Positions 1-64,000 of a stretch of DNA of 64,000 nt are shown piece after piece. This stretch comes from an uncultured Cellulophaga sp. (GTDB taxonomy: Bacteria > Bacteroidota > Bacteroidia > Flavobacteriales > Flavobacteriaceae), in assembly GCA_947492955.1 (NCBI GenBank), contig CANLOV010000002.1:434001-498000 (forward strand), in the 5' to 3' direction. Made by a program: the position numbers and the translations under genes. The notes beneath the pieces are model-generated. The model ran no database searches. It was not told the DNA's origin and worked only from the letters and a program-made list of their open reading frames with translations. The stretch's first letter is position 1. Each line of letters begins with the position of its first letter.

Positions 1-180
1 ATTATAGATTTAGGTGTAGAATACGAAATTATTAAAAAGAGTGGTTCGTGGTTTAGTTATGGAGACACCAAACTAGGACAAGGTAGAGATGCTGTTAAAA
101 ATTTACTATTAGACAACCCTGAGTTATTTGAAGAACTCGATGTAAAAATAAGAGAAGCTATAAAAGCTGTTAAAAGTTAA
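1..180 (+). CDS. recA: RecA recombinase, C-terminal end (partial)
   Basis: The first 59 codons read in frame from the window edge to a TAA. They carry the conserved RecA C-terminal core with the motif [19 protein letters not shown], followed by a short acidic/basic tail. RecA is the cytoplasmic DNA-strand exchange protein of homologous recombination and SOS induction. The ATPase core lies outside the window. A strong terminator follows directly, so this is the end of its transcript. The identification is secure because this segment is among the best conserved parts of RecA. Confidence 0.95.
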
Positions 181-214
181 AAAAAACGCCCGATAATATC
201 GGGCGTTTTTTTTA
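181..214 (+). terminator. Rho-independent terminator after recA
   Basis: The hairpin ACGCCCGAT / ATCGGGCGT with a 3-base loop is preceded by an A run and followed by eight T. It begins right after the recA stop codon. The flanking A and T runs extend the stem. Confidence 0.9.
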
Positions 215-267
215 TTATACACGCAACCTTTTCATAAAATAAGCATCTTTAAAAAAAAGAAAATGTT

Positions 268-684
268 ATGAAAAAGTTATTTTTATTTCTAGTAATTATT
301 ATACTAGCTGTATCTTATAACTCATGTAGTGTAGATGATGGTCCAAATTTTAGAATTGCAGCGCTACAGATTACAGATGCAGAATTCCCAGATGCATTTA
401 AAAAAGATTCAACATACACTATAAAAGTAAAATATATAAGGCCAGATAGCTGTACTTTTTTCGAAGGTTTTGAAGTAGTTAGAGAAGCCGATACTATTAG
501 AAACGTAGCCGTTATTGGATCTATAATGACAGATTCTAATGATTGTAGAGAAATTGCAGAAGAATTAGAAACAAGTTTTGAGTTTAAAGTTTTATATTCT
601 GACACCTATTTGTTTAAATTTTTAACTGGAAACAACCAAGACGGAGAAGCTCAATATTTAGAAATAGAAGTTCCCGTAAATTAA
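268..684 (+). CDS. Putative lipoprotein, first gene of a sigma-factor unit
   Basis: This 138-residue protein starts with MKK, a hydrophobic signal segment (about residues 4-16) and a cysteine at position 20 in the context YNSC, a loose Bacteroidota-type lipobox. The rest is soluble and acidic with paired cysteines (about 65 and 93). No family was recognised. The gene lies 22 bp upstream of an ECF sigma factor gene, itself followed by a putative anti-sigma/barrel gene, so the three are probably co-transcribed. It may be an envelope component of that regulatory unit, but this is inference from position only. Confidence 0.7.
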   Translation: MKKLFLFLVIIILAVSYNSCSVDDGPNFRIAALQITDAEFPDAFKKDSTYTIKVKYIRPDSCTFFEGFEVVREADTIRNVAVIGSIMTDSNDCREIAEELETSFEFKVLYSDTYLFKFLTGNNQDGEAQYLEIEVPVN

Positions 685-706
685 GAACCAACAATTAAAC
701 CCTATT

Positions 707-1249
707 TTGAGTTTAGAAGAGCTCATAAACAATTGCAAAAAAGGAAACAGAAAGGCACACGAACAGTTATATAGAGATTACTCTAAAATACTGTTTGGTA
801 TATGCCTTAAGTACTCGCGCAATAAAGTGGAGGCAGAAGATAACCTCCATGATAGTTTTATGACTATTTTTAATAAGATAGCTCAATACAAATCCAAAGG
901 GTCTTTTGAAGGGTGGATTAAAAGAATTACTGTAAATACAGTATTGCAGAAATACAGAAAAGAAGAATTTTTAAATGTAATTTCTGAAAATACCGCAGAA
1001 GTACCTGTAGAAGTTTCTTCTAATGAAACCGACATCCCTTTACAAACTCTTTTAAGCTACATACAAGAATTACCTAATAAGTATAGACTTACTTTTAATT
1101 TATATGTTTTAGATGGATATTCCCATAAAGAAATTGCAGAAATGCTTGGAACATCTACAGGAACATCAAAATCTAACTTAGCAAGAGCAAGAATGTTGCT
1201 AAGAGAAAAAATAGAAATCGCTAATAAGGCAAAAATATCAATAGGCTAA
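707..1249 (+). CDS. ECF-type RNA polymerase sigma factor
   Basis: The 180-residue protein has a sigma-70 region 2 (about residues 12-80, with DYSKILFGICLKYSRN and the GSFEGWIKRITVNT segment) and a region 4 helix-turn-helix (about 115-165, with GYSHKEIAEMLG and STGTSKSNLARARMLL). It would direct RNA polymerase to a dedicated regulon. The only fitting start is TTG at 707; no ATG lies near the beginning of region 2. It is followed 43 bp later by a protein with a short cytoplasmic N-terminus and a transmembrane helix, the usual place for its anti-sigma factor. The regulon and signal are unknown. Confidence 0.9.
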   Translation: MSLEELINNCKKGNRKAHEQLYRDYSKILFGICLKYSRNKVEAEDNLHDSFMTIFNKIAQYKSKGSFEGWIKRITVNTVLQKYRKEEFLNVISENTAEVPVEVSSNETDIPLQTLLSYIQELPNKYRLTFNLYVLDGYSHKEIAEMLGTSTGTSKSNLARARMLLREKIEIANKAKISIG

Positions 1250-1292
1250 CACCTATTAAAAAATAGAAGATTACTTATGTAATCACGGAAAA

Positions 1293-2756
1293 ATGATGAA
1301 GAAGAATATAGACCACTTGTTTCAAGAGAAGTTAAAAGACTTCCATGAGGTTCCAGACCCAAAAGTTTGGAAAAGCATTGAAGCTTCCTTGGACAACAAA
1401 AAAGACAAACGAAGAGTAATTCCTATTTGGTGGAAATTAGGTGGCGTAGCCGCAGTATTAGCGCTATTATTATATATAATTAACCCATTTAACACCGAAG
1501 AAGGGCAAATAACTCCTAGTATAACAGACACAGAAACAACAACCAAACCGTCTGCTAAAGAAGAAGATTCAGATGCTATAAACAAAAGCATTAATAACAC
1601 TGTAGAATACACTGAGAAAGGAACAACAATAACACCATCAATAGAAAATTCTAAAAATAAGGAAGCTACAGAGAAAAAAACTGAAAATATTGCTAACACT
1701 AACAGCTTTGTAAAAAATACTGAAAATAGCATAAAACCTAGCAATACAAATTTAGATGTAACACCTATTGTTTCGCACCCAAACACTGAAAACTTAAAAC
1801 AGCAAATTACTAGTAATAAAACTAAAAATAACAACCCTAACATTACACCAAAAAACAATAACGAAAAAGCTATTGTTTCTAATGATAGTAAAGATAGTAT
1901 TGAAAAAAATAGTACTTCTAATACCAACGAAAAAGAAACTGTTACTAAAATTATAGAAGAAGAAAAGGCTATTGTAAAAGAAAATAACAAAAAGTCAATC
2001 TTTGATGAAATAGAAAAGGAGGAAGAAATTGCAGAAAACACTTCTAAAAAATGGTCTTTAGGACCAAGTATTGCTCCCGTATATTTTGATGGATTGGGCA
2101 ATGGCTCTCCTATTGATAATTCTTTTGCTAACAATACTAAATCTGGGAACGTAAACCTAAGTTATGGTGTTGTAGTTGCCTATGATATTAGTAAAAAACT
2201 AAGTATTAGGTCGGGCATACATAAAGTAGATTATGGTTACGATACCAACGATGTTTCATTTTCGCCTTCCTTTAATAACAATGCAATAACTCTAGATAAT
2301 ATAAATAGAACATCTAAAAATATAAATTTAGAAAACAATGCTATAGCACCATCATTTGAAGCTTTAGATGTTAATGCAGAGAGCGTTAATATATCTGGAA
2401 ATATGCTTCAACAATTTGGCTATTTAGAAGTGCCATTAGAAATTAACTATGCATTAGTAGACCGTAAGTTCGGAATAGATGTTATTGGTGGTATAAGCTC
2501 CTTATTTTTAATAGACAATGCTGTTCTATTAAAGTCCGAAGAAGGGCTAACTACGGAAATAGGAGAAGCAAACAACATTAATAGCGTAAACTTTAGTACA
2601 AATATAGGCTTAGGTTTTAATTATAAGTTTAGCCCAAAAATAAAACTAAACATAGAACCCGTATTTAAATATCAATTAGATACTTTTTCTAGAACAGATA
2701 ATAATTTTAGACCTTACTCTGTAGGTGTTTATAGTGGTTTTACCATTAAGTTTTAA
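1293..2756 (+). CDS. Putative anti-sigma / outer-membrane beta-barrel fusion protein
   Basis: The 487-residue protein has four visible parts. A cytoplasmic N-terminus (residues 1-42) carries the recurrent Bacteroidota motif FHEVPDPKVWKSIEASL. One transmembrane helix spans about 44-64. A low-complexity K/N/T/E-rich linker runs from about 65 to 250. A C-terminal part (about 254-487) has alternating amphipathic strands ending in FTIKF, typical of PorT-like outer-membrane barrels (OMP_b-brl_2). It follows the ECF sigma gene. The likely role, by inference, is to hold the sigma factor at the inner membrane while sensing at the outer membrane. The start may be the second Met. Confidence 0.7.
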   Translation: MMKKNIDHLFQEKLKDFHEVPDPKVWKSIEASLDNKKDKRRVIPIWWKLGGVAAVLALLLYIINPFNTEEGQITPSITDTETTTKPSAKEEDSDAINKSINNTVEYTEKGTTITPSIENSKNKEATEKKTENIANTNSFVKNTENSIKPSNTNLDVTPIVSHPNTENLKQQITSNKTKNNNPNITPKNNNEKAIVSNDSKDSIEKNSTSNTNEKETVTKIIEEEKAIVKENNKKSIFDEIEKEEEIAENTSKKWSLGPSIAPVYFDGLGNGSPIDNSFANNTKSGNVNLSYGVVVAYDISKKLSIRSGIHKVDYGYDTNDVSFSPSFNNNAITLDNINRTSKNINLENNAIAPSFEALDVNAESVNISGNMLQQFGYLEVPLEINYALVDRKFGIDVIGGISSLFLIDNAVLLKSEEGLTTEIGEANNINSVNFSTNIGLGFNYKFSPKIKLNIEPVFKYQLDTFSRTDNNFRPYSVGVYSGFTIKF

Positions 2757-2802
2757 AAATGTTGGTTAGGTTTGGTATTGCATTCTTTGCAATATATGCC
2801 TC

Positions 2803-2836
2803 AAAGTCCCGCCTTGGTAAGCGGGACTTTTTTTTT
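2803..2836 (+). terminator. Rho-independent terminator after the barrel gene
   Basis: A perfect 10-bp stem AAAGTCCCGC / GCGGGACTTT with an 8-base loop is followed by a T run. It ends the rightward sigma-factor transcript. It abuts the end of the leftward plsC gene. Confidence 0.88.
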
Positions 2837-2838
2837 GA

Positions 2839-3603
2839 TTAAAATTTTCCTTGTAATCCGCTTAAAATAACAGCTCTCACCTCTTCCCTTAAAGCTCCCT
2901 TTTCTTCCTCTTTTAAATCTTTGGTTTTAAAAAAAGCATATACTTTAGCTCTGGTAACACCGGGAAAACCGCTAAAAAAGGTAAAAGAAAAACGCTTTTT
3001 ATTATCATAGAATGTCATTGGAACAATTGGTATTTTATGGGCAATAGCCATTTTAAAAGCACCATCTTTAAATTTATCTAATAAAATAGCCTCATCTGGC
3101 ACACCCCCTTCAGGAAAAATACAAATACTTAAACCTTGCCCCAATCTTCTTTGTGCTCTACGATAAACGGCTGTTCTGCTTCTAGCATCCGATCTATCTA
3201 CCATAATACAAACTCGCTTATAGAAAAAACCAAAAATGGGAATCTTAGACAGTTCTTTTTTACCCACAAAAACAAACGGATTTTTACTCACCTTTAGCAT
3301 TAGCATAATATCTAACATGCTCGTATGGTTTGCTACCAGCATATAGCTTTTGTTTTTTTCTAATTTTTCCTCTCTTTTTATACGCGGAAAACAGAACATA
3401 CCATACAGTATAAAATTAGCCCATATATTACGTGCAATCCAAAAGAAATAAGGGTATCCCTTCTCAGAAATTGTAAATAAAACTAATATTGGAAATAACA
3501 GAATAATAGGAATGGCTACTAAAATATAAAACCAAATTCGGTATACTATCCAACCTATTTTTTTAAGAAATAAAATCATGAACTCAAAAATACTAATTTT
3601 CAT
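2839..3603 (-). CDS. plsC: 1-acyl-sn-glycerol-3-phosphate acyltransferase
   Basis: The 254-residue protein has a hydrophobic N-terminal membrane segment (about residues 12-45) and the glycerolipid acyltransferase motifs: the catalytic HxxxxD as NHTSMLD (His93, Asp98) and the phosphate-binding FPEGG near residue 163. It would acylate lysophosphatidic acid at sn-2 to give phosphatidic acid at the inner membrane, a core step of phospholipid synthesis. It stands alone on the minus strand between convergent and divergent neighbours. The family assignment is secure; the exact acyl acceptor is known only by homology. Confidence 0.9.
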   Translation of the reverse strand: MKISIFEFMILFLKKIGWIVYRIWFYILVAIPIILLFPILVLFTISEKGYPYFFWIARNIWANFILYGMFCFPRIKREEKLEKNKSYMLVANHTSMLDIMLMLKVSKNPFVFVGKKELSKIPIFGFFYKRVCIMVDRSDARSRTAVYRRAQRRLGQGLSICIFPEGGVPDEAILLDKFKDGAFKMAIAHKIPIVPMTFYDNKKRFSFTFFSGFPGVTRAKVYAFFKTKDLKEEEKGALREEVRAVILSGLQGKF

Positions 3604-3659
3604 CTGGTTATAGATTCCAATTCATTCATCAATATTTAAATTCTTTCTTAAGATTATTT

Positions 3660-3667
3660 TACCTTTG
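3660..3667 (+). promoter_or_regulatory. Bacteroidota -7 box (TAnnTTTG) before trpS
   Basis: TACCTTTG is a perfect match to the phylum's -7 consensus and lies 15-21 bp before the candidate trpS start codons. No clear TTG element is visible at the expected -33 spacing, so only the -7 half is supported. Confidence 0.55.
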
Positions 3668-3688
3668 CTTCTTATTGAAAAAATGCAA

Positions 3689-4657
3689 ATGGCAAGAATT
3701 TTAACCGGAATACAGAGCACAGGAACACCACATTTAGGTAATATTTTAGGCGCTATTATGCCAGCAATAGAAATGGCAAAAGACCCTAAAAACGAATCTT
3801 TTCTTTTTATAGCAGACATGCATTCGCTAACACAAATAAAAAACGGAGAAGAACTGCGTAAAAACACTTATGCTACTGCTGCTACTTGGCTTGCTTTTGG
3901 TTTAGATATTTCTAAAACTGTTTTTTATAGACAAAGTGATGTACCGCAGGTAACAGAACTAAACTGGTATTTAAATTGTTTTTTTCCTTACCAACGTTTA
4001 ACACTTGCACATTCTTTTAAAGACAAAGCAGATAGGTTAGAAGATGTAAATGCTGGTTTATTTGTATACCCTATGTTAATGGCTGCAGATATATTATTGT
4101 ACGATGCTAACATTGTACCTGTGGGTAAAGACCAATTACAGCATTTAGAAATGACCAGAGATGTTGCCTCTCGTTTTCATGCGCAGTTAGGAGAAACATT
4201 TGTTTTACCAGAAGCTAAAGTACAACAAGAAACCATGTATATTCCTGGTACCGATGGTGCTAAAATGAGTAAAAGTAAAGGGAATATTATAGATATTTTT
4301 CAGACCGATAAAAAACTTCGTAAACAAATTATGGGCATACAAACAGATAGTACGCCTATGGAAGACCCTAAAGACCCTGATAGCGATAATGTTTTTGCTT
4401 TATATAAAATACTAGCTTCTAACGAGCAAATTGCTGAGATGCGTGCTAATTATACTGGCGGAAATTATGGATACGGACATGCAAAACAAGCCTTATACGA
4501 AGTAATTGCTGCTAAGTTTGGAGAAGCTCGCGAAAAGTTTGACTATTACATGAATAACCTAAATGAAATAGACGATGCCTTAGCTATTGGCGCAGAAAAA
4601 GCGAAACTTGTAGCAGACGATGTACTAAAAAGGGTAAGAGTTAAAGTAGGATATTAA
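3689..4657 (+). CDS. trpS: Tryptophanyl-tRNA synthetase
   Basis: This class Ic aminoacyl-tRNA synthetase charges tRNA-Trp. It starts MARILTGIQSTGTPHLGN, which contains the HIGH-equivalent signature, and carries the second signature KMSKS near residue 192. From this start the length is 322 residues, normal for the family. An ATG two codons upstream (3683) is also possible; the longer frame back to a TTG at 3665 overlaps the promoter and is unlikely. The gene is monocistronic, with its own -7 box upstream and a hairpin at its stop codon. Confidence 0.95.
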   Translation: MARILTGIQSTGTPHLGNILGAIMPAIEMAKDPKNESFLFIADMHSLTQIKNGEELRKNTYATAATWLAFGLDISKTVFYRQSDVPQVTELNWYLNCFFPYQRLTLAHSFKDKADRLEDVNAGLFVYPMLMAADILLYDANIVPVGKDQLQHLEMTRDVASRFHAQLGETFVLPEAKVQQETMYIPGTDGAKMSKSKGNIIDIFQTDKKLRKQIMGIQTDSTPMEDPKDPDSDNVFALYKILASNEQIAEMRANYTGGNYGYGHAKQALYEVIAAKFGEAREKFDYYMNNLNEIDDALAIGAEKAKLVADDVLKRVRVKVGY

Positions 4658-4670
4658 AAAATATCCTACT
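4645..4670. terminator. Hairpin between convergent trpS and FKBP genes
   Basis: An 11-bp perfect stem AGTAGGATATT / AATATCCTACT with an AAAA loop spans the trpS stop codon. It lies 11 bp from the end of the convergent gene. There is no strong T run, so termination is plausible rather than certain. Confidence 0.55.
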
Positions 4671-4680
4671 CCTAATTTTA

Positions 4681-5430
4681 TTATTCAATAGCTAATAATT
4701 CCATTTCAAAAATTAACACAGAATACGGAGGAACTTTTTCTCCTGCACCTCTTTCGCCGTAAGCTAAATCCTGAGGAATAAATACTTTCCATTTAGAACC
4801 TACTTGCATTAGTTGCAAAGCTTCTGTCCACCCTGGTATAACCTGTGTTACACCAAAAGTCATAGGCTCTCCTCTCTCTATAGAGCTATCAAAAATTTCT
4901 CCATTAATTAATTTTCCTTCATAATGCACTTTTACCTCATCAGAATCTATTGGTCTTACTCCTTTTCCTTGTTTTAAAACCTCATACTGCAAACCACTTT
5001 CGGTTGTAATAACCCCTGTTCTTTCTGCATTTTCGGCTAAAAAAAGCTCTCCAGCTTCTCTTATTTTTTTTCCTCTTGTCTCTTGTGCACTCTTAGCATA
5101 ATTTTTTAATACGTTACGAGCTTCATCTTGAGACATTCTTTCTTTACCCATTGTAACCTCTTCTATACCTACTTCAAAAGCATTATAAGGTATAGAATCT
5201 ATTCCAATTGTTTTTAAATTTCTTCCTATTTCTAAACCAAAAGCATAACAAAATTTATGAAGCTCATCTTCTAGATTAACTTCTTTTGATTTCTGAATCT
5301 GATTTAATTGCGCTTTAAGTTCAGTTGCTTCAGCCTTTAACTTTGCTACTTCATCAAGTAAATCTTTCTTTTTTTGACCAAAAGCAGTAACTCCAATAAA
5401 AAGGGCTACTACAAACAATAATTTTTTCAT
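4681..5430 (-). CDS. FKBP-type peptidyl-prolyl cis-trans isomerase, exported
   Basis: The 249-residue protein starts MKKLLFVVALFIGVTAFGQ, a clear signal peptide, so the ATG at 5430 is preferred to a TTG 33 bp upstream. A coiled-coil-like dimerisation region (about residues 25-55) and an FKBP_N-like helical part precede a C-terminal FKBP domain (about 155-249) with VKVHYEGKLINGEIFDSS and the closing VPPYSVLIFEMELL. It is a Mip/FkpA-like periplasmic folding catalyst for envelope proteins. It is monocistronic, and no specific client can be named. Confidence 0.9.
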   Translation of the reverse strand: MKKLLFVVALFIGVTAFGQKKKDLLDEVAKLKAEATELKAQLNQIQKSKEVNLEDELHKFCYAFGLEIGRNLKTIGIDSIPYNAFEVGIEEVTMGKERMSQDEARNVLKNYAKSAQETRGKKIREAGELFLAENAERTGVITTESGLQYEVLKQGKGVRPIDSDEVKVHYEGKLINGEIFDSSIERGEPMTFGVTQVIPGWTEALQLMQVGSKWKVFIPQDLAYGERGAGEKVPPYSVLIFEMELLAIE

Positions 5431-5488
5431 CTTATTTTTAAATTTTAAAACGAAAATAACCAAATTATACTTTTTAATTTATATAAAA

Positions 5489-6592
5489 TTATAATGCTTC
5501 AAATAATTTGCCTGGCAAAGGACGTATAACACCTTTCATTTCCATAGTTAATAATACCGAAGAAACTTTAAAAATAGGCAGCTTACATTCTAAAGCTATT
5601 ACATCTAATAATTGCTTACCTTTTTTTAGTAAGTAGGAATGAATCATTGCTTCTGTTTCATCTAAATCCACAAAAAGTTGTTGCTGTACTGCTTTCTGTT
5701 TTTTGTCTTCTAATTCCCAACCCAACAGATACACCAAATCGGCTGCTGATGTTAACATATGTGCCTTTTGTTGTTTTATTAAATTATTACAGCCTATACT
5801 ATATTTATCTGCTACCCTTCCTGGTACTGCAAAAACATCTTTATTATAACTACTAGCAATATCTGCCGTAACTAAACTACCTCCTTTTTCTGCAGACTCT
5901 ATAACTATTGTAGCCTCACTTAAACCTGCAATAATTCTATTTCGCTTTAAAAAATTCTCGCGTTCTGGTTTACTTGTACTTGTAAATTCAGTAAAAAAAC
6001 CGCCATTCTTCTCTACCTCAGCAACATACTTAGAATGTACCTTTGGGTATATTTGGTTTAATCCGTGTGCCAAGCAACCAATAGTTTGCAAACCATATTT
6101 AATAGCTAATTTCTGTATACAAATATCTACTCCATAAGCAAAACCACTAACAATAACGGGGTTAAGTGGCGCAATATCTTCTATAAATTTTTCGCAAAAC
6201 GCTGTGCCATAGCTTGTAACATTTCTTGTTCCTACAACACTTATGAGTCTTTTGCGTTTAATATCTATATTCCCCCTAGTAAATAATAAAATTGGACTAT
6301 CAATAGCATGCTTTAATTGCTCAGGATAATCATCATCCATAAAATAAGAATAACTAATGTTGTTATCTTGTATATATTGATATTCTAACTTAGCAGTTTC
6401 TAAATAAAGAGTATCGTATAAATTTTTAATGGTATGCAAGCCTATACCATCAATTTTTAATAAATGTTCTTTTTTGGTTTCAAAAACTGCTATTGAATTA
6501 CCGCAATGTGCAATTAATTTTTTAGCAGTAACATCGCCAATATTAGGAATATTTTGAAGCCTTAAAATTGCAATAATTTCATCCTTAGCCAT
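5489..6592 (-). CDS. dprA: DNA-processing protein DprA
   Basis: The 367-residue protein has an N-terminal helical region resembling helix-hairpin-helix repeats (NIGDVTAKKLIAHCG), the central Rossmann-like DprA core (about 110-310) with VVGTRNVTSYG, VSGFAYGVD, FLKRNRIIAGLSEATIVIE and GGSLVTA, and a C-terminal winged-helix-like end (about 315-367). DprA loads RecA on incoming single strands during natural transformation. It precedes an HU/SPOR gene on the opposite strand, an arrangement common in flavobacteria. All expected motifs are present, so the gene looks intact. Confidence 0.93.
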   Translation of the reverse strand: MAKDEIIAILRLQNIPNIGDVTAKKLIAHCGNSIAVFETKKEHLLKIDGIGLHTIKNLYDTLYLETAKLEYQYIQDNNISYSYFMDDDYPEQLKHAIDSPILLFTRGNIDIKRKRLISVVGTRNVTSYGTAFCEKFIEDIAPLNPVIVSGFAYGVDICIQKLAIKYGLQTIGCLAHGLNQIYPKVHSKYVAEVEKNGGFFTEFTSTSKPERENFLKRNRIIAGLSEATIVIESAEKGGSLVTADIASSYNKDVFAVPGRVADKYSIGCNNLIKQQKAHMLTSAADLVYLLGWELEDKKQKAVQQQLFVDLDETEAMIHSYLLKKGKQLLDVIALECKLPIFKVSSVLLTMEMKGVIRPLPGKLFEAL

Positions 6593-6696
6593 TTACAAAT
6601 TGTTATATTTTCTCACAAAATACACAATTTAAAATGTTAATAAAAAGTTATGCGAATGCTTATTCTGCATTAATTTTTTTTATAATATTTGTAAAC

Positions 6697-7659
6697 ATGA
6701 GAACAGCATACTATATTGAAGAGTTATTATACAGGTACAATTGTGTTATAGTACCTGGTTTTGGTGCGTTTTTAACTCAGGTAAAGTCTGCTGAAATACA
6801 AAAAAGCACCAATACTTTTTATCCTCCTACTAAAGTAATTTCTTTTAACGAACAACTTTCTTCTAACGACGGATTGTTAATAGCTTATATGGCTGATGCC
6901 GAAAAAGTTTCTTACGATGAAATGTTAGAGAAAATAGAAACTACTGTTTTAGAATGGAAAAATATACTTAAAGAAAAGCCATTTTTAGCCATTGGTAATA
7001 TTGGAAAATTATCTTTAAATAGTGAAGGGAGCATACAGTTTAACCCTGCAAATAAAGTTAACTTTTTAACTTCTTCTTATGGCTTAAGTTCTTATACTTC
7101 TAATCCTATTACCAGAGAAATATTAAAAGAAGAGGTTGAAACATTAGAAGAAACCATACCGTTTATTATTACTCCCGAAAAAAGAGAAACATCTAGTTTT
7201 AGACCTTTTCTTAAATATGCAGCAATAGGCTTATTACTAATTGCTACTGGTCTTAGTAGTTTTCAGTTTTATAATGAGAATATTAATACCGATGAAATAG
7301 TACAGCACCAAGCACAGGAACAAATTTCTAGAAATTTACAAGAAGCTACTTTTTTTAGCAATGCTCCTTTAGAATTACCCTCTTTAACTTTAGATCTTAT
7401 TAAGAAAAAAGTGGTAGTAGAAAATGCTGAAATAAAAAATCATCATATTATAGCCGGAGCCTTTAGAGTTCGTAAAAATGCGGATAAAAAAGTAGCCGAA
7501 TTAAAAAGAAAAGGATATGATGCCTCTTATATTGGTGCCAACAAATATGGTTTACACCAAGTAACCTTTGGTAGCTATAGTAATGTAGACGAAGCATTAA
7601 CTTATCTTAAGAAAATAAAAAGTACTGTTTCTAAAGAGGCTTGGCTTTTTAGCGAATAA
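6697..7659 (+). CDS. HU-CCDC81-like and SPOR domain protein
   Basis: From the ATG at 6697 the 320-residue protein starts MRTAYYIEELLYRYNCVIVP, typical of the Bacteroidota HU-CCDC81-SPOR family. A TTG/ATG-rich extension upstream (from 6634) looks untranslated. The N-terminal part (about 1-130) is the HU-like domain, one transmembrane helix lies near 172-192, and a SPOR domain (about 245-320; HHIIAGAFRVRKNADKKVAEL) ends the protein. SPOR binds denuded septal peptidoglycan in the periplasm. The cytoplasmic HU-like part suggests a link between cell division and DNA or protein partners, which is inference. Confidence 0.88.
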   Translation: MRTAYYIEELLYRYNCVIVPGFGAFLTQVKSAEIQKSTNTFYPPTKVISFNEQLSSNDGLLIAYMADAEKVSYDEMLEKIETTVLEWKNILKEKPFLAIGNIGKLSLNSEGSIQFNPANKVNFLTSSYGLSSYTSNPITREILKEEVETLEETIPFIITPEKRETSSFRPFLKYAAIGLLLIATGLSSFQFYNENINTDEIVQHQAQEQISRNLQEATFFSNAPLELPSLTLDLIKKKVVVENAEIKNHHIIAGAFRVRKNADKKVAELKRKGYDASYIGANKYGLHQVTFGSYSNVDEALTYLKKIKSTVSKEAWLFSE

Positions 7660-7748
7660 ATTACACTTCATTTTAGTTTTATACCCTTAGCATTGTATAT
7701 TTATACAAAATATACCGTTGTATATTTTATAACGTAACATAAAAAAAT

Positions 7749-8261
7749 ATGCAAGCTAAAACTCCGAGTGATTCTAGAACCATACTAACAGATATGGTGC
7801 TTCCTAGTGAAACCAACCACTTAAACCATTTATTTGGCGGCGAATTATTAGCCCGTATGGATAGAGCCGGTAGTATTGCTGCCAGAAGGCACAGTTCTAA
7901 TATTACAGTAACCGCCTCTGTAAACCATGTTGCATTTAATAAATCTGTTCCCTTAGGAAGTATTGTTACGGTTGATGCTAAAGTCTCTAGAGCCTTTAAA
8001 ACCTCTATGGAGATATATATAGACGTTTGGATAGAAGAACACTCTACAGGAGCTCGTACAAAGGCAAATGAAGCTATTTACACCTTTGTTGCAGTAGACG
8101 AAGATGGTAAACCTACCGCAGTTCCTGAATTAAAACCCGAGACCGACTTAGAAAAAGAACGTTTTGCTGGTGCACTACGCAGAAAACAACTAAGTCTTGT
8201 TTTAGCTGGAAAAATGAAGGCTGATGACGCTACAGAATTACGAGCGTTGTTTATAGAATAG
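7749..8261 (+). CDS. Acyl-CoA thioesterase, hotdog fold (YciA/BFIT type)
   Basis: The 170-residue protein contains the acyl-CoA hydrolase signature NHLNHLFGGELLARMDRAGSI near residues 18-38, including the catalytic Asn/Asp region, and the long helix/sheet of a single hotdog domain (about 10-130). It would hydrolyse acyl-CoAs to free fatty acid and CoA in the cytoplasm. It follows the HU/SPOR gene by 89 bp in the same direction. The chain-length preference cannot be read from sequence. Confidence 0.9.
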   Translation: MQAKTPSDSRTILTDMVLPSETNHLNHLFGGELLARMDRAGSIAARRHSSNITVTASVNHVAFNKSVPLGSIVTVDAKVSRAFKTSMEIYIDVWIEEHSTGARTKANEAIYTFVAVDEDGKPTAVPELKPETDLEKERFAGALRRKQLSLVLAGKMKADDATELRALFIE

Positions 8262-8417
8262 TTACAATAACAGTTCAAAACATAAATTAATTGGAGCTTA
8301 AAACGAAAATAATCTTTTCTATTCTTTTTATAATAGGCGTTTCCTGTTTGGCTAAAATTATTAAAGTTAAACAATAAGCGTTTTATTAACAGACTTGGGA
8401 AAATTAATCCATTATTA

Positions 8418-8528
8418 ATGAAAAAATCATCCTGGTTTTTCTCTGATGAGAAAGGTTCATTTTCAAAGTATATAATTGTAATTTTTATAATTATACTACT
8501 CTTGACGATATGGGTAGATTTTGAATGA
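8418..8528 (+). CDS. Possible 36-residue membrane miniprotein
   Basis: An ATG-initiated frame encodes MKKSSWFFSDEKG, then one strongly hydrophobic helix (about residues 18-32) ending in WVDFE and TGA. It lies in the 299-bp gap after the thioesterase gene. A charged N-terminus followed by a single transmembrane helix is typical of real small membrane proteins. There is no homology that I recognise and no clear ribosome binding site. It could be chance in AT-rich sequence. The rest of the gap holds nothing convincing. Confidence 0.4.
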   Translation: MKKSSWFFSDEKGSFSKYIIVIFIIILLLTIWVDFE

Positions 8529-8560
8529 AAGAAATCTATAAACAAAAAGATTTTCCTCAG

Positions 8561-9145
8561 CTAGCGTGAGTGGGGAGTATGTACCTGAGTCACTTTAAGT
8601 ATAGCCATATACATTACTGGTATTCTAAAAATTATATCCTGAAAATAATTTTCTGGTGTATTTTCCAAAAGTTCAACAACACTTTCTTTATCTCCATAAC
8701 TTATTTCTAAAACATTTTGCATTACTTCCATCTGATTGTATACAACATCATTTTTTAGCTTACCCAAAACATTTGACGGGCAATAAAGTAAAATGTAATC
8801 AGGATTAAAAATAATATTAGAATCAAGATATTGATCATGATTGAATAAATGGTTATAAATGTTTTCGTATTTTTCTGGATGGACTACAACATCTTCTAAG
8901 AATTTAAAATAGTCCTCTTTTTTTAATGACTTTAAATACCCATTAATTAAAAGATAACTCTCAAAGTTCAAAAAAGTTTGTTCTGTATTTTGATTAAAAT
9001 TATCCCATTTATATCTTTTATCTTTAACCCCATCATTCATACATTTTTCCAATTTTTTTGAAACATTTAAAACTTTATTATTACAAGAATATAAAGTATA
9101 AATGATTACCAAGATTAAAAAAAAGTTTAAAAATTGTCTTATCAT
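8561..9145 (-). CDS. Hypothetical lipoprotein
   Basis: The 194-residue protein has a signal peptide with a lipobox-like LYSC (Cys21) and a soluble, charged, helical remainder. No family was recognised. The last residues (VHTPHSR) read into a GC-rich stretch that looks foreign to the gene and resembles a second stretch near 9229-9249, so the natural C-terminus may have been altered by rearrangement. It belongs to a small patch of unrecognised genes inserted between a conserved thioesterase gene and the radical SAM operon. Immunity-type lipoproteins of toxin loci look like this, but that is speculation. Confidence 0.6.
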   Translation of the reverse strand: MIRQFLNFFLILVIIYTLYSCNNKVLNVSKKLEKCMNDGVKDKRYKWDNFNQNTEQTFLNFESYLLINGYLKSLKKEDYFKFLEDVVVHPEKYENIYNHLFNHDQYLDSNIIFNPDYILLYCPSNVLGKLKNDVVYNQMEVMQNVLEISYGDKESVVELLENTPENYFQDIIFRIPVMYMAILKVTQVHTPHSR

Positions 9146-9150
9146 CTGTT

Positions 9151-9249
9151 TTATTTTTTATGAATTAAATAATGCATATATGGATGAGTTGCAATTGTAG
9201 AGTTTCCATCTCTGTATTTATAAGTACTTCCCGCTAGTGATAGCGGGGA
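9151..9249 (-). pseudogene. Short coding-like remnant ending YMHYLIHKK
   Basis: A 33-codon open stretch with no start codon of its own lies just downstream of the lipoprotein gene at 9253-9777, whose stop is immediately before it. It reads SPLSLAGSTYKYRDG followed by NSTIATHPYMHYLIHKK. The composition looks like real protein rather than intergenic DNA. It may be the displaced C-terminal tail of a larger, lost secreted or toxin-like protein. I could not identify the parent family. Confidence 0.35.
9229..9247. repeat. GC-rich imperfect palindrome, related to 8561-8577
   Basis: CCCGCTA-GTGA-TAGCGGG forms a 7-bp perfect stem in AT-rich surroundings. Read on the minus strand it resembles the end of the gene at 8561 (TCCCC.CT..C.CTAGC). 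It could be a terminator stem for the gene at 9253-9777 or a cassette junction. Confidence 0.5.
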
Positions 9250-9252
9250 TTA

Positions 9253-9777
9253 TTATAGTATCATCCAATTAGATTTTAATACAGTATTTTCATTAACATA
9301 ATAAATCCTAATTTTTTTGTCATTTTCTGAAACCTTTAAAATTCTTATATCAATATTCATATCCATAATTTTCAACTTATATTTTGGACTTAATATATAT
9401 TCAATTTCATCATCTAAACAGTGCATACTAACAGGAAAAACAAAAGATTCTTTAATAGCTCCAGAATCTATCTTTTTAAATTTCCCTAAATTATTTTCCA
9501 CAAAAAAATAAGGAGTATTTAAATTTTTAAATTCCTTAAATGTTACTTCATTTAAAAATTTTTGCCGTTTAGAAAAACAACTAAAATCAAATAAAAGATT
9601 GGAATTCATTTTTATAGTATCATATACTTTCCCATGTAAAAACAACTTAAAATGAGCTGTATTTTTATCTTTTTTATTTTTTATTTTAATATTTAATATT
9701 TCATGAGAAGCACACGAATTAAATATTATAATATTAATTAATAACAGCAGTATAGTATAATACAAATTACTTCGCAT
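9253..9777 (-). CDS. Hypothetical lipoprotein
   Basis: The 174-residue protein begins with a signal peptide and a lipobox FNSCAS (Cys22). The mature part is lysine-rich and predicted mostly beta. No family was recognised. Its ATG overlaps the end of the upstream gene (9767-10153) by 11 bp, so the two are translated together. An overlapping pair of an unknown protein followed by a small lipoprotein is the layout expected of a secreted effector remnant plus envelope immunity protein, but nothing in the sequence proves this. Confidence 0.6.
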   Translation of the reverse strand: MRSNLYYTILLLLINIIIFNSCASHEILNIKIKNKKDKNTAHFKLFLHGKVYDTIKMNSNLLFDFSCFSKRQKFLNEVTFKEFKNLNTPYFFVENNLGKFKKIDSGAIKESFVFPVSMHCLDDEIEYILSPKYKLKIMDMNIDIRILKVSENDKKIRIYYVNENTVLKSNWMIL

Positions 9778-10153
9778 AAGTTCCGGATAATGTTCTTGTA
9801 TAATTTTCTAAAGTTTGTACTTTATATTCATCAGTTGTTTTATCAAAAGTAGGCGTTTTATGAATTTGAAAATGGAATGCTTTATTCTCTATTGAATTCT
9901 TAAAAGACGTTAACTTATCTAAATCAACTAACACTCCTCCAGTAAATTGCCTACCAATAGAATGTGCTTGATAATGATGATAAGCTTCATTTTTTATCGT
10001 ACTTCTTAAATTATAGTAACCATAAAAAATACCTTCTTTTCCTCCATTTGTTGTAAAATCAAGAGTAACTTGTTCTGAATTCATAAAAAGAAAAGCCTCG
10101 AAGCGTCTCGCTCGTACGTTACAGCATATATAGTTCATTAAAATTAACATCAT
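9767..10153 (-). CDS. Unrecognised protein, possibly a truncated C-terminal domain
   Basis: The frame encodes 128 residues. The first 23 (through NVRARRFEAFLF) lie in a GC-rich stretch that looks like non-coding or rearranged DNA, so an internal ATG at 10084 (MNSEQVTLDF) may be the true start. The remainder contains YHHYQAHSIGRQFTGGVLVD and a polar C-terminus (YTRTLSGTYAK). It has no signal peptide or membrane segment. No family was recognised. It could be the detached tail of a larger surface or toxin protein whose body has been lost, followed by its lipoprotein partner. Confidence 0.45.
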   Translation of the reverse strand: MMLILMNYICCNVRARRFEAFLFMNSEQVTLDFTTNGGKEGIFYGYYNLRSTIKNEAYHHYQAHSIGRQFTGGVLVDLDKLTSFKNSIENKAFHFQIHKTPTFDKTTDEYKVQTLENYTRTLSGTYAK

Positions 10154-10180
10154 TAGCTTATATATAAAGCTTGCTTAAAA

Positions 10181-10399
10181 TCAAAAACCAGATAACATAA
10201 CCCCACAAACACCTAAGCTTATTAGTAAATAAACCCCTGCTAGAATAAATAATATTTTAGCTATTTTCTTTTTCTTATTATACAAAATAGCTCCTATTAT
10301 AAGAAATAGTATTGCAGGGCCAAACATAATAAGTCCAAAAATTAAAAAAAGCCCATCAAGACCTCCTCCCGTAAACTCTAATGGTATAGCATTAATCAT
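10181..10399 (-). CDS. Small two-helix membrane protein, unknown
   Basis: This 72-residue protein has two hydrophobic helices (about residues 15-40 and 48-70) separated by the basic turn YNKKKKIAK, placing that turn in the cytoplasm. The family is unknown to me. It follows the radical SAM gene by 19 bp in the same direction, so it is probably the last gene of the Lgt-like/radical SAM operon. It could be a small membrane partner of those enzymes. A near-palindrome rich in A/T at about 10153-10171 may end the transcript. Confidence 0.6.
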   Translation of the reverse strand: MINAIPLEFTGGGLDGLFLIFGLIMFGPAILFLIIGAILYNKKKKIAKILFILAGVYLLISLGVCGVMLSGF

Positions 10400-10418
10400 A
10401 TCGTTTTACTTTAAGTTA

Positions 10419-11813
10419 TTACGAATATTCTTCTTGTAATTCTTTTAAACGCTCTATTTTTTCGTCCCTATAAAACAAGTTCATAGTTTCAAAAGGAATA
10501 ATTTTATAATCTTTATTTACAATGTGCACACACGATTTTTTTATGGCACGTACATCAAAATTATGCGCATCTATAAATTGCATTATTATAATCCTAAATA
10601 AATTATCGTATCCTAAATTGGGTGCGTCTATCTCTGGCAAGCAACACATAATACTTTTTAAATTCTCCGATGCTTTTTCTACAGAATTACCTGTACTAAA
10701 GAGTTCTATCATTTTACCATGCAACTCCTCGTCTTGTTCATAAATAATAGTGTTTTTGCCCTCGTTTAATAAATCGTCTGGGTTAATATAACGAGTTAAA
10801 GGGCTTACTTCTTCTCCTAACTTTAAAGCATAAGCCATTACTAAAGCATCTGGATTACAGGGTACCGGAATTAAATCGTCTGATTCAAAAATAGGTGACT
10901 GTTCTAATATTTTTCTACGAACTTCTGTTAATGTAATTCTATTTTCATCGGCTTCAAAATTTTCTAATCGTCCGGCAATTTGCGTAGGCTGAAAGGTTAC
11001 TCCACGCACACATTTTTGTTGTAAAGCAAAATCTATGGTATCGCCCATTTCATCATCATTTAACCCTTTTTGAAGCGTAACTACCAATGTGGTAGATAAA
11101 TTTACCTTGTTTAAGTGCTCTAAAGCTTTTAAGCGTACTTCTGCTAAATCGGCACCACGTAAGGTTTGTAAAACCTCATTTCTAAGAGAATCGAACTGTA
11201 AATAAATTTCAAAATCGGGCATATACCCTGCCAAGCGTTTTGTAAACTCTAAATCCTTAGAAATTTTAATTCCGTTTGTATTGATCATAATATGCCTTAT
11301 GGGTAAACTTTTGGCATAATCTAAAATTTCGAAAAATTGCGGGTGTATGGTAGGTTCTCCTCCACTAATTTGTACTACATCTGGTTCTCCTTCATTTTTA
11401 ACAATAACATCTAGCATTTTCTTTATTTCTGCTAATGTTCTATGCCTTCCGTAATGTGGTGATGAGGATGCATAACAGGTAGGACAAGTAAGATTACAAC
11501 GATCGGTAACTTCTATAATGGTTAAACAAGAATGTTGCTCATGATCTGGACACAAACCACAATCATAAGGGCAACCATAATGGGTTTTTGTATTAAATGT
11601 TTTTGGGTATTCCGATGCTTTATTATAATTACGAATGTTTTTGTAGTATTCTATATCATCTGCAATTAACACTTTAGATTTTCCGTGCTCTTTACAATTT
11701 TTAAGCATATATACCTTATCGTTTTCAAAAACAATTTTGGCATCTACACGCCGTAAACAGTCTGGACAAAGGCTTAATGTAAAATCATAATAAGTGTAAT
11801 TTTTTGTAGACAT
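10419..11813 (-). CDS. Radical SAM enzyme of the Tes/MJ0619-like family
   Basis: From the ATG at 11813 the protein has 464 residues; a TTG two codons upstream is less likely. The N-terminus has a rubredoxin-like knuckle (CPDC at 16-19, then CKEHG at 40). Next come Cys81, Cys85 and Cys88 (GCPYDCGLCPDHEQHSC) and the radical SAM CxxxCxxC as CNLTCPTC (106-113), then ISGGEPT for SAM binding. This cysteine layout is that of MJ0619 and the tetraether-lipid synthase Tes, which join or modify lipid alkyl chains. The upstream gene overlaps it and encodes an Lgt-like lipid transferase. A lipid substrate is therefore likely, but the reaction is unknown. Confidence 0.85.
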   Translation of the reverse strand: MSTKNYTYYDFTLSLCPDCLRRVDAKIVFENDKVYMLKNCKEHGKSKVLIADDIEYYKNIRNYNKASEYPKTFNTKTHYGCPYDCGLCPDHEQHSCLTIIEVTDRCNLTCPTCYASSSPHYGRHRTLAEIKKMLDVIVKNEGEPDVVQISGGEPTIHPQFFEILDYAKSLPIRHIMINTNGIKISKDLEFTKRLAGYMPDFEIYLQFDSLRNEVLQTLRGADLAEVRLKALEHLNKVNLSTTLVVTLQKGLNDDEMGDTIDFALQQKCVRGVTFQPTQIAGRLENFEADENRITLTEVRRKILEQSPIFESDDLIPVPCNPDALVMAYALKLGEEVSPLTRYINPDDLLNEGKNTIIYEQDEELHGKMIELFSTGNSVEKASENLKSIMCCLPEIDAPNLGYDNLFRIIIMQFIDAHNFDVRAIKKSCVHIVNKDYKIIPFETMNLFYRDEKIERLKELQEEYS

Positions 11814-12558
11814 AAGCAATTGCTTTGTAGATAGTTTTTAAGTAATATAACCAACAAATTAAGCATAAATATTGAATGCTACTTAATCCTAACAAAAGAA
11901 ACTCATTTGGCTTTATAAATTCTATTACAAAACGAAACAAAAAATAGCTCAGCATAAAAATCTTAAAAAGACTGCCGCTAGGCAATGGATTTCTATTTTT
12001 CTGTAGCTTCATTATAAATATAAATAGTATTACACCAAAGACTACTTCGTATAAGGCAATGGGATGCCTATTAATACCATCTCCCAAATCCATTCCCCAA
12101 AAAGAAGTAGTGGCAGTACCATAAGTAAACTCTTTTATCCCTGCTAAAAAACAACCTATACGACCAATAATAATTCCTAAGATAATGGGTAATGTAAATA
12201 AATCTCCCGAAGACTGTTTTTCTCCAATCATCTTTTTTATTAATTCTACCCCTATGAGTCCTCCAAAGAGTCCGCCCATTATGGTTTTATTATTTAAAAT
12301 AGATAGCCAACCTTGGGAATAATGTAAGACAGGGTTTTCTAAAAAAGCTATGAAACGAGAAAAAAATAAGGCGCCAAATATAGCCCCTATAATTATGGAA
12401 AGCCTATTGTTAGATGATATGGTATCTTTTGCTTTCTTCCTTAAAAAAACATAGTATCTAAAGGCTACAAAAAACGCTGCGTACTCTAATACTAAATGCA
12501 AATTAACTTTTATACCAAACAGTATGGGTTCGTATGGAATTACAATTGATAAATCCAT
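11785..12558 (-). CDS. Lgt-like prolipoprotein diacylglyceryl transferase family protein, atypical
   Basis: The 257-residue protein has about seven transmembrane helices and the Lgt landmarks GGLFGGLIG (95-103) and HPIALYE (165-171). The hallmark Lgt motif, normally close to GRxGNFxNxE, reads GRIGCFLAGIKE (132-143), replacing both conserved Asn residues. Lgt moves diacylglycerol from phosphatidylglycerol to lipoprotein cysteines. These substitutions suggest a specialised paralogue rather than the housekeeping enzyme. It overlaps the EnvC-like gene upstream by 19 bp and the radical SAM gene downstream by 29 bp, so all are tightly coupled. Confidence 0.82.
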   Translation of the reverse strand: MDLSIVIPYEPILFGIKVNLHLVLEYAAFFVAFRYYVFLRKKAKDTISSNNRLSIIIGAIFGALFFSRFIAFLENPVLHYSQGWLSILNNKTIMGGLFGGLIGVELIKKMIGEKQSSGDLFTLPIILGIIIGRIGCFLAGIKEFTYGTATTSFWGMDLGDGINRHPIALYEVVFGVILFIFIMKLQKNRNPLPSGSLFKIFMLSYFLFRFVIEFIKPNEFLLLGLSSIQYLCLICWLYYLKTIYKAIAYVYKKLHLL

Positions 12559-13775
12559 TCTTCAGGATTTAAACGAGTAGTATCTTTATAGAGGTAAAAT
12601 TTAAGCTCTGTTTTTCCGCTAAACCGACTGGTATATATTTTACCTAACTGTTCTTTAACCAGTACTTTATCTCCCTTTTTTACGTACACTTCTGCCAAAT
12701 TATAATAGGTGCTAATATAATTTCCATGTTTTAGCTGTACGCCTTTACTACCGCCTGGTACAGCTAAAATAGCAATAACTTCTCCTTCGAAAACAGCCCT
12801 AGCTATTCCGCCTTTATCTGTAGCTATAGTTACACCATTATTTTGGTGTTTTATTCCAGGATATAAGGCATCTTTATAAACACCAAAGCCCTTACTCTTT
12901 ATCCCTTTTTCTACGGGCCAAATAAGCTTACCTTTATTGGCTGAAAAATTATTAGCAATTAATTTAGCTTCGGGCGTTAAAACAAATTTGGTAGTATTGG
13001 TGCCTTTTCCTTTTTTCTTTGTTTTTTTATTAGAACTTACTATTGCTTTACGTATTAAGCGCTCTATTTCTTTATCTATTTTTTGTGCTTCTCTCTTCTT
13101 TTTTTGAATAACAGAAGTATACTTACTTTCATTTTTACGAATCGTATTTAGTAACTCTGTTTGTGCCTTTTTTTCCTTAATCATGGTCTTTTTAGCACTG
13201 TTATTTTCTAATACCAACTGGTCTTTTATTTTTTTCTGAGCAACTATTTCTTTATTTAAAGCTTGTAATTCTTCTGTTTTAGCTCCTATTTGCTCTCCTT
13301 GTTCTTTACGGTACTTTGTGTATTGTTTTATGTACTGCAATCGTTTAAATGCCTGAAAAAAATCTTCTGAAGACAATAAAAACATTAGCCTACTTTGCTT
13401 AGACTTATTTTCATAAGACTTCTGGATCATAGTAGCATATTCTTCCTTTAAAGTCTTTAAATCGTTTTTTAATTTGCCAATATTTCTAATATTAGCATTT
13501 ACTTGTCTATTTAATAAATTAGATTGCTGATTGGTAACTCGTATTAATTGCTCCCTAACATTTATTTTCTTGTCCAAAGCTTCCACTTGGTCTAAAACTG
13601 TCCCTTTTTCTTTTTTCTCTGCAAATAATAAACGATTAATTTCTTTTATTTCTTTCTGAAGCTTTTCTCGTTTGCTCTCTAGTGCTTTTTGCTCACTAGT
13701 TTGCGCATTTAAGTTAGTGTTAAAAAAACAGGTAACTAACACTAAACAAATACAATATATGCGCTTATTAACCAT
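12540..13775 (-). CDS. EnvC-like murein hydrolase activator (degenerate M23)
   Basis: The 411-residue protein has a signal peptide (cleavage near NLNAQ), a long coiled coil (about 25-240), and a C-terminal LytM/M23 fold (about 285-411). The zinc-binding HxxxD is replaced by HQNNGVT, and the final HxH by STYYNL after LKHGN. The peptidase is therefore probably inactive and, as in EnvC, would activate an amidase at the septum. It sits in a tight operon after the TPR and DUF4292 genes, an order common in flavobacteria. Loss of activity is inferred from the missing residues. Confidence 0.88.
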   Translation of the reverse strand: MVNKRIYCICLVLVTCFFNTNLNAQTSEQKALESKREKLQKEIKEINRLLFAEKKEKGTVLDQVEALDKKINVREQLIRVTNQQSNLLNRQVNANIRNIGKLKNDLKTLKEEYATMIQKSYENKSKQSRLMFLLSSEDFFQAFKRLQYIKQYTKYRKEQGEQIGAKTEELQALNKEIVAQKKIKDQLVLENNSAKKTMIKEKKAQTELLNTIRKNESKYTSVIQKKKREAQKIDKEIERLIRKAIVSSNKKTKKKGKGTNTTKFVLTPEAKLIANNFSANKGKLIWPVEKGIKSKGFGVYKDALYPGIKHQNNGVTIATDKGGIARAVFEGEVIAILAVPGGSKGVQLKHGNYISTYYNLAEVYVKKGDKVLVKEQLGKIYTSRFSGKTELKFYLYKDTTRLNPEEWIYQL

Positions 13776-13779
13776 TATA

Positions 13780-14562
13780 CTATAAGTCTAATTTTTTAAA
13801 ACCTTTTGGTATTTTATAAGGAAAGCGTATTGGTTTATTTAATTCAATATTCTTATACGTAATGCCTATATTTCTTTTATCATTAGTATCTACAGCTTCT
13901 ATAGCAATATCATTAGGAATAATATTATTTTGAACTACTTGATAATTTCTATATTGAATTTCTAATACTCGCTTTTTTAAAGGTTGCGCTATTTGCTGCA
14001 TTGCAATTTTAAAATTCTTAGGTTCTATCTGAAATAGCGTTTTAAATAAAACCTCTGCGTTTTTAGGCTTTAATTGATAGTTAGCATCTGCTATAGTAGT
14101 ACTGTATTTTTTTCCTTTTAAATTAAATATAGACTGACCCAAAAGTACATTTTGTACTTTATTAAAATCTAATTCTGTTCCCAGTAAATTACTTAAATAA
14201 GAAAAGTCTCCATCAAAATAATTATGCTCTAATTTATTATAAAAAGTAACTCTATCTGGCGTTATATAGGCTTTAACAATTCCTAATGGCGCACTAATCC
14301 AAATTGCTTTGTCTTTCTCCATTCGCAAACTAACGGTTAAACCTTTAGTGTCCGAACCATCAGAATAATCAATCTTCATTTTACCTGCTAGGGTTTTAAA
14401 ATTTAATTGATTGCTATAATGTGCTTTTATAATAGCTTTTGAAGATAGGTTAGCATCTAACTCACCACCCGTAATAATCTTATTGGTTTTACAAGAAAAC
14501 AATAGAAAAACAAAAAGACACAGCAATGTATATTTCTGTAGGGAAAATATATTTTTAAACAT
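13780..14562 (-). CDS. DUF4292 lipoprotein
   Basis: The 260-residue protein carries a signal peptide ending in the lipobox LFSC (Cys24). The mature part, with NFKTLAGKMKIDYSDG and WISAPLGIVKAYITPD, fits the DUF4292 family of Bacteroidota, whose fold resembles the LolA/LolB group of lipoprotein carriers. It lies 4 bp from both neighbours, the TPR gene upstream and the EnvC-like gene downstream. A role in outer-membrane or cell-wall maintenance is likely, but the function is not established. Confidence 0.82.
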   Translation of the reverse strand: MFKNIFSLQKYTLLCLFVFLLFSCKTNKIITGGELDANLSSKAIIKAHYSNQLNFKTLAGKMKIDYSDGSDTKGLTVSLRMEKDKAIWISAPLGIVKAYITPDRVTFYNKLEHNYFDGDFSYLSNLLGTELDFNKVQNVLLGQSIFNLKGKKYSTTIADANYQLKPKNAEVLFKTLFQIEPKNFKIAMQQIAQPLKKRVLEIQYRNYQVVQNNIIPNDIAIEAVDTNDKRNIGITYKNIELNKPIRFPYKIPKGFKKLDL

Positions 14563-14566
14563 GTTA

Positions 14567-15514
14567 TTATAAACCAGATTTTATTTTACTAAGATACATA
14601 TTTGCTTTAGAAGTATTTCCTAAAGCAGTATGCGCATTTGCTAATTCTTTGTAAATTTTATAGGTAAGATCTTTATCGTCTAACATATAATCTAATGCTT
14701 CTTCTAAGGCACTAATAGCTTCTTTATGTTTAGCTTTCTTTTGTAGCGCCAACCCGTTAATATAATAAAAATAAGGTTGGGAAGGAAAAGTCTCTATGGC
14801 ATTATTTGTTACTTGTATTAAATCTGAAAAATTACTTTCTGCTAATAAGGTAGATATTTTAGATTTATAAGCATCCAAAGGGTTAAATTCTTTTTTTACA
14901 ACATTGGCTCGCGTCGCCTTATTTTTATAAGTCTTTATTTGCTCTAAAGCATCTTCTATTTTTACAGTAAGGTCTTCTGTAAATTGCGTTTTTTTAATAC
15001 CACTTAGTATATTTAAAGCTTTTTTGTAGTTTTTATTCTTGTAATATACTAATGCTAAGTTTTCTTGCAACTTACTATTTGTAAACGGAATTTCTTTTTT
15101 TACAAAGTCTATAGTAGTTCCTTGTTTTTTTAATATAAGTACTAAAGTATTTAAGTACCATAGGTTTTCTGGCTCTGCATTTACAGCAATTATACCGTAA
15201 TCCTGAGCTAAAATATATTGTTTATCTAATACATACGACTTAGCAAGTTCATGATCTATTACTGAATTGTTACTGTTTTGCTTTTTACATTTTAGTAAAA
15301 GAGGAATTGCCTTATCGTAATTTTCTATCCCTTTTTGTTTTAGCGCTTCAAAGAAATTTTCCTGGAAATCATCGGAGTATTCTTCTAGAAAAACTTCAGC
15401 ACTATCTTCTACTTTTAGTTCTCCTTCTTGGGCAGCAATAACAAAAGTTAGACATAAGAACACCAAACAAAGTCTTGTTTTAAGCCATAAACATAAATTA
15501 TTCAAGGTTCTCAT
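14567..15514 (-). CDS. Periplasmic tetratricopeptide repeat protein
   Basis: The 315-residue protein has a signal peptide (cleavage near VIAAQ) and several TPR units, visible around residues 58-90, 120-175 and 235-305 (for example PYFYYINGLALQKKAKHKEA). TPR domains are protein-docking scaffolds. It opens the operon with the DUF4292 lipoprotein and the EnvC-like protein, so it probably works with them in the periplasm. A short overlapping reading frame (15498-15623) precedes it and may couple its translation. Confidence 0.85.
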   Translation of the reverse strand: MRTLNNLCLWLKTRLCLVFLCLTFVIAAQEGELKVEDSAEVFLEEYSDDFQENFFEALKQKGIENYDKAIPLLLKCKKQNSNNSVIDHELAKSYVLDKQYILAQDYGIIAVNAEPENLWYLNTLVLILKKQGTTIDFVKKEIPFTNSKLQENLALVYYKNKNYKKALNILSGIKKTQFTEDLTVKIEDALEQIKTYKNKATRANVVKKEFNPLDAYKSKISTLLAESNFSDLIQVTNNAIETFPSQPYFYYINGLALQKKAKHKEAISALEEALDYMLDDKDLTYKIYKELANAHTALGNTSKANMYLSKIKSGL

Positions 15515-15623
15515 TAAAATATTCTTTAACTAGTTGAAGTTTTGCATAATCTTTACGAACTACTAAAATATCATAAATACTCGAATAAATTGGTAATGAG
15601 TCTTTTTCTGTTGATAATGACAT
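15498..15623 (-). CDS. Possible 41-residue leader protein overlapping the TPR gene
   Basis: An ATG-initiated frame encodes MSLSTEKDSLPIYSSIYDIL and then VVRKDYAKLQLVKEYFNENLE before TAA. It overlaps the first 17 bp of the TPR gene in another frame. The residue composition is protein-like, soluble and helical. It could be a genuine small protein, a translational coupler, or the tail of a decayed gene. No homologue was recognised and no strong ribosome binding site is visible. Confidence 0.4.
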   Translation of the reverse strand: MSLSTEKDSLPIYSSIYDILVVRKDYAKLQLVKEYFNENLE

Positions 15624-15714
15624 AAAAAAATCTAGATTAACTTAAGCGTTAATGGTATAACATAAGAAGAAAAACAATAAACTATTAAAAGTGGTTTTAT
15701 ATGTAATGTTCAAC

Positions 15715-16212
15715 TTATTTCTCATACAACTTAGTTAAAACCATTATATTCTCATCTAAGCTATCAATTTCAAAGGTTTCTGTGCGTATTAATTGATATC
15801 CTTCTCCTTTTAAAGCGGTATAGTGACTAAATTCCAAATAATAAAAACCTTCTTCTTGGAATAAACTCCAGATTCCTTTACTCGTGTATGGAACAATATT
15901 CCTAGTCATTTTTATTGGACCTCCAGTTGGACACCTCCTACCTTTTATACCTATACTACCTTTATTATACTTTAAATACAAAACATTATTACTCCATTTA
16001 GAAAAGTTATACTCGGTTATAGCTAAATTAGAATCTTGTTCTTCAGCGCGTTTAAAATTTGAATAGAAAAGAATCTGATTATGACCAGACCTAGAATTAG
16101 AAAAATACCATTTTTGATGAAGCTCATCTATATTTAAGTCTACATTGACTTGCGCACTGGCATAACATACGAAAAACAAAAAAATACCTTGAAGAAAAAG
16201 TCTATATCCCAT
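15715..16212 (-). CDS. Secreted protein of unknown function, lipocalin-like
   Basis: The 165-residue protein has a signal peptide (MGYRLFLQGIFLFFVCYASA). The mature part is beta-rich with YNKGSIGIKGRRCPTGGP and ends in a strand. The size and strand pattern resemble small periplasmic lipocalin-like proteins, but no family was firmly recognised. Its start codon lies inside a 13-bp perfect hairpin (16203-16237), which could hinder translation initiation. It follows the nucleotidyltransferase gene by 36 bp in the same direction. Confidence 0.65.
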   Translation of the reverse strand: MGYRLFLQGIFLFFVCYASAQVNVDLNIDELHQKWYFSNSRSGHNQILFYSNFKRAEEQDSNLAITEYNFSKWSNNVLYLKYNKGSIGIKGRRCPTGGPIKMTRNIVPYTSKGIWSLFQEEGFYYLEFSHYTALKGEGYQLIRTETFEIDSLDENIMVLTKLYEK

Positions 16213-16237
16213 TACATAAATTTAGTAATGGGATATA
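16203..16237 (-). promoter_or_regulatory. Hairpin sequestering a start codon
   Basis: TATATCCCATTAC and GTAATGGGATATA form a perfect 13-bp stem with a 9-base loop. The ATG of the downstream minus-strand gene (16210-16212) is within the stem. A short T run follows, so it might also act as a terminator of the upstream gene. Confidence 0.6.
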
Positions 16238-16248
16238 AACATCAAATA

Positions 16249-17265
16249 CTATTCCAATACAGAGTAATCCCCTATACTGATACTTTCAAAATTACCATTG
16301 AATTTTGCATGGTTGCCTATCATAGCATTATCTAGGTTAGCATTAGTAATTTTACTATTCGTTTGTATTAAGCTATTTTTAATAGTAGAATTTTCTACTA
16401 CCGTATTGTTGCCTATAGATACAAAAGGTCCTATTGTAGTGTCTTTTAACACTACATTCTCTCCTATAAAACAAGGCTCAATAATATTAGCATTTTCTAA
16501 TGTTACAGAATCTGAAATTAGTTTTTCGTTATCTTTTTCTAAAAAGCCTAACATACGCTGATTGGTTTCTATAGTCACTGCTTTATTACCGCAGTCCATC
16601 CACTCGCTAACTGTTCCTGTTTTAAAAATTTTACCACTCTCCATCATACGTTTTATACCATCATTAATTTGGTATTCTCCGCCATTGATAATATTATTAT
16701 CTAAAACGTACTGCAATTCGTTTTTAAGTACTGCAACATCTTTAAAATAGTAGATACCAATAACTGCTTGATCACTTACAAATGTTTCTGGCTTTTCTAC
16801 CAATTCAACAATTTCCTCTTTCTCATTTAAATTTACTACCCCATAAGCTGATGGATTTTCTACTCTTTTAGTCCAAATAACGCTATCTGCCTCTTTATCT
16901 AAATCAAAATCTGCTCTAATTAAGGTATCTGCATAAGCAATTACTGCTGGTCCGCTTAAAGATGGTTCTGCACACATAATTGCATGCCCAGTTCCTTTAG
17001 GGTCTAATTGCCTATATATACTTGGTTTTGCTCCAAGTTCAGTTGCTAATTCTTTTAAACTTTTTACAACATCGTCTCCAAAAAAAGCAGGGTCTCCTAA
17101 AATAAACGCTATTTCATCTATTTCTTCATTTAAAACTCCAGCAATATCTGCAACTAAACGGTGTACTATTGGTTTCCCAGCAACTGGAATTAATGGTTTT
17201 GGAACTGTTAAACTATGTGGTCTTAAACGGGATCCTCTTCCCGCCATTGGAACTATTATTTTCAT
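16249..17265 (-). CDS. Sugar-phosphate nucleotidyltransferase with left-handed helix tail
   Basis: The 338-residue protein has an NTP_transferase domain (about 1-235) with MAGRGSRLRPHSLTVPKPLI, the nucleotide-binding start of the family. A C-terminal hexapeptide-repeat beta helix (about 250-338) follows, with runs such as NANIIEPCFIGENVVL. It would form an NDP-sugar (dTDP- or GDP/UDP-type) from a sugar-1-phosphate. The specificity is not readable. A short 5-bp hairpin lies just upstream of its ATG. It may serve the cell-wall or polysaccharide functions encoded nearby. Confidence 0.85.
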   Translation of the reverse strand: MKIIVPMAGRGSRLRPHSLTVPKPLIPVAGKPIVHRLVADIAGVLNEEIDEIAFILGDPAFFGDDVVKSLKELATELGAKPSIYRQLDPKGTGHAIMCAEPSLSGPAVIAYADTLIRADFDLDKEADSVIWTKRVENPSAYGVVNLNEKEEIVELVEKPETFVSDQAVIGIYYFKDVAVLKNELQYVLDNNIINGGEYQINDGIKRMMESGKIFKTGTVSEWMDCGNKAVTIETNQRMLGFLEKDNEKLISDSVTLENANIIEPCFIGENVVLKDTTIGPFVSIGNNTVVENSTIKNSLIQTNSKITNANLDNAMIGNHAKFNGNFESISIGDYSVLE

Positions 17266-17411
17266 ACTAACTTCCTGCTCATGCAGGTATTATTAATGGT
17301 TATACTTTAATTTATAAATTTGTTATAATTTGGATTTAAACTACACCAACTTGAACACGTTTATGTTAATGAATTTAATTATACAATCTTAAATAATCAG
17401 GTCAAACTATC

Positions 17412-17732
17412 CTATCGACCTATTTCATCTATCAACTTATTAGTGTTATCTCTATTTTTTTTCCATACTTTTTCTAAGTATTTATATAATAAATAGCTAC
17501 TTAAAATCCCAAAAGGAATCATTAACAAGCTTAATAAAGTTTCATTAAAAGTATCTATCGATCCCGGGTAAATAATTTCCATCATAACAACTGCTATAAT
17601 ACCAAAAAAGAAAATACCTCCATAATAAACTACAACTCCTAAAATTGCAAACCCCCACAGATTCTTATGATATTCTTCCGCTAATTTGTAAAAATATTTA
17701 CCTATCCAATAAAGCAATAATAATCCCAGCAT
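17412..17732 (-). CDS. Small membrane protein, unknown
   Basis: The 106-residue protein has three hydrophobic helices (about residues 1-10, 22-52 and 63-82) and a basic, charged C-terminus (YKYLEKVWKKNRDNTNK). No family was recognised. It lies 42 bp after dut in the same direction and 146 bp before the nucleotidyltransferase gene, so it may be the last gene of the flippase-dut unit. The gap downstream shows no clear terminator. Confidence 0.6.
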   Translation of the reverse strand: MLGLLLLYWIGKYFYKLAEEYHKNLWGFAILGVVVYYGGIFFFGIIAVVMMEIIYPGSIDTFNETLLSLLMIPFGILSSYLLYKYLEKVWKKNRDNTNKLIDEIGR

Positions 17733-17774
17733 ACTTTCTTTTTTAGTTATTACGAACCTGCACTAACGATAATT

Positions 17775-18209
17775 TTACTTCACACCCGTACTTCCAAAAC
17801 CGCCTTCACCTCTATCGGTTTCAGAAAGTGTTTCTACTTGTATCCACTCTGCCCTCTCGTGCTTTGCAATTACTAATTGTGCAATGCGCTCTCCGTCTTC
17901 AACAACAAAATCTTCATTAGAAAGGTTTACTAGTATTACACCTATTTCTCCTCTATAGTCTGCATCTACCGTTCCTGGAGCATTTAATACTGTAATTCCT
18001 TTTTTTGCTGCCAAACCACTACGTGGTCTTACCTGGGCTTCGAAGCCTACAGGCAATTCTATAAATAAGCCTGTTTTTATAATGGCTCTTTCCAAAGGTT
18101 TTAACGTTATTGCTTCAGAAATATTGGCTCTTAAATCCATTCCTGCCGATGCATTTGTTTCGTAATGTGGAATTGCATGGCTAGATTTATTAATTATTTT
18201 GATTGTCAT
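17775..18209 (-). CDS. dut: Deoxyuridine 5'-triphosphate nucleotidohydrolase
   Basis: The 144-residue protein shows all trimeric dUTPase motifs: AGMDLRA (motif 1), [12 protein letters not shown] (motif 2), [11 protein letters not shown] (motif 3), GERIAQLVI (motif 4) and the glycine-rich [10 protein letters not shown] at the C-terminus (motif 5). It hydrolyses dUTP to dUMP, supplying dTMP synthesis and keeping uracil out of DNA. Its ATG overlaps the stop of the flippase gene upstream as ATGA, so the two are translationally coupled. Confidence 0.95.
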
Positions 18210-19666
18210 TTTTTTAAAAATATTTTTTTGAGCGTGGCATTTTCTAACTTATATACTAAGCCTAAAAATAAGCTAAGTAGTATAATGCCTATGATTAAAT
18301 TTTGATTAAATATATAAAATGATAAAATTGAAAAAACTATAGAAATAGATAAATAAAATCCTATTTTCCTTAAATTATAAGGTATTGGATAGTACATTCT
18401 TCCAAAATAAAAAGATAAAAACATCATACTCCCATAAGCAACTAAAGTGGCAACAGCAGATGCCATATAACTAAAATACGGTATAAAAGTATAATTTATA
18501 ATAATAGTAAGTGTAGCACCAATAAATGAAATATAGGCTCCTACTTTTGTTTTATCTGTTACCTTATACCAGACAGATAAGTTATGATATATTCCTAAAA
18601 AGAAACTTGCAAGAACAATTATAGGCAACACAGGCATAGCCACCCAATAGTCTTTATTTTGTATAAAAATAACTTTTAATACATCTGCAAAAACAACTAC
18701 AGCTAATAAAATAACACTACCCAAGATTACAAAATAATTAGTTATCTGTGCATAGGTTTTCTGTGGGTTTTCCGATTTAGAATGACTAAAGAAAAAAGGT
18801 TCTATTCCCATTCTAAATGCTGTTGCAAATAAAGTCATAAATAATGCTAGTTTGTAACAAGCTGCATATTTACCTACTTCTTCATCTGCTATATGCTCTG
18901 GTAATAATCGTTCTAATAAAATTTTATCGAAAACCTCATTAATAGTAAATGCAACACCTGCCAACATTATAGGGATGCTATATTTTAGCATTTTTTTCCA
19001 CAAAACAGCATCAAAAACATACGAACTTTTAAGATATAACTTAAACATCATTAAAAGCGTTATACCGCTTGCTATTACATTAGCTATGAATATGTATGAT
19101 ACTTCAAAATTTGGCTTGTACAGGCCGTTAAAAACTGATTCTGGGCTATTTTCTACTAAACTTGGAAGTGCTAATAGGAAAAAAATAGTTAATCCTAAAT
19201 TAATAGCCACATTAGTAATCTTAACTATAGCATACTGCATTGGTTTTTCTGTAGCTCGCAACCATGCAAAAGGAATAATTACCAAAGCATCTAAGACCAG
19301 TATTATAATTACATAACTTATATATTTAAAGTCTATACTTAAAAGGCTTGCCAAACTTTCTTTAAAAGTTAAAGCAACAACCAAAAACACCAAAGTAGAA
19401 ACTAGAATTGAAAGTAAAGATGTAGAAACTACTTTTTGCTTATCATCTGAATTACTATTAAACCTAAAAAAAGCTGTCTCCATTCCATATGCTAAAAACA
19501 CATTAAAAATAGCAAACCAAGAAAAAATTACGGCGACTTCTCCGTAAGTACCTGTTGCCATTGCTTTGGTATATACAGGCACCAAAATAAAAGACAACAT
19601 TCTAGGTAATACAGTTGCTAAACCGTAAATAAATGTTTGTTTAAAAAGTTTTTTTAGCGGATTCAA
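18206..19666 (-). CDS. Polysaccharide/lipid-intermediate flippase (MOP superfamily)
   Basis: The 486-residue protein has about 14 transmembrane helices and the MOP-type N-terminus [20 protein letters not shown]. It resembles polysaccharide exporters and MurJ-like flippases, moving lipid-linked sugars across the inner membrane. The start is TTG at 19666; the next Met (about residue 23) would remove the first helix. It is coupled to dut by a 4-bp overlap, a pairing often seen in Bacteroidota. The lipid-linked substrate cannot be deduced. Confidence 0.87.
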
Positions 19667-19746
19667 AATACCCTTTATTAGAAAACCAAAAGTAGCTATT
19701 TAAACCCGCTAAACAAAGTTGCTCCTATATTAAGCAAACATTATTA

Positions 19747-20304
19747 TTATTCTGTTTTTAATTCTTGTAACAGACTAAGCTCATTCTTAATTTGTTTTGC
19801 TATAAAAAGCCCTAGAATTAATAACAACACAATAGATGAAACTACAATGTAGGTATAAAAACCAGAAGACAGATTTTCTTTAAAAACAGGTAACAATTGC
19901 ATAAAACCTATACAATATGCTATTATAGCAAGTGGGGTTAATATATAATGTATTTTAATTCTCCTTTTGTAATATGCTACTAATTTCTCTTTAAATACAC
20001 TTGTATTTAACACCATATCTAAATGTCTTAATTTTCTAACACTTAACACCTCCACACCTATTCTAATTGCTAATGAACCTATCATTAAAAAAAGACCATA
20101 CATTGCAGCATTTACCCTATAAGCCGCAACATAAAAGAAAAAACCAATTAGTATAATAGCTGTAATGCTAAGAACAATATTTGTTATTTGTTGTTTTCTC
20201 TTTAAAAAAGAAACTTTCTTAGTTATTGCCTTTGTTCCTTCTTCTGGAATATTAAATTCTGGCTGATTATTCCACTCAGCTTGTAAATTCTCAAATGTTA
20301 TCAT
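19747..20304 (-). CDS. Membrane protein, probable regulator of the adjacent sigma factor
   Basis: From the ATG at 20304, which overlaps the sigma-factor stop as ATGA, the protein has 185 residues. A short cytoplasmic N-terminus (about 1-35, MITFENLQAEWNNQPEFNIP) is followed by four transmembrane helices (about 38-58, 65-85, 115-135 and 143-165). No zinc-finger anti-sigma motif is present. Position and coupling suggest it restrains or reports to the ECF sigma factor, which is inference. An ATG four codons upstream is also possible. Confidence 0.65.
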   Translation of the reverse strand: MITFENLQAEWNNQPEFNIPEEGTKAITKKVSFLKRKQQITNIVLSITAIILIGFFFYVAAYRVNAAMYGLFLMIGSLAIRIGVEVLSVRKLRHLDMVLNTSVFKEKLVAYYKRRIKIHYILTPLAIIAYCIGFMQLLPVFKENLSSGFYTYIVVSSIVLLLILGLFIAKQIKNELSLLQELKTE

Positions 20305-20795
20305 TGTTTTACACATTTTGTTAATTCGTTCTTTATTCTATGTACTCTTACTCTAACCGACTCATGAGAGTATCCTGTTATTTCAGCAATATCTTTTTGT
20401 GGCACACCCTCTAGCTCTAATAGTATAATTCCTTTATTCTCTTTGGATAGTTTATTTATACAAGCATACATGCTTTTTAACTGAACTTCGTATGCCAATT
20501 TATTTTCTTCTGCCTCTTCCGTTATATTATTAAGAACTTTGTCATTTGCGCTTGTTTTTATTTTTGTATTTCTAAGTTGAAGCAAACATGTATTTACTGT
20601 TATTCTATATATCCAAGTAGATATACTAGACTCCTTTCTAAATGAGCCTATTTTCTCCCATACTTTTATAAATACTTCTTGGGCTAAATCTTCTGCTTTT
20701 GCTGTATCTCCATTTACATAACCCATACAAAGTCGTGTTACTTTTGGATAATTGGCTGTATATACTTCATCAAAAAGTATTTGTAAGTTCTCCAC
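20301..20795 (-). CDS. ECF-type RNA polymerase sigma factor
   Basis: The 164-residue protein has region 2 (about residues 10-75, with AEDLAQEVFIKVWEKIGSF and ISTWIYRITVNTCL) and region 4 (about 105-160, with GVPQKDIAEITGYSHESVRVRVHR). It would redirect RNA polymerase to a small regulon. Its stop overlaps the start of a four-helix membrane protein gene. An alpha/beta hydrolase gene lies 20 bp upstream in the same direction and may be in the same transcript. The inducing signal is unknown. Confidence 0.92.
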   Translation of the reverse strand: MENLQILFDEVYTANYPKVTRLCMGYVNGDTAKAEDLAQEVFIKVWEKIGSFRKESSISTWIYRITVNTCLLQLRNTKIKTSANDKVLNNITEEAEENKLAYEVQLKSMYACINKLSKENKGIILLELEGVPQKDIAEITGYSHESVRVRVHRIKNELTKCVKQ

Positions 20796-20815
20796 GTTAT
20801 ACTATTTTGACCTAA

Positions 20816-21658
20816 TTATTGTAATTGTTCTTTTACTTGATTTACAAACCACTCTGGCTGATCATACATAATAAAGTGTGCCGACTTTTCTGCATAGATA
20901 ATATCATATGAAGGTAAGTTTTTATATTGGCTTTCATAATTTTTCTGAACCACATCTTTCCCATACGGATGTGTAGCTGCCAAAATAGTAACTGGTGTTT
21001 TAATTTTAGCCACATCTTCTCTTAAATCTAATCTTAAAAAATCTGTATAACCATATACATACGTTTCCCTATCGCTCTGCACCATCCATTCTATTACTTG
21101 TGCTTGCTTTTCTTTAGAAAGCATCATGTAAGGAACCATATTTGCTGCCATTTTTTTAAAGTCTTCCTTATTCATTTCTAATTGTTGCTTGTTAAATGGA
21201 CTATCATATACCATGTTTTCGCTTTTATAATTAGGCATCATTAATGCTCCTGATGCTGGTAGTGCATCTACAACAATTAGTTTTTTATAATTACTATTCT
21301 CTTCTGTAGTTAACCAAAGCCCTAAAACTCCTCCCAAACTATGCCCTATTATAGTAGGTTTATTTAATTTATGCTCTACAACGTATTTTTCTACGCTTTC
21401 TTTAATTTTTGGAAGCCATGGTTTTTCTATTGGTGCTACATCTCCAAAACCTGCAAAAGTAAATACGTGACATTCGTAATTTTTAGAAAGTTCTTCTACT
21501 GCTTTTTCCCAAACTTCTCCTGTACATGTAAATCCTGGGAAAAGCAATACTGGCTCCCCGGCACCTTTTACGGTTACGTTAAAAGATTTACTTTGTGCAT
21601 TTAAATTTAATACGAATGCGAAAATTGAAAGAACTAATACTTTTTTTAATGTTTTCAT
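20816..21658 (-). CDS. Exported alpha/beta hydrolase
   Basis: The 280-residue protein starts with a signal peptide (MKTLKKVLVLSIFAFVLNLNAQ). The hydrolase core has an oxyanion-loop region LLFPGFTCTGEVW, the nucleophile elbow GHSLGG (Ser near residue 107), and a late catalytic histidine in KSAHFIMYDQPEWF. It would act in the periplasm or outside the cell on an unknown ester, amide or similar bond. It is the first gene of a unit with an ECF sigma factor and a membrane protein, an unusual association that may make it a target of that regulation. Confidence 0.85.
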   Translation of the reverse strand: MKTLKKVLVLSIFAFVLNLNAQSKSFNVTVKGAGEPVLLFPGFTCTGEVWEKAVEELSKNYECHVFTFAGFGDVAPIEKPWLPKIKESVEKYVVEHKLNKPTIIGHSLGGVLGLWLTTEENSNYKKLIVVDALPASGALMMPNYKSENMVYDSPFNKQQLEMNKEDFKKMAANMVPYMMLSKEKQAQVIEWMVQSDRETYVYGYTDFLRLDLREDVAKIKTPVTILAATHPYGKDVVQKNYESQYKNLPSYDIIYAEKSAHFIMYDQPEWFVNQVKEQLQ

Positions 21659-21724
21659 AAGAGATTTATTTTAAATTATTTTCCCTTTAGATACACTTAT
21701 TAAAAAATGTTACATGTAAAAACA

Positions 21725-21752
21725 AAAAAACCTCACTAAAAAGTGAGGTTTT
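21725..21752 (-). terminator. Terminator at the end of the ATP synthase operon
   Basis: AAAACCTCACT / AGTGAGGTTTT with a 4-base loop gives an 11-bp stem. On the minus strand it is followed by a T run, 41 bp after the atpG stop codon. It is nearly symmetric and could also act on plus-strand transcripts. Confidence 0.85.
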
Positions 21753-21793
21753 AATATTATATAATTGTAATTCAACAGATTACAACAAAAAAA

Positions 21794-22657
21794 TTAATTA
21801 TTTAAAGCTTCTGCACCACCAACAATTTCTAGAATTTCGTTAGTAATAGCCGCTTGTCTTGCTTTATTGTACGTTAATTTTAATTGATCTCTTAGCTCTG
21901 TTGCATTATCTGTTGCTTTATGCATTGCTGTCATACGTGCACCATGTTCACTAGCAAAAGAATCTCTTATTCCTTTATACAATTGTGTTTTTAAAGACTT
22001 AGGTATTAACTCTTCTATAATTTCTTCTTTAGAAGGGTTGTATATATAATCTGTAGCTTCTGTTACCTCTTCTCCTTTTACAGGAACAATAGGCAAAAAT
22101 TGCTCAGTCATTATAATTTGTGTAGCAGCATTTTTAAACTTGTTGTACACAATCTCTATCTTATCATAAGAACCATCTACAAAAAGTGCCATTAATTCTT
22201 CGGCAATAGCAGCAACATTATCAAATGTTAAATCATCATAAACCGCACTATGATTAGCAATAATATTGTATTTTTTTTCTAGAATATCATTTGCTTTTTT
22301 ACCAATAGCAACAATATCTACTTGCTTACCTGCATAAGTCTCATCTGCTAAAACAGTACTTTGCTTAATAATATTAGTATTAAAAGCTCCACACAAACCT
22401 CTATTAGAAGTAATAGCAACTAACAACACTTTATTCACTTCTCTTTCTTCTGAGAATTTACTACCAGCATCTTCATCTAAACTAGCACTTAAACCTTGTA
22501 AAAGTTCGGTTAGTTTATCTGCGTATGGTCTCATTGCAGTAATAGCATCTTGGGCTTTCTTTAACTTAGCAGCAGATACCATTTTCATGGCACTGGTAAT
22601 CTGCATGGTTGATGATACCGATGCTATTCTGTTACGTATTTCTTTTAAGTTTGCCAT
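21794..22657 (-). CDS. atpG: ATP synthase F1 subunit gamma
   Basis: The 287-residue protein has the gamma-subunit N-terminus MANLKEIRNRIASVSSTMQI, the central TSNRGLCGAFN motif, and the conserved C-terminal helix ending in NKARQAAITNEILEIVGGAEAL. Gamma is the rotating shaft linking the c-ring to the catalytic alpha3beta3 head. It is the last gene of the operon. Upstream, the expected atpA neighbour is separated by an inserted four-helix-bundle gene and a short tandem repeat. A terminator follows. Confidence 0.96.
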   Translation of the reverse strand: MANLKEIRNRIASVSSTMQITSAMKMVSAAKLKKAQDAITAMRPYADKLTELLQGLSASLDEDAGSKFSEEREVNKVLLVAITSNRGLCGAFNTNIIKQSTVLADETYAGKQVDIVAIGKKANDILEKKYNIIANHSAVYDDLTFDNVAAIAEELMALFVDGSYDKIEIVYNKFKNAATQIIMTEQFLPIVPVKGEEVTEATDYIYNPSKEEIIEELIPKSLKTQLYKGIRDSFASEHGARMTAMHKATDNATELRDQLKLTYNKARQAAITNEILEIVGGAEALNN

Positions 22658-22666
22658 TCTTCAAAT

Positions 22667-22694
22667 TATGAATTATGAATTATGGATTATGAAT
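22667..22694 (-). repeat. Four tandem copies of a TATGAAT heptamer
   Basis: On the plus strand TATGAAT is repeated four times (the third copy is TATGGAT) between the atpG start codon and the inserted gene. It overlaps the last 8 bp of that gene. It lies at one edge of the insertion in the atp operon. Confidence 0.75.
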
Positions 22695-23031
22695 TTTTTA
22701 TAATCGAAACCAATAATCGAATTAAAACTTCACAATCCTCTCTTAATTTTAAAGGAACCTCATAAATATTTGTCTCCTCAATAACGTCCAACCAAAAGGA
22801 AGTTTCGTCTGCTTCTTTAAGAGCTATTCCTAATTTATTTTTAAAATCTTTTATACTAACTCCACGTTGAGACTCCCTCACGTTTGCACCTATACTAGTG
22901 CCAGATTTTAGTAGTTGATTTGCTATTTCAAAAAAACGTTTTTCTTTAAGTTTCTCAGCATAAGTAACAATATCACAAGCAAAATAAAAACTCTTATCTA
23001 CTATTGCATTACCACTTTTTTGATAACTCAT
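22687..23031 (-). CDS. Four-helix-bundle protein (23S rRNA intervening-sequence family)
   Basis: The 114-residue protein fits the S23/IVP-like four-helix-bundle family, with the typical FEIANQLLKSGTSIGANVRE and ALKEADETSFWLDVI segments. Related proteins occur in intervening sequences of 23S rRNA genes and near diversity-generating retroelements (Avd); their cellular role is unclear. Here it sits between atpA and atpG, which are normally adjacent. It is flanked by AT-rich repeats (TATGAAT heptamers on one side, a TGAATTCA palindrome on the other), suggesting it arrived as a small mobile unit. Confidence 0.88.
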   Translation of the reverse strand: MSYQKSGNAIVDKSFYFACDIVTYAEKLKEKRFFEIANQLLKSGTSIGANVRESQRGVSIKDFKNKLGIALKEADETSFWLDVIEETNIYEVPLKLREDCEVLIRLLVSIIKNS

Positions 23032-23065
23032 AATTCTAAATCCTTAATACTGAATTCAGAATTAA

Positions 23066-24643
23066 TTAGTTATACTTTGCTGCTAAATCTTTACATACTG
23101 AAGCTAATGTATCTGTAACTTCATCTGTTAATTTACCTGCTTTTAAAGTATCTAAAACACCTCTATGCTTTGCATTAAGGAATTCTATATAATCTACTTC
23201 AAATTCTTTTACTTTATCTACAGGAACATCTTTTAATAAGTTCTTAGCTCCTGCGTATATAATAGCAACCTGATCTTCTACAGAGAAAGGATCATTTTGT
23301 GCTTGCTTTAATATTTCTACGTTACGCTTACCTTTTTCAATTACATTTAAAGTAGCAGCATCTAAATCTGAACCAAACTTAGCAAACGCTTCTAATTCAC
23401 GGAACTGTGCTTGATCTAATTTTAAAGTACCTGATACTTTTTTCATTGATTTTATCTGTGCACTACCACCAACACGAGATACAGAAATACCTACGTTAAT
23501 TGCCGGACGTACCCCTTGGTTAAATAAATCTTGCTCTAAGAATATTTGACCATCTGTAATAGAAATTACGTTTGTTGGAATATATGCTGATACATCCCCC
23601 GCTTGTGTTTCAATAATTGGTAAGGCTGTTAACGAACCTCCACCTTTTACTATTGGCTTTAAAGAATCTGGAAGATCATTCATATCTTTTGCAATACCAT
23701 CATCTGCAATAACTTTTGCAGAACGCTCTAATAATCTAGAGTGTAGGTAGAAAACATCTCCAGGGTAAGCCTCACGTCCTGGTGGACGTCTTAATAATAA
23801 AGATACTTCACGGTAAGCTACCGCTTGTTTAGATAAATCATCATATATAATTAATGCTGGTCTACCTGTATCTCTAAAATACTCACCAATTGCAGCACCT
23901 GCAAATGGAGCATATACCTGCATTGGAGCAGGATCAGATGCGTTAGCAGCAACGATTGTTGTATATGCTAATGCTCCGTTATCTTCTAATGTTTTTGCAA
24001 TATTTGCTACAGTTGATGCTTTTTGCCCAATTGCAACATAAATACAATATACTGGGTTACCAGCATCGTAAAATTCTTTTTGATTTAAGATGGCATCGAT
24101 ACAAACTGTTGTTTTACCAGTTTGACGGTCACCAATAACCAACTCACGCTGACCTCTACCTACAGGAATCATAGCATCAATTGCTTTTATACCTGTTTGT
24201 AATGGTTCTGTTACTGGCTCACGGAAAACAACCCCTGGTGCTTTACGCTCCAATGGCATTTCATATGTTTCACCAGAAATAGCTCCTTTACCATCTATTG
24301 GCAATCCTAAAGTATTTACTACTCTACCTACAATACCTTCTCCTACTTTAATAGAAGCAATAGTTTGTGTTCTTTTTACAGTAGTTCCTTCTTTAATATC
24401 TTTAGAAGGGCTCAACAATACTACACCAACATTATCTTCTTCTAGGTTTAATACAATACCTTGTATTCCACCATCAAATTCTACTAATTCTCCGTACTGC
24501 GCATTTGAAAGTCCGTATACTCTGGCGATACCATCACCAACCTGTAAAACAGTTCCCACTTCATCTAAAGATGCTGTAGCTTCAAACCCCGATAATTGTT
24601 CCTTTAATATTGCTGATACTTCAGCGGCTTTTACTCCTGCCAT
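23066..24643 (-). CDS. atpA: ATP synthase F1 subunit alpha
   Basis: The 525-residue protein carries the Walker A loop GDRQTGKTT (near residue 171), the nucleotide-binding signature around [14 protein letters not shown], and [17 protein letters not shown]. Alpha forms the hexameric F1 head with beta, holding the non-catalytic nucleotide sites. The length and motifs are normal. It lies 57 bp after atpH. The beta (atpD) and epsilon (atpC) genes are absent here, as expected for Bacteroidota, where they form a separate operon. Confidence 0.97.
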
Positions 24644-24700
24644 TTGTTTTAGTTAAAAGATTTTAGACGTGTAAACTTTTGTTTGCTTGTCTTAAATATA

Positions 24701-25240
24701 TTATTGACTATTTGTAAATTCTCTTTTTAAATTGCTTAATTTATTTGCAATACTTGTATCGTATTGTAAATCTCCAACACGTAAAACAAAACCACCTAAG
24801 ATGCTTTCGTCTACCGTATTTTGGATAGTAACATTATTTCCTGTTAACTCAGAAACCTTTTCTAATATTTTAGCTTCTAACTCTTTAGTTAAAGGAACTG
24901 CTGTTGTTACATGCGCTATACTTTTTCCTTTTAACTCTTCATTAAGGATAATAAACTTTTGAGCAACATCATTTAAAAGGCTTACTCTTTTGTTGTCTAC
25001 CAACATATTAATTAAACCTTGTGTTATGGTATTACTACCTTTAAAAACATCTGAAAGAATTGTTTTCTTTAAAGATGCTTTTACTACAGGACTTGCTAAA
25101 AGGTCCTGAAGCTCTTTGCTATCTGCTACTGTATGTACAACAGAACGCATATCCTTTTCTACTGCATCGGTAGCCTTATTATCTACAGCCAAATTTAAAA
25201 TGGCTTTTGCATAACGTACGGCTGCTCTAGACTCGTTCAT
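24701..25240 (-). CDS. atpH: ATP synthase F1 subunit delta
   Basis: The 179-residue protein matches the OSCP/delta family: an N-terminal helical bundle starting ESRAAVRYAKAILNLA, and a C-terminal part with HVTTAVPLTKELEAKI and DESILGGFVLRVGD. Delta joins the top of F1 to the peripheral stalk b subunits. It starts 6 bp after the atpF stop and precedes atpA, the standard operon order. Confidence 0.95.
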   Translation of the reverse strand: MNESRAAVRYAKAILNLAVDNKATDAVEKDMRSVVHTVADSKELQDLLASPVVKASLKKTILSDVFKGSNTITQGLINMLVDNKRVSLLNDVAQKFIILNEELKGKSIAHVTTAVPLTKELEAKILEKVSELTGNNVTIQNTVDESILGGFVLRVGDLQYDTSIANKLSNLKREFTNSQ

Positions 25241-25246
25241 ACCTTT

Positions 25247-25744
25247 TTAGTTTAGCTTAATATCGCCTAACATATTTTCTACCAATGCTAACTGCTTGTC
25301 TTTATTGGCTAATTGTTCTTTTAATACTTTTTCTGCTATTTCTACAGAAAGGCTTGCCACTTGATTTTTAATATCTGCAACTGCTGCTTTCTTTTCGCTT
25401 TCGATAGTAGCTTGCGCCTGCTTTACTATTTTATCTCCTTCTAATTGTGCTTGCTCTTTAGCATCTGCAACAATTTTATCTTTCATTTCGCGAGCTTCTT
25501 TAATTAAAGTTTCACGCTCTGTACGTGCTTCTTGTAATAAACGCTCACTATCAGCAGTAACATTCTGCATTTCTTTCTTAGCTTCTTCTGCTGCAGCTAA
25601 AGCATCAGAAATACCTGTTTCTCTTTCATCAAGAGATTTTAAAATAGGTTTCCACGCAAATTTTCCTAATAAGAAAATTAACACTAATAAGATAACTGCT
25701 TGCATTGCAAACAATCCTATAGAAAAATCATTAAAAATATCCAT
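25247..25744 (-). CDS. atpF: ATP synthase F0 subunit b
   Basis: The 165-residue protein has one N-terminal transmembrane helix (about residues 8-28) followed by FAWKPILKSLDERETGISDAL and a long charged coiled coil, the classic b-subunit layout. Two copies form the peripheral stalk that keeps F1 from rotating. The gene follows atpE after a 90-bp gap containing a strong hairpin and is 6 bp from atpH. Confidence 0.95.
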   Translation of the reverse strand: MDIFNDFSIGLFAMQAVILLVLIFLLGKFAWKPILKSLDERETGISDALAAAEEAKKEMQNVTADSERLLQEARTERETLIKEAREMKDKIVADAKEQAQLEGDKIVKQAQATIESEKKAAVADIKNQVASLSVEIAEKVLKEQLANKDKQLALVENMLGDIKLN

Positions 25745-25774
25745 ATTATATCTATTCTATTTTTTGTTTAATTT

Positions 25775-25819
25775 ATAAAACACTTCTGCAACCAACCGTT
25801 GCAGAATGTGTTTTATTTT
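25775..25819 (-). promoter_or_regulatory. Long hairpin between atpE and atpF
   Basis: ATAAAACAC plus TTCTGCAAC pair with GTTGCAGAA and GTGTTTTAT, an 18-bp stem with a single bulged base and a 5-base loop. It lies 15 bp after the atpE stop. No T run follows on the minus strand, so it probably marks mRNA processing or partial attenuation rather than full termination. Confidence 0.7.
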
Positions 25820-25834
25820 TAGCTTTGTTCGGAA

Positions 25835-26044
<210 letters not shown>

Positions 26045-26071
26045 TTATATATTAATTAAACAAATCCTAAA

Positions 26072-27220
26072 TTAATGATGATCATGTGCATGATCATGCT
26101 CTTCTACCGCCATACCTATAAATAGTGCCGATAACATTGTAAATATAAACGCTTGCAAAAAGGCTACTAAAACCTCTATTATCATTAAAAACAAGGTTAA
26201 AAAGAATGATATCCCCGTAGCTCCAGGCGTACTAAAATCTTCTTTTAACAATATCATTAATGCAGCAATACCCATTACTACTGAGTGACCAGCCGTAATG
26301 TTTGCAAACAAACGTACTAATAATGAAAATGGTTTAATAAGAATAAATCCTACTAACTCTAAAAGTGCTAATACTGGTCTTAAAATTTTAGGAACTCCTG
26401 GCATCCATAAAGTATGTGCCCAGAAATCTTTTGAACCATTTGTAATGTATACAACTAACGTAAATAAAGCCAAACAAACTGTTACAGCTATTTGTCCTGT
26501 TACGTTAAAACCTAATGGTGTTAAGCCTATTAAATTTAATATCCAGATAAAAAAGAATACCGTTAATAAATAAGGCATAAACTTTTTATACTTCTTTTCT
26601 CCAATATTAGGTCTTGCTATCTCGTCTCTTACATACAATACTAATGGCTCTAAAACACGACCAACTCCTGTTGGTATAGCTCCTTTTTTGTATCCTTTAG
26701 CTAAAGAACGAAACCCTAAGAACATTAATAAGCCTGCTAGTAATATTCCAAATACACTTTTAGTAATAGAAAAATCTAAAACCTTGTGTGCATTTGTAGC
26801 ATGGTGCTCTTCATCAAAACTTACAGCTGTTGCACCAGCATCTAATTCGTATATTTTACTATGTAATTTTGTAAACTTAGAACCTTTACGTTCTACTATA
26901 GTATGCCCAGCATCATCATGATGAAATTCTGATGACATAAAAGTAACTAAACCTTTACTAGACCATATAATAACAGGTAATGAAAAGCCTATATGCTTAC
27001 GCTCTCCCGCATCATTTGTGTATGAAAACAAATGAAAATCGTGCGAATCTTTAAGGTGATGTGCTATGTAATCACTAATTTCTTCCTTAGTATTTACTTT
27101 TCCTCCATCTTCTGTAGAATGCCCTTCTTTTTCATCTCCCGAAATAGAAAACCCTTGAAATGAGGACATAAGGATAATCAACAAAGCTAATTTACTAAAG
27201 TATTTTGATGCTATATTCAT
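26072..27220 (-). CDS. atpB: ATP synthase F0 subunit a, with periplasmic extension
   Basis: From the ATG at 27220 the protein has 382 residues; the TTG 9 bp upstream is less likely. A signal-like segment (about 10-27) and a His-rich extension (about 28-150) precede the usual a-subunit helices. The essential arginine is in SLLVRLFANITAGHSVV. The N-terminal extension is typical of Bacteroidota a subunits. The C-terminus is His/Asp-rich (EEHDHAHDHH). The subunit forms the proton half-channels against the c-ring. It is first in the operon, with a good promoter 40 bp upstream. Confidence 0.94.
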   Translation of the reverse strand: MNIASKYFSKLALLIILMSSFQGFSISGDEKEGHSTEDGGKVNTKEEISDYIAHHLKDSHDFHLFSYTNDAGERKHIGFSLPVIIWSSKGLVTFMSSEFHHDDAGHTIVERKGSKFTKLHSKIYELDAGATAVSFDEEHHATNAHKVLDFSITKSVFGILLAGLLMFLGFRSLAKGYKKGAIPTGVGRVLEPLVLYVRDEIARPNIGEKKYKKFMPYLLTVFFFIWILNLIGLTPLGFNVTGQIAVTVCLALFTLVVYITNGSKDFWAHTLWMPGVPKILRPVLALLELVGFILIKPFSLLVRLFANITAGHSVVMGIAALMILLKEDFSTPGATGISFFLTLFLMIIEVLVAFLQAFIFTMLSALFIGMAVEEHDHAHDHH

Positions 27221-27259
27221 TCTAAACAATTCGAAAATTTACTGCCTTAAAATTTTGCG

Positions 27260-27289
27260 CAAAGGTAGTTATTAAAAATAAATATCAAA
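27260..27289 (-). promoter_or_regulatory. Bacteroidota promoter of the atpB operon
   Basis: On the minus strand a TTTG element (27286-27289) is followed after 18 bp by TACCTTTG (27260-27267), matching the -33/-7 consensus of the phylum. It lies 40-69 bp upstream of the atpB ATG. Confidence 0.7.
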
Positions 27290-27315
27290 TACTTTTTTGT
27301 TTAATTATTTTGAAG

Positions 27316-27693
27316 CTATAATCGCTTTAAAATTTTTGAAATAAAGAATACCTCAACAGATAAAAATAAAACCAAAGGAACTAACATTGAAAGCCTTTCT
27401 ATTCTTGGGATTAGCAGATCTCCAAGAACTACATCTTTAAATACAATTACAAAAAAAATAATTTTTAAAAATAATGCAGCTAAATAAACCAAGCCTAATT
27501 GGTTTTTTAAAATATCTGCATATGCTAAGTATGCAAACAACATACAAATGCCCAAAGAAAACAAATAATGATACAAATACATTTTACCTAAAGAGAAGGA
27601 AATAGTATTTTCTATAAAATATAAATGTGAATATTTTCCTAGAAGGAATAATAGTGTAAAAACAACTATGTATTGTATAAAAGATTTTAGCAA
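27316..27693 (-). CDS. Four-helix membrane protein next to the atp operon
   Basis: The 125-residue protein has four transmembrane helices (about residues 5-22, 38-60, 68-88 and 95-120). It resembles the DUF6168-like proteins found beside flavobacterial ATP synthase genes. It lies 4 bp after the AtpZ-like gene and ends 26 bp before the atpB promoter. By position it may play the AtpI-like assembly role for the c-ring, but this is inference. Confidence 0.7.
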   Translation of the reverse strand: MLKSFIQYIVVFTLLFLLGKYSHLYFIENTISFSLGKMYLYHYLFSLGICMLFAYLAYADILKNQLGLVYLAALFLKIIFFVIVFKDVVLGDLLIPRIERLSMLVPLVLFLSVEVFFISKILKRL

Positions 27694-27697
27694 CAGT

Positions 27698-27925
27698 TTA
27701 TGAATTAAGTTTATTTGCCTTAACGATTAAGGTATATGTAGATAAAAAAATCGCCAACAAAGTTACTGAAATTTCTAAAAAACTGGTGCTAAATTTTTGA
27801 TCTAGCCAAGTACCTAACAAATTACCCAAATAGATGGTTACACCCATTTGGATTCCTATTCCTGAAAGTTTAGCTGCTGTTTGTAAAGCCCCGTTGCCTT
27901 TCTTAGGATGCTTTTGCAGTTTCAT
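27698..27925 (-). CDS. AtpZ/AtpI-like ATP synthase accessory protein
   Basis: The 75-residue protein has two transmembrane helices with the AtpZ-type pattern GIGIQMGVTIYLGNLLGTWLDQKF. Members accompany F0 genes, interact with c-ring assembly, or form Mg2+/Ca2+ channels with AtpI. Its start overlaps the end of the bactofilin gene by 23 bp, and it lies 4 bp before another small membrane protein gene. The family assignment is good; the exact role is not settled. Confidence 0.85.
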   Translation of the reverse strand: MKLQKHPKKGNGALQTAAKLSGIGIQMGVTIYLGNLLGTWLDQKFSTSFLEISVTLLAIFLSTYTLIVKANKLNS

Positions 27926-28310
27926 TTACTTTTTTAAAACTAGAAGCTCCACTTCCTTTCATAGAACAAGCGGCATTAAATGTAGCGCCTGGCTCTACTG
28001 CTAATTTAGAAACAGATACTGTGCCATCTATAACTGCTGATGCTTTTAATGATAATAAGTCCGAAACTAATAACTCACCATTAAAGTTTCCTTCTATATC
28101 TGCATTTACACATTCTACTTTTCCGTTAATATAACCACCTTTTCCTATAACTACCTTACCAGAGGTTTTTACGTTACCATCTAACTTTCCGTCTATTCTA
28201 AAATCGGCTTCTGAGACAATATCTCCTTTAATTTTTGTGTTTTTTTCAATTCTATTAGGTTGTCCTCCTAATTCTGTAGTAACTCTAGGCTTTTTGTTGT
28301 CTGAAAACAT
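27903..28310 (-). CDS. Bactofilin (polymer-forming cytoskeletal protein)
   Basis: The 135-residue protein has a short disordered N-terminus, then the bactofilin beta-helix (about 25-115) with NTKIKGDIVSEADFRIDGKL and repeated hydrophobic/Gly steps, then a short tail. Bactofilins polymerise without nucleotide and scaffold cell-wall or polarity functions at the membrane. It lies 5 bp after the PorW/SprE gene and overlaps the AtpZ gene, an arrangement shared by many flavobacteria. Confidence 0.92.
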   Translation of the reverse strand: MFSDNKKPRVTTELGGQPNRIEKNTKIKGDIVSEADFRIDGKLDGNVKTSGKVVIGKGGYINGKVECVNADIEGNFNGELLVSDLLSLKASAVIDGTVSVSKLAVEPGATFNAACSMKGSGASSFKKVNETAKAS

Positions 28311-28315
28311 GGCAT

Positions 28316-30871
28316 TTAAGGTTTTTGGGGATTATTATTTATATTTTTATACGCTTCTAAATTCTTGTGAACTTGTATTATCTTGTAGTTAGAAGATAAA
28401 ACTACAAAATTATCATGATCAACACGGTAATCTTTATTATTTTTTAATAATTCCGCATAGCCTAAAGCAAATTCTTTGTTTTTAAACCCATGTACTATTA
28501 CAAATTGGTCTTCTAGATTGTAAATATCTTTAGATGCAGAAATTTTTCTATATCTTAAATCCTTGATAGATTTATTAATTGTTTCTAAAAGTTTTAGTGC
28601 TTTTTTATTTGCCACTATTTTAAACGGATATACTACTTTCCAGTTTCCTGATCCCGTAGCTCCTGTTTCCGAAGAAAACTCTTGTGTTTCTAATTTTGGC
28701 AACTGCTCTGCTACCATTTCTTGTGCTTTTTTACCTTCTGGATTGTTAGGATAATTTAAAGCCACATAATTTAAGGCCTCCTTAAATGCTTCAAAACCTT
28801 GAATTCTACCAATAGCATTTGCTTTTAGCATTTCAAACTTAGGAACTATTGGATCACCTGTATATTTACTAATATTTTCTTCTGCCTGCGTAATAACCTG
28901 TATATATTCTTGGTTTTTATACTTTTTATAGAGCTCTCCGTATTTAGCACTTGGGCTATCTGTACTATTTGCTAAAACTGCTTGTGGATTTAACAGAATT
29001 TCTGCATAACGAGAATCTGGATGATTTTTTATAATATCTTCCTTCATAGTTGCCATTAACGGACTACCAGATTCTTCATATATTTTAAACAGATTATATT
29101 TTGATGGAAGCACTAAACGCTCTTCTGGGTTAGAGTCTAAAACACTATTTAATTTATTAGCTGCCAAAAGGTTTTCTTTAAACTTCTCTTTATATATAAG
29201 TCCTAGTTGATAATTAGCAAAATTAAGTTCTGTTTGTAAACTATCTATTACCTTTTTATCTGTAGGTATCTGTTGCACATAATAGTCTACAGAATATTTC
29301 TCTTGGTCTGTAGGCTCATTATCTTCTGTTGCACTAATTTCTTCTCCTGTAGCTTCGGAAATTTGAACTGTATTTTTATTAGACCAACGCCAATCGTCTT
29401 CTAACACACGATCTCCCCATTTAGCTTTAAAATCGTTCTTTCCGTAACCTAAACTTGTAATATTATAAAAATAGAATTTACCTTTATTTGCTTTACCACC
29501 TTTGGTATTTGCAAAAGCATTAATCCCTGCTGTTACTCTTTTTTCTTCCTTTTTTGCCGCTGCTATATCTGCCGCCTTTAGCTCATCTATATAAGAATTG
29601 TAATACGCTATTTGTTTTTCTTTTGGCATGTGGTATACCGTAATAACACTATCTGCATAGTGTGCAATATCTTCGTATGAAATTACATCTTCTAAGTTAT
29701 CTAGTTTCTTTTTTATAGTACGATACTTTTTTGTGTTTGTAGGTAAGTTGGTAAGCGTACTATCATAATAAGCTCCTGCTATTTTATATTCGTTCTCATC
29801 AAAATTATATGTAGCCAGGTTCTCATAGTTTAAAGCATTTAATAAAGGCTCGTTCTGTGTTGCTCTCAACGATTTATTATAATAAGCCAAGGCCAAACTA
29901 TCTGATTCATTTTCTAAATGATATTCTGCGATTTGATGGTATATTTTATCTAAAAAAGGCCTGTTTTCTCTATTTTCTTCTAAATCTGTTAAGTACTCTA
30001 ATAACTCCTCTTTATTTTCTGGGGTTATTTCTATATTTTTAATTTTTTGCAAATGCGCATTAATCATATAAATTCTAGGCGACTTTCTGTTTAAAGCAAT
30101 TACTTTATCAAAAGCATAATTAGAACTGTCTTTATGGCCTAATTGATTGTATAATTGACCTATTATATAGTAGTATCTTCCTTTTTCTGGATTTTTTTTG
30201 GTGTATACAGATGCTAATTTTAATTGTTGTATAGCTGTATCTGGTGCCTTTAAATTAATATATGCTTGCGCCATCATAGCCCTAGCATCGGCATACTCTT
30301 GATCTTTTAAGTCTTCGTATTTAAAAAGCTGTTTTAGATTTTTTAAAGCCAGCTCACTATTGTCTAATCGTATGTTTACTTTTTCTCTCCAAATAGTTGC
30401 TTCGTTTAACTTATCGCTTTCAGCATATTTTTTTAAAACATAATTAAAAGCTTCTAAAGCAGGAATATAACGTTGATCAAAATAACGAGCCTTTCCCAAA
30501 AGTAAAAAAGCCTCATCTATTTGTGGGTTTCGCTCAGTATCTTTTATATCCATACTGTGCTTTTGTATGGCTTTAGTTGCTTTTTCTTCTGCTAATAAAA
30601 ATTTTGGGGTATTATTTTCAGAATCTAACTTAATTTCATCGGTAACTTCTAAACGCTCTATAGGCAAGATTTCCCAATAGTTATCTTTAAAAGAAGCATT
30701 TAGCTCTTCTCTACCTTCTTCAAAAGCAATATTACCGTTATACAACGTATTGTATTTGGTATTTAAAGCATGCCAATTGCGATTTATAAATTTGTCTTTT
30801 TTTACAGAACAAGCACTTAAAACTAGTCCCATAAAAATGGCCGATAAAATAATTTTGTTTGTAAGCTTCAA
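28316..30871 (-). CDS. porW: PorW/SprE-type lipoprotein of the type IX secretion system
   Basis: The 851-residue protein begins with a signal peptide and lipobox VLSACS (Cys about 21) and the PorW/SprE-typical start of the mature part, INRNWHALNTKYNTLYNGNI. TPR units fill the first half. PorW/SprE links the PorKLMN ring to the SprA translocon and is needed for type IX secretion and gliding in relatives. The start is TTG at 30871, since no ATG precedes the signal peptide. It heads the unit with bactofilin and the atp accessory genes. Confidence in the family is high from the N-terminal pattern and context. Confidence 0.87.
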   Translation of the reverse strand: MKLTNKIILSAIFMGLVLSACSVKKDKFINRNWHALNTKYNTLYNGNIAFEEGREELNASFKDNYWEILPIERLEVTDEIKLDSENNTPKFLLAEEKATKAIQKHSMDIKDTERNPQIDEAFLLLGKARYFDQRYIPALEAFNYVLKKYAESDKLNEATIWREKVNIRLDNSELALKNLKQLFKYEDLKDQEYADARAMMAQAYINLKAPDTAIQQLKLASVYTKKNPEKGRYYYIIGQLYNQLGHKDSSNYAFDKVIALNRKSPRIYMINAHLQKIKNIEITPENKEELLEYLTDLEENRENRPFLDKIYHQIAEYHLENESDSLALAYYNKSLRATQNEPLLNALNYENLATYNFDENEYKIAGAYYDSTLTNLPTNTKKYRTIKKKLDNLEDVISYEDIAHYADSVITVYHMPKEKQIAYYNSYIDELKAADIAAAKKEEKRVTAGINAFANTKGGKANKGKFYFYNITSLGYGKNDFKAKWGDRVLEDDWRWSNKNTVQISEATGEEISATEDNEPTDQEKYSVDYYVQQIPTDKKVIDSLQTELNFANYQLGLIYKEKFKENLLAANKLNSVLDSNPEERLVLPSKYNLFKIYEESGSPLMATMKEDIIKNHPDSRYAEILLNPQAVLANSTDSPSAKYGELYKKYKNQEYIQVITQAEENISKYTGDPIVPKFEMLKANAIGRIQGFEAFKEALNYVALNYPNNPEGKKAQEMVAEQLPKLETQEFSSETGATGSGNWKVVYPFKIVANKKALKLLETINKSIKDLRYRKISASKDIYNLEDQFVIVHGFKNKEFALGYAELLKNNKDYRVDHDNFVVLSSNYKIIQVHKNLEAYKNINNNPQKP

Positions 30872-31107
30872 GATAGATATTATTCGTACGTGTAATTTAA
30901 ACAGAAAAACCGTTAAATTATTATACTTTTAAGTCAGTAAAATTAACTTTTTTTAATGAAGCAGATATAGGCATGTCTTGACAGACAATTTTTAATGGCT
31001 TATAAAAAACAAAATACCTATTATTTATGAATAAAAATAGCTGTACTTATTCTTTGCTACAGACTGTTTCTGCTTTAAAGAATGTAAAATACAGCTATCT
31101 AGGGAAA

Positions 31108-31428
31108 CTATACTCTTAGTGTTCCTTCTTTTTCTAGATTAAATAAAAATCGACGTAATTGATGTACTGTATTTATAAATTGAGTAACATCATATTTTTT
31201 GTTTAGGTAATTTTCCTTTAAATATCCTTCGCAAAAATAATCTATTGGTTGCTCTATATTTTTTCTAAATTCTGTAAGAACATGGTTAAAATTTAATGCA
31301 GGATGTTTTTCTTCATCCACATCTACATGTATAATTTCATTTATTCTATCTGAAGAATAGCTAAAAATTTTGGGTAAACCTCTTTCGTCTAACTCCTCGT
31401 AATCTTCATTTGTATAGCTGTAGTTCAT
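31108..31428 (-). CDS. Hypothetical acidic protein
   Basis: The 106-residue soluble protein begins MNYSYTNEDYEELDERGLPK and ends in a basic helix (FINTVHQLRRFLFNLEKEG). It has no signal peptide or membrane segment. No family was recognised. It stands alone between non-coding stretches of 236 and 353 bp. It looks real because of its even codon use and clear ATG start. Confidence 0.65.
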   Translation of the reverse strand: MNYSYTNEDYEELDERGLPKIFSYSSDRINEIIHVDVDEEKHPALNFNHVLTEFRKNIEQPIDYFCEGYLKENYLNKKYDVTQFINTVHQLRRFLFNLEKEGTLRV

Positions 31429-31781
31429 CTTAAATTTTATTAATATTGAATAAATATTTTCTTACAATTATAGAGTATTGAGAGGACAATTTAAGAAAAC
31501 ATTTTCCATGTAGACTACATAAAAACCTTAGACATTTTAAGGTTTTTATTTTTTAACAAAAAATTAAGGGAAATAATAGGTTATGATTAAAGCTTAAAAA
31601 AGCTTTTTATTTTCTTTAGCGTAGAAAAAAATAAAGAGTAATAGTCTGCCAAATACTATAACCATTACTAGTTTAAGTTATAGCGCAGTTAATTATGCTT
31701 GTCTAAAACATAATTATAAAAATATAAAACAAGAGTACTATAACTAAATATTATTTTATAAAAACATGTTTTCTAGGCAAA
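31429..31781. other. 353-bp non-coding gap with two hairpins
   Basis: No credible coding frame was seen. Two hairpins are visible: AAAAACCTTA / TAAGGTTTTT (31521-31547) followed by a T-rich run, and AAAGCTT / AAGCTTT at about 31589-31607. These probably terminate the leftward ABC transporter operon, whose last gene ends at 31782. The rest is plain AT-rich sequence. Confidence 0.6.
31521..31547. terminator. Probable terminator beyond the ABC transporter operon
   Basis: A 10-bp stem AAAAACCTTA / TAAGGTTTTT has a 7-base loop and T-rich sequence on both exits. It is likely active in either direction. It lies about 235 bp after the end of the ATPase gene. Confidence 0.65.
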
Positions 31782-32477
31782 TTAACCTGCAAAAAAGCTT
31801 TCTAACTCTTGTAAAGTCTCTGTAGAAGTTTGTATATCCTTTACAATTTCTCCTTTATTAAGGACTACAATACGTTCGCAAACTTCGGTTACATGCATTA
31901 AATCGTGACTAGATACTAAAACTGTTATATTTTTATTCTCTGCCAAATCTTTAATAATTTGCTTTAACCGTATTTGTGTTGTAGGGTCTAAATTTGCAAA
32001 AGGCTCATCTAAAATAATTACCTCTGGGCTACCAATAAAAGATGCTACAATACCTGCTTTTTTTTGATTTCCTTTAGATAAATCTCTTAAATATTTTTTT
32101 TGACCTAGGATTTCGCCATGAAAAAAATCTTCATAATTAGCTAATAGTGCTTCTACATCTGCTTTATTCTGTCCTCTTAATTCGCCTATAAAATAAAAAT
32201 ACTCTTCTGGGGTTAGGTATCCTATTAAAAAACTCTCGTCTATAAAAGCAGAAGTAAAAGGTTTCCATTCTTCACTAGAGCTAACCTCAACACCATTATT
32301 TATAACAGAACCTGTTGTTGGCTGTATTAAGTCTAATAATAAACTAAATAGGGTAGTTTTGCCCGCTCCGTTATTACCTACAAGTCCAAAACTCTGTCCT
32401 TTCTGTATTTCTAAATCTGCTAAATTTAATACTGTTTTACCTCCGTATATTTTGGTAAGATTCTCTACTTTTATCAT
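31782..32477 (-). CDS. ABC transporter ATP-binding protein
   Basis: The 231-residue ATPase has Walker A GNNGAGKTT (about 36-44), the signature region DLSKGNQKKAGI (about 137-148), Walker B VIILDEP and the switch histidine in VLVSSHDL. It is the nucleotide-binding half of an exporter, with the DUF5687 permease encoded 30 bp upstream as partner. It is the last gene of the PadR-headed operon. The substrate is unknown; membrane stress or peptide export is plausible from the PadR association. Confidence 0.93.
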   Translation of the reverse strand: MIKVENLTKIYGGKTVLNLADLEIQKGQSFGLVGNNGAGKTTLFSLLLDLIQPTTGSVINNGVEVSSSEEWKPFTSAFIDESFLIGYLTPEEYFYFIGELRGQNKADVEALLANYEDFFHGEILGQKKYLRDLSKGNQKKAGIVASFIGSPEVIILDEPFANLDPTTQIRLKQIIKDLAENKNITVLVSSHDLMHVTEVCERIVVLNKGEIVKDIQTSTETLQELESFFAG

Positions 32478-32507
32478 ACTATTACTTTTAACTTAAAAAG
32501 GAAATGG

Positions 32508-33977
32508 TTAATTATTTTGTTCCTTAAAGCCTGCAATCATTACATACTTTTTCTTTCTATACAATTCTGTTATTTTATCTAAGAGTGGTTTTCTTAACAA
32601 AAATCCTATAATACCTAAAACAGAAAGTACCGCCAGTGCAACTTCTAAAGACACTAAATAATTAAGACCTGCATAGATAATCATTGGAATACAAAACAAG
32701 GGTAAACCAACTATTAATTGCGCAGCACTCATCCCCTGTGTATTCCCCATGGCGCTTTTTGCTAAATCTATTCGTTTTTTATTTTTAGACCCAAAATATA
32801 ATACTACAGGAATATTAACTCCTAAATTATACAATGCGCAACTTACATTAATGGCAAGTGCTTGCCAACCAAAATACACATAGGGTACAGACAATATTGT
32901 CATTACCAATATACTCACAGAAATTAATCCTGCTTTAGATTCTAAATATTTACGCAAGGGTATATTCTGAGACATCATCATACTATAGTATTCACTATCC
33001 CATGCTGGTATAAACTGTCCAAAATTCATTAAAAATATGCCCGTTATAAAAATGCCACAAAACACCATCATATAAGACATGCTAGAAAATTGATCATTTA
33101 GATAAAAAATTAGTCCATAAAAAATCATTAGAAGCGACATAAAGACCTGCATTTTGGTTCGCTTGTTTCTCCATATTAATTTTAAATCTAACCTAAGAAA
33201 AGGCGCTATAGCACCAAATCTTTTGGTCCAAGACATATCTTTTGTTTCTACCTCAGAAATTTTTTCTTTTATAGAAGCATCTAAATAAATCCTATTTCTT
33301 AAATAATTAAAATTAGAACCATATGTACCTAAAAGCACCGCTAATGGTGCTACAAAAGCTGCCGGATACTTATACAAAGTATAAAATGCTATTCTAAAGT
33401 TCTCGGTAACTGGCGCCAAATTAAAATAATGTACCCCATAAAGCACCAATGCTATACCTGCAATTATAAATAAGGCTTTATCGCTTTTATTTATAATAAA
33501 ATTAATGTAGTTAAGAGAGAGTATTATACAGACAATAGATAAGAACCAGAAAATAACGTTTACTACGGCATATCCTTGAAAAAGCAACACAACTGCAAAA
33601 GGAATAAAAATAAATAAGGATATAAAATTAAAGAATGATAATCCTGATTTGCCTAGAATATACTTTGTAACTATATCTTTTTTTACAGGAAGTATAAGCA
33701 TAGGCTTTACATCCATAACTGGAAGTTTTTGCATAAAATACCTAAAAACTAACTCAAAAAGAATCCAATAGATAAGATACTCGCTTACTTTTTGTACAGG
33801 ATCTACATCCGGAAAAAATTTCTTTAGTGCAAAAAACATTCCTGCTCCCATACTAACGGCTCCAAAAAGCATCCAAATACCTAAAAAAATCATAAAGATT
33901 TTTACGGCCAATTGTTTTCCAAAACTAGATGATCTGGTAATTGCTTTCCATTCTAGTTTAATAAAATTTTTAAACAT
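32508..33977 (-). CDS. DUF5687 family ABC transporter permease
   Basis: From the ATG at 33977 (MFKNFIKLEWKAITRSSSFG) the protein has 489 residues; another ATG lies 7 codons upstream. It has about 12 transmembrane helices and the size and start of the DUF5687 permeases of Bacteroidota. It pairs with the ATP-binding protein encoded next. It follows a DUF1700/HAAS-like membrane protein gene by about 50 bp in the same direction. The exported substrate is not known. Confidence 0.85.
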   Translation of the reverse strand: MFKNFIKLEWKAITRSSSFGKQLAVKIFMIFLGIWMLFGAVSMGAGMFFALKKFFPDVDPVQKVSEYLIYWILFELVFRYFMQKLPVMDVKPMLILPVKKDIVTKYILGKSGLSFFNFISLFIFIPFAVVLLFQGYAVVNVIFWFLSIVCIILSLNYINFIINKSDKALFIIAGIALVLYGVHYFNLAPVTENFRIAFYTLYKYPAAFVAPLAVLLGTYGSNFNYLRNRIYLDASIKEKISEVETKDMSWTKRFGAIAPFLRLDLKLIWRNKRTKMQVFMSLLMIFYGLIFYLNDQFSSMSYMMVFCGIFITGIFLMNFGQFIPAWDSEYYSMMMSQNIPLRKYLESKAGLISVSILVMTILSVPYVYFGWQALAINVSCALYNLGVNIPVVLYFGSKNKKRIDLAKSAMGNTQGMSAAQLIVGLPLFCIPMIIYAGLNYLVSLEVALAVLSVLGIIGFLLRKPLLDKITELYRKKKYVMIAGFKEQNN

Positions 33978-34028
33978 GGTTGGTTTTTTATATTGCATTA
34001 GTATAACAAACTCAAAATTTGTTACACA

Positions 34029-34748
34029 TTAAATGATATTATATTCTGGATAAGTTTTTAAAAGTAACTCTTCTGCTTTTGACGGAATTACAAAAGCGAT
34101 TATGTAAGACAAGATAAATAAACAACTAATGAGTGCGGCAAAGAAAAAATCTACATAAATAATAGCACCTAAAAAATCTTTAAAGACTACAATATTTAAT
34201 GATGAATTAATAACTATAGCTAATAAATTAACCACATTAACGTAAGTAACTAGAGAATATATTTGTTCTTTTAGCATCCACTTTTTAGTGTCTTTTAAAA
34301 TTTCTGATTTATATTTCTTTTGATTTATATAGGTAAATACAAATAGTAACACTACTATAAAGTACAGTATATATACATATAAATTCTGCTTATAATTAGC
34401 TGTCACTTTATTAAATATAAAGGTTAGCGTAGCTATTAAAGTAATACTAATTATAATCTTTGGTATGCTAAAATAGGATTTAAAAAAGCTGAAAATTATT
34501 TTTCCATAACGTAGTGCCATGGCATTTTTACGTTTTAAAATAATGTTTTCAAAACCATGTACTCCGAACTTTTTAAATTCTAAACTTAATGCTTCTTTAA
34601 ATGATATATTAGGGTGCAATAGCATTTGCTCTTCTATACCATTAGCCAAATGATCTACAAGTTCGGTTTGTAAATCGTAATGTTCTACATAATGTTTACG
34701 TGTAAAACTATATAACTCTTGTATTTGAGAAGCATTAAGTTTAGTCAT
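34029..34748 (-). CDS. PadR-operon membrane protein, HAAS/DUF1700-like (copy 4)
   Basis: The 239-residue protein has a soluble N-terminal helical domain (about 1-85) with the pattern HYDLQTELVDHLANGIEEQ, then five or so transmembrane helices (from about 92). The same N-terminal pattern occurs in the three genes at 35245, 35886 and 36524. Helical domains of this kind (DUF1700/HAAS type) accompany PadR regulators and are thought to pass signals between regulator and membrane. It lies 1 bp after the DUF2059 gene. Confidence 0.65.
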   Translation of the reverse strand: MTKLNASQIQELYSFTRKHYVEHYDLQTELVDHLANGIEEQMLLHPNISFKEALSLEFKKFGVHGFENIILKRKNAMALRYGKIIFSFFKSYFSIPKIIISITLIATLTFIFNKVTANYKQNLYVYILYFIVVLLFVFTYINQKKYKSEILKDTKKWMLKEQIYSLVTYVNVVNLLAIVINSSLNIVVFKDFLGAIIYVDFFFAALISCLFILSYIIAFVIPSKAEELLLKTYPEYNII

Positions 34749-34749
34749 T

Positions 34750-35163
34750 CTACTGGTACTTCTGAGCTATTTGTTGTAATTCCATTCCCCAATTTTGTCC
34801 TAATGCCATTCCTTTTTGCATTAGCATCATTTGCTTAGATGCCATTTTTTTTCCTAAATCGGAATTGTAAAATTTAACTAGTTCTTTTATTTCCGCTTCT
34901 GTAAATTCTTCCATATACATAGCAGCCATTTTTGTATATAAAACATCTACACTTTCTGCGGCCTCCTTAGCATAAGATTCTTTATTTTCTTCTTTAACCA
35001 TTGCTCCCAATTGTGTTACTACCTGTTCAAAAGCAGCTCCTGCACCCGTAAGTTTTAAAAAAGTAATTGTTTCTGCCTCAAACGCTTTGTTTTCTTGTGC
35101 TTTAACAAATGATGTTGATGCTACGAATAAGCAAATAAATAAGATACCTTTTTTAATGTTCAT
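34750..35163 (-). CDS. DUF2059 periplasmic protein
   Basis: The 137-residue protein has a signal peptide (cleavage near SFVKAQ) and a helical DUF2059 domain (about 30-130) with FTEAEIKELVKFYNSDLGKKM, the hallmark of the family. Members are small exported proteins of unknown function. It sits between two members of the HAAS-like series within the PadR-headed operon, so it may take part in the same envelope process. Confidence 0.85.
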   Translation of the reverse strand: MNIKKGILFICLFVASTSFVKAQENKAFEAETITFLKLTGAGAAFEQVVTQLGAMVKEENKESYAKEAAESVDVLYTKMAAMYMEEFTEAEIKELVKFYNSDLGKKMASKQMMLMQKGMALGQNWGMELQQIAQKYQ

Positions 35164-35244
35164 GTAATTTTAATTTAAGTATTTGTATTAATGTTTAATT
35201 GTTTACTTTTTTTAATATTATATAGTTGAGTTTTTATACCATAA

Positions 35245-35889
35245 TTATGTTGTAATAAGCGAATACTTTCTTCTTATCTCTTTGTTTTTTTGAAATAAAG
35301 TCACTAAAAATATTAGGTTTAAGGAAATTAAAAAGATGGTAATACTATCTACAAGTAATGGCACGTAGTTATAAAACCGTGGTTTTTGCAAACTATAATC
35401 GAATAGAAAATATATTATGGGATTAACAATTGCCAATGGCATAGCAAGAAACTCAATAACCGAGAATTTATTTTTTCTATTAAAATACTTTAACATACAA
35501 AATATTACCGCGGTAAAAATGTTTGTTCCAAAAACAATCTTATTATTAGGGAATTCAGTAGCTGTAAAATCTTCCCACTTAAACACTAAAAGAGAAACTA
35601 TCACTACTAATGCAACAGCATATGGTTTTGTAAAATTCCGTAGCAATATAACTATTGATTTATACTTTAATTCCTTTTTCTGACTCTCAAAAGATTGTAT
35701 TAATCCTTTCTTATGCACCACCATATAATCTTTAAAGGCATCATAAAAATTAAGGTTTTCTTGCTGCATTTTAGCCTCAATAGCGTTTGCTACATGATCT
35801 AACATTTCCATGCGTATATCTATAAATTCTATATCCGATTTTTTTAGATACGCATCTATAAAAGCAATATTTTCTTTTGTTAAGTTCAT
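35245..35889 (-). CDS. PadR-operon membrane protein, HAAS/DUF1700-like (copy 3)
   Basis: The 214-residue protein has the shared N-terminal domain with IDAYLKKSDIEFIDIRMEML followed by DHVANAIEAKM, and then about four transmembrane helices (from about residue 84). Its start overlaps the stop of the preceding gene as ATGA. It resembles its three operon relatives in layout, though the membrane parts are diverged. It probably arose by tandem duplication. No function is established. Confidence 0.65.
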   Translation of the reverse strand: MNLTKENIAFIDAYLKKSDIEFIDIRMEMLDHVANAIEAKMQQENLNFYDAFKDYMVVHKKGLIQSFESQKKELKYKSIVILLRNFTKPYAVALVVIVSLLVFKWEDFTATEFPNNKIVFGTNIFTAVIFCMLKYFNRKNKFSVIEFLAMPLAIVNPIIYFLFDYSLQKPRFYNYVPLLVDSITIFLISLNLIFLVTLFQKNKEIRRKYSLITT

Positions 35890-36521
35890 GAAAAATAAAT
35901 TTTTAAAAATTCATATTCCTCTAATACCTTTTTTCTTTTTGCAAACACTTCTAATAATGCTGCTATATTAACCACAAATCCTAAGGTTGCATAAAAAACC
36001 CAAAACCATACAGCTGGCTTAAACTCATTAATCATAGAATGTAAATACAAGAACAAATGAGGTAAACTATATATATTAAACAAATATTTATATGATAAAA
36101 TATTCTTCTTTCCTAATTGCTTGTAAAACAAATTTATAAGTTGAACAATTACACATAAAAGCAATGGAAGAAATAAAAAAATTACAAATTCTTTAGTAGA
36201 AAAGAAAAAATTAGCTGTGTATAGTAAAATACTCCAAAGCAATAAGCAAGCATAAAACAAAGGTTCTTTTATAAAACTAAAAATTCTTTGCCACAGTGCT
36301 TTTTGATATCCTTTATGTATTGATTTTTCCTTTTCTTCAGCAATTTGTCTGCACCAAGCTACTCTTTTTTGCAAAAAACTCTCTAAATCTGGGTAATTCT
36401 CTAGCTGTTCGTATTCCGATACCAAATGGTCTATAAGTTCATAGCGAACATCCATATATTTAATACCCTTATTTTTTAAGTACTTGTCTATATTTAGTAT
36501 GTCTTCTTTTACTAATCTCAT
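35886..36521 (-). CDS. PadR-operon membrane protein, HAAS/DUF1700-like (copy 2)
   Basis: The 211-residue protein has the N-terminal pattern IDKYLKNKGIKYMDVRYELI followed by DHLVSEYEQL, and four or five transmembrane helices (from about residue 88). It lies 2 bp after the first copy and overlaps the third by 4 bp. The spacing shows tight translational coupling across the series. It has no enzymatic motif, so a signalling or membrane-sensing part is the best guess. Confidence 0.65.
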   Translation of the reverse strand: MRLVKEDILNIDKYLKNKGIKYMDVRYELIDHLVSEYEQLENYPDLESFLQKRVAWCRQIAEEKEKSIHKGYQKALWQRIFSFIKEPLFYACLLLWSILLYTANFFFSTKEFVIFLFLPLLLCVIVQLINLFYKQLGKKNILSYKYLFNIYSLPHLFLYLHSMINEFKPAVWFWVFYATLGFVVNIAALLEVFAKRKKVLEEYEFLKIYFS

Positions 36522-36523
36522 TG

Positions 36524-37183
36524 TTAAGCGAACTTTTGTTTTAGGATACCAAAATGTTCTTTATAAATCTTAAACATGTGGTAATAAAATACTAAACAAA
36601 AAACAGGAAGAAATAAACTTAAAAAGGGCATGCCTGATGTAAAATATTGTTCATTAGGAAAAGCAATGACAAACCCTCCTAACATAAGTCCATAACCAAA
36701 ACCTTGAATTTTATAAAAATATCGATAAGTTGTCTGTACTTTAGATTTATTAATAAAATGTAAACCAATAATTGCTACTAAAAATAGAACTCCGAAAAGA
36801 ACTGACATTAATACATTTAGAATATTGTAAAAAAATTGGTTTGTTATAAAGTCAAAAACAAACAGCAAAATAACTGATATTAATGCAGACACTGGAATTG
36901 AAATAACATATATTTTCTTAATTAATCTTACACACTTTTTAATCATTAATTTAGGTCCACAAAATGCTAAACCAAGCCAATAACTTGAATAAGGTTTTAA
37001 ATCTTCTTTCCAATTTTTTATTGCCAAATCAAAAGCATCAATAAAGCTTAAACCATTACTCATTTCATCTTCTATAGCTGAAACCATGTGGTCTAACACT
37101 TCATATTTTAAATCTACTTGGTTTAAATTTTTAAATTCTATATATAACTCTACCTGGTGTATTTCTTCTTTTGTTAATTTCAT
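36524..37183 (-). CDS. PadR-operon membrane protein, HAAS/DUF1700-like (copy 1)
   Basis: The 219-residue protein has the N-terminal pattern VELYIEFKNLNQVDLKYEVL followed by DHMVSAIEDEM, and five or so transmembrane helices (from about residue 90). It follows the PadR regulator gene by 13 bp, the position where PadR-coupled HAAS/DUF1700 proteins are usually found. It would be the most direct partner of the regulator. The assignment rests on the helical pattern and context. Confidence 0.65.
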   Translation of the reverse strand: MKLTKEEIHQVELYIEFKNLNQVDLKYEVLDHMVSAIEDEMSNGLSFIDAFDLAIKNWKEDLKPYSSYWLGLAFCGPKLMIKKCVRLIKKIYVISIPVSALISVILLFVFDFITNQFFYNILNVLMSVLFGVLFLVAIIGLHFINKSKVQTTYRYFYKIQGFGYGLMLGGFVIAFPNEQYFTSGMPFLSLFLPVFCLVFYYHMFKIYKEHFGILKQKFA

Positions 37184-37196
37184 AAACCCTACATTT

Positions 37197-37541
37197 TTAA
37201 TTAATACTCCAATTAGGATTTACTAAATTTTGCATACTTCTTATAAACTCTTCTAATTCTGCTAGGCGATTAACCGTTTCTTTTTCACCTGCTTCTGTTA
37301 ATTTATAATACTTACGCAAACGATTATCTACTTTAGCAAGCTCTACATCTAAAAGCCCTTCTGCTTCTAATTTATGTAAGGCAGGGTACAAAGCACCTTC
37401 TGTAATTTTTAACTCTCCTTTGGTAAGCGCTTTTACTTTCTGGGTAATCTCATAACCATACATTTTACCTTGCTCATCTAACAACTTTAAAATAATAGTA
37501 TTTAAACTCCCTTTATATAATTTTGCATTCCCCATTGTCAT
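37197..37541 (-). CDS. PadR family transcriptional regulator
   Basis: The 114-residue protein (112 from the second ATG) is a winged-helix PadR regulator: LYKGSLNTIILKLLDEQGKMYGYEI then ITEGALYPALHKLEAEGLLDV and RKYYKLTEAGEK, followed by a C-terminal dimerisation helix. PadR proteins usually repress their own operon until a stress or ligand releases them. It heads an operon of four related membrane proteins, a DUF2059 protein and an ABC exporter. A perfect 48-bp palindrome starting 20 bp upstream overlaps its promoter and is the obvious operator. Confidence 0.93.
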   Translation of the reverse strand: MTMGNAKLYKGSLNTIILKLLDEQGKMYGYEITQKVKALTKGELKITEGALYPALHKLEAEGLLDVELAKVDNRLRKYYKLTEAGEKETVNRLAELEEFIRSMQNLVNPNWSIN

Positions 37542-37559
37542 CTTTTAATTACTTCCCTT

Positions 37560-37567
37560 CAAATATA
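37560..37567 (-). promoter_or_regulatory. -7 box of the PadR operon
   Basis: On the minus strand the sequence reads TATATTTG, matching TAnnTTTG. It lies 19 bp before the first padR ATG. It overlaps the left arm of the 48-bp palindrome, so binding there would block it. Confidence 0.55.
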
Positions 37568-37608
37568 TACATAATTTTCTTATGCATAAGAAAATTATGT
37601 ATATATTT
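37561..37608. promoter_or_regulatory. Perfect 48-bp palindrome, candidate PadR operator
   Basis: The 24 bases 37561-37584 are the exact reverse complement of 37585-37608; the centre reads CTTATGCATAAG. It lies between the divergent padR and flavin reductase genes. It contains ATACATAA and TTATGTAT arms like the ATGT/ACAT half-sites of known PadR operators, and overlaps the padR -7 box. Confidence 0.8.
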
Positions 37609-37644
37609 TTTTCGGTTCCAATTTTCTATCGCCATAGGTTTACG

Positions 37645-37652
37645 TAATTTTG
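37645..37652 (+). promoter_or_regulatory. -7 box before the flavin reductase gene
   Basis: TAATTTTG matches TAnnTTTG and lies 14 bp before the ATG at 37667. The 48-bp palindrome ends 36 bp upstream of it, near where the -33 region would be. Confidence 0.5.
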
Positions 37653-37666
37653 CGTAAATTTTTATT

Positions 37667-38716
37667 ATGGCAAATTTTCACCCTCTAACGGTACAAAGTG
37701 TAAAGCCCCTTACACCAGACGCTGTTGCTATTACATTTAGTATTCCAAAAGAATTGATACAAACTTTTATTTTTTCTTCTGGACAATACATAACTATTAA
37801 AAAAGAAATAAAAGGAAAAGAACTACGCAGAGCTTATTCTATAAGTTCTTCTCCAAAATTAGATACTATAACTATTGGTGTTAAAAAAGTAGGAAACGAA
37901 GGTTTTTCTAACTACGCAAACACAAAAATTAAAGCTGGAGATATCTTAGAAGTAATGCCTCCTGAAGGGCGTTTTGTTTTTAAGCCTTCTAACGATACAA
38001 AAAACATAATTGCTTTTGCCGCGGGTAGTGGTATAACTCCTATTATGAGTATTGCAAATAGTGTTTTATCTAGCAATAGCACTAATAAATTTATATTAGT
38101 TTACGGAAACAAATCGTACAAAGACACTATGTTTTATACCGATTTGGTAAAACTACAATTAGAATATGCTAATAGATTTTATATCTATTTTACCAATAGC
38201 CAAACAAAAGAAGACGATGCTCTTTTTGGTCGTATAGATACTAGCACCCTTAATTATGTATTAAAGGAAAAACATACTAATATTTCTTTTGATGATTATT
38301 ACTTATGTGGGCCTGAGGCTATGATTAATTTAGTTACAGATACTTTAAAAGAAGAAGGTGTTTCTAATGATGCTATACATTTTGAATTATTTACGGCTAC
38401 AGAAATAAAGGAAGAATTACCGCAAACAGATAGTGGTACTTCTGAAGTTTCTGTTTTGGTAGACGATGAGGAATTTTCTTTTTCTATGGATAAAAAAACG
38501 ATTATCCTTGATGCTGTACTAAAAGAAAATATTGATGCTCCGTACTCTTGCCAGGGTGGTGTTTGCAGTAGTTGTATTGCTAAAGTTACAGAAGGAAAAG
38601 CAGAAATGAGCAACAATCAAATCTTAACAGATAGCGAAATTGAGGAAGGTTTAATATTAACCTGCCAAGCTCGACCAACTACAGCTTCTATAAAGATAGA
38701 TTACGATGATGTTTAA
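37667..38716 (+). CDS. PaaE-like ferredoxin-NAD(P)H reductase with 2Fe-2S domain
   Basis: The 349-residue protein has a flavin-binding barrel (about 1-105, with ELRRAYSISSSP), an NAD(P)-binding domain (about 110-235, with AAGSGITPIMSI) and a C-terminal plant-type ferredoxin domain (about 260-349) with CQGGVCSSC and a last Cys in LTCQARP. It passes electrons from NAD(P)H through FAD to a 2Fe-2S centre and on to an oxygenase or desaturase. No such partner is adjacent, so the acceptor is unknown. It is transcribed away from padR and ends at a terminator. Confidence 0.9.
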   Translation: MANFHPLTVQSVKPLTPDAVAITFSIPKELIQTFIFSSGQYITIKKEIKGKELRRAYSISSSPKLDTITIGVKKVGNEGFSNYANTKIKAGDILEVMPPEGRFVFKPSNDTKNIIAFAAGSGITPIMSIANSVLSSNSTNKFILVYGNKSYKDTMFYTDLVKLQLEYANRFYIYFTNSQTKEDDALFGRIDTSTLNYVLKEKHTNISFDDYYLCGPEAMINLVTDTLKEEGVSNDAIHFELFTATEIKEELPQTDSGTSEVSVLVDDEEFSFSMDKKTIILDAVLKENIDAPYSCQGGVCSSCIAKVTEGKAEMSNNQILTDSEIEEGLILTCQARPTTASIKIDYDDV

Positions 38717-38746
38717 TCATTTTTAGTAATGTACTAAACTCTTTTT

Positions 38747-38764
38747 ACAAACTAACTAGTCTGT
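38747..38764. promoter_or_regulatory. Operator-like motif, site 1 of 4
   Basis: ACAAACTAACTAGTCTGT lies within a longer imperfect dyad: TTTTACAAACTA and TAGTCTGTAAAA are separated by AC, matching 11 of 12 positions. It lies in the gap upstream of the arsenosugar genes. Confidence 0.6.
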
Positions 38765-38782
38765 AAAACGTAAAAAACCAGT

Positions 38783-38825
38783 AAACCGATGAACAAATAC
38801 AGTAGTTCATCGGTTTTTATTTTTT
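38783..38825 (+). terminator. Terminator after the flavin reductase gene
   Basis: A 12-bp stem AAACCGATGAAC / GTTCATCGGTTT with a 10-base loop is followed by a T-rich run. It lies 67 bp after the stop codon. Confidence 0.88.
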
Positions 38826-38872
38826 AATAATCTACATTTAATACAAAACCAACATTTTATACACTACTTAAA

Positions 38873-38890
38873 AAAGACTAAATAGTTTGT
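38873..38890. promoter_or_regulatory. Operator-like motif, site 2 of 4
   Basis: AAAGACTAAATAGTTTGT is a dyad (AGACTA-AA-TAGTTT) aligned with site 1. It lies about 110 bp upstream of the DUF2064 start codon. Confidence 0.6.
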
Positions 38891-39002
38891 TTTTGTTTTT
38901 TAAGAATTATAATAGTATTTATGTAAGGAAGATTTTAAAGATCCGACGAAATGCATGCTGTTTTTATACTATTTATGTAATTTTACTAAACAACAATAGT
39001 TA

Positions 39003-39698
39003 ATGTCTAATACAAAAGTAAATACTACTGCAATTTTAATTTTTGCTAATTCTTCTACAGAAGAGTTAAAGCATAAAACTATTGTAAAAGCCACTACTTT
39101 ATTTGATACCTTAACAGCACACACTATTAATACTGTAACTAAAAGTAAGCTCCCTTATTTTCATATTACAGAAAAACAACAAGTAGGAGATACTTTTGGA
39201 GAACGTTTTATTAACGCTATTGAGGCGGTTTTTAATAAAGGCTATGATCAGGTTATTACAGTTGGCAATGATACGCCACAGTTACAAGCATCGCAAATTA
39301 TAAAAGCAGCTAAAGAATTAAATGCTAAAAAATTTGTACTTGGCACCTCTACAGATGGTGGTTTTTATATAATGGGTATTCATAAATCTCAATTTAATGC
39401 CTCTGTTTTAAAAAAATTAGCCTGGCAAACACCCCATTTATCTAAACAAATAATACGTTTTATAACTATAAGTTCTATAGAGGTTATTCGGTTTAAAACC
39501 TTACAGGATATAGATACTGTTTCAGATATAAAAAAGCTTTTAAACTATGCTTATAAAATCCCTAAGCAATTACGCATATTATTTTTAGGAATTGTAGCAT
39601 TAAAAAAACATCAAATTAGAAATAACATTGTTTTTTTACCTCATCTACATTATAAAACCAATTACAATAAAGGATCTCCTTTAATATACTTCTCTTAA
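39003..39698 (+). CDS. DUF2064 glycosyltransferase-like protein, arsenosugar cluster
   Basis: The 231-residue protein has the DUF2064/GT-A fold landmarks TAILIFANSSTEELKHK, GDTFGERFINAI, ITVGNDTPQL and TDGGFYIMG. Members are found in arsenosugar biosynthesis clusters and are thought to handle the sugar part or transfer it. It is followed by an AhpD-like gene and arsS, which supports this. The ATG at 39003 lies downstream of two operator-like motifs. The substrate is inferred from context only. Confidence 0.85.
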   Translation: MSNTKVNTTAILIFANSSTEELKHKTIVKATTLFDTLTAHTINTVTKSKLPYFHITEKQQVGDTFGERFINAIEAVFNKGYDQVITVGNDTPQLQASQIIKAAKELNAKKFVLGTSTDGGFYIMGIHKSQFNASVLKKLAWQTPHLSKQIIRFITISSIEVIRFKTLQDIDTVSDIKKLLNYAYKIPKQLRILFLGIVALKKHQIRNNIVFLPHLHYKTNYNKGSPLIYFS

Positions 39699-39801
39699 AG
39701 TAAAAGCATTTACTTACAAGCGTTTTTAATAAATAGTGCATACACATGTAACTATCTTATTATGAATTTAAATTAATATACACCCATTAACAAAATATAA
39801 A

Positions 39802-40137
39802 ATGGCAAAATCTTATTATGACCCAGCAGACCTTCGAAAATTTGGAAAAATTACCGAATGGAGTGAAGAATTAGGAACTAAATTTTTTGATTACTACGGA
39901 AAAGTTTTTGAAGAAGGAGCTCTTAGTGCACGTGAAAAATCATTAATTGCTTTAGCTGTAGCACATACCGAAAAATGCCCTTATTGCATAGACGCCTATA
40001 CAAAAGACGGTCTTCAGAGAGGAATTACAAAAGAAGAAATGATGGAAGCTGTACATGTAGGATCTGCTATTAAAAGTGGCGCTGTTTTAGTACATGGTGT
40101 ACAAATGATGAATAAACACGATAAATTAAGCATGTAA
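39802..40137 (+). CDS. AhpD-like protein of the arsenosugar cluster
   Basis: The 111-residue protein belongs to the carboxymuconolactone decarboxylase/AhpD fold with the redox pair CPYC in TEKCPYCIDAYTKDG near residue 52 and the helix EEMMEAVHVGSAIKSGAV. This subtype regularly accompanies ArsS. It may act as a peroxidase-like or thiol redox partner. It lies 103 bp after DUF2064 and 139 bp before arsS, in the same direction. Confidence 0.88.
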   Translation: MAKSYYDPADLRKFGKITEWSEELGTKFFDYYGKVFEEGALSAREKSLIALAVAHTEKCPYCIDAYTKDGLQRGITKEEMMEAVHVGSAIKSGAVLVHGVQMMNKHDKLSM

Positions 40138-40276
40138 AAGTAAGTTCTAAGTGTATGTTTATAACAATACAAACGACCACTATAACTTATAAATATTAAC
40201 TGTTGTAAAGATATTTGTTGATTTTATTTTTTAAAATACTATCAGCTAATAACTATCCAATCATCAACTTATAAAG

Positions 40277-41332
40277 ATGGCTACAAAATCATTAAAAGCA
40301 AGACAAGATGAGCTTGCTGGCACAAATAAACAATTAGAAATTTTAAATGGCGGTATTTTTGCTGATGGCGAGTTACCTTATTTTAAAGATAAGATTGCAA
40401 ATATTGGTCATTACCCTTTAAAACCTAAGAAATTAGAAATTCTTCAGATAAATGTTGGGTATATGTGTAACCAAGTTTGCGAGCACTGCCATGTTGATGC
40501 TGGCCCGGACCGAAAAGAAATTATGACACGCGAAACTATGCAACAATGCTTAGAAGTCATAAAAAATACGGGAGCACATACTTTAGACCTTACTGGTGGC
40601 GCCCCTGAAATGAATCCTAATTTTCGTTGGTTTGTAGAAGAAGCTGCTAAAGCAGGAATTAAAGATTTTATTGTACGCTCTAACCTAACTATTATACGTG
40701 CCAATAAAAAATATTACGATTTACCAGAGTTCTTTAAAAAACATAATGTACACGTAATATCTTCTATGCCACATTATACACGTGGTAAAACAGATAAACA
40801 ACGAGGTGATGGTGTTTTTGATAAATCTATTAAGGCTTTACAAGAACTAAATGCTGTTGGTTATGGAATGCCAGATAGTTCCTTACGATTAGATTTAGTA
40901 TACAATCCTTCGGGAGCATACCTTCCTGGTGATCAAATGGCATTAGAAGCAGATTTTAAAAAGGCTTTAAAAGAAGATTTTGATATTAAATTTCATAATC
41001 TATTTGCCATTACTAACTTACCTATATCTCGTTTTTTAGATTATCTTATTGCTTCTGAAAACTACGAAGATTATATGTATTCATTAGTTGAAGCTTATAA
41101 CCCAGCTGCTGTTGCAAATGTTATGTGTACCAACACTATTTCTATTAGTTGGGATGGTTGGCTTTACGACTGCGATTTTAATCAAATGTTAGATTTAAAA
41201 GTAGCTAGTAAAATAAAACATATTAAAGACTATAATGAAGATATTTTAAATGATAGAAACATTATTATATCGCAACACTGTTATGGGTGTACTGCTGGTG
41301 CAGGTAGTAGTTGCCAAGGTACGGTGGCATAA
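40277..41332 (+). CDS. arsS: Arsenosugar biosynthesis radical SAM protein ArsS
   Basis: The 351-residue protein has the radical SAM motif CNQVCEHC (Cys64, 68, 71), DLTGGAPEMNP for SAM binding, and the characteristic Cys-rich end QHCYGCTAGAGSSCQG. ArsS joins a 5'-deoxyadenosyl group to methylated arsenic, the route to dimethylarsinoyl-ribosides. In some relatives the last Cys is selenocysteine; here the C-terminus has no in-frame TGA. The arsM methyltransferase needed for the substrate is not in the window. Confidence 0.93.
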   Translation: MATKSLKARQDELAGTNKQLEILNGGIFADGELPYFKDKIANIGHYPLKPKKLEILQINVGYMCNQVCEHCHVDAGPDRKEIMTRETMQQCLEVIKNTGAHTLDLTGGAPEMNPNFRWFVEEAAKAGIKDFIVRSNLTIIRANKKYYDLPEFFKKHNVHVISSMPHYTRGKTDKQRGDGVFDKSIKALQELNAVGYGMPDSSLRLDLVYNPSGAYLPGDQMALEADFKKALKEDFDIKFHNLFAITNLPISRFLDYLIASENYEDYMYSLVEAYNPAAVANVMCTNTISISWDGWLYDCDFNQMLDLKVASKIKHIKDYNEDILNDRNIIISQHCYGCTAGAGSSCQGTVA

Positions 41333-41356
41333 AAAATAAGAAAGCACTACATAAAA

Positions 41357-41400
41357 AAAGCCACCAAAAGACAATAATTTATTGTTTTTTGATGGCTTTT
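41357..41400 (+). terminator. Terminator after arsS
   Basis: A long stem pairs AAAAGCCA.CAAAA.ACAATA with TATTGT.TTTTG.TGGCTTTT around a 3-base loop and exits into T-rich sequence. It lies about 24 bp after the arsS stop. Confidence 0.85.
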
Positions 41401-41412
41401 ATATTTTTCATT

Positions 41413-41430
41413 ACCAACTGAATAGTCTTT
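41413..41430. promoter_or_regulatory. Operator-like motif, site 3 of 4
   Basis: ACCAACTGAATAGTCTTT aligns with sites 1, 2 and 4. It lies between the arsS terminator and the tetR gene. Confidence 0.5.
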
Positions 41431-41538
41431 TTCTATATTATTATTTTAAAAACACCCTCCTTTTTTAACACTTGAACGATTTTTACTACGATTTTATCCT
41501 TTGATTTTTAATAAAATGCGATTTATTGAGTTATTTGT

Positions 41539-41556
41539 ATAAACCAAGTAGTCTGT
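41539..41556. promoter_or_regulatory. Operator-like motif, site 4 of 4
   Basis: ATAAACCAAGTAGTCTGT ends 21 bp before the tetR ATG. Together with TTTATA on its right it forms a partial dyad. This is where an autorepressor would bind. Confidence 0.6.
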
Positions 41557-41577
41557 TTTATAAGAATTTAAAAAAAT

Positions 41578-42201
41578 ATGGGAAAATCTTTAAAACGCAT
41601 GGCTACCATGCACCGAATGCAAAGTACAGGCTTAGAATTATTTTATAAGCAAGGATATTACAATACTACTGTAGATCATATATTAAGCGAGCTTTCATTA
41701 TCTAAGGGCGCATTTTATTATCATTTTAAATCTAAAGAAGATTTTTTTATACAGATAATAGAGAACCTTTTAGTTGGTAAAATGTATAGTATGCTTATTG
41801 GACCTCTAGAAGGGCATGATAATACTATTGATTTAATTATCAATTGCTTTGAAAATGCACTAGAATCTGCTGTAAACGATGAGTTAGACTATGGTTTTGC
41901 ATTAAATAATTTTATGATTGAATTTAACGGAAAAGACTCAATCATAAAATCTCATTTAAACGAGATAATGCAAACTTGGGAGGTTACCCTTGTATCTACT
42001 ATTCAGAAAGGAAAATTTAATGGTTTTATAGATAGACATGTAGATAGTGAAGCCGTAGCTATATATCTTATGAGTTCTTTTATGGGTATTAGAACTCTAA
42101 TGGCAGAAATGTCTCCTGCTGCACGTAAATATCGTTTTATGTCGCAATTAAAACATTACTTTAAATCTATTGAGGCAAAACAACAGGTAAATACTCTTTA
42201 A
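41578..42201 (+). CDS. TetR/AcrR family transcriptional regulator
   Basis: The 207-residue protein has an N-terminal TetR helix-turn-helix (about residues 8-55) with GYYNTTVDHILSELSLSKGAF and YYHFKSKEDFF, and a helical ligand/dimerisation domain. Such regulators repress nearby genes until an effector binds. It follows the arsenosugar genes. An 18-bp motif occurs just upstream of it and three more times in the flanking gaps, suggesting shared control. Its last 4 bp overlap the convergent GT9 gene. Confidence 0.9.
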   Translation: MGKSLKRMATMHRMQSTGLELFYKQGYYNTTVDHILSELSLSKGAFYYHFKSKEDFFIQIIENLLVGKMYSMLIGPLEGHDNTIDLIINCFENALESAVNDELDYGFALNNFMIEFNGKDSIIKSHLNEIMQTWEVTLVSTIQKGKFNGFIDRHVDSEAVAIYLMSSFMGIRTLMAEMSPAARKYRFMSQLKHYFKSIEAKQQVNTL

Positions 42202-43241
42202 TTTAATACATTTTCTATTTTAGCTACAACCTCCTTGGGAGTAATTGTTGTTATAGCTTTATCATAACCTTCTGGGAATTTATTACCGTAGATAGAAGTG
42301 GGTATTAAAGGAAACTTATCTCTATCTGCTAATAAGGTGTTGCTTTCTTGCCCAAAAGGAGCAAAACCAGCATATGGGTGTGTAACTCCCCACAAAGTAA
42401 TCGTAGGTATTGCATACATTGCTGCTAAATGAGCATTGCCACTATCCATAGCTACCATTACATCTAAATTAGAAATTAACGCTAATTCCTCTTTAAAAGC
42501 TAATTTACCAGTTATGTTAATTACATTATTAAATTGACTTGCAACTTCATCTAGCATTTTTTGCTCTTTCTTACCTCCTCCAAAAAGTAAAATCTTATAT
42601 TTTTCTGAAGTATTAAGTTCCGCTATAACCTCTTTCATTGCCTCTAAAGGAAACATTTTACCTTTAAACGCTGCAAATGGTGCAATTCCTATCCATTTTT
42701 TAGTATCTGCCCCTAATATATCTACTATTTTATCAGATAACTTTTCTTTAGATAATAATGGCGACTTAGTTATATCTATAGGGTAACCTAACTTATTAAA
42801 AACAGCTCCATAACGCTCATGAGTAGTTTGTAAGGGCTTAAAAATCTTATTTTCTACCCTAGTTAGTGCTTTCTTATCTGCTCTCCCTTTGTCAATTTGC
42901 ACAAAAGAGACACTACTAAACTTAAAATAAAATTTTAAAATTTTACTACGTAAAACATTATGCAAATCTGCTACCGCAATAAAACCAAGTGCTTTTAGCT
43001 CTTTATACAATTTATAAAGCCCTAAAACACCTTTATGCTTTCCTTTAACATCTGCTTCGTATACTTCAACATTAGGAATCTGCTGAAACATGGGCTTAAA
43101 AAAAGCCCTTGTAAGTACTGTAATTTTTAAGTTAGGATACTGCTTAGAAAGTGCAAGTAAAACAGGAACTGTCATAGCCACATCTCCCATAGCAGAAAGA
43201 CGAATAACTAAAATACGTTCCGGGACATTATTTAATTCCAC
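42198..43241 (-). CDS. Glycosyltransferase family 9 (heptosyltransferase-like)
   Basis: The 347-residue GT-B protein starts ERILVIRLSAMGDVAMTVPV, the family-9 signature. It has WIGIAPFAAFKGKMFPLEAM and the C-terminal donor-binding VAMDSGNAHLAAMYAIPT. It would add a heptose-like sugar to the lipopolysaccharide core on the cytoplasmic face. It overlaps the upstream DUF4254 gene by 14 bp, a pairing regular in flavobacteria, which suggests the two proteins work in the same LPS step. Confidence 0.9.
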   Translation of the reverse strand: MELNNVPERILVIRLSAMGDVAMTVPVLLALSKQYPNLKITVLTRAFFKPMFQQIPNVEVYEADVKGKHKGVLGLYKLYKELKALGFIAVADLHNVLRSKILKFYFKFSSVSFVQIDKGRADKKALTRVENKIFKPLQTTHERYGAVFNKLGYPIDITKSPLLSKEKLSDKIVDILGADTKKWIGIAPFAAFKGKMFPLEAMKEVIAELNTSEKYKILLFGGGKKEQKMLDEVASQFNNVINITGKLAFKEELALISNLDVMVAMDSGNAHLAAMYAIPTITLWGVTHPYAGFAPFGQESNTLLADRDKFPLIPTSIYGNKFPEGYDKAITTITPKEVVAKIENVLN

Positions 43242-43833
43242 GAAGAACAGGGTTTAGCTCATCATCATTATACATCTTCATTTGCTTATACACTTTCATG
43301 TATTTATCTCCACTTTCTATATCTGCAATTAACTGATCTATTGCTGTAGATAAATCTTTTCTTTGCTCTAATAAAACAGCTAATTTTTCTTTACACTTTT
43401 TTATATGTTCTGTAGAAGCATCAGTCCTCGTTGCCTCCTCGTTCATATGATATACCTTTAGTGCTAAAATAGACAAGCGATCTATTGCCCATGCAGGACT
43501 TTCTGTATTAATAGTTGCGCTTTCTTTAATTTGTACCGATTGGTATTTGTTTAAAAAATAACTATCAATATACTCTACTAAGTCTGTTCTATCCTGGTTG
43601 CTAGCATCTATCTTACGTTTTAAAACTAAAGCATCATCAGGGTTTATATTAGGGTCTCTAATAATATCTTCGTAATGCCATTGCACAGTATCTATCCAAT
43701 TTTTACGATATAATAAATGAGAAATATCATCCTTATCATATGGGTTTTCAAAAGATTGATACACATCATCTATAATATGATACTTTTCTATACTTTTTTC
43801 AAAAATACTATACGCAAACTCGCTAAAAATCAT
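43228..43833 (-). CDS. DUF4254 protein
   Basis: The 201-residue soluble, helical protein fits DUF4254: NWIDTVQWHYEDIIRDPNI, RKIDASNQDRTDLVEYID and PAWAIDRLSILALKVYHM. The function is unknown. It is translationally coupled to the downstream GT9 gene and has a -7 box 18 bp before its start, so it heads a two-gene unit likely to serve lipopolysaccharide core assembly. Confidence 0.85.
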   Translation of the reverse strand: MIFSEFAYSIFEKSIEKYHIIDDVYQSFENPYDKDDISHLLYRKNWIDTVQWHYEDIIRDPNINPDDALVLKRKIDASNQDRTDLVEYIDSYFLNKYQSVQIKESATINTESPAWAIDRLSILALKVYHMNEEATRTDASTEHIKKCKEKLAVLLEQRKDLSTAIDQLIADIESGDKYMKVYKQMKMYNDDELNPVLRGIK

Positions 43834-43850
43834 TCTTATTAATTTTAATA

Positions 43851-43858
43851 CAAAGATA
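43851..43858 (-). promoter_or_regulatory. -7 box of the DUF4254-GT9 unit
   Basis: On the minus strand the sequence reads TATCTTTG, matching TAnnTTTG. It lies 18 bp before the DUF4254 ATG. No clear -33 partner is visible. Confidence 0.5.
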
Positions 43859-43884
43859 CTTTTTATTTATAACTATAAATTATT

Positions 43885-44817
43885 TTAAATACCCCGAATT
43901 ACCAATAATATCAGAGGTATTAATACTGTTATTATTAATAAAGCCTCTTTAAGTTTTGGTTTATTAATTATCTCTATATAATTTGTTATAAAAATAGTAG
44001 CAGGAAAAAAAGTGATTAGTATTGGAAATACACTTTCTGTTGTTTTTAAAACTGTTACCAATAGCCCTATAACAAAAGATGTTATTATAAGCCTAATTGT
44101 AATTAATTTACCAAAACCAGATTTATTAAATCGTATAAAAGTAATTATACATAAAACAATATTAATTAATATATATGTGATGTTCCTGTAACCTTGTTTC
44201 CAAGAAAAGAAGTACTCCATATTAAACGAATTATTAAATACATAATGATTCCTAAAAAAAGACACCTTATCTACCAACATTAATATAGAAAAGCTAATTA
44301 CAAACACTGTAAATATGGCAACAAGAGGAACCAACCAATTTCTAAAATTTTCTGGTTCGTACATATATATTGCTATAAACACAAGAATTAAATATAGCAA
44401 TGCCCAATCGTAAAAAAGGCTTGCTATTGTTATCCATAGTGTAGCATCGAATATTTTAAACTTATTATTTTTTAACGATTTTAAGCTTATTAATTTCCGA
44501 TGAGATAAAAGAAGGAAAAAGCTACATAAAATAACATTATTATCTACCAATACTTCATTAAACAATGTAATTAAAAGCACATAAAACAATATAGCAAAGG
44601 CATTTGTTTCTGTTATTTTGTTCTTTTTTACAATGAAATTAACAGCAAAAACACTAAATAACAATACACATAATATAAGTCCTTGTATTAATAATTCTTG
44701 TGGTGCATAGCTTCTTTCAAAAAAGAAAAAATGCGTAACCCCATAGAGTAAAAACAAAAAAGTTAATACAATTATATAGTTTATAGGTTTAGTTTTCCTA
44801 AAAATGCTTGATATCAT
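43885..44817 (-). CDS. DUF6427-like polytopic membrane protein
   Basis: The 310-residue protein has about ten transmembrane helices starting MISSIFRKTKPINYIIVLTF, resembling the DUF6427 family of flavobacteria. It has no catalytic motif that I can see. It is divergent from a small membrane protein gene, and their promoters share a 42-bp gap. It could have a role in envelope or LPS assembly given its neighbours, but this is only contextual. Confidence 0.75.
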   Translation of the reverse strand: MISSIFRKTKPINYIIVLTFLFLLYGVTHFFFFERSYAPQELLIQGLILCVLLFSVFAVNFIVKKNKITETNAFAILFYVLLITLFNEVLVDNNVILCSFFLLLSHRKLISLKSLKNNKFKIFDATLWITIASLFYDWALLYLILVFIAIYMYEPENFRNWLVPLVAIFTVFVISFSILMLVDKVSFFRNHYVFNNSFNMEYFFSWKQGYRNITYILINIVLCIITFIRFNKSGFGKLITIRLIITSFVIGLLVTVLKTTESVFPILITFFPATIFITNYIEIINKPKLKEALLIITVLIPLILLVIRGI

Positions 44818-44829
44818 CTTCGAATTTTA

Positions 44830-44837
44830 TATTTTTG
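44830..44837 (+). promoter_or_regulatory. -7 box before the small membrane protein gene
   Basis: TATTTTTG matches TAnnTTTG and lies 22 bp before the ATG at 44860, in the short gap between divergent genes. Confidence 0.5.
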
Positions 44838-44859
44838 CATTTTGTAAATATAAGATAAG

Positions 44860-45090
44860 ATGAAATCATTTTTTGAAGGTATACAGGATTTATTTGTAAA
44901 TGTTCTTTTTGCTCCTCTTGATGGACTTAGAGAATTAGAATTAAGTAATTGGTTTGCTGCAAATACATTAAACTGGCTTTTTATGATAATTGGCGCTGTG
45001 GCAATGGTATATTGGATGCTACAATTAAAAGGGTTTAGTGATAGAGGAGAAGAGAAGAAAGATGCTACGGCACATTCTTACATAGGCTAA
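44860..45090 (+). CDS. Small membrane protein (DUF6341-like)
   Basis: The 76-residue protein begins MKSFFEGIQDLFVNVLFAPL and has one clear transmembrane helix (about residues 36-55), then a charged cytoplasmic-type tail with GFSDRGEEKKDAT. It resembles small DUF6341-type proteins conserved next to purD in flavobacteria. The function is unknown. Its own promoter and a perfect terminator make it a monocistronic unit. Confidence 0.75.
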   Translation: MKSFFEGIQDLFVNVLFAPLDGLRELELSNWFAANTLNWLFMIIGAVAMVYWMLQLKGFSDRGEEKKDATAHSYIG

Positions 45091-45132
45091 ATACACTTAT
45101 TACTATTTAACGCATAGAATAGTAAAAACATA

Positions 45133-45172
45133 AAAAAGTCTGGTTTTAGAAATTTCTAAAACCAGACTTTTT
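45133..45172. terminator. Bidirectional terminator, perfect 40-bp palindrome
   Basis: The 20 bases 45133-45152 are the exact reverse complement of 45153-45172, giving AAAAAGTCTGG...CCAGACTTTTT. It lies between two convergent genes and has an A run on one side and a T run on the other. Confidence 0.9.
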
Positions 45173-45191
45173 ATTTACTTATAATCCTATA

Positions 45192-46466
45192 TTACAAATC
45201 GAATCCTAAATCTTTTCTGTAATATACTCCTTCAAAAGCTATATTATCTAGATTTTTATAGGATGTTTTTAATGCTTCTTTAAAATTTGTTCCAAAAGAA
45301 GTAACAGCAAGTACTCTACCTCCATTGGTAACTACTTTACCATCTTTTAATGTTGTTCCTGCCTGAAAAACAATAGACTCATTAGAAACATTTTCTATAC
45401 CTGTAATTTCTTTCCCTTTTTCATATGCTTCTGGGTATCCGCCAGAAACCGTCATTACCGTAGTTGCTGTTCTATCATCTAACTGCAAATCTATCTCATT
45501 TAGCTTTTGTGCTGCTACAGCTTCAAAAACCTCTACCAAATCATTCTTTACCCTTGGTAAAACCACTTCTGTCTCTGGGTCTCCCATACGAACATTATAC
45601 TCAATTACTAAAGGTTCATTAGCAACTTTTATTAAGCCAATAAATATAAATCCTTTATAAGGCAAGTTATCCTTTTTAAGCCCTTCTACGGTAGGTTTTA
45701 CTACTCGGTCATGTATCTTAGTCATAAATACATCATCAGCAAAAGGAACTGGGGAAATAGCTCCCATACCGCCTGTATTTAATCCTGTGTCTCCTTCTCC
45801 AATACGTTTATAATCTTTTGCCGTTGGTAAAACTTTATAGTTTTCGCCATCAGTAAGTACAAAAACACTTAACTCTATTCCGTCTAAAAACTCCTCAATA
45901 ACAACTGTAGTACTTGCATTCCCAAATTTAGCACCCACCAACATTTCTTTAAGCTCGTCTTTTGCTTCTTGTAAATCTTGCAAAATTAAAACTCCTTTTC
46001 CTGCGGCTAATCCGTCTGCTTTTAATACATAAGGTGCTTTTAAACTTTCTAAAAATGCATATCCTTCTTCTAAGTTATCCTTAGTAAAACTTTCATAAGC
46101 TGCTGTTGGAATATTATGACGCATCATAAATTGCTTAGCAAAATCTTTACTGCCTTCTAATTCTGCTGCTGCTTTCTCTGGTCCTATTACAGGAATGTGT
46201 TTAATAGCGGCATCATTTAAAAAAAAATCATGAACTCCATTTACCAAAGGATCTTCTGGCCCTACAACTACCATGTTAATAGCTTCTGATAACACCAACT
46301 CTTTAATTGCTTCAAAATCATTAACACCAATTGGTATATTTTTAGCAATTTCAGCAGTTCCAGCATTTCCTGGCGCTACAAACAAGTTATTTAATTTTGG
46401 ACTCTGTTTTAGTTTCCAAGCAAAAGTGTGTTCACGACCTCCCGCTCCTAGAATAAGGATATTCAT
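45192..46466 (-). CDS. purD: Phosphoribosylamine-glycine ligase
   Basis: The 424-residue ATP-grasp enzyme begins MNILILGAGGREHTFAWKL and has APYVLKADGLAAGKGV, the GARS signature NVRMGDPETEVVLPR, and a C-terminal domain with the family's usual end. It makes glycinamide ribonucleotide, the second step of purine synthesis. It is monocistronic, with its own -7 box and a bidirectional terminator. Confidence 0.96.
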   Translation of the reverse strand: MNILILGAGGREHTFAWKLKQSPKLNNLFVAPGNAGTAEIAKNIPIGVNDFEAIKELVLSEAINMVVVGPEDPLVNGVHDFFLNDAAIKHIPVIGPEKAAAELEGSKDFAKQFMMRHNIPTAAYESFTKDNLEEGYAFLESLKAPYVLKADGLAAGKGVLILQDLQEAKDELKEMLVGAKFGNASTTVVIEEFLDGIELSVFVLTDGENYKVLPTAKDYKRIGEGDTGLNTGGMGAISPVPFADDVFMTKIHDRVVKPTVEGLKKDNLPYKGFIFIGLIKVANEPLVIEYNVRMGDPETEVVLPRVKNDLVEVFEAVAAQKLNEIDLQLDDRTATTVMTVSGGYPEAYEKGKEITGIENVSNESIVFQAGTTLKDGKVVTNGGRVLAVTSFGTNFKEALKTSYKNLDNIAFEGVYYRKDLGFDL

Positions 46467-46482
46467 CTTAAAAAAATTTTTG

Positions 46483-46490
46483 CAAAAATA
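46483..46490 (-). promoter_or_regulatory. -7 box of purD
   Basis: On the minus strand the sequence reads TATTTTTG, matching TAnnTTTG, 17 bp before the purD ATG. No purine riboswitch was recognised in the short leader. Confidence 0.5.
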
Positions 46491-46544
46491 CGGTTTGATT
46501 TTTAATTCACTAGCTTTTAGCTAATTCTTATTAAAAAACGAACA

Positions 46545-47522
46545 TTACCTATTAGAAAAATTGCGATGCTCTTTTTTTTGCAGTTCTTCTGGAGATAGTG
46601 ATTTAAAATACTCATAAACAATTTTGAGTCCTTCCGCTCTATCTACCTTAGGCTCCCAACCTAATATTTCTTTAGCCCTAGTAATATCTGGCTGACGTTG
46701 CATAGGATCGTCTTGTGGTAAAGGCTTATAAATTATTTTTTGGTCGGTTCCTGTTAATTTAATAATCTCTTCTGCAAACTCCTTTATGGTTGTCTCGTGA
46801 GGGTTACCAATATTAATAGGCTCTGCATAATCACTTAATAGCAACCTATAAATTCCTTCTACCTGATCATCTACATAACAAAAAGAACGAGTTTGAGAAC
46901 CATCTCCAAACACCGTTAAATCTTCTCCTCGTAATGCTTGTCCAATAAAAGCAGGTACTACCCTACCATCGTTTAATCGCATTCTAGAGCCATAGGTATT
47001 AAAAATACGCACAATTCGCGTTTCTAAACCATGTATTCTGTGATAAGCCATTGTAATAGATTCTTGAAAACGCTTAGCTTCATCATACACTCCTCTTGGA
47101 CCTATGGTATTTACATTGCCATAGTAATCTTCATTCTGTGGGTGTACTAATGGATCTCCATAAATCTCAGACGTTGATGCTATTAATATTCTAGCCTTTT
47201 TTTCTTTTGCTAAGCCTAACAAATTATGAGTACCTAAAGCGCCTACTTTTAATGTCTTAATTGGAATTTTCAAATAATCTATAGGACTTGCTGGTGATGC
47301 AAAATGTAGTATATAATCTAACTTACCAGGAACATGTATAAACTTAGTTACATCATGGTGCTGAAACTCAAATTGCTCTAACGAAAATAAATGTTCTATA
47401 TTCTTAAGGTCACCAGTAATTAAATTGTCCATGGCAATTACATAATAACCTTCCTTAATAAAACGATCACATAAATGTGACCCTAAAAATCCTGCAGCTC
47501 CTGTTATTAATACCTTTTTCAT
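46545..47522 (-). CDS. UDP-glucuronate decarboxylase-like SDR epimerase
   Basis: From the ATG at 47522 the protein has 325 residues. It has the Rossmann [19 protein letters not shown], and the catalytic YDEAKR. Overall similarity is to UDP-xylose synthases (UXS), which oxidise, decarboxylate and reduce UDP-glucuronate. The supplying UDP-glucose dehydrogenase is not seen here. It is the last gene of the polysaccharide locus, 7 bp after the initiating transferase gene. The ATG 39 bp upstream lies inside that gene. Confidence 0.87.
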
Positions 47523-47529
47523 GTGACTT

Positions 47530-48882
47530 TTAGTATGCTTTTTCTTCCCCAGAGATAGCATTAATAATTGTTTGAAATATAATTTTAATATCTAAAAATA
47601 AAGACCAGTTTTCTACATAAAAAATATCAAACTTTACCCTATTTAGAATATCACCATCTTTTTCAATCTCACCTCTATATCCTCTAACTTGTGCCAATCC
47701 TGTTATACCTGGTTTTACAAAATGTCTAAGCATATATTTATCTACCTTATTAGCATACTCATCGGTATGTTTTACCATATGCGGTCTTGGCCCTACTACC
47801 GACATATTCCCAAACAAAACATTATAAAACTGTGGTAATTCATCTATACTAGTTCGTCTTATAAATTTACCTACTTTAGTAATGCGCATATCATTTTTAC
47901 TTGCCATAGCACTATCCGCATCATCATTTGGAGCCATAGATCTAAACTTATAACAATAAAACTCTTCATTATCAATTCCATTTCTCTTTTGCCTAAAAAA
48001 TACAGTGCCTTTGGATTCTATAGAAATTATAATCGCTAATAAAGGAGTTAACCATGATAATAACCCTAAAATAACTAAAAGCGCAAAAATGATATCAAAA
48101 GCTCTTTTTAAAACTGCATTAAAAGTGCCATGCAAAGGAATATCTCTTAATGATAGTACTGGGATATAATCGTAATACTCAAATTTTAGTTTTTTAGAAA
48201 AAATATTTTTATTGTCCGGGATAAACTTAAGTGTCTTTAAATTATTATCTGCAAAATTTATAAACTGATTTATTTCATTATTTTTTAATTCTGATACGGA
48301 GCAATATATTTCATCTATATTCTTATCTATAATACTAGAAAAACAATCCTGAATATTAAAAAATGCTTCTTTAGGAGTAAACTGTTCTATAAATTGATAT
48401 CCGTACTCCGTTCTCTCTTTAAAAACATTAATTAATTGCTCTGTTTTTTTATTTTTACCAACAACAACAACATTTCGTATATTTCCTTTTACACTTCCTC
48501 TGTACTTCATTAAAAGCACATAATTTAAAAACTTAATAGCAAAAACAGCTATAAAAGTAAATACAAAATATTCTGCCAATGCTAACCTACTCATATTAGG
48601 TTGTTTAAAAAAACCTATATAAGCATACAGAATTAAAAAAAAGAAAACAAATTGAGTAAATAATAATTTTAGAATATGGACAACTTTGGTATATCTATAT
48701 ACTTTATAAAATTCATTTTTTATAGATAATACTATCCATGCAATTGATATATAACTATGAAAAAGTATCGGGTTTTGAAAATTTATGGGCAAATAATATG
48801 CAAATAAATTTACCACCAACAAATCTATTCCATAAAAAATGGGGCTTAATAATCCTGAATATCGATGTTGGTTAAAAGGCAT
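47530..48882 (-). CDS. WcaJ-type initiating sugar-phosphate transferase
   Basis: The 450-residue protein has four or five N-terminal transmembrane helices, a central Rossmann-like domain (about 130-240) and the bacterial sugar transferase domain (about 255-450) with [40 protein letters not shown] and [13 protein letters not shown]. It transfers a hexose-1-phosphate to undecaprenyl phosphate, starting repeat-unit synthesis. It replaces the WecA-type initiator expected of a true ECA locus. It lies 5 bp after the WecG-like gene. Confidence 0.92.
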
Positions 48883-48887
48883 TTAGC

Positions 48888-49649
48888 TTATTGCAAATAT
48901 TTCAAAGATATTAACTTTTTAAACCTTTCTTTTAAAACTAATTTAATAAATTTATAATTACCTACTAAATAACGTTTCCACATACGTTTTGGTTCTTGAA
49001 TAAACCTATAAAACCATTCTAGTCCATATTTTTGCATCCATAAAGAGGCTCGCTTAACCTTACCTGCAACTACATCAAAACTCCCACCAACTCCCATGAC
49101 AAAATTAACATTTTTTAATAGGTTTTTATTTTCGTACAAGAAATTTTCTTTTGTTGGAGAACTTATAGCAACAAAAAGCATATTTGCACCGCTGCTTGCT
49201 ATCTCTTTAGCTATCTTTTGTTCATCTTCTTTTTTAAAATAACCATTACGGTAGCCTGCAATTATTTCTGAAGAATATTTGTTGCTATATATATCTACAA
49301 CTTCCTTAACCACTTCTTCTTTTGCCCCAAAGAAAAATACCTTATATTTTTTTACATAAGCTAACTCTACAAGGTTAATCATTAAATCTATACCTGCTAC
49401 ACGCTCTTTTAATGGTTTCCCTAATATTTTAGAGGCCCAAACAACAGCTTGACCATCTGCATTAATTAAATCACTTTCATTAACACTCTGTCTTAACTGT
49501 AAATCTGTTTGAATACTTACTATTTTACCAGCATTAACGACAACATGGTGTAACTGTTCATCTTTAGAAATAGTATTATCTATAGTAGCTAAAGTTTCTT
49601 GCATTGTTAAGTTATGTATGCAAGTATTAAGTATTTGGATTTTATCCAT
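48888..49649 (-). CDS. WecG/TagA/CpsF family glycosyltransferase
   Basis: The 253-residue protein matches GT26: SDLINADGQAVVWASKILG, ERVAGIDLM, and the end GVGGSFDVVAGKVKRAS with KYGLEWFYRFIQEPKRMWKRY. WecG adds ManNAcA from its UDP form to the lipid-linked first sugar in ECA; TagA and CpsF act on related acceptors. Because wecB and wecC in this locus would supply UDP-ManNAcA, the WecG activity is the best fit, though family members differ in donor. Confidence 0.87.
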   Translation of the reverse strand: MDKIQILNTCIHNLTMQETLATIDNTISKDEQLHHVVVNAGKIVSIQTDLQLRQSVNESDLINADGQAVVWASKILGKPLKERVAGIDLMINLVELAYVKKYKVFFFGAKEEVVKEVVDIYSNKYSSEIIAGYRNGYFKKEDEQKIAKEIASSGANMLFVAISSPTKENFLYENKNLLKNVNFVMGVGGSFDVVAGKVKRASLWMQKYGLEWFYRFIQEPKRMWKRYLVGNYKFIKLVLKERFKKLISLKYLQ

Positions 49650-49654
49650 TTAAA

Positions 49655-50731
49655 TTAATTAAAACTATTTAAAAATTGTAATAATTCTTTGTTTACTTTT
49701 CTGCTTTCGTAGTTTGAAGCAGTATCTATGGAATTTTGTGCCATTTTCATTCTATCAAAGTTAGGAAGCCTGTAAAAATGCATTATTTTATCAAAAAGAT
49801 CCTTACTATCTTTCTTGTTAAATAAATAACCATTATAATCATTCTTTATATACCCCATTGGCCCTCCAACTTTTCCTGCTATAACTGGCACTCCACATGC
49901 CATGGCCTCTAAACCAACTAAGCCTAAACTTTCGGTTTCTCTGTAAGTAGGAAATGTAAAAACATCAAATTTATTATAATAACTAGCTAATTTTTTTTGT
50001 TCAATATTAGTGAGCAGGGTAATTTTTGTTTTCAATTTAGCCGCTATGCTTACTGCTTTAATTTTATCAGGACCATCTCCAATCATTATAACTTCTAAGT
50101 TGTCAATCAACTTCTGTTGCTCTATCATTTTAATTGCATCCAATAAAAGCATCCATCCTTTTTCCTCTATAAAATTAGAAATAAATCCTATAGTGAATCT
50201 TTTGCTTTGAATCTTTTTCAACTGAAAAAATATTTTCTCATTTATTCCTCCAGAAGGATAAACAAAAACTTTAGAGTTAGGGACATTAAATTCATATGTC
50301 AGCTTTTTTTTATAATAATTTGAAGGTACTACTATATGAGATTTCTTTAACATAGGTAATAAAAAAAATGAAAGAAGTTTTTTAAATTTAGTTTTAAAAA
50401 TTAAATCACTCCCATGGAAATTAAGTATAATTTTTTTATGTACTATTGTTAGTGGCAATAATATTGGTGCAACATGTAATGGAAAGTGAACATAAATTAA
50501 ATCTTTTCTTTTTGCTTTAATAAACAAAAAGAAGATTTTAAGATAAAGAATAAAGTAGGCAAATATCTTTTCAGTATTACCATACTTTTTTGTCATCACA
50601 ATTTTTTCAATCACAAAATCTTTTTGAATACCATCTTCAAAATTTTTAACAAATATGCCATACCTAATATTTTTTTTAGACGGATACATATTTGATATAA
50701 GAAATACTTTATTTATAGTTTTAGTAATCAT
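49655..50731 (-). CDS. Glycosyltransferase family 4
   Basis: The 358-residue GT-B protein has an acceptor N-terminal domain (about 1-175, FLISNMYPSKKN) and a donor domain with FTIGFISNFIEEKGWMLL, VMIGDGPDK and the retaining GT4 motif TFPTYRETESLGLVGLEAMA, ending the nucleotide-sugar site. It adds a sugar to the growing lipid-linked unit. Its ATG overlaps the stop of the ligase-like gene upstream as ATGA. Donor and linkage are not readable. Confidence 0.88.
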   Translation of the reverse strand: MITKTINKVFLISNMYPSKKNIRYGIFVKNFEDGIQKDFVIEKIVMTKKYGNTEKIFAYFILYLKIFFLFIKAKRKDLIYVHFPLHVAPILLPLTIVHKKIILNFHGSDLIFKTKFKKLLSFFLLPMLKKSHIVVPSNYYKKKLTYEFNVPNSKVFVYPSGGINEKIFFQLKKIQSKRFTIGFISNFIEEKGWMLLLDAIKMIEQQKLIDNLEVIMIGDGPDKIKAVSIAAKLKTKITLLTNIEQKKLASYYNKFDVFTFPTYRETESLGLVGLEAMACGVPVIAGKVGGPMGYIKNDYNGYLFNKKDSKDLFDKIMHFYRLPNFDRMKMAQNSIDTASNYESRKVNKELLQFLNSFN

Positions 50732-51957
50732 TTTTTTATTCTTGGGTTGCCATATAAAATTAATAATGAGTAAAGAAATGAAAAAACAAAAACACCTTGA
50801 CTACGTCTAAAAACACTCTCACTTAAAGAAAATAGCAAAAAAATAATAAAAAAACTTAATGTTTCTTGCTTTAATCTTGTTTTATAAATGAATATAAAGA
50901 AAACAAATATATAAACAAATAAACCTAAAATTCCATTAGACACTAAAAATTCTATATATTGATTATGCGCATTATAATTACTTTCAAAAGCTAAACTAAA
51001 ATTTCCATTAATATATGCTCTTTCATATATTTTGTCAACACTATCCAAGCCAACTCCTAATAGCCATTTGTCTTCTTCATTAAAAACTTTAATTATTTCT
51101 TTCCACCGATAATAGCGCTCTATTTTGATTTCTCCCTCAGAATTAAATATATTACTAAATTTAGAACCTAAATAATCAAATTTTAAAGAAAAAAAAACAA
51201 TTAAGAATAAAACTGCTATCATTAAAAACAATCCTTTTAGCCGCAATTTTCTTACACTATAAATAAGCAATATAACGAATAAAGTTATTACTCCAATTCG
51301 CGAACTTGTTTCAATTAAAAAAAGAAAAAAAGGAAATATTAAAACCCCTAATTTTAATCGATTTCTCCTTATATTTTTAAAATTATCATTAATTATTATA
51401 GCAGTCAGAAAAACAACAATTAATATTGCGAAATAGCTAGGGTGAGTATCTAACGGAGAGACTAAATTCCAACTCGTATAAATCCATTCAAAAAAATATT
51501 TAGCCTGTTCTACAGGCGTATTATTGGACATAATAGACATTAAAATTTGGAACCAACAAATAAGCATCCCAATAAATAGTCCAATTCCTAATGAGATGTA
51601 AATTCCTTTAATGTTAAATGTTTTTTTGTTATGAGAAAGCACAAAAAGAGGTATTATAAATAAAGGCAAGTTCTTTATAATTTTTTTAATAGCCATATTT
51701 GAGTATTCAGAAAAGAAAAACCCTAGAACGAATAGCACAAGAAGAGTAAGTAATACCAGTCTATTATTTTTTAAATTTATTCTCCAATCCTTGTTTTTAT
51801 AGGAAAGAATTATAGACCCTAGAATAAAAAACCATAATATAATTGTATTAATTTTTAGAAATAAAGGTAAAGTCCCTACGAAAAAATATGTGCTTATTTC
51901 AAAAAATAAAATTTGCCAAGACTTACTGTTCAAGTAATTTTTTATACCTTTTATCAT
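50728..51957 (-). CDS. O-antigen ligase/polymerase family membrane protein
   Basis: The 409-residue protein has about 12 transmembrane helices and a large periplasmic loop holding the Wzy_C-type stretch NAHNQYIEFLVSNGILGLF, plus SRIGVITLFVILL. The family includes WaaL ligases and Wzy polymerases. A second polymerase-like gene lies at 52931, so one may ligate and the other polymerise. It overlaps its upstream glycosyltransferase gene by 35 bp. Confidence 0.82.
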   Translation of the reverse strand: MIKGIKNYLNSKSWQILFFEISTYFFVGTLPLFLKINTIILWFFILGSIILSYKNKDWRINLKNNRLVLLTLLVLFVLGFFFSEYSNMAIKKIIKNLPLFIIPLFVLSHNKKTFNIKGIYISLGIGLFIGMLICWFQILMSIMSNNTPVEQAKYFFEWIYTSWNLVSPLDTHPSYFAILIVVFLTAIIINDNFKNIRRNRLKLGVLIFPFFLFLIETSSRIGVITLFVILLIYSVRKLRLKGLFLMIAVLFLIVFFSLKFDYLGSKFSNIFNSEGEIKIERYYRWKEIIKVFNEEDKWLLGVGLDSVDKIYERAYINGNFSLAFESNYNAHNQYIEFLVSNGILGLFVYIFVFFIFIYKTRLKQETLSFFIIFLLFSLSESVFRRSQGVFVFSFLYSLLILYGNPRIKK

Positions 51958-52927
51958 AAGTATTTTCTGTGGAAATTTGATGAAGCATTTCTAAATATTC
52001 TTTATATTTTTCTATTCCGATTGATTGTATTTTATTATGAATATTATCAGCATGGTTAATTGATAAAAAAAGATCATATTGTTTACCAAGTAGGTTTTCC
52101 AAAGGTAAGTGTCTCTCACTAAAAAACGGTAGTTGTAAACTAATAAAATCCAAAATTTTTATAGGAAAAGTCATATCATCATATTTATTTCTTGGTCTAG
52201 TGTGTAAAGCAAATACAATATTTTTTTGATGTATAAATTCAGGAATATCATTCCGGTGTAGGGTTGTTAAATGAATTGAAGTCTTAGAAAGTAGTGATTT
52301 AAGCCCACTATCGCCAGAAAGCACAAAAAAATTATAGAAATTTGCATATTTTTTTGCAAAACGCATGAAAGTCTCAAATCCTGAGTTTTGATATTGGGTA
52401 CTTCCTAAATACATAATCCCAATTTTTTGTGAGAAATTAGGTAGAATTCTTTTTTTAGTGGCTATGAGTGTGCCTGGTGGTAAATCAGTATATTCTCGTT
52501 TAGGAAAAAAACGATTTTTTTGAAAATAAACCTTACCCATTTCTTTTGTAGGAAATACCATTGAGCTAGAGAGCATTGTTAAAAAAAAGTTACTCAATTT
52601 ATTAAAAACTAATGTAATCTTACCCCTTAATGAAACATACTCTCCTGGAAAGAGTTCAATATAAACATCCCTGATAAAAACAATAATTTTTTTAGAATAC
52701 AATCGCAAAAAAAGCAAACTAATAATATCTACAAAACTTATTCTATTTGTAGCAGATTCAACATAAACCAAATTTATTCTTCGGGGTTTTAAACTACAAG
52801 ATAGCTTATTACCTTTTTCGATAATTTCTCCACCATTTTTTTTAAAAACCGCTTTAAACAAAGATACTCTTGTTCTAGGCCCTCCAGAAACTTTTTTCAA
52901 ATTGGGAACAACGTATAGGACGTTCAT
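51923..52927 (-). CDS. Glycosyltransferase, GT-B type
   Basis: The 334-residue protein begins MNVLYVVPNLKKVSGGPRTR, the Gly-rich start of GT4-like enzymes. It has a second domain with KIGIMYLGSTQYQNSGFETF and LDFISLQLPFFSE. The usual E-x7-E donor motif is weak, so the branch of the family is uncertain. It lies 3 bp after the polymerase-like gene and overlaps the next by 35 bp. It probably builds the side or middle part of the repeat unit. Confidence 0.75.
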   Translation of the reverse strand: MNVLYVVPNLKKVSGGPRTRVSLFKAVFKKNGGEIIEKGNKLSCSLKPRRINLVYVESATNRISFVDIISLLFLRLYSKKIIVFIRDVYIELFPGEYVSLRGKITLVFNKLSNFFLTMLSSSMVFPTKEMGKVYFQKNRFFPKREYTDLPPGTLIATKKRILPNFSQKIGIMYLGSTQYQNSGFETFMRFAKKYANFYNFFVLSGDSGLKSLLSKTSIHLTTLHRNDIPEFIHQKNIVFALHTRPRNKYDDMTFPIKILDFISLQLPFFSERHLPLENLLGKQYDLFLSINHADNIHNKIQSIGIEKYKEYLEMLHQISTENTYDKRYKKLLEQ

Positions 52928-52930
52928 AAA

Positions 52931-54058
52931 TTATATTCTTTTTAATTTATCTAAATTACTATCTCTATACATTATGAAAAACGGTATTAATAAATAGAAA
53001 TAATAATTAAAATAATGAATCGATAATATATTTGTTATAAAGATAATAGCGACAAAACCTATTTTAGCTTTTATTCCCTTTATTTTGAACATTAAGTATG
53101 TATGGGAAATAATAAAAATACTTAATAATGACCAACCTCCTCTATGATAAAGATAATAGAATCCATTATCTATTTCTTGAAAAACAAATGTTCTACTTAA
53201 ACTAGTTGCAATTTTATTTTCTCTGTATATACTTGTTGAAGCCCCAAAACCTTCCCCAAATATTTGTTTAAACGTGTTAAAATTTTCATAATGTAAAGCT
53301 TTATTTAAATCTTCTGCTCTTGTTTGTAAAGAAGGATATTTCCAAGGTTTATAAATATATTCCATTTTTGCTGACACCAATTCTGGGACAAAAGGGGAGT
53401 TCAAGTACCACAAACCGCTTAGAAAGACAACAAAAAAACCTATAATATATATAGGCTTAAAAAGTTTTTTAAAGTTTACAGCAAGTAGAAGAAGTAAAAT
53501 TGCTAAAATTGCTAAATTCATAAAATTTGTAGTTAAAGCAATATAAATTACCCCCATAACAGAAGCAAAAATCAATCTTCTGTCGAAGGTTTTTTTAAAA
53601 AGTATATAATAAAATAAAATAAATATTATTGGTGTTATTGTAGGGCCATAGAGCCTTCCGCCTTGCCCCAATGTGCTTTCATTCCATATACTTGGAATAA
53701 TGTTTAAAAATAGTAATATGTAAGTATAAAACGTAATGGTGTTTATGGTAAATAATAAGCCTAAAATATTAAATCTAAAGCCATAATTAATAAGCCAAAA
53801 GAAAAATAGAAACGAAAAAATTTGAAATTTAATATCTATAAACGGATTTTCATGAAAGTTAAATATCCCAATTAACAGATAAAAGACATAAACCAATATT
53901 GCTAATATATAGTATTGAGGTAACTTAATTGTTGTTTTGTTTAAAACAAAAGTTAATATATATAACAATATAAAAAGCCCAAGTAGAAAAACATTGAATT
54001 CGTTGGTTCCTTGGAGAAGAAAGAGTAATATTAATAATATTTTAAATAATTTATTCAA
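52931..54058 (-). CDS. Wzy-like polysaccharide polymerase
   Basis: The 375-residue protein has about ten transmembrane helices and a periplasmic loop near residues 220-290 with FGEGFGASTSIYRENK, then FVFQEIDNGFYYLYHRGGW, the kind of loop seen in O-antigen polymerases. It would join repeat units at the periplasmic face. The start is TTG at 54058, since an in-frame stop lies only 4 codons upstream and no ATG is near. It begins a new segment after a 177-bp gap. Confidence 0.75.
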   Translation of the reverse strand: MNKLFKILLILLFLLQGTNEFNVFLLGLFILLYILTFVLNKTTIKLPQYYILAILVYVFYLLIGIFNFHENPFIDIKFQIFSFLFFFWLINYGFRFNILGLLFTINTITFYTYILLFLNIIPSIWNESTLGQGGRLYGPTITPIIFILFYYILFKKTFDRRLIFASVMGVIYIALTTNFMNLAILAILLLLLAVNFKKLFKPIYIIGFFVVFLSGLWYLNSPFVPELVSAKMEYIYKPWKYPSLQTRAEDLNKALHYENFNTFKQIFGEGFGASTSIYRENKIATSLSRTFVFQEIDNGFYYLYHRGGWSLLSIFIISHTYLMFKIKGIKAKIGFVAIIFITNILSIHYFNYYFYLLIPFFIMYRDSNLDKLKRI

Positions 54059-54205
54059 AAGGACTGTTTAAAAATGACAACTCTAATTAAGTAATAATAA
54101 CCATCCATATCTTCTATTCGAACCTAAAAGCATATACTACTAAATAATATAAAAAATATTAGAAAACCTAAAGAATTAACAGCATTTAAAACTTAGGGAG
54201 AAGAT

Positions 54206-54236
54206 AAAAATAGTATATTCTACAAACACTATTTTT
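54206..54236 (-). terminator. Weak terminator after the AsnB-like gene
   Basis: AAAAATAGT and ACTATTTTT pair around a 13-base loop at the end of the AsnB-like gene, followed by T-rich sequence on the minus strand. With the 177-bp gap, this may divide the locus into two transcripts. Confidence 0.4.
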
Positions 54237-55906
54237 TAATTAAAAAATAATTTTAAAGCACTTAGTAAAGAAATTACTTGCATTTTCTCTATTCCATTTC
54301 CATTTTTATAATGGTTTATACAGTCTTCCTTAAGTTGAATATTTTCAACAAGGCTAATATTTGAAGAAAAATAATTATCTAAATGCTCCCTTAAATCGTC
54401 ATTGGTTTTAATCCAATACTCTAAGGGGTTCATATTATTTTTAGAACCATAGCCCAATTTTTTTATTCTAGTTTTTAACAATATTTTTCGTAATAATTTA
54501 TATAGAGTAACCTCTTTATTTTTTATAAAAATTGATGGTGAGTTAATTTTCTCTCCTGTTTTTTCCCAAATATAATTTGCTGCTTCTGGATACTTCTTTA
54601 AAATCCATTTTTTATAAATTTTTTGTTTACTTCTATGTTTAACAGGTATAGTCATTGCGAAGTTCAAAACGTCTATATCATAAAACGGGGACATTGTTTC
54701 TGTATATTGCTGTACTCCCATCAACCCATCATTAGCCCCGTTAAGCCCTCTTTGATACAGACAAAACAATTCATAATTTTTATATGAACTCTTAATTACT
54801 TGGTTAAAATCAACTTTGTTTATCAACTTTTTAGAATACGCACCATCTCCATTTTTAAAATTAGTCTGTAAAACGATACCTTTATCAAAACTTCCAAATA
54901 CAACATCTCCTAATTGACCCGAGTGGGAGATTCCTAAACATTCAAAATTTAGTTGGTTATATAAGCTTAAGCCATGAGCTAAACCGTGATACAATACATT
55001 ACCCCCTGTTATTTTAGTCGTGTTCTCAATATTCTTTAAAAACAATCCATTGTCCAATGCCTTAAAAATCCATTCGTGTTTTAAATCAGACCCTATTTGT
55101 TTAGGAATAGTTTCATCCAAATATCGGGATTGCGAAAACGTGAAATTTAGTTGATTTGTATATCCCATTTTATTTGCCACCCATGATGTCATTCTTGAAT
55201 CTAGACCTCCACTTAAGGCTACAAAATGTTTATACCCATATTCAATATCTTTGTCAAATTGTCTTTTAATTGCTATTTTAAATAAAGAATCCATCCTATC
55301 AATAATCTCATCTTCCGTTAAATTATTATTAGGAATATTATTTATTTCATAGTATTTATGATGAGTAGTAGTATTACCTTCTAATTTAATATAACTACCT
55401 GGGGACATTTTTCTTACACCGACAGATAGTGTATAATCTTCCAACATATAACCATAGGTTAGTAACATATAAGCTGCACTCACATCTAGTTGCTCTTTTA
55501 TACCTCTTCTTTTTCTTAATTCATATAGTTTGGGCATACTACTTGCGAATACTAAACCTCCATTCATCATCTCGGAAAAATACATATTTTTACTTCCAAT
55601 ATGATCTTGAAACACAATCCATTTATCTCTTTTTTTATCTAAGAATGCCCCACAGAACGACCCTCTGAAATCTTTATAAAAACTATCTCCTTTTTTCAAA
55701 TATAAAGTCACTAAGGTTTCTACCCATGTCTTGGATGATGATTCTAAAAACTCTTTTTTATTTAAAATAACCCCATCTAGAATTACAATAAATTGTTCGT
55801 TTTCAAAATGACATTTATCGTTTCTAAATTTTTCATTAAAATTAATATCTACCCTATAATCTGATAGTGACTTAGATTTATTTATTTCTAGTAAAAAATT
55901 TGACAT
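54236..55906 (-). CDS. Asparagine synthase-related protein without glutaminase cysteine
   Basis: From the ATG at 55906 the protein has 556 residues. An Ntn-type N-terminal half (about 1-180) precedes an AsnB synthetase half with the PP-loop SGGLDSR (232-238). The catalytic Cys at position 2 of true glutamine-dependent enzymes is absent (the protein starts MSNFLLEI), so it cannot release ammonia from glutamine. In polysaccharide loci such proteins are thought to amidate uronic acids or peptides. ManNAcA in this unit is a possible target. It overlaps the flippase gene upstream by 29 bp. Confidence 0.83.
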   Translation of the reverse strand: MSNFLLEINKSKSLSDYRVDINFNEKFRNDKCHFENEQFIVILDGVILNKKEFLESSSKTWVETLVTLYLKKGDSFYKDFRGSFCGAFLDKKRDKWIVFQDHIGSKNMYFSEMMNGGLVFASSMPKLYELRKRRGIKEQLDVSAAYMLLTYGYMLEDYTLSVGVRKMSPGSYIKLEGNTTTHHKYYEINNIPNNNLTEDEIIDRMDSLFKIAIKRQFDKDIEYGYKHFVALSGGLDSRMTSWVANKMGYTNQLNFTFSQSRYLDETIPKQIGSDLKHEWIFKALDNGLFLKNIENTTKITGGNVLYHGLAHGLSLYNQLNFECLGISHSGQLGDVVFGSFDKGIVLQTNFKNGDGAYSKKLINKVDFNQVIKSSYKNYELFCLYQRGLNGANDGLMGVQQYTETMSPFYDIDVLNFAMTIPVKHRSKQKIYKKWILKKYPEAANYIWEKTGEKINSPSIFIKNKEVTLYKLLRKILLKTRIKKLGYGSKNNMNPLEYWIKTNDDLREHLDNYFSSNISLVENIQLKEDCINHYKNGNGIEKMQVISLLSALKLFFN

Positions 55907-57329
55907 ATTTTTCTTTGTAATTATTAACAATATTTTTAAATTTTCTCTCAGTTAAAAGAGCATAAATAAATAATAGAACCAATAATGGAAGCAACCATAT
56001 TATTTGAAATACAAAATTTGTCTGATTACTTATACTATAACCTAAAAAAATAATGCCCGATAAAATAAATGGAGTAAACACTTTTTTAATATAAGCTATA
56101 AAAGGCATCTTTAAAAGTCTTTTGTAAAACATATACCATGAAGGGAAAATTAAACATATTTGTGCTAAGGCAATCAATACTACCACTCCAATTAGGTTTA
56201 TATGTACTCCAATTAATATTACAATAGGAAATATCACCATAATAATGATATTCCAATAAAACTCAATATCTGTTCTTCCTTTTGTTATTGATAATATCCC
56301 AATTAAACCAGAAATTGATCTGAAATAAACTACTATAGTAAATATCCTTACCAAATTAATAATAGTTAAATATTCTTCTCCATAGAGAATAGTAATTATT
56401 AATGGTGCTGCTATAGCAATAGCTCCATAAATAAAAGCATTTACAAAACTTAATCCTGTTATTAAATTATTGAAGTAAGACAATAATGATTTGTTATCAG
56501 ATTGATATCTAGGTAATATGGATATTGCAACTTTATTTACAACAGAATCAATGATACTTATAGGTCTTCTCACCAATTGTTTTGCCAAACTGTAGCCTCC
56601 TAATAATTCTGGCCCAAAAAATTTACCAATAATTAGAACATCTAAGTCTCTATTAAAATAATTTACTATTTGCCCTCCCACTTGATAGATTCCTATTTTT
56701 AAAAATGGCTTGGTTTCATCATAATTAAAATGAAAGATAAGGCGTTGTTTATTGTTTCCTATTACAAAATAAATCAAATTACTTATTCCGTATTGAGTTA
56801 ATGCCGAATATACTAAAGCATAAACACCAAAACCTTTAACAGCCAAGGTAATTGCTAATATTAAGGATAAAACAACAGTCAACATATCAATTACAGCTAT
56901 TTTTTTAAATTCTAAATTTTTCTGCAAGATGGTTTTATATTGGCGGCCAATTGCCGAGAAGATAATTCCAAACCCTGCTAAAGGAATAAGCTTGTTAAGT
57001 TGTGTTTCATTATAGAAATTTGCAATAAATGGGCTTAAAACAACTATTAATCCTAGTAAAAAAAAACTAAATCCAACATTTAACCAGTATAAACTAGCAT
57101 ATTCCTCTTTTTTAATATTTTGTCTGTGAAGTATCGCTGAGGTTAGCCCCATATCCATAAACAAATCCATAAAGCCAAGTACAAAAGTAACTAAGGCCAT
57201 TAACCCAAAGTCAGTAACATCTAAAAAACGAGCTAATACAGATATTTTAAGTAAAGCACTAATCGCTATGGTAATTGTAGAAACTGTTGTCCATTTAACC
57301 CCAGAAATAGCTTGTTTTTTAATATTCAT
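55878..57329 (-). CDS. Wzx-type polysaccharide flippase
   Basis: The 483-residue protein has about 12-14 transmembrane helices with the WzxC-like N-terminus KQAISGVKWTTVSTITIAI and LARFLDVTDFGLMALVTF. It would flip the lipid-linked repeat unit to the periplasmic face before polymerisation. It overlaps the WecF-like gene upstream by 11 bp and the AsnB-like gene downstream by 29 bp, so it is integral to the locus. Confidence 0.88.
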   Translation of the reverse strand: MNIKKQAISGVKWTTVSTITIAISALLKISVLARFLDVTDFGLMALVTFVLGFMDLFMDMGLTSAILHRQNIKKEEYASLYWLNVGFSFFLLGLIVVLSPFIANFYNETQLNKLIPLAGFGIIFSAIGRQYKTILQKNLEFKKIAVIDMLTVVLSLILAITLAVKGFGVYALVYSALTQYGISNLIYFVIGNNKQRLIFHFNYDETKPFLKIGIYQVGGQIVNYFNRDLDVLIIGKFFGPELLGGYSLAKQLVRRPISIIDSVVNKVAISILPRYQSDNKSLLSYFNNLITGLSFVNAFIYGAIAIAAPLIITILYGEEYLTIINLVRIFTIVVYFRSISGLIGILSITKGRTDIEFYWNIIIMVIFPIVILIGVHINLIGVVVLIALAQICLIFPSWYMFYKRLLKMPFIAYIKKVFTPFILSGIIFLGYSISNQTNFVFQIIWLLPLLVLLFIYALLTERKFKNIVNNYKEKYVKFFTRNK

Positions 57330-58482
57330 TTACGATAGAATATAAACCTTGTTTTAATTGATGTTTTATGTTGTTTAGACTAATTTCTCTATTTAAAATT
57401 TGTCTATTATTATTGATTTCATCTAAAGATAAACCCATTAAAGCTTCAGAGTTATTTAGCTTTAAATCATTATTGATAGCAAAAACTACAATTCCAATTC
57501 TTTTTAAATAATGATAAAAAGTATTACGCTCATCCAAATACACTTTTGCTCCCATCCACAACATAGCAATTATATTGCCTACTGCCTGTTGTCTATAATG
57601 ATTCATAATAACTATATTACAACTACTCAAAAGTGTATTATATTTGTCCAATGACATGAAATCAAAAAGTGTAATCAGGTTTTTACCAAATATGTTTGTC
57701 CCAATGTCATCAATAATTGAGCCATATTCTTTGTCACCGTAGCTTAAAGGAACAATCAACTTTCTGTCTTCAATGTCAAACTGTTTTAAAATATTAAAAG
57801 CTTCAATATGATTATTTGATGTAGATGATGAGTTACCCAGTAAAATATTGCTACCATCTACTCTTAGATTTTCAATCCCTTTAAAGATAAACTCCAAAGG
57901 GTAATAGGTCATGCAAAAATGAGAAACAGAAGGTGATAAATAACCCAGTTTTTTAAAATATTCTACCTCTTCCTTGTGAATTATACCAAAATGTTTAATT
58001 TTTTTTGCTGCTACAAGTATTGTGTGTTCTGGAGTTTTAGTTTGATGTTTTAAACAATAATAAAAAGGCCTGATTACCGATTTTAACCTATCTTTTAGAT
58101 TTTGTTTATGGAATTTTAAGAATGTATCTTTACCAATAATTTTTTTTCCAAGTGCACTAGAATTATCGTACAGCTCACCACCCCAAAAAAACCAAATGAA
58201 TCTACTAATGTCTTTAGATTTAATAACTATTTGACTTTGAAAATAATTTAACCCATGAAATATTGTAAGATCATAGTTTTTAGTTTCATTTAGACAAAAA
58301 GATAGATTTTTCTTATTATTTGTAATTATAGCGAATTCGTCACTTAAATTTACATATTTTGTAGTTTTCAAATTCTTCTCTAAAATTATTAAAAATCTAT
58401 TCTGATTTTTAATAATTTCATTAAACTGAAAATATATACTATTTACAAACTTTTCGTCTGGGGCAATATGTAATATTTTCAT
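57319..58482 (-). CDS. wecF: WecF-like 4-amino-4,6-dideoxygalactose (Fuc4N) transferase
   Basis: From the ATG at 58482, which overlaps the WecE stop as ATGA, the protein has 387 residues. It matches GT56: MKILHIAPDEKFVNS, LGNSSSTSNNHIEAF, LIVPLSYGDKEYG and MNHYRQQAVGNI. WecF adds Fuc4NAc to ManNAcA-GlcNAc-lipid in ECA assembly. The gene sits next to wecE and a formyltransferase gene, so its donor here may carry a formyl rather than an acetyl group. That donor is inferred. Confidence 0.88.
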   Translation of the reverse strand: MKILHIAPDEKFVNSIYFQFNEIIKNQNRFLIILEKNLKTTKYVNLSDEFAIITNNKKNLSFCLNETKNYDLTIFHGLNYFQSQIVIKSKDISRFIWFFWGGELYDNSSALGKKIIGKDTFLKFHKQNLKDRLKSVIRPFYYCLKHQTKTPEHTILVAAKKIKHFGIIHKEEVEYFKKLGYLSPSVSHFCMTYYPLEFIFKGIENLRVDGSNILLGNSSSTSNNHIEAFNILKQFDIEDRKLIVPLSYGDKEYGSIIDDIGTNIFGKNLITLFDFMSLDKYNTLLSSCNIVIMNHYRQQAVGNIIAMLWMGAKVYLDERNTFYHYLKRIGIVVFAINNDLKLNNSEALMGLSLDEINNNRQILNREISLNNIKHQLKQGLYSIVNEY

Positions 58483-59609
58483 TTGAAAAATTGAATTATA
58501 CATTGCACAATATGTTCAACTTGTTTTATTTCTAGATTATAATAAAAAGGTAAACGTATTAAACAGTCTGTATATTTATCCGCTTGCGGTAAATCTGAAT
58601 GATTCCCTTTTAATGTTTCTTTATAGTAAGGGCTCGTATGTAAAGATAAATAATGGAAAACAGCATGAATTTTATTCTCTTTTAAGTGAGTTAGTAATGC
58701 ATCTCTCTCTGAACTGTCTTTAGTAAGAATATAAAACATATGGGCATTATTTGTAGCATAATCTGGAAAAGAAGGTAATATAATTTTACCCTTTTCTTGT
58801 AAGAGAACAAGCTGCTTAAAGTAAGTTTCCCACAATAATATCCGTTTTAGTTGAATTTGTTTTAAATGTTCTAATTGTGCATATAAGAAGGCGGCTATAA
58901 GTTCTGAAGGTAAAAATGATGACCCTGTATCTACCCAGCCATATTTATCTACCTCTCCTTTAAAAAAAGCAGAACGATTAGTTCCTTTTTCCCATATAAC
59001 TTCAGCTCTATCAATAAAACGTTCATCATTAATTGTAAGTAATCCTCCTTCACCAGCAATAATATTCTTGGTTTCATGAAAAGAAAAAGTTCCAAAATGA
59101 CCAATAGACCCTAAAGCTTTTCCTTTGTAAAAGGAATCTATAGCTTGTGCGGCATCTTCTACAACAAATAAACCATACTTATTAGCTACTTCTATAATAA
59201 TATCCATATCACATGCTACACCTGCATAATGTACTACAATAATAGCACGTGTTTTGGAGGTAATAAGATTTTCTATTTTTGTTTCATCTATTCCAGGATG
59301 GTCTGTTCTGCTATCCGCAAATACAATTTTAGCACCCTGCCGCACATATGCGAGAGCAGTAGACACAAAAGTATAAGATGGCACAATAACCTCATCACCT
59401 GGCTTAATATCCATTAAAATAGCTGTCATTTCTAAAGCATCTGTACAAGATGTTGTCAATAATGTTTTTTTGAATCCAAATTTATCTTCAAAAAAATCTT
59501 GACACTTCTTTGTGAAATCACCATTACCAGATATCTTTCCTGATTGTACAGCATTTTCTATATATGAGGTTTCATTACCTACTAAAAATGGTTTATTAAA
59601 AGGTATCAT
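58479..59609 (-). CDS. wecE: dTDP-4-amino-4,6-dideoxygalactose transaminase
   Basis: The 376-residue PLP enzyme belongs to the DegT/AryC1 family and closely resembles RffA/WecE: MIPFNKPFLVGNE, TTSCTDALEMTAILMDI, VEDAAQAIDSFYKGKALGS and the PLP-binding Lys181 in SFHETKN. It aminates dTDP-4-keto-6-deoxyglucose, made by RmlA and RmlB encoded upstream, giving dTDP-Fuc4N. It overlaps both neighbours by 4 bp. Confidence 0.92.
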   Translation of the reverse strand: MIPFNKPFLVGNETSYIENAVQSGKISGNGDFTKKCQDFFEDKFGFKKTLLTTSCTDALEMTAILMDIKPGDEVIVPSYTFVSTALAYVRQGAKIVFADSRTDHPGIDETKIENLITSKTRAIIVVHYAGVACDMDIIIEVANKYGLFVVEDAAQAIDSFYKGKALGSIGHFGTFSFHETKNIIAGEGGLLTINDERFIDRAEVIWEKGTNRSAFFKGEVDKYGWVDTGSSFLPSELIAAFLYAQLEHLKQIQLKRILLWETYFKQLVLLQEKGKIILPSFPDYATNNAHMFYILTKDSSERDALLTHLKENKIHAVFHYLSLHTSPYYKETLKGNHSDLPQADKYTDCLIRLPFYYNLEIKQVEHIVQCIIQFFK

Positions 59610-60490
59610 GTAAATCTTAATCTAAATTTTTTTATTGGCAAAACAGCCTCTCCAGATAAAACGTAAAACGCTGATATAATCTTCAGTAATCCATTGCCAC
59701 AAACTATTACAGGATTTCCTTTTTCTACAAAAATCACTTTACCAGGAGTTCTATTTTCAATTACCACATCATCCAAAGCAATCGCTTCTTCTATTCTTAT
59801 TAATTCCTTTCCCATAGAACTAACTGCACCTTTATAAGGAAAACCTGTTGCATTGATAAACTTTTCCAAATAAGTAGCATCTCTACTCCAATCTATATTA
59901 TAATCTTTTTCATCTCTCCATAAACTATATGTAATTTCAGATTCTTCTTGTTCTACAGTCTTTATTACTTGATTTGAGATTATCATTTTCATGATATCCA
60001 AGACTAAAATTACATAACAATTTGAAATTTTATCTATTGCATCATTTATTTTAAGAGGGTATTGAACATCTATTGTGGTTTGTTTAATAATTGGGCCTCT
60101 GTCATATTGTTCTGAGGCAAATAAAGCAGTTACACCAAGCTTTTTTTCTCCATTTATTAATGCACTTACCAGAGGAGCAAACCCTCTATATTTAGGCAAG
60201 AGAGAATCGTGTAAAACAATTATCTTTTGATTATTTGTAACAGGAATTAACCATCTCCATGAAATAGCAACAATAAATCCTGCTTTCGACTTTGGAGCAT
60301 CTTGTCTAATAAAATTATCTATGTTATTTGTTATACATATATTTTTTATCTCTTCAGTATAATCTTCTACGACATTTATATCTTCTGCATAAATGACTTG
60401 TTCAATATGCTTGCGATAGCCATACTTTACTAGAGCTTGCAATACTAGATAGCCCTTTCTTGACATAATATAATAAGAAACCTTACCCAT
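59606..60490 (-). CDS. Sugar N-formyltransferase-like protein
   Basis: The 294-residue protein has a formyltransferase domain (about 1-190) with VLHDSLLPKYRGFAPLVSAL and the aspartate in EQYDRGPI, and a C-terminal OB-like part (about 195-294) similar to methionyl-tRNA formyltransferase. The catalytic His94 and Asp130 are present, but the usual Asn two residues before the His is Val92. Context, between rmlA and wecE, points to N-formylation of dTDP-Fuc4N with formyl-tetrahydrofolate. It overlaps both neighbours. Activity is uncertain because of the Asn change. Confidence 0.8.
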   Translation of the reverse strand: MGKVSYYIMSRKGYLVLQALVKYGYRKHIEQVIYAEDINVVEDYTEEIKNICITNNIDNFIRQDAPKSKAGFIVAISWRWLIPVTNNQKIIVLHDSLLPKYRGFAPLVSALINGEKKLGVTALFASEQYDRGPIIKQTTIDVQYPLKINDAIDKISNCYVILVLDIMKMIISNQVIKTVEQEESEITYSLWRDEKDYNIDWSRDATYLEKFINATGFPYKGAVSSMGKELIRIEEAIALDDVVIENRTPGKVIFVEKGNPVIVCGNGLLKIISAFYVLSGEAVLPIKKFRLRFT

Positions 60491-61365
60491 TATTCTTTTA
60501 ATAATCGTTTTAAGTATTCCCCATAACCGCTCTTCTTATAACCTTCTGCAATAATTACTAATTCTCCTCTGGAAATATATTTCATCCTAAAGGCAATTTC
60601 TTCTAAACAAGCAATCTTTAAACTTGTACGTTTTTCTACAGCTTTTACAAATTCTGTAGCTTCCGTTAAAGCCTCATGCGTACCTGTGTCTAGCCAAGCA
60701 AAACCACGACTCATTACTTGCATTTTTAAGTTTTTTTGATTCAAATAAGCTTGGTTTACAGAAGTTATTTCTAATTCTCCCCTATGAGAAGGCTTTATAT
60801 TTTTAGCAATTTGAATTACTGAATTTGGGTAATAATATAACCCAACTACAGCAAAATTAGACTTTGGTTCTTCTGGTTTCTCTTCAATACTTAATACGTT
60901 ACCTTCTTCATCAAAATCTGCAACACCATACCGCTCAGGGTCTTCTACATAATAACCAAAAACAACAGCCTTTTTTTCCTCTTTTACGGTTAATTTAGAT
61001 TGTGCTAATATTTTCTGTAGCCCTGCTCCATAAAATATATTATCCCCCAGAACTAAACAAACATCATCATCATCAATAAATTTTTCTCCTATAATAAATG
61101 CTTGGGCCAAACCATCTGGGGAAGGCTGCTCAGCATAGCTTATTTGTAATCCTAATTGAGAACCATCATTAAATAAGCGTTTAAAATTTGGTAAATCTAT
61201 TGGTGTCGATATAATTAAAACCTCACGAATACCTGACAGCATCAATACCGAAAGAGGGTAATAAACCATTGGTTTATCATACACTGGCAATAATTGCTTA
61301 GAAACCACTTGTGTTAAAGGGTGTAAACGTGTTCCTGAACCTCCTGCTAGTATTATTCCCTTCAT
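60490..61365 (-). CDS. rfbA: Glucose-1-phosphate thymidylyltransferase
   Basis: The 291-residue enzyme has [20 protein letters not shown] and [15 protein letters not shown], the RmlA signature, with [10 protein letters not shown] and [19 protein letters not shown] further on. It makes dTDP-glucose from dTTP and glucose-1-phosphate. It follows rfbB by 36 bp and overlaps the formyltransferase gene by 1 bp. No rmlC or rmlD is present, so dTDP-rhamnose is not the product in this locus. Confidence 0.95.
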
Positions 61366-61401
61366 TATTTAATATTTACTAATACTACTAAAAATAGTAT
61401 T

Positions 61402-62445
61402 TTAATTATATTGTTTTTTGTAATACTGCTGATAAGCACCTGAAGTAACATTTTTAAGCCATTCGGTATTTTTTAAATACCAATCTATTGTTATTTCTAA
61501 ACCTTCTTCAAATTTCAAGGAAGGTTCCCAACCTAAGTCTTTCCTTATTTTTGTGGCATCTATAGCATATCGTAAATCATGTCCTGGGCGATCTTTAACA
61601 TAAGTAATTAAACCTTCCGATGTTCCGGTGGGACGCTGTAATTTATCGTCCATTAATTTACATAAAAGTTTTACTAGACTTATATTCGTCCATTCATTAA
61701 ATCCTCCAATATTATAGGTTTCATGATTTTTTCCTTTGTGAAACGCTAAGTCAATTGCTACTGCATGATCTTTTACATATAACCAATCTCTTGTAAACAA
61801 TCCATTACCATAAACAGGGAGAGGTTTATTATTTATAATATTATTTATAAATAATGGAATTAATTTTTCTGGAAAATGATTTGGCCCATAGTTATTTGAG
61901 CAATTGCTAATAACATAAGGCATTCCATATGTTTCTCCATAAGCCCTTACAAAATGATCTGAACTGGCTTTAGAGGCAGAATAAGGTGAATTAGGGTCAT
62001 ATGCCGTAGTTTCTGTAAAAAGACCTGTTTTTCCAAGGCTGCCATATACCTCGTCTGTGCTTACATGGTAAAAGCGTTTTCCTTGCCAGTTATCTTGCCA
62101 TAAGTTTTTAAACGCATTTAATAATACCATTGTTCCCAAAACATTGGTTTTAGCAAATGCTAAAGGGTCTTTAATGGAACGATCTACATGGCTTTCTGCT
62201 GCTAAGTGAATTACACTAGAGAATCTATGTCCTTTAAAAAGTTTATTGATAAACTTTTCATCTGTAATATCTCCTTTTATAAAAACATAATTTTGCGCTT
62301 GCTCTAAATCTTTTAGGTTCTCGAGATTACCTGCATACGTTAAGGCGTCCAAATTAAAAATATTATAATTAGGATACTTTGTTACAAACTGCCTCACTAC
62401 ATGCGACCCAATAAAACCTGCTCCTCCTGTAATTAATATATTCAT
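61402..62445 (-). CDS. rfbB: dTDP-glucose 4,6-dehydratase
   Basis: The 347-residue SDR enzyme has the NAD-binding GGAGFIGSHVV, HLAAESHVDRSI, STDEVYGSLG and the catalytic YSASKASSDHFV. It turns dTDP-glucose into the 4-keto-6-deoxy sugar that WecE aminates. It starts the second segment of the locus after a 166-bp AT-rich gap, in which no clear promoter was found. Confidence 0.95.
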   Translation of the reverse strand: MNILITGGAGFIGSHVVRQFVTKYPNYNIFNLDALTYAGNLENLKDLEQAQNYVFIKGDITDEKFINKLFKGHRFSSVIHLAAESHVDRSIKDPLAFAKTNVLGTMVLLNAFKNLWQDNWQGKRFYHVSTDEVYGSLGKTGLFTETTAYDPNSPYSASKASSDHFVRAYGETYGMPYVISNCSNNYGPNHFPEKLIPLFINNIINNKPLPVYGNGLFTRDWLYVKDHAVAIDLAFHKGKNHETYNIGGFNEWTNISLVKLLCKLMDDKLQRPTGTSEGLITYVKDRPGHDLRYAIDATKIRKDLGWEPSLKFEEGLEITIDWYLKNTEWLKNVTSGAYQQYYKKQYN

Positions 62446-62611
62446 AGCTATTTTGCCTCTAAGTTACCTTTTTAAATAGAATTTATTATTACACTTGTAT
62501 ATATATCTATCATGCATAAATAATTTCACTTTTTTAAGCTATTTAATTAAAATGGATATTGTCTTTAAATAATATTATTCTTCTCTATTTTATTAATAAC
62601 AAGTTCTTGTA

Positions 62612-63826
62612 CTACTTGTATACCCCGCAAAAATCGAGTACAACTTTATCCTCTGATATTTTTAATGTTTTAAACTCATCATGTGCTACTAAAAACGCAA
62701 TAATATCGGCTTGTTTTGTTGCTTCTCTATAATTTGTTAGTTTAAACACTTTATGTTCTGTTATATTAGGTTCTACAATATAGTGTGCTTCATTATTAGC
62801 GTTTTGTAAAACTTTTTGAGCTATATATTTTGCTGGAGATTCTCTCAAATCATCAATATTTGGTTTAAAAGCTAATCCCATTATTGCAATACTTGGTTTA
62901 CGCCCGTGCTTTAATTCAAACTCTAATTTGGATGTTTGTACTTTTTCAGCACACCAAAATGATTTATAATTATTTATTTCTCTAGCAGTTCCTATTATTT
63001 TAGATTCCATAGGATACTCAGCTACTATAAAATATGGATCAACAGCTATGCAATGTCCACCCACTCCACAACCAGGTTGTAATATATTTACTCTTGGGTG
63101 TTTATTTGCTAATGCTATAAGCTCCCATACATTTATATCTGCTTTATCACAGATTAGTGATAATTCATTAGCAAAAGCAATTTGTACATCTCTAGAAGAG
63201 TTCTCTACTAATTTACACATCTCTGCAGTACGCGCATTTGTTTTATGTAAATCCCCTTTTATAAATTCTCTGTAAAAAGTAAGTGCCTTTTCTGTAGATT
63301 TTTCATCTACACCACCAATAACACGATCGTTATGTACTAATTCGTACATCACATTTCCTGGCAAGACACGTTCTGGACAATAAGCTATATTTATTTTTCC
63401 TTCTAACTCTGGTCTTTCGGCATATATTAATTGCATCATCTTTTCTGTTGTTCCAACAGGAGAAGTAGATTCTATAATATATAAATCGTCTACCTTTAAC
63501 AATGGTAAAACTGCTCTAGTTGCGGATTCTACAAAAGATATATCTGGCTCGTTTTTTGCCTTAAATGGTGTAGGCACAACAATTAAATAGGTATTTGCTT
63601 CTATAGGTGTTGTCTTAGCTTTTAAATAACCTTCTTTAACAGCTTCCGCAACCGCAATATCTAATTCTGGTTCTACAATGTGAATTTTTCCTTGATTAAT
63701 AGTTTCTACTACTCTTGGGTTAATATCTACCCCGTGAACATAGATTTTGTTTTGTGCTATTAAAGCAGCAGTTGGCAGTCCTATATACCCCAAACCAATC
63801 ATCACTACACTCGGTTTATTATTCAT
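62612..63826 (-). CDS. wecC: UDP-N-acetyl-D-mannosaminuronic acid dehydrogenase
   Basis: The 404-residue enzyme has the Rossmann start VVMIGLGYIGLPTAALIAQ, ESTSPVGTTEKMM, and the active-site cysteine in QPGCGVGGHCIAVDPYF (near residue 255). The WecC-type pattern separates it from UDP-glucose dehydrogenases. It oxidises UDP-ManNAc to UDP-ManNAcA, the donor for a WecG-type transferase. It starts 1 bp after the wecB stop. Confidence 0.93.
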   Translation of the reverse strand: MNNKPSVVMIGLGYIGLPTAALIAQNKIYVHGVDINPRVVETINQGKIHIVEPELDIAVAEAVKEGYLKAKTTPIEANTYLIVVPTPFKAKNEPDISFVESATRAVLPLLKVDDLYIIESTSPVGTTEKMMQLIYAERPELEGKINIAYCPERVLPGNVMYELVHNDRVIGGVDEKSTEKALTFYREFIKGDLHKTNARTAEMCKLVENSSRDVQIAFANELSLICDKADINVWELIALANKHPRVNILQPGCGVGGHCIAVDPYFIVAEYPMESKIIGTAREINNYKSFWCAEKVQTSKLEFELKHGRKPSIAIMGLAFKPNIDDLRESPAKYIAQKVLQNANNEAHYIVEPNITEHKVFKLTNYREATKQADIIAFLVAHDEFKTLKISEDKVVLDFCGVYK

Positions 63827-63827
63827 T

Positions 63828-64000
63828 TTAATTTTTTAATATATAATCTACTATTCTCAGACAAGCTTTACCGTCTCCATATGGATTGTGAAGCTTACTC
63901 ATTTTTTCGTAAGATATGTTGTCTTTTAAAAGTTTCTCTGCCTCCTTAACTATTCTTTCTTTATCTGTTCCTACCAAAATTACAGTTCCTGCATCTACAG
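63828..64000 (-). CDS. wecB: UDP-N-acetylglucosamine 2-epimerase, C-terminal end (partial)
   Basis: The last 57 codons are in the window, ending in TAA. They read VDAGTVILVGTDKERIV, then KMSKLHNPYGDGKACLRIV, the conserved C-terminal part of WecB. The enzyme makes UDP-ManNAc from UDP-GlcNAc. It is coupled to wecC (1-bp gap). The rest lies beyond the right edge. Confidence 0.9.
   Translation of the reverse strand, partial: VDAGTVILVGTDKERIVKEAEKLLKDNISYEKMSKLHNPYGDGKACLRIVDYILKN

Follow-up and report, generated by a model that had tools for sequence, protein, structure and literature searches.

A conserved gene trio linking a divergent Lgt paralogue, a Tes-like radical SAM protein and a Cys-tailed membrane protein: a possible protein-lipidation system

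Background

The lipobox of bacterial lipoproteins belongs to an N-terminal signal and places a small residue (G, A or S) at position -1 of the cysteine, and Lgt works on the periplasmic side of the membrane.

The essential residues of E. coli Lgt are Y26, H103, R143, N146, G154 and R239, although some Lgts have Y, W or F at the position of H103 (PMC13251419). In the MYXO-CTERM/myxosortase system, the C-terminal Cys is invariant and adjoins a helix, and its lipidation has been predicted to depend on an as yet unidentified Lgt-like enzyme (PMC11980579). The archaeal radical SAM enzyme Tes (tetraether lipid synthase, also GDGT-MAS or MJ0619) couples lipid chains between Csp3 carbons and acts on free lipids. 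Its rubredoxin site is printed as C9X2C12X20C33X2H36, and Tes crystals from E. coli contained two ordinary phospholipids (PMC9433317). The activity of the bacterial homologues of Tes is called unconfirmed in print (PMC11868695).

The locus analyzed here contains relatives of both enzymes next to a small membrane protein that ends in a cysteine. Its parts belong to known superfamilies, and in the open-access literature we found no described system in which an Lgt relative, a radical SAM enzyme and a Cys-tailed membrane protein come together; in two of four papers that use both "diacylglyceryl transferase" and "radical SAM" (PMC8939145 and PMC7641849), the terms occur in unrelated contexts.

Composition and surroundings of the locus

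The three genes lie on the minus strand of a 64,000-nucleotide stretch of DNA (the window) from an uncultured Cellulophaga sp., whose genome is available as 3.87 Mb in 57 contigs. They are lgtL (11785..12558), for a divergent Lgt paralogue of 257 aa; the gene of a Tes-like radical SAM protein, here called rSAM (10419..11813), of 464 aa when counted from an ATG that has an alternative TTG start two codons before it; and the gene of a small two-helix membrane protein of 72 aa (10181..10399), which is the proposed lipidation substrate. The overlap between the first two genes in the original prediction, which had been made from the letters of the window, measures 29 nt (11785..11813), and the small membrane protein that it placed after rSAM corresponds to the 72-aa ORF. 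A further ORF of 128 aa (9767-10153, minus strand) begins 27 nt past the small-protein gene on the same strand.

Upstream of the trio, the window carries two genes, one M23/EnvC-like and the other of the DUF4292 type, from which an association with cell-wall genes had been predicted. Neither gene was detected in the best 80 of 574 related loci (tblastn, E 1e-3; flanks of up to 6 kb), and we reject the cell-wall link as a feature local to the window. In the same best 80 of 574 loci (L004-L083), genes named by eye as tRNA-dihydrouridine-synthase-like and LepA-like occur near the trio in 54 and 40 cases, respectively; these loci represent many Flavobacteriaceae, and the trio of the window sits at another place.

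Conservation and co-inheritance of lgtL and rSAM

Our surveys covered one scan of genome contigs, 296 genomes of the phylum and, for other phyla, plasmid records. The contig scan confirmed 574 stretches, of which the best 80 serve here as the related loci; the named relatives among them are mostly Flavobacteriaceae (Bacteroidota). In all 80 of these best loci, LgtL and rSAM share a strand and LgtL comes first; the two lie within 1.3 kb of each other in 79, and in 67 LgtL runs on beyond the point where the rSAM match begins, as counted without regard to kinship. Among the 296 genomes, rSAM (E <= 1e-20) was found in 26 and LgtL (E <= 1e-25, a threshold chosen to separate it from canonical Lgt) in 25, with two genomes having rSAM only and one having LgtL only, such that 24 of the 27 genomes with either gene have both (Fisher p 6e-32, kinship ignored). 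A search for the Zn_ribbon_HMPTM domain placed the same 26 of the 296 genomes above its cut-off. The co-occurrence persists in two genomes (G034 and G272) where the genes are on separate contigs. Conservation counts of this kind exclude chance, and because the pair is both conserved and co-inherited, a dedicated system of LgtL and rSAM, as originally predicted, is very likely.

The pair also extends to actinobacterial records. Four LgtL matches were found in plasmid records (Persicobacter, M. branderi, M. avium and Nonomuraea), each adjoining an rSAM match. The Nonomuraea record (L138, NZ_LT559118.1) is labelled a plasmid and yet is chromosome-sized at 11.85 Mb, so its trio is probably chromosomal. 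Among the best 40 of 82 plasmid rSAM records, ten have matches that span at least 71% of the query; four of these lie beside LgtL and six are followed by a methyltransferase gene, in one case with a short hypothetical ORF intervening within the match. The latter six, on an M. vanbaalenii plasmid and in five haloarchaea (L139, L140, L141, L196, L197 and L198), pair rSAM with a SAM-methyltransferase and so represent another two-gene unit within this enzyme superfamily.

LgtL, a divergent paralogue of Lgt

LgtL carries the LGT domain of Pfam (86.4 bits, cut-off 24.9) and scores 49.1 bits against the NCBIfam lgt equivalog, under the cut-off of 118.9. Its predicted model is nearest to E. coli Lgt (5azb, TMq 0.56), the sole PDB match below E 0.001. 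The original prediction proposed looking for a separate housekeeping lgt, and the genome turned out to hold two further LGT-family genes with canonical sequences, which score 195 and 189 bits in comparison with 86 for the copy in the window. LgtL is therefore not the housekeeping Lgt, and we have rejected that assignment.

The altered hallmark motif, predicted as GRIGCFLAG, reads exactly so in LgtL. Within it, C136 (codon at 12151..12153) aligns with N146 of E. coli Lgt, a position where both canonical paralogues of the same genome have Asn. Equivalents of R143, G154 and R239 are retained in the alignment, whereas Y26 is replaced by H21, N146 by C136 and H103 by M94, the last pairing being dependent on a weak pairwise alignment. 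All 114 aligned rows have Cys at position 136 and 111 of them have His at position 21, at least 11 of the rows being second copies of the same place, and in a tree LgtL stands apart from canonical Lgt with support of 100/99 (21 versus 5 rows). The changes Y26H and N146C recur in MSMEG_5408, a second Lgt homologue of M. smegmatis whose activity as an Lgt is presumed to be low (PMC13251419); radical SAM is not mentioned in the main text of that paper.

These substitutions bear upon two different interpretations of the pair. Some Lgts with N146C function in part (PMC13251419), which would be in keeping with LgtL as an ordinary accessory prolipoprotein transferase that merely has an unrelated rSAM as its neighbour. 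We consider this extremely improbable, however, since the pair is co-inherited in 24 of the 27 genomes with either gene, the genome of the window already possesses two canonical lgt genes, and the tree splits LgtL from canonical Lgt at 100/99. The alternative at the other extreme is that LgtL may transfer nothing, because it has lost Y26, H103 and N146, none of which E. coli Lgt can do without. An altered or dead LgtL that has lost these three residues and kept two arginines might instead bind phospholipids and present their chains to rSAM, with the small protein as a docking adaptor and an unusual phospholipid as the product. We regard this modification of free membrane lipids as rather unlikely, and return to it below with the evidence from the other two proteins.

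The Tes-like radical SAM protein

In Pfam, rSAM scores 98 bits for Radical_SAM, where the cut-off is 29.5, and 70.6 bits for Zn_ribbon_HMPTM, where it is 27. Its best named sequence family is TrsS, a radical SAM (seleno)protein (NCBIfam NF045646), at 331.4 bits under a cut-off of 490, followed here by Tes at 293.7 bits under a cut-off of 450, and plain membership in either family is rejected on these scores. By sequence, the nearest solved structure is archaeal Tes/GDGT-MAS (7tol, E 1.2e-70). The predicted model of rSAM (pLDDT 78, with weak stretches at 107-120 and 373-394) is likewise nearest to Tes/GDGT-MAS (7tom, TMq 0.78), with MoaA as the runner-up at 0.43.

The metal-site motifs in the original prediction were borne out by the sequence. 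The rubredoxin-like knuckle (11685..11768) reads C18-X2-C21-X20-C42-X2-H45, with spacing equal to that printed for Tes. The motif CPYDCGLC (11550..11573) supplies C83, C87 and C90, which together with H93 correspond in the alignment to the N-terminal auxiliary cluster site of Tes (PMC9433317), and all three Cys of the radical SAM cluster motif CNLTCPTC (CX3CX2C; 11475..11498) are conserved across the 25 aligned rSAMs. The kinship with Tes that had been proposed for rSAM therefore stands with respect to the Tes-like fold and the pattern of metal sites, and falls short with respect to the family score (294 versus 450). Toward the C-terminal auxiliary cluster of Tes, with its labile Met, only residues 402-460 align, candidate Cys being C321, C392, C393 and C430, and ~110 Tes residues (chain 338-448) are unmatched in the sequence alignment. 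Column counts show the equivalents of C83, C87 and C90 to be missing in the LgtL-linked rSAMs of Mycobacterium, Nonomuraea and genome G096, for which reason the chemistry of rSAM may vary between loci.

A phylogeny with Tes, which the original prediction also suggested, separates 21 LgtL-linked rSAMs (G034 and G272 included) from one Tes and three rSAMs linked to methyltransferases by a branch supported at 91/86, in a tree that is unrooted and has long branches. Unlike Tes, rSAM is associated with LgtL and with a small protein. The lone rSAM of the genome survey that scores above the NCBIfam Tes cut-off (493.8 versus 450; genome G066, locus L122, 8864-10321) has no LgtL beside it, and the only Lgt match in that genome is of the canonical type and on a different contig; in the same phylum, this protein may produce lipids that span the membrane. 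Unlike the six TrsS-like plasmid rSAMs examined, rSAM of the window is not followed by a methyltransferase gene.

Because the model of rSAM is nearest to the structure of Tes, a lipid or lipid-linked substrate, as originally predicted, is plausible. The same resemblance, to an enzyme that acts on free lipids, favours the modification of free phospholipids introduced above. It speaks against a role of rSAM in peptide maturation, peptide maturases such as SkfB (TMq 0.36) ranking far below Tes. Since rSAM has no evident TM segment, it should be cytosolic and would be unlikely to reach a cysteine in the periplasm.

The small Cys-tailed membrane protein

In all 80 of the best 80 of 574 loci, rSAM is followed by at least one small membrane ORF whose final 22 residues include a Cys, when such ORFs are defined by at least two hydrophobic segments (from a simple hydropathy window rather than a trained predictor) and a position within 800 nt past rSAM. 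By non-overlapping ORF calling, 98 of 100 nearby small ORFs, from 76 of these best 80 loci, end in a helix, G-x-C and a short tail; in the window protein the motif is G-V-C (G63, C65; 10205..10213), as located by alignment of relatives. Within this set from the best 80 of 574 loci, residue -2 is G in 98 of 98 tails of the form G/S/Y/A-x-C, 3-13 residues follow the motif, its Cys is the only one in 78 of the 98 proteins, and residue -1, which is V in the window protein, is I or V in 75. With a Cys near the C-terminus and mostly I or V rather than G, A or S at -1, the small proteins depart from the lipobox rule for substrates of signal peptidase II.

The topology of membrane proteins follows the positive-inside rule. 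The loop that precedes the last helix averages 3.9 K/R and 0.18 D/E over the 98 proteins (loci again from the best 80 of 574), and 89 of the 98 tails lack K/R; because the loop is basic and the tail mostly free of K/R, the Cys is expected on the outer face of the membrane, where Lgt is active. The last helix with its Cys resembles a lipoprotein signal, the cysteine being predicted to face the periplasm. There is a published precedent in MYXO-CTERM for the idea of a lipidated C-terminal cysteine, although not for the system: there, the Cys precedes the helix, the tail is Arg-rich and a CPBP protease cleaves (PMC11980579), whereas the small proteins have their Cys after the helix and a mostly uncharged tail, and do not qualify as MYXO-CTERM.

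In distant lineages, Actinobacteria among them, a similar helix-x-C ending occurs on otherwise dissimilar proteins. Of 17 such sequences, chosen by hand for having a Cys and hence informative on context and not on frequency, 12 have G at position -2, four have S and one has Y, and the stretch before the last helix is net positive in 16. The window protein stayed below every Pfam cut-off, as did six distant small proteins. Among control small ORFs with at least two TM segments, a Cys was present within the last 20 residues in 5 of 19 and G-x-C in none of 19; when start codons were called more loosely, 7 of 12 carried a Cys within the last 22 residues and 2 of 12 G/S/Y/A-x-C. From these small control sets, a bare C-terminal Cys is not rare, and the motif is.

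A Cys-tailed small protein is encoded in 22 of the 25 genomes that have both enzymes (the 24 of the survey plus G096, in which rSAM adjoins an LgtL of weaker score, E 2.5e-22); the copy in G212 is on a different contig. The small-protein profile found no match in the six searched genomes of the same family that lack rSAM, and no second small protein in the genome of the window (E 1.3e-25 for the window copy, 0.058 and 0.19 for the next matches). Beyond the pair of the original prediction, the system therefore has a third conserved member in the small membrane protein.

The tail has consequences for the alternatives. Modification of free lipids alone leaves unexplained why a terminal x-C after a helix is the one feature common to dissimilar small proteins, and also why two or three tandem copies are present in 19 of the 76 loci (from the best 80 of 574); the conserved G-x-C tail argues for protein lipidation rather than free-lipid modification alone. 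Tandem, diverged small proteins beside rSAM do have the look of precursor arrays, from which one could imagine that rSAM cross-links the Cys of a small-protein precursor and that LgtL anchors or moves the product. With the Cys predicted to be periplasmic and rSAM to be cytoplasmic, and with Tes as the best structural match, we think such a peptide modification improbable.

Some genomes depart from the usual composition. In G034, with lgtL and rSAM on different contigs, no Cys-tailed small protein was found near either gene (a 40-aa ORF ~5 kb from lgtL is regarded as noise); the presence of both enzymes there, with the small protein near neither, favours an action on free lipids. In G121 and G156 the place of the small protein is occupied by ICMT-like and DUF4395 genes. 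A variant cluster (L120, 8486-11733; L121, 3435-6625) encodes an rSAM with 38-40% identity, an ICMT/PEMT-like methyltransferase, a DUF4395 protein with a Cys-rich end and an LgtL with the motif GCFF-x-GCCYG. G017 has an LgtL in the absence of rSAM and the small protein; it is on a long branch, retains C136, has what was read by eye as Q at the position of H21, and may be a decaying orphan.

A possible route of protein lipidation

Our preferred interpretation, which we hold tentatively and with somewhat less than even confidence, is that LgtL, rSAM and the small protein form one dedicated protein-lipidation system. LgtL would bind a phospholipid by way of its retained arginines and move a diacylglyceryl-type group onto the C-terminal Cys of the small protein, whose last helix and basic cytoplasmic loop might mimic the n- and h-regions and the Cys of a lipoprotein signal sequence. 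Acting from the cytoplasmic side, before or after this transfer, rSAM might form a C-C bond or make a like change at an unactivated carbon in the acyl chains of the lipid handled by LgtL. This would yield a small membrane protein anchored by an unusual lipid, perhaps one whose chains are coupled. What the analysis documents is the order of the genes, their conservation and co-inheritance, the motifs, the Cys tail and the folds as predicted; the topology, the transfer to the Cys, the activity of rSAM toward acyl chains and the sequence of the steps are inferred.

The division of labour is suggested for LgtL by homology and topology, and for rSAM by its predicted fold: a cytosolic rSAM could reach acyl chains as Tes does, but would probably not contact the Cys, which is why we assign lipidation of the Cys to LgtL and remodelling of the chain to rSAM. 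A more specific version, in which LgtL adds diacylglyceryl to the Cys and rSAM joins its acyl chain to a second one so that a membrane-spanning or macrocyclic lipid rivets the protein in place, seems to us unlikely. Against lipidation in general we have counted the loss of three essential Lgt residues, the I or V at -1 that is unlike a lipobox, the lack of a small protein near the enzymes in G034, G121 and G156, the LgtL of G017 without rSAM, the absence of C83/C87/C90 in some rSAMs and the finding that a Cys near the C-terminus is not rare in the small control set.

Conclusions

Many carriers of the trio among the best 80 of 574 loci are named and described marine flavobacteria, and the system is therefore directly testable. 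If the proposal is true, bacteria would possess a lipidation route for C-terminal cysteines, Lgt paralogues that carry Y26H/N146C would have a role, and a part of the bacterial homologues of Tes would be explained.
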